Below, piece by piece: positions 1 to 6,664 of a DNA stretch of 6,664 nt. The stretch comes from an uncultured Atopobium sp. (GTDB taxonomy: Bacteria; Actinomycetota; Coriobacteriia; Coriobacteriales; Atopobiaceae). Numbering within the stretch: position 1 is the stretch's first letter; each line of letters opens with the position of its first letter. The stretch spans positions 1 to 6,664 of the forward strand of contig CAMPCT010000121.1 in assembly GCA_946647055.1 (NCBI GenBank), written 5' to 3'. Under the pieces are notes generated by a model. That model was not told the origin of the DNA. It did no database searches and was given only the letters and a program-made list of their open reading frames with translations. Position numbers and translations under genes: made by a program.

Positions 1-991
1 TCTGCTTGTCGACGTTGCCGCGCGGGTTCTCGGCGATGCACTCCGGGCACCTGCGCTGCGCCTTGGTCTTTCCGGTGAAGACGCGCCCGCAGACGGCGCA
101 CTCCCTCGGGCCTTCCGTTGACCTCTGTTCGCCGCGGGCCTTATTGCCCGCGTCCAGGCACGCGCGGCACGTCTGCGCCCTGCTTGGGCATCGGCGCTGG
201 CGCTCGTCCTCCACGAACATCCGGCCGCACACCGCGCACCTCCTCGGCGCGTTGGCCTGCGCGTCGGTCACGGCGGACTGGAGCATGCACCACGCCAGCG
301 CGGCGTTGAGCGAGTCCGCGTCCCAGTAGCCCGGCGTGTCGGGGCTGTTGAGCCGCGCGATCATGCTCCGCGGCACCAGCACGAGGTTGGCCGGGTCGAA
401 GTTGCGGATGTCGCGGTCGGCGAAGTAGACGCACATGCCCTCGGGCACCTCGTCCGCGCCGTTGGCCTCGCGCCACACGACGTGGTGCTTCGGCTCCCAG
501 TTGTCCCGGGTGCCGGGCCGCCTCGGCTCCTCGCGCACCTTCACGTAGACGTAGCCGTCCTTGCGCTCCAGCTCGCTGCCGAGCGGCTTGGGCACGCGCC
601 CTCCGCGCTTCTCGCGCATCCTGCGCCCGCCGTGGTAGGCGCGGAACTGCTGCACCTGCCCGCGGGTGAGCCTGATGCCGAACTCGGCCTCGAAGTCGGC
701 GATGGTGACGGGCACGCCCGCGGTGTCGTGCTCGAGCATCCACGCCTTCATGTGCGCGAACTCCGGGCGGCTCCACCGGATGGCCTGCTGCGCGGCCTCG
801 GGGCTCTTGCGCCCCGTCCTGTCCTTCTGCTTCTTGACGCCGAGCGCGTCGGCCTTCATGCGCACCGACAGCACGGTGGGCCGCCGCCCGAACAGGCGCT
901 CGAACTCGTCGAGCGCAGAGGCCGAGTCGGTGTGCAGCGGCCACCGCTCGCGCAGCCACGCGCACTCCTCGTCCGTCCACACCTTCGGCAC
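1..991 (-). CDS. HNH endonuclease with two C-terminal Cys-cluster (zinc-ribbon-like) repeats (partial)
   Basis: An uninterrupted frame of 330 codons runs from GTG at 991 off the left edge. The N-terminus (MPKVWTDEECAWLRERWP) resembles a Myb/SANT-like DNA-reading segment, and a second region (IADFEAEFGIRLTRGQVQQF) may repeat such a helical fold. The HNH core follows: KDGYVYVKV (144-152), WEPKHHVVWREANG (165-178, catalytic His169/His170 region), then FADRDIRNFDPANLVLV (190-206) with Asn202. After it come two related Cys clusters. One has Cys252, Cys255, Cys268, Cys275 and Cys278. The other has Cys298, Cys301, Cys315 and Cys318. The GTG sits one base after the preceding TAG. This is typical of free-standing phage HNH nucleases, which may act in recombination, packaging or as homing enzymes. 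The C-terminal end is missing. Confidence 0.85.
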   Translation of the reverse strand, partial: MPKVWTDEECAWLRERWPLHTDSASALDEFERLFGRRPTVLSVRMKADALGVKKQKDRTGRKSPEAAQQAIRWSRPEFAHMKAWMLEHDTAGVPVTIADFEAEFGIRLTRGQVQQFRAYHGGRRMREKRGGRVPKPLGSELERKDGYVYVKVREEPRRPGTRDNWEPKHHVVWREANGADEVPEGMCVYFADRDIRNFDPANLVLVPRSMIARLNSPDTPGYWDADSLNAALAWCMLQSAVTDAQANAPRRCAVCGRMFVEDERQRRCPSRAQTCRACLDAGNKARGEQRSTEGPRECAVCGRVFTGKTKAQRRCPECIAENPRGNVDKQ

Positions 992-992
992 G

Positions 993-1253
993 CTACTCGC
1001 CCCCCAAAAGCATGGGCGGCAGCGGGGCCAGCGTGCCGAGCTGCGCGTCCTCGGCCTGCGCCTTGAGCCGGTACGCGCTTATGACGGTGTTGGCGTTGTC
1101 GATGACCGTCTCGGCGATGTCCTTGACGGCCTTGGCGCGCATCACCTCGCGCTCGATCTCCTCGGGCGTCTCGCAGGCGTCGAGCCTGTCCAGCTCGCCG
1201 AACAGCGCCGCCGCCAGCTCGCCGAGGTCGTTCTTGCGTTTTTTGTCTTCCAT
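993..1253 (-). CDS. Conserved small phage protein upstream of the HNH gene (86 residues)
   Basis: The product is helical and charged: NDLGELAAALFGELDRLDACETPEEIEREVMRAKAVKDIAETVIDNANTVISAYRLKAQAED, then a proline- and leucine-rich tail (LAPLPPMLLGGE). The layout (Leu-x-x-x-Leu-Phe-x-x-Leu-Asp-Arg-Leu, then Glu-Arg-x-x-Arg-Ala-Lys-Ala-Val-x-x-Ile-Ala, then Ile-Asp-Asn-Ala) matches a family common in tailed phages of many bacteria, often encoded directly beside an HNH or helix-turn-helix protein, as here. Its biochemical function is not known to me. The ATG directly follows the micro-gene stop, with a purine-rich GGAGAGGA further upstream. Its TAG is one base before the GTG of the HNH gene, so the two are coupled. 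Confidence 0.82.
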   Translation of the reverse strand: MEDKKRKNDLGELAAALFGELDRLDACETPEEIEREVMRAKAVKDIAETVIDNANTVISAYRLKAQAEDAQLGTLAPLPPMLLGGE

Positions 1254-1337
1254 CTAGTTCGTCCTCTCCAGCTCCTCGATGTCGATGCGGATGCCGGGGA
1301 TGCGGCCCCACACCTTCGTGCACGTCTCGTTGAACAC
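1254..1337 (-). CDS. Probable 27-residue micro-gene (GTG start)
   Basis: A GTG at 1337 opens 27 codons to TAG at 1254, giving a product that starts MFNETCTKVWGRIPGIRID and ends IEELERTN. AAGGAG lies four bases before the GTG, and the TAG abuts the next gene's ATG (TAGATG), the same junction type as elsewhere in this operon. These two facts are the case for it. No family is recognised and there is no membrane segment or domain. The frame stays open upstream through further GTG codons, so a product of about 40 residues is possible, but only this GTG has a good ribosome site. It could instead be a leader that couples translation into the 86-residue gene. Confidence 0.5.
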   Translation of the reverse strand: MFNETCTKVWGRIPGIRIDIEELERTN

Positions 1338-1354
1338 TTCTCTCCTTCCAGCCA

Positions 1355-1371
1355 CGTGGCAGACCGCCACG
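1355..1371. repeat. Small inverted repeat in a 46-bp intergenic gap
   Basis: CGTGGC (1355-1360) and GCCACG (1366-1371) can pair around a five-base loop. An overlapping perfect palindrome, GCCACGTGGC, covers 1351-1360. The gap lies between the 151-residue gene and the micro-gene, just before the latter's ribosome site. No T-run follows, so it is not a standard terminator. It may be a protein site, an RNA hairpin, or chance in GC-rich DNA. Confidence 0.4.
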
Positions 1372-1383
1372 GGCACTCGAACC

Positions 1384-1839
1384 CTATGCCGCCACCAGCT
1401 TCTCTATCTCCGCCAGCACGCCCGCCAGCTCCTTCAGCTGCCTGTAGCGCATCTCGAACGCCTTCAGGTCGGCCAGCGCCCTCGACAGCACCTCGTCGCG
1501 GGTGTCGGGCATGGAGAGCGCGGCCTCCACGTTCACGTAGACGCGCCCCGCGTCCCCCGCGTCGATGTTCACGAAGGCCCGCACCGGGTCGGCCGAGCCG
1601 GCCGCCACGATCTCGACGCTGCGGATGATGTGGCCCGCCTGCGACTCGCGCCACCTCTCCGCGGCCTCCTCGTCATCCCACTCGAAGTAGCCGTGCAGGG
1701 GCGCGTCCTCGTCCCTGCTCGCGTCCACGAGCGCGCCCGGCGTGAGGTTGCCCTCCCGCTCCAGCGCCTCGCACACCTCGCCCGCCGTCTGCGGGTCGCC
1801 GCACATGCGGCTCCCCGACCTCCACCTGTAAACCGCCAT
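1384..1839 (-). CDS. Conserved phage protein, function unknown (151 residues)
   Basis: The product begins MAVYRWRSGSRMCGDPQTAGEV and has a conserved-looking middle, TPGALVDASRDEDAPLHGYFEWDDEEAAERWRESQAGHIIRSV (about 33-74). The second half is a strand-rich stretch (AFVNIDAGDAGRVYVNVE) and a C-terminal helix (FEMRYRQLKELAGVLAEIEKLVAA) with coiled-coil character. The N-terminal half, with PLHGYFEWDD and a following Arg/Gln helix, matches small proteins I know from many actinobacterial and Firmicutes phages, with no assigned role. ATG at 1839 is preceded by AAGGAGGG at good spacing. It is the first gene after the pentamer array, so its expression would depend on transcription crossing the array or on an unseen promoter within it. 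Confidence 0.85.
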   Translation of the reverse strand: MAVYRWRSGSRMCGDPQTAGEVCEALEREGNLTPGALVDASRDEDAPLHGYFEWDDEEAAERWRESQAGHIIRSVEIVAAGSADPVRAFVNIDAGDAGRVYVNVEAALSMPDTRDEVLSRALADLKAFEMRYRQLKELAGVLAEIEKLVAA

Positions 1840-1867
1840 TGAACCCTCCTTGGGTCGTTGTTTTTCC

Positions 1868-2348
1868 TTGCCAGCCTCGCCATGCCCCGCACCGCCGCAG
1901 CTCGCCTTGCCAAACCAAACCCCGCCTTGCCTGCCATTCCCCGCCGGGCCTCGCCGTGCCTTGCCTGGCCATGCCGGGCCTCACCGCACCCTGCCGAGCC
2001 GTGCCGTACCTTGCCTGCCTTGCCATGCCTGGCCTCGCCCAGCCAGGCCTCGCCACAACGCGCCGTACCACGCCTGCCTCGCCAAGCCAAACCTAGCCTC
2101 GCATCGCCTCGCCAAGCCAAGCCTGACCACGCCTGCCTCGCCTTGCCGCGCCAGGCCTGACCACGCCATACCGTGCCCCGCACCGCCGTGCCACGCCTGC
2201 CTAGCCGAGCCTGGCCTCGCCATACCGTGCCACGCCAAACCAAACCGCGCCTGCCAAGCCTCGCGGCGCCTTGCCGTGCCCTGCCAAGCCTCGCCGGGAC
2301 GAGCCATGCAACGCCCCGACTGCCAAGTCCGGCCACGCCTGCCGGGCC
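1868..2348. repeat. 481-bp non-coding pentamer array, 98 units of NNGCC (GGCNN on the transcribed strand)
   Basis: Reading the plus strand in register gives 89 five-base and 9 four-base units. The GCC core is exact in 74 of 98. ACC replaces it in 13 more and TCC in one, so CC (GG in the transcript) is kept in 88. The two leading bases vary freely: all 16 dinucleotides occur, with TC (14) and AA (11) commonest. Longer words recur (CCAAACCAAACC at about 1910 and 2236, CCCCGCACCGCCG at about 1885 and 2176). The array fills the whole interval between one base past the stop at 2350 and about 18 bases before the next gene's ribosome site. It is nearly stop-free in all frames only because of its composition. 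Translations are low-complexity W/R/G/A/Q strings, so I call it non-coding. No promoter, tRNA or terminator is visible in it. Confidence 0.92.
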
Positions 2349-2349
2349 G

Positions 2350-3033
2350 CTAGATCTTCAGCGCGTACATGCCGAACTGGCCGTCGCGCTCGGGCCTCCA
2401 CTCGCCGATGCCGCAGGCGAAGCCGCCCACGTTGAAGCAGTTCAGCAGCTGCTCGAGGCTGTACTTGCCGTTGGCGTTGTAGGTCATGCGCAGCGGTATC
2501 TCCCAGTCGCGGAACTCGGGGCGGTATCGGATGTCCGCCGTCTTGCTCATGCCGCCGACCTTCACCATGTCCTCGCGCATGATCGGCGCGGGCCCAACGA
2601 TCTCGGCGAGGTCGGTGGTGGCCGCGTCCGTGGCGCCCGCGAGGAAGAACGAGCCGCGCAGCTCGGTCTGCTTCACGTCGAGCCCCGCGCGGTACGCGCC
2701 GACGATCACGCTCTGCTTGATGCCCGTCACCGGGAACCCGAACCTCGCCCCGGCCTCCACGGCCGCCTCCCACGCGGCCTCCGCCTGCGCGTCGGTCTCG
2801 CCCGGCTCGGGCTGCCGGGTGAGCCAGTAGCACGCCGCCATCATGTCGTTGACCGGCACCTTGACGTCGTGCTTGGCCTTGGTGGCCTTCTTCTGCTGCT
2901 TGTCGAGCATCTGGCGCTTGGCCTTCTCGCTCCATGCGTGGACGATGAGCGGGGTTGTTCCCGCGATCGTGATGTCCACGGTCGCCAGCTCCATCGCCTT
3001 GAACTCGACCGCCTCGGTCTTCTTCGCTGTCAT
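2350..3033 (-). CDS. Conserved phage protein with C-terminal GEWRPERxGxFG motif, function unknown
   Basis: This 227-residue protein has an N-terminal IAGTTPLIVHAWSEKAKRQMLDKQ block (23-46), a middle with GFPVTGIKQSVIVGAYRAGLD (99-119), the run GPAPIMREDMVKVGG (147-161), RYRPEFRDWEIPLRMTYN (169-186), and a glycine-rich end GGFACGIGEWRPERDGQFG (203-221). I know this arrangement as a widespread protein of phage early regions, usually near SSB and annealing proteins, without a proven role. The glycine loops flanking beta strands are reminiscent of RAMP/Cas7-like folds, but that is only an impression. The start follows AGGAGG closely. The stop codon lies one base before the pentamer array begins, so it is the last gene before the break in the operon. 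Confidence 0.8.
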   Translation of the reverse strand: MTAKKTEAVEFKAMELATVDITIAGTTPLIVHAWSEKAKRQMLDKQQKKATKAKHDVKVPVNDMMAACYWLTRQPEPGETDAQAEAAWEAAVEAGARFGFPVTGIKQSVIVGAYRAGLDVKQTELRGSFFLAGATDAATTDLAEIVGPAPIMREDMVKVGGMSKTADIRYRPEFRDWEIPLRMTYNANGKYSLEQLLNCFNVGGFACGIGEWRPERDGQFGMYALKI

Positions 3034-3042
3034 TGCTTCCTC

Positions 3043-3384
3043 CTAGTCAGCTGCGCACATCGCGCAGAAATCGTCGAGCCGCATCACGACCAGGTTGCCC
3101 CCGGCCTTGGCGGCCCCGCATCCCGGCCTGTGGATCACGAGCACCGGGACGTCGGCCCCGGCGTTGCGCGCCTCCCTCTCGGCCTCGGCCATCCACTTGA
3201 CGGCCTCGATGCGCTTCCTGTCCTTGCACTCGACGGCTAGCACTTTGCCCCCTGCCACGGCCTTGAGGTCTCCCTCGTCCCCCGTGCCATGGAGCGCCAC
3301 GCGCTCGGCGGGGATGCCGTGCGCGGCCATGTACCGCGCCGTCGCGGTCTCGAATTTCGTTCCCTTGTCCTTGCTCGCGCTCAC
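3043..3384 (-). CDS. PDDEXK nuclease, Holliday junction resolvase-like
   Basis: The product is 113 residues. The restriction-endonuclease-like core is clear: Glu12 in the first helix (GTKFETATARYM), then HGTGDEGDL with Asp39, then VLAVECKDRK with Glu52-Cys-Lys54 (the ExK motif). After this come a basic helix with Trp64 and a strand PVLVIHRPG. Size and order match phage and archaeal-type Holliday junction resolvase-like proteins, which cut four-way junctions with divalent metal. The start is GTG at 3384. It overlaps the upstream TGA as GTGA, and GAGGAG lies eight bases before it. An ATG downstream would remove the catalytic Glu12, so GTG is preferred. Together with ERF it would let the phage resolve recombination intermediates before packaging. 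Substrate is inferred. Confidence 0.82.
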   Translation of the reverse strand: MSASKDKGTKFETATARYMAAHGIPAERVALHGTGDEGDLKAVAGGKVLAVECKDRKRIEAVKWMAEAEREARNAGADVPVLVIHRPGCGAAKAGGNLVVMRLDDFCAMCAAD

Positions 3385-3650
3385 CGTGCCAGCTCCTCGA
3401 AGGAGCAGCCCAGCGACCTGCACGCCGCGATGGCGTCCTCGAACAGCACCGGGCAGGTGCCGCGGCCCATCGCCGCGAACGCCGCCTCGGGGATGCCGCA
3501 GTTGGCCATGACGACCGACGGCATGATGCCCTTGTCGATGCAGATGCGCACCACGTTGCCGTGGAACCGCTGCGCGAGGTTGGTGTCGTAGCCCTTCCAC
3601 TGGCCCTTTGCCTTGTGGTCGCGGCCCCCGACGTTGCCTTGTATCTCCAT
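3381..3650 (-). CDS. Small XRE-like helix-turn-helix protein
   Basis: The product is 89 residues. Residues 1-28 are basic and glycine-rich (GGRDHKAKGQWKGYD) and probably disordered. From residue 32 the run NVVRICIDKGIMPSVVMANCGIPEAAFAAMGRGTCPVLFEDAIAACRSLGCSFEELA follows the XRE/Cro layout: helix 1, a turn helix (PSVVMANCG), a recognition helix (PEAAFAAMGRG), and the closing L-x-x-L helices ending in S-x-E-E-L. The fit is weaker than for a classical repressor, since the second helix lacks the usual Gln-x-x-Leu-Ala. The ATG follows TAGGAGGGAC, a strong ribosome site, and the TGA overlaps the next GTG start. A DNA-binding role is likely, and autoregulation of the early operon is possible but unproven. 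Confidence 0.65.
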   Translation of the reverse strand: MEIQGNVGGRDHKAKGQWKGYDTNLAQRFHGNVVRICIDKGIMPSVVMANCGIPEAAFAAMGRGTCPVLFEDAIAACRSLGCSFEELAR

Positions 3651-3657
3651 GTCCCTC

Positions 3658-3963
3658 CTATCCGTAGAACCGGCCTATGTGCTCCCAGAATCCGTCGTCG
3701 CGGCAGGGCGTCCACGTCCGGGCCACAAGCCCCGTGGAGCACTTGCCCCGCCACTCCCAGCCGTCCTCGTAGCGCAGCTCCAGCTCGTGGCGGTGGCGCA
3801 GCGCGTGGCAGCCGGTGAAGTTGTCGCAGAGGCTCACCCTCGGCGGCTCGGTGCCCTTGCTGCCCACGCCCCCGAGGCCCTTGGGCGGCTCGTGGTGCTT
3901 GTCCGTCGCGGGACGGCCGCAGACGATGCAGAAGCGCTGCAGCATGTCGTGCGGGTGGCTCAT
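3658..3963 (-). CDS. Small HNH-like (His-Me finger) zinc-binding protein
   Basis: The product is 101 residues. It has a Cys12-x2-Cys15 knuckle (CIVCG), then DKHHEPPKGLGG with His23-His24, then SLCDNFTGCHALRH with Cys46, Cys52, His53 and His57. This spacing, with paired cysteines before and after the HH motif, is that of compact phage HNH proteins with a structural zinc and a beta-beta-alpha metal site. A tryptophan-rich end follows (WEWRG, FWEHIGRFYG). ATG at 3963 is chosen over ATG at 3975 because it overlaps the upstream TGA as ATGA and has GGAGG just upstream. Such proteins sit in phage recombination regions and may nick branched DNA, comparable in position to NinG-type genes. Activity is not shown by sequence alone. 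Confidence 0.75.
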   Translation of the reverse strand: MSHPHDMLQRFCIVCGRPATDKHHEPPKGLGGVGSKGTEPPRVSLCDNFTGCHALRHRHELELRYEDGWEWRGKCSTGLVARTWTPCRDDGFWEHIGRFYG

Positions 3964-4292
3964 GACGCCCTCCATTCCCGCGACAGCTGCGCGTCGATGA
4001 TCTTGCAGTCTTGGGAGAGCACGAACAGCCGCTGCCTGCTGACCTCCCAGTCGGTCTTGGCGAGGTCTCGCTGCATGCGCAGGTCGGCCACCGCCTTCTC
4101 GCCGCGGGCGAGGTCGGGCGTGAGCGTCGCGGGCATGCCGCCCGTGCGCAGCTCCACCGTCTTCTTCGCCAGGGCGATCCTGTAGTCGCGCTCGGCGATG
4201 GCGAGCTGGCGGCCCGAGGCCTTCATGCTCTCGGTCTCGAGCTCCATCTCGCGCAGCTTGTCCATCAGCTCGGTGAAGAGGTCCTTGCTCAT
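3960..4292 (-). CDS. Conserved coiled-coil phage protein
   Basis: This is a 110-residue, mostly helical protein. It has an N-terminal amphipathic helix (MSKDLFTELMDKLREMELE), a second block AERDYRIALAKKTVELRTGGMP, the segment TPDLARGEKAVADLRMQRDLAKTDWE, and a final helix ending AQLSREW. The order (Tyr-Arg-x-Ala-Leu-Ala-Lys, a Gly-Met-Pro turn, an invariant-looking Leu-Ala-Arg-Gly, then Arg-Asp) matches a small protein I know from early regions of many Firmicutes siphophages, without an assigned function. The start overlaps the replication-protein stop as ATGA, and the stop overlaps the next ATG the same way. No catalytic motif or cysteine pair is evident, so a structural or adaptor role beside replication is more likely than an enzyme. 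Confidence 0.75.
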   Translation of the reverse strand: MSKDLFTELMDKLREMELETESMKASGRQLAIAERDYRIALAKKTVELRTGGMPATLTPDLARGEKAVADLRMQRDLAKTDWEVSRQRLFVLSQDCKIIDAQLSREWRAS

Positions 4293-5116
4293 GACGCGGC
4301 CCTCCACGTGATGCCGCACTCCTCGCAGCGGTACAGCGGCGATCCGGGCGTGATCTGCGCCCGCTCGTGCCCGCACTCGGGGCACTCGGCGGTCTCGGGC
4401 GGCCTCTCCACGGCGGGGGCCTTCTCCTCGGGGCGGTTGAGCCACTGCTCGAAGCGCCCGTCCGCGAACGCCGCGTTCGGCGTGCGGAACCTCGGCTCCC
4501 ACGTCGCGACCACTTCCAGCACCCGGTCGACGTCGGCGGGGCCGTGGCCTGCGCCGAACGCCTCGGCGAGTCCCCTGCGGGCGTCGCCGGGGAACGCCGT
4601 GTAGGCCGTCTGGAACCGGTTGTTCCACTCCTTGAGGGCGTGGGCGAGGAACCGCGCCAGCCCGTCCTTCTCGCCGACGATCTCCATGCCGCCGCCGCCC
4701 TGTACTACTGCGGCAGCAGTAGTACTCTCTTTCTCACTCTCACTCTCACTCTTTATAGAAAGGTCGGAGCTAGGTTCCACCTGTCGGGGCGTTTTAGGTT
4801 CCTGATAGGTTCCACCTAGGTTCGACCTAGGTTCGACGTAGGTTCCACCTAGGTTGGACATAGGCTCGGCCTCTTTTGCGCCTTTACCGGCCTTTTTGCC
4901 AGTCTGGGCCTCCGACTTCCTGCGCGCTATCTCGACACGCTGGCGCATCCCCTCGAAGATGTTTCGCTCCATTCCCTTGAGCCTTTTCGGCTCGGTTCCA
5001 TCGAAGTAGTAACGCGCGATCGCGCCCGCGATGCGGTCGTATGCGGCTTCGGAGATGCCCGTGAGCTGGCTGTGAAAATCATGTTGGAAGTAGAATCCCT
5101 TCTGCGCCTTGGGCAT
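4289..5116 (-). CDS. Phage replisome-organiser-like protein, DUF6291-like N-terminus, C-terminal zinc ribbon
   Basis: The product is 275 residues in three parts. Residues 1-72 (FYFQHDFHSQLTG...AAYDRIAGAIARYYFDG...RNIFEGMRQRVEIARR) resemble the DUF6291-type domain found at the start of many phage replication proteins. Residues 73-145 are a low-complexity linker holding an 11-residue repeat (SNLGGTYVEPR, then SNLGGTYQEPK) and a SESESEKES stretch. Residues 150-235 are a helical domain (ARFLAHALKEWNNRF, FEQWLNRPEE). The end has a zinc ribbon with Cys245, Cys248, Cys264 and Cys267. The linker DNA carries iteron-like repeats, as in lambda O, which supports an origin-binding initiator. ATG at 5116 is preferred because AGGAGG lies eight bases upstream. 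A GTG at 5125 would overlap that site. The TGA overlaps the next start. The initiator role is inferred from architecture and position. Confidence 0.7.
   Translation of the reverse strand: MPKAQKGFYFQHDFHSQLTGISEAAYDRIAGAIARYYFDGTEPKRLKGMERNIFEGMRQRVEIARRKSEAQTGKKAGKGAKEAEPMSNLGGTYVEPRSNLGGTYQEPKTPRQVEPSSDLSIKSESESEKESTTAAAVVQGGGGMEIVGEKDGLARFLAHALKEWNNRFQTAYTAFPGDARRGLAEAFGAGHGPADVDRVLEVVATWEPRFRTPNAAFADGRFEQWLNRPEEKAPAVERPPETAECPECGHERAQITPGSPLYRCEECGITWRAAS
4702..4725. repeat. Perfect inverted repeat, 10-bp arms and GGCA loop
   Basis: The arm GTACTACTGC (4702-4711) is exactly complementary in reverse to GCAGTAGTAC (4716-4725), around a four-base loop. It lies inside the replication gene, where it encodes the STTAAAV part of the linker, 45 bp from the outlying iteron. 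No T-run follows on either strand, so it is not a standard terminator. It could be an origin hairpin or a dyad protein site. Confidence 0.7.
4726..4755. repeat. Pyrimidine-strand CTCACT tract next to the iterons
   Basis: The plus strand here is almost all pyrimidine, with CTCACT repeated three times and ending CTTTATA. It is the stretch with the lowest GC around, standing out in a GC-rich window, and it encodes the SESESEKES part of the linker. With iterons on one side and an inverted repeat on the other, it is the best candidate for a duplex-unwinding element. That role is inferred from position only. Confidence 0.55.
4771..4781. repeat. Outlying iteron copy
   Basis: An exact TAGGTTCCACC sits 24 bp from the start of the contiguous iteron block, separated from it by 13 bp (4782-4794). 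It lies between the block and the CTCACT tract, as expected for the unwinding-proximal repeat of an origin. Confidence 0.7.
4795..4871. repeat. Seven contiguous 11-bp iteron-like repeats inside the replication gene
   Basis: On the plus strand the units start at 4795, 4806, 4817, 4828, 4839, 4850 and 4861. They read TAGGTTCCTGA, TAGGTTCCACC, TAGGTTCGACC, TAGGTTCGACG, TAGGTTCCACC, TAGGTTGGACA and a degenerate TAGGCTCGGCC. An eighth exact copy, TAGGTTCCACC, lies apart at 4771-4781. The 11-bp step is about one helical turn, so bound protein would sit on one face. As 11 is not a multiple of three, the repeats are read in all three frames and yield an 11-residue peptide repeat every three units. 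This suggests selection on DNA rather than protein. Iterons inside an initiator gene are established for lambda-type origins. That these are an origin here is inference. Confidence 0.8.
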
Positions 5117-5124
5117 GCGCCGCA

Positions 5125-5130
5125 CCTCCT
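5125..5130 (-). promoter_or_regulatory. Shine-Dalgarno site that fixes the replication-protein start
   Basis: A full AGGAGG is read on the minus strand here, with eight bases to ATG at 5116. It overlaps the end of the ssb stop codon and the alternative GTG at 5125, so the ATG is the usable start. This junction has a 12-base gap, whereas the neighbouring junctions overlap. Confidence 0.8.
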
Positions 5131-5644
5131 AGAAAGGTATATCCGCGTCCTCCATCGCCATCTGCCGGCCCTGCTGGCCCGCGGCGCGCACGGCCTCGGC
5201 GGCCTGCTGCGACCAGCCGGGCTGCTGGCCTCCCGGTGGCGCGTACATGTTCATCTGCTGCGGCTGCGCGTATTGCTGCGGGGCCTGCGGCTGATACTGC
5301 TGCGGCTGTTGCTGCTGGCGGCTGCTCATGAACTCGATCTCGTCCACGATGACCTCGAGCTTGGTGCGCTTCTGGCCGTCGCGCTCCCACTGCGAGAAGC
5401 GCAGCTTGCCCTCGATGGCCACCTTGGTGCCCTTCACGAGGTAGCGCGCCAGCCCCTCGGCCCTCGCGCCGAAGAGCTGGCAGTCGATGAAGTTCGGCAC
5501 GTCCTCCCATTCGCCGGTCTGGGGATTCCTGCGGCGGTCGTTCACCGCCACGCCCAGCCCCAGCACGGCGGTGCCGCCGGCCGTCTGGCGCAGCTCCGCA
5601 TCCCGGGTCAGATTCCCCGTGATGACCACTCGGTTGATGCTCAT
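5129..5644 (-). CDS. ssb: Single-stranded DNA-binding protein
   Basis: The product is 171 residues. The OB fold occupies about residues 1-105, starting MSINRVVITGNLTRDAELR, with the typical GTAVLGLGVAVNDRRRN strand, the NFIDCQLFG strand (51-59) and the GTKVAIEGKLRFSQWERDGQKR block. Residues 107-160 form a Gln/Pro-rich linker (QQQQPQQYQPQAPQQY). The protein ends MEDADIPF, the acidic tip by which SSBs recruit partner proteins. It is expected to coat single strands at the phage replication fork and during ERF annealing. The start ATG overlaps the upstream TGA, with a purine-rich AAAGGA about eight bases before it. Length and domain order are normal for bacterial and phage SSBs. Confidence 0.97.
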   Translation of the reverse strand: MSINRVVITGNLTRDAELRQTAGGTAVLGLGVAVNDRRRNPQTGEWEDVPNFIDCQLFGARAEGLARYLVKGTKVAIEGKLRFSQWERDGQKRTKLEVIVDEIEFMSSRQQQQPQQYQPQAPQQYAQPQQMNMYAPPGGQQPGWSQQAAEAVRAAGQQGRQMAMEDADIPF

Positions 5645-5838
5645 TCCTTTCGTCCTTTCAGCTCGTACACGAACAGGCCGCCCTTCTTCGGGACGTGCCT
5701 GCACGTGATGATGTATCCGTCGTTGTTGTTCAGCTCCCAGATGCGGGCCCCGTAGCGCAGGCACACGTTCTCGGCCAGCCATGCGTTGGTCTTGGGGCCG
5801 TCCCGCAGGGCATCGAGCACGCGCTCCTTCTGCGTCAT
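5641..5838 (-). CDS. Small winged-helix DNA-binding protein
   Basis: This 65-residue protein begins MTQKERVLDALRDG. The pattern is that of a small phage winged helix-turn-helix: a first helix (KERVLDALRDG), a short helix plus recognition helix (TNAWLAENVCLRYGARIWELNN), then a beta wing (GYIITCRHVPKKGGLFVYEL). The block ARIWELNNNDGYII resembles the xRIfELrk-GY signature of helix-turn-helix domains common near phage replication genes. The ATG overlaps the ERF stop and its TGA overlaps the SSB start, so it is coupled on both sides. It may control early transcription or assist replication. Which of these applies cannot be told from sequence. Confidence 0.75.
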   Translation of the reverse strand: MTQKERVLDALRDGPKTNAWLAENVCLRYGARIWELNNNDGYIITCRHVPKKGGLFVYELKGRKE

Positions 5839-6332
5839 GAGGGGTAGCCTCCCCACATCTGCTCCTGCGGCGCGTACTGCTGCGTTTGCTTCTGCTGCTT
5901 CTGCGGCGGCTCGATCGCGTCGCTGTCCTTCGTCCCGTCGATGGCGAACAGGCCCGCGAGGGCGTACTTCCTCGCGTAGCTGATGGCCGCGCCGGTGAGC
6001 TGCGCCGAGTCCATGCCCTTCTTCTCGTCGGGCATGAGCGCCGGGGCCGAGACGGTGAGCGAGTCCCCGTCGGGTCCCTGCAGCGTCGCGTCGGCCCAGA
6101 TCACCTGCGCCGGGGCCACGGCCGCGCCCCTGGCTGCGTTGATGGTCTCGATGCGCGTCTGCATCACGACCGAGTAGCCGTCGGGCAGCAGCTCCTTGAC
6201 CCTCTGCAGGATGCTCTCGGCGTTGCGGTAGGGGTACTTGCCGAAGCCGTTCCACTGGTCCTTGGGGACCTTCAGGCCCGCCTGGATGTCGTGCAGCACG
6301 TCTGGCAGCTCCTTGGGCTTCTTCTCTGCCAT
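5835..6332 (-). CDS. erf: ERF-family single-strand annealing recombinase
   Basis: The product is 165 residues and matches the ERF superfamily, phage proteins that bind single-stranded DNA and anneal complementary strands during recombination and genome circularisation (as P22 Erf does). Visible hallmarks are FGKYPYRNAESILQRVKELL (about 30-49), the hydrophobic strand VVMQTRIETI (55-64), and the core block QLTGAAISYARKYALAGLFA followed by IDGTKDSDA (111-139), a typical ERF ending. After residue 141 comes a Gln-rich, disordered-looking tail (PPQKQQKQTQQY) ending in an aromatic and glycine stretch. It begins immediately after the TAG of the small upstream gene and its TGA overlaps the next ATG. 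It is somewhat short for the family, mainly because the tail is brief. SSB encoded one gene downstream supports the call. Confidence 0.9.
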   Translation of the reverse strand: MAEKKPKELPDVLHDIQAGLKVPKDQWNGFGKYPYRNAESILQRVKELLPDGYSVVMQTRIETINAARGAAVAPAQVIWADATLQGPDGDSLTVSAPALMPDEKKGMDSAQLTGAAISYARKYALAGLFAIDGTKDSDAIEPPQKQQKQTQQYAPQEQMWGGYPS

Positions 6333-6500
6333 CTACTCCACCCCCGCGGCGTCGAGCTTGCGCTTCAGGTTGGCGTTCTCCTCCTCGAGGTAGCGCCCGT
6401 GCGCCTGCTCGGCGAGCAGCTTGCGCTCGGTTGCCGCCAGCTTCTCCACGAGGTAGTCGCAGATCGTCTCCCACTCCCACTCGTTTCGCTGATTCTCCAT
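6333..6500 (-). CDS. 55-residue predicted coiled-coil phage protein
   Basis: This is a short gene of 55 codons plus TAG, from ATG at 6500 to a stop at 6333. The product begins MENQRNEWEWETICDYL and continues as a charged heptad-like helix with leucines at regular spacing (EKLAATERKLLAEQ, then EEENANLKRKL). It looks like one long amphipathic helix able to form a coiled coil. The start overlaps the preceding stop by one base, and the stop is directly followed by the ERF start (TAGATG), so it fills the interval exactly. I do not recognise a family. Being between Gp157-like and ERF genes suggests an accessory role in the recombination module, which is inference. Confidence 0.75.
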   Translation of the reverse strand: MENQRNEWEWETICDYLVEKLAATERKLLAEQAHGRYLEEENANLKRKLDAAGVE

Positions 6501-6664
6501 TAGTCCCCCTCCCCGAGCATCGGGGCCTCGCCGCCGATGATGCCGGCCTTGGCCGCCTCCTCGATGAGCGCCATGCGCTCGCTTGCCTTGACTCCGTTGA
6601 CCTTCAGGTACTCCGCGCCCCTCTGGACGCTCGCGCCCGGGACGGGCTCGCCGGTCTCGGCCCA
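6500..6664 (-). CDS. C-terminal end of a Gp157-like phage protein (partial)
   Basis: The last 54 codons of a gene entering from the right edge are visible, ending in TAA. The tail contains TGEPVPGASVQRGAEYLKV. This resembles the C-terminal signature of the Siphovirus Gp157 family (a proline-glycine turn, a charged residue, then G-x-x-L), proteins commonly found beside single-strand annealing proteins in siphophages. The visible part then adds an acidic, alanine-rich tail ending in GEGD. Its stop overlaps the next start by one base (TAATG), so the two are translationally coupled. Its place directly upstream of the ERF gene supports Gp157, but only the end is present, so the family call is tentative. 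Gp157 has been linked to phage resistance and early functions, with no firm biochemical role known to me. Confidence 0.5.
   Translation of the reverse strand, partial: WAETGEPVPGASVQRGAEYLKVNGVKASERMALIEEAAKAGIIGGEAPMLGEGD

Follow-up and report, generated by a model that had tools for sequence, protein, structure and literature searches.

In CRISPR arrays, palindromic repeats of about 30 nt (about 25–40 bp) stand between the spacers, and it is this constant element that sets one guide apart from the next. Another way of storing guides, the Viral Interference Programmable Repeat (VIPR), was first described in a 2026 preprint (PMC13142463), cited here from the parts of it available to us. According to these parts, the protein Vipr reads the NN pairs of its RNA against DNA, one base being skipped between pairs (PMC13142463). 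VIPR types run from I to VII, and vipr-accessory genes from vap1 to vap6. The VIPRs of Escherichia phage SUSP1 and of a prophage of Pseudomonas fulva are of type II, and for both it has been demonstrated that the RNA is expressed and bound and that repression occurs; vrRNAs of this type stand apart from one another and end in a conserved, structured 3′ tail (PMC13142463). ‘Staggered arrays with overlapping vrRNAs’ are mentioned as a VIPR layout (fig. S18), RNA sequencing having confirmed only the other two non-type-II layouts (PMC13142463). This preprint alone was found on the subject. A literature search for the pentamer element by sequence words gave nothing relevant among the papers listed, and VIPR was reached through a match in the PDB.

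The window considered here, by which we mean the whole stretch of 6,664 nucleotides analysed, contains a pentamer array for which a first-pass annotation had known of no described function, a statement that the preprint, dating from April 2026, has overtaken in the parts available. The window contains, we believe with high confidence, a VIPR locus of a tailed phage, made of vipr, a multi-guide array on the same strand and an accessory gene, the guides of which would repress genes of competing phages; the host of this phage is probably a member of the Coriobacteriia. Six things can be read from the sequence: the array, the RAMP fold of the protein together with its kinship to Vipr, the fact that protein and array occur linked, the target of one guide, the sharp edges of that guide at the tetramers and the turnover of guides in related phages.

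An array punctuated by tetramers

The array fills the interval between vipr and the accessory gene (Table 1), as the first-pass annotation had it, and it does so within a phage replication operon whose genes stand close together between 3033 and 6500, again as claimed. On the minus strand, a model parse resolves it into pentamers and tetramers. GG is kept in 81 of the 90 pentamers and GGY in 79, so that 11 of the 90 deviate from GGY; the conserved core seen at first therefore stands, but the count of 98 units, 88 of them with the core, gives way to 90 pentamers and nine tetramers. The tetramers read AGGC seven times, AGTC once and TGGC once. All 16 dinucleotides are present at NN, which agrees with the earlier reading, and an array that keeps its framing letters while two free positions vary is indeed no microsatellite. 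Two other claims did not survive the parse. The phase had been said to be held: GCC words of the plus strand between 1868 and 2348 fall in all five phases (23, 16, 13, 11 and 11 of 74), because a 4-base unit slips the phase after every 10–16 pentamers. The free positions had been seen as a drifting spacer, where NN would instead be the text of the guides. This regular phase slip is the key to the structure of the array.

The hidden Markov model used for the parse was trained on 24 arrays, that of the window among them. In these, the pentamer reads NN-G(.93)-G(.78)/T(.17)-C/T and the tetramer A(.94)-G(.98)-G(.86)-C/T. Under this model, whose training included it, the window (68% GC) scores 284.5 bits; none of 200 dinucleotide-preserving shuffles exceeds 0.6, and none of 200 mononucleotide shuffles 0.0. 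The parse gives seven guides of 13, 10, 12, 11, 11, 16 and 11 pentamers, preceded by two short stubs that adjoin the preceding gene. The vrRNA tract by which a VIPR is recognized has 9–16 YNNGG repeats, in which GGY is conserved and NN hypervariable, and such tracts are what the window contains. At most two pentamers precede the first tetramer in 121 of 180 arrays, arrays beginning at a contig start being left out. Between the window guides there is no constant divider beyond the tetramer and the neighbouring GGC, so that this array shows no counterpart of the 3′ tail known from type II vrRNAs; Rfam gave no match at gathering score.

Table 1. Features of the window discussed in the text (positions counted from its first nucleotide)
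Feature	Position	Strand	Remarks
HNH endonuclease	2–991		
Accessory gene, 151 aa, candidate VIPR-associated protein	1384–1839	−	start preceded by AAGGAGGG
VIPR guide array	1865–2350	−	90 NNGGY-type pentamers and 9 tetramers; final pentamer at 1865–1869
Last guide, 11 NN pairs + TGGC	1870–1928	−	
Guide, 16 NN pairs + AGGC	1929–2012	−	
Guide, 11 NN pairs + AGGC	2013–2071	−	central 8 pairs searched: no target
Guide, 11 NN pairs + AGGC	2072–2130	−	
Guide, 12 NN pairs + AGGC	2131–2194	−	matches PriCT_2/AAA_25 phage primase gene at VTGGTIVQLAKDHGW
Guide, 10 NN pairs + AGGC	2195–2248	−	
Guide, 13 NN pairs + AGGC	2249–2317	−	central 8 pairs searched: no target
Short unit	2318–2336	−	3 pentamers + AGTC
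Leading stub	2337–2350	−	two pentamers and first AGGC; one-base overlap with the vipr stop codon
vipr	2350–3033	−	227-aa RAMP-fold (Cas7/Csm3-like) protein, predicted to bind guide RNA
SSB	5129–5644		
ERF single-strand annealing protein	5835–6332		

Vipr and its linkage to the array

The profile of the Vipr family matches the ‘SUSP1 Vipr protein’ of the PDB (entry 36pp, chain 36pp_D) with E = 1.2e-13, and the profile built from the loci finds, in a 12-sequence search, the Vipr proteins of Salmonella phage VSe11 (3.8e-22) and Pseudomonas phage LESphi2 (6.2e-33). The window protein has, in other words, the homology to SUSP1 Vipr that marks a VIPR. Its AlphaFold2 model (pLDDT 94.0) matches CRISPR RAMP structures, and GxGxWRP is conserved near the C-terminus; this predicted fold and this motif correspond to the minimal RAMP fold with a glycine-rich loop expected of VIPR. 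The reading frame of vipr is intact. Pfam has no family for the window Vipr: YpoC, the commonest hit over 93 members, was rejected as its identity, occurring in 8 of them only, with a best E of 1.7e-4.

Used as a query, the 227-aa protein retrieved 28 loci from IMG/VR, and 6258 proteins at E ≤ 0.001 from a large protein set. A strict test for a chain of GGC pentamers on the strand of the protein was positive in 12 of the 28 loci, and the model was positive in 25; relatives devoid of fixed framing, which the first-pass annotation would have counted against the array, were looked for in this way, and the array is present in these 25 loci found via the neighbouring protein. Independently, the repeat pattern alone retrieved at least 120 loci from IMG/VR; these include duplicates, L015 and L042 being one contig. 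The model parsed arrays in 119 of the 120 pattern loci listed, and Vipr was found in 92 of the 120. In all 92 it lies no more than 1 kb from the nearest array and shares its strand. The distance is less than 100 bases in 49 of these 92 listed loci, the array being downstream in 73 and upstream in 19. The Vipr profile for this count was extended with array neighbours; its first round, made from matches in the large protein set, had already found 119 of the final 123. No Vipr was found in 27 of the 119 array-bearing pattern loci listed, where the array lies at one end of the stretch in many cases, not in all. Two loci, L025 and L026, encode Vipr with no array found, and in L028 the array comes after the second gene, not before it.

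The array-bearing phages range from about 35 to 68% GC, the loci retrieved via the protein spanning about 35 to 65% and the window standing at 68%. In 20 of 20 callable gene-to-gene intervals of at least 140 bp, that of the window included, G makes up 34–47% of the coding strand. In the 191 arrays compiled from 155 of 159 sequences, letter frequencies display a conserved GGY and a free NN, the first N leaning towards A or G, and the pentamer preceding a tetramer ends in C in 98% of cases (runs of 8–14). Eight loci on genome contigs all carry the protein, the array and the 151-aa gene. They come from assemblies of Atopobiaceae, Eggerthellaceae, Clostridia, Lachnospiraceae, Ruminococcus, Ruminococcaceae and Xanthobacteraceae; the early impression of relatives in gut Firmicutes is borne out by Lachnospiraceae and Ruminococcus, to which Coriobacteriia are to be added. 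The two closest of these loci, 70% and 68% identical, belong to assemblies from sheep and goat jejunum, which we take to be of the class Coriobacteriia. The same layout is found in four Gordonia phages, in Mycobacterium phage Saal and in cyanophage Cy-LDV1.

Several details of these phage genomes deserve mention. Punctuated arrays lie on both sides of the accessory gene in Cy-LDV1 (L234:3078–3267 and 3865–4025). UmaThurman gp40 (L149:5598–5921) and Pipp gp43 (L230:3584–3853) are annotated on VIPR arrays and are probably not real genes. The start of Saal gp51 (L229:3851–3997) is upstream of vipr and runs to the edge of the array.

Accessory gene and surroundings

The family of the 151-aa protein (AlphaFold2 pLDDT 93.2) is present in 82 of the 120 pattern loci listed. 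It adjoins Vipr in Gordonia phages UmaThurman, Pipp, ODay and Ecliptus, in Mycobacterium phage Saal and in cyanophage Cy-LDV1 (E ≤ 7.7e-41, 12-sequence search, with a model that may have the UmaThurman and ODay proteins among its building sequences). The AlphaFold2 model had no match in the PDB at E ≤ 0.001, and the profile did not detect VSe11_083 (E 0.29) or LESphi2 P21_8 (E 0.38), both of which are placed as vap1 would be. Family scans and PDB comparison revealed no nuclease domain in the protein, which weighs little in the choice between repression and cleavage. The VIPR locus of the window is embedded among phage replication and recombination genes (ERF, SSB and an HNH endonuclease; Table 1), and there were no cas families among the 10 of about 15 window genes that were scanned. 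An 11-bp tandem repeat (TAGGTTCCACC/TAGGTTCGACC) occupies positions 4795–4872, inside the gene at 4289–5125.

A guide that matches a phage primase

Three window guides were searched against a viral collection, each by its 8 innermost NN pairs with one free base between pairs. For the guide at 2131–2194, 39 phage contigs share the 8-pair core (16 bases). The 8 bases held out of the search match at all 8 positions in 10 contigs, at 7 in 14, at 6 in 2 and at 5 or fewer in 13, the chance mean being 2. An 8/8 match would arise by chance about 39 × 4^−8 = 6e-4 times, with all 39 taken as independent and bases as uniform; since the 39 contigs carry largely one gene family, they are counted as about one event. 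The match starts in codon phase 0 of a same-strand ORF in 32 of the 39, and the base skipped in the primase target is mostly the wobble position. The motif GGTIV(Q/H)LA is present in the called ORF of 22 of the 26 contigs with at least 6 held-out bases matched, the ORF caller having picked another frame in the remaining four. PriCT_2 (PF08707) and AAA_25 were found in three of three target proteins scanned, and phrog_2597, a DNA primase, in two of two. The guide at 2013–2071 gave 17 contigs (best held-out match 3/6) and that at 2249–2317 gave 14 (best 5/10), hence no target for either in this search. Targets read with a 1-nt skip, another mark of VIPR, are in this way found for one of the three window guides searched and not for the other two.

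The edges of the match are sharp. Over the 26 targets, the match per pair is 0.77–1.0 inside the guide (1.0 by construction for the inner 8 pairs). Outside both AGGC tetramers it is mostly below 0.5 and patchy, with a maximum of 0.60 over five offsets, none of which restores the match beyond the tetramers. Because the match ends at both tetramers, one tetramer-bounded stretch is one guide; that AGGC delimits guides is an addition to VIPR as described.

Guides of other loci were examined as runs of 8–16 pentamers without internal breaks (918 runs, 904 of them unique), skips of 0, 2 and 3 nt and shuffled guides serving as controls. When the 904 guides were compared with about 1.38 Mb of collected loci at E < 0.001, the 1-nt skip retained 2 guides and each of five shuffles none; of the other skips, 0 and 2 nt retained none and 3 nt one guide. 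By score, these two are a guide of L006, which matches the vipr gene of L013 at 23/24, and a guide of L001, which matches a helicase motif in L151 and L155 at 22/24. At E < 0.05 the excess for the 904 guides with the 1-nt skip is weak (15, against 9, 3, 11, 7 and 7 in shuffles), and loose thresholds separate the 1-nt skip poorly in two of the guide-target runs. Among later-collected loci, at E < 0.01, the 1-nt skip retained 5 guides (0, 1 and 1 in shuffles), one of them the window guide with which some of these loci had been picked, and skips of 0, 2 and 3 nt retained 1, 0 and 1 (0–2 in shuffles). To judge from the phases, the skipped base would fall on the wobble position in antisense matches as well. 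Over all guides, NN usage correlates modestly with codon positions 1–2 (Spearman 0.30, Pearson 0.44), which we do not use as proof of the code; nor do we claim the single weak matches of guides of L154 (to a repressor), L020 (to an exonuclease), L137 and L145.

Two guides, from L006 and L011, match the same Sak4-like gene of L155 at 16/18 and are offset from each other by one unit. The string common to both gives 15/16 matches in 8 further loci, 7 of them with a similar FGYG(K/N)GYT motif. Seven contigs with the primase core matched by the window guide (L162, L165, L168, L184, L188, L190 and L195) also carry a Sak4-like gene, which the guides of L006 and L011 match. As the primase-core contigs share this gene, a common target group is possible, and different VIPR phages may target the same group of phages.

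Turnover and convergence of guides

The Vipr proteins of L008 and L009 are identical over the aligned part, and their 10 and 6 guides have none in common; the same holds for L067, L097 and L147 (Vipr 97–98% identical; 3, 6 and 3 guides). Near-copy contigs have all guides in common. To the eye, the arrays behind vipr in L008 and L009 are alike in their first and last parts and differ in the middle. Guides are thus replaced between phages with near-identical Vipr, which also adds to VIPR as described.

For convergence, NN strings were compared across arrays, leaving out five near-identical contig pairs and L068/L084, the four common guides of which are alike in scaffold too. Five pairs agree with at most one mismatch, as against none in each of 30 order-shuffled controls, and eight with at most two mismatches, as against a mean of 0.9 and a maximum of 3. 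Reversing every second guide left 4 pairs with at most two mismatches and 3 with at most one; this is not a clean control, many pairs staying in matching order. Scaffold identity is 0.67–0.74 in five of the eight pairs, the background being 0.74, and four of the five pairs with at most one mismatch do not rise above background. The other three pairs (0.81–0.87) could share descent. None of the convergent pairs is among Vipr pairs of at least 85% identity (L096 is without Vipr). Since NN strings are shared when scaffolds are no more alike than background, the NN text is what is kept; different arrays carry common NN text in different scaffold letters, a further addition to the described system. 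The convergent guides of L006/L086/L143, L049/L105 and L049/L092 have no targets among the collected loci, and that of L047/L096 has one 13/14 match there. In L105, two guides resemble each other and match a single guide of L049, at 17/18 and 16/18, as though directed against variant forms of one target.

One could see in the AGGC-punctuated, tail-less VIPR array an updatable memory, where cassettes would be replaced and NN text acquired independently through an unknown guide-writing process or very strong selection. We regard this as a rather unlikely reading. The letters that match the target are interleaved with scaffold (GGY/GTY), so that simple copying of target DNA cannot make guides, and a guide-writing or strong-selection process would have to do so. 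If this reading were true, guide writing or very strong selection of guides would exist.

How the locus may work, and what else it could be

In the mechanism that we propose, the array would be transcribed with the operon and its RNA cut at or near AGGC, yielding guide RNAs each made of the 10–16 NNGGY pentamers between tetramers. Vipr would coat each piece, one subunit per pentamer, holding GGY and presenting NN, and at the tetramer, one base short, the protein filament would lose its 5-nt register. The NN pairs would then be read against double-stranded DNA, in which one base goes unread between successive pairs; in coding targets this is the wobble position. Binding would block transcription of genes of competing phages, one guide being directed at a replication primase. 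We propose repression, not cleavage, on the strength of experiments on other VIPRs, as given in the available parts of the preprint (PMC13142463).

A VIPR array might also be decaying or disused in the window phage, with the fold and the layout persisting and few guides having live targets. That two of the three guides searched lack a target and that 11 of the 90 pentamers deviate from GGY would fit this scenario, which we nevertheless consider improbable: vipr has kept an intact reading frame and its product is predicted to fold well, one guide has a perfect match to a primase gene in 10 contigs, and phages of this host group are, in our judgement, probably so sparsely sampled that missing targets are to be expected.

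Readings that do without guides fare worse. Within-array duplications, such as the identical or near-identical units of L098, L073 and L097, are what a functionless low-complexity tract born of slippage would leave behind; yet the array is on the same strand as Vipr and less than 1 kb away in 92 of the 92 Vipr-bearing pattern loci listed, the linkage is kept in phages of about 35–68% GC, and the target match is in codon phase. Slippage, to which we give practically no credence, is already refuted by the conserved linkage of Vipr and array. The chances are just as minute for a protein-binding array read as double-stranded DNA, of the kind of replication iterons or a partition site, even though the surrounding operon, which serves replication and recombination and includes SSB and ERF, would be a fitting place for one. 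Iterons repeat their whole sequence, whereas NN is free in VIPR arrays; NN strings recur between arrays without the scaffold; and the partner protein has an RNA-guide (RAMP) fold.

Recognizing a VIPR locus in the window has consequences beyond this one phage. It gives support, from sequence only and beyond the phages tested at the bench, to the idea that a phage protein with the fold of the CRISPR backbone reads DNA via a gapped code. Guide boundaries in punctuated arrays would turn these into readable records of which phages fight which; the record of the window would be that of a phage with its closest bacterial relatives in assemblies, presumably of Coriobacteriia, from the sheep and goat gut, set against phages with a PriCT_2 primase. 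As the layout occurs in cultured Gordonia and Mycobacterium phages and in cyanophage Cy-LDV1, laboratory testing is possible.

Comparison with known systems

With class 1 CRISPR-Cas (Cas7/Csm3 backbone), the window has in common the RAMP fold of the backbone protein, a guide array with short constant dividers and the turnover of guides. It differs by its 4-nt divider, by non-contiguous pairing and by being phage-borne; palindromic repeats of about 25–40 bp, the hallmark of CRISPR, are replaced here by a 4-nt unit.

Among VIPR layouts, staggered arrays possibly have the same architecture as the window array. Their vrRNAs overlap, however, whereas the target-coding stretches of the window end at tetramers, as the target match indicates. 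The main text of the preprint has no word beginning with ‘tetra’ (PMC13142463).

Type II VIPR has separate vrRNAs, whereas the guides of the window are contiguous, divided by AGGC, with nothing but the tetramer between them. Separate tracts of 10–13 pentamers are found in Salmonella phage VSe11 and Pseudomonas phage LESphi2, one tract of the latter being parsed with a leading AGGC. The accessory protein of the window, for its part, has no detectable relationship to the product of the gene that follows vipr in these two phages, at the E values given above. What the window and type II VIPR have in common is a Vipr homologue, a predicted NNGGY repeat RNA with hypervariable NN, a code that skips one nucleotide, targets in other phages and an accessory gene in the operon, which in the window is a candidate.
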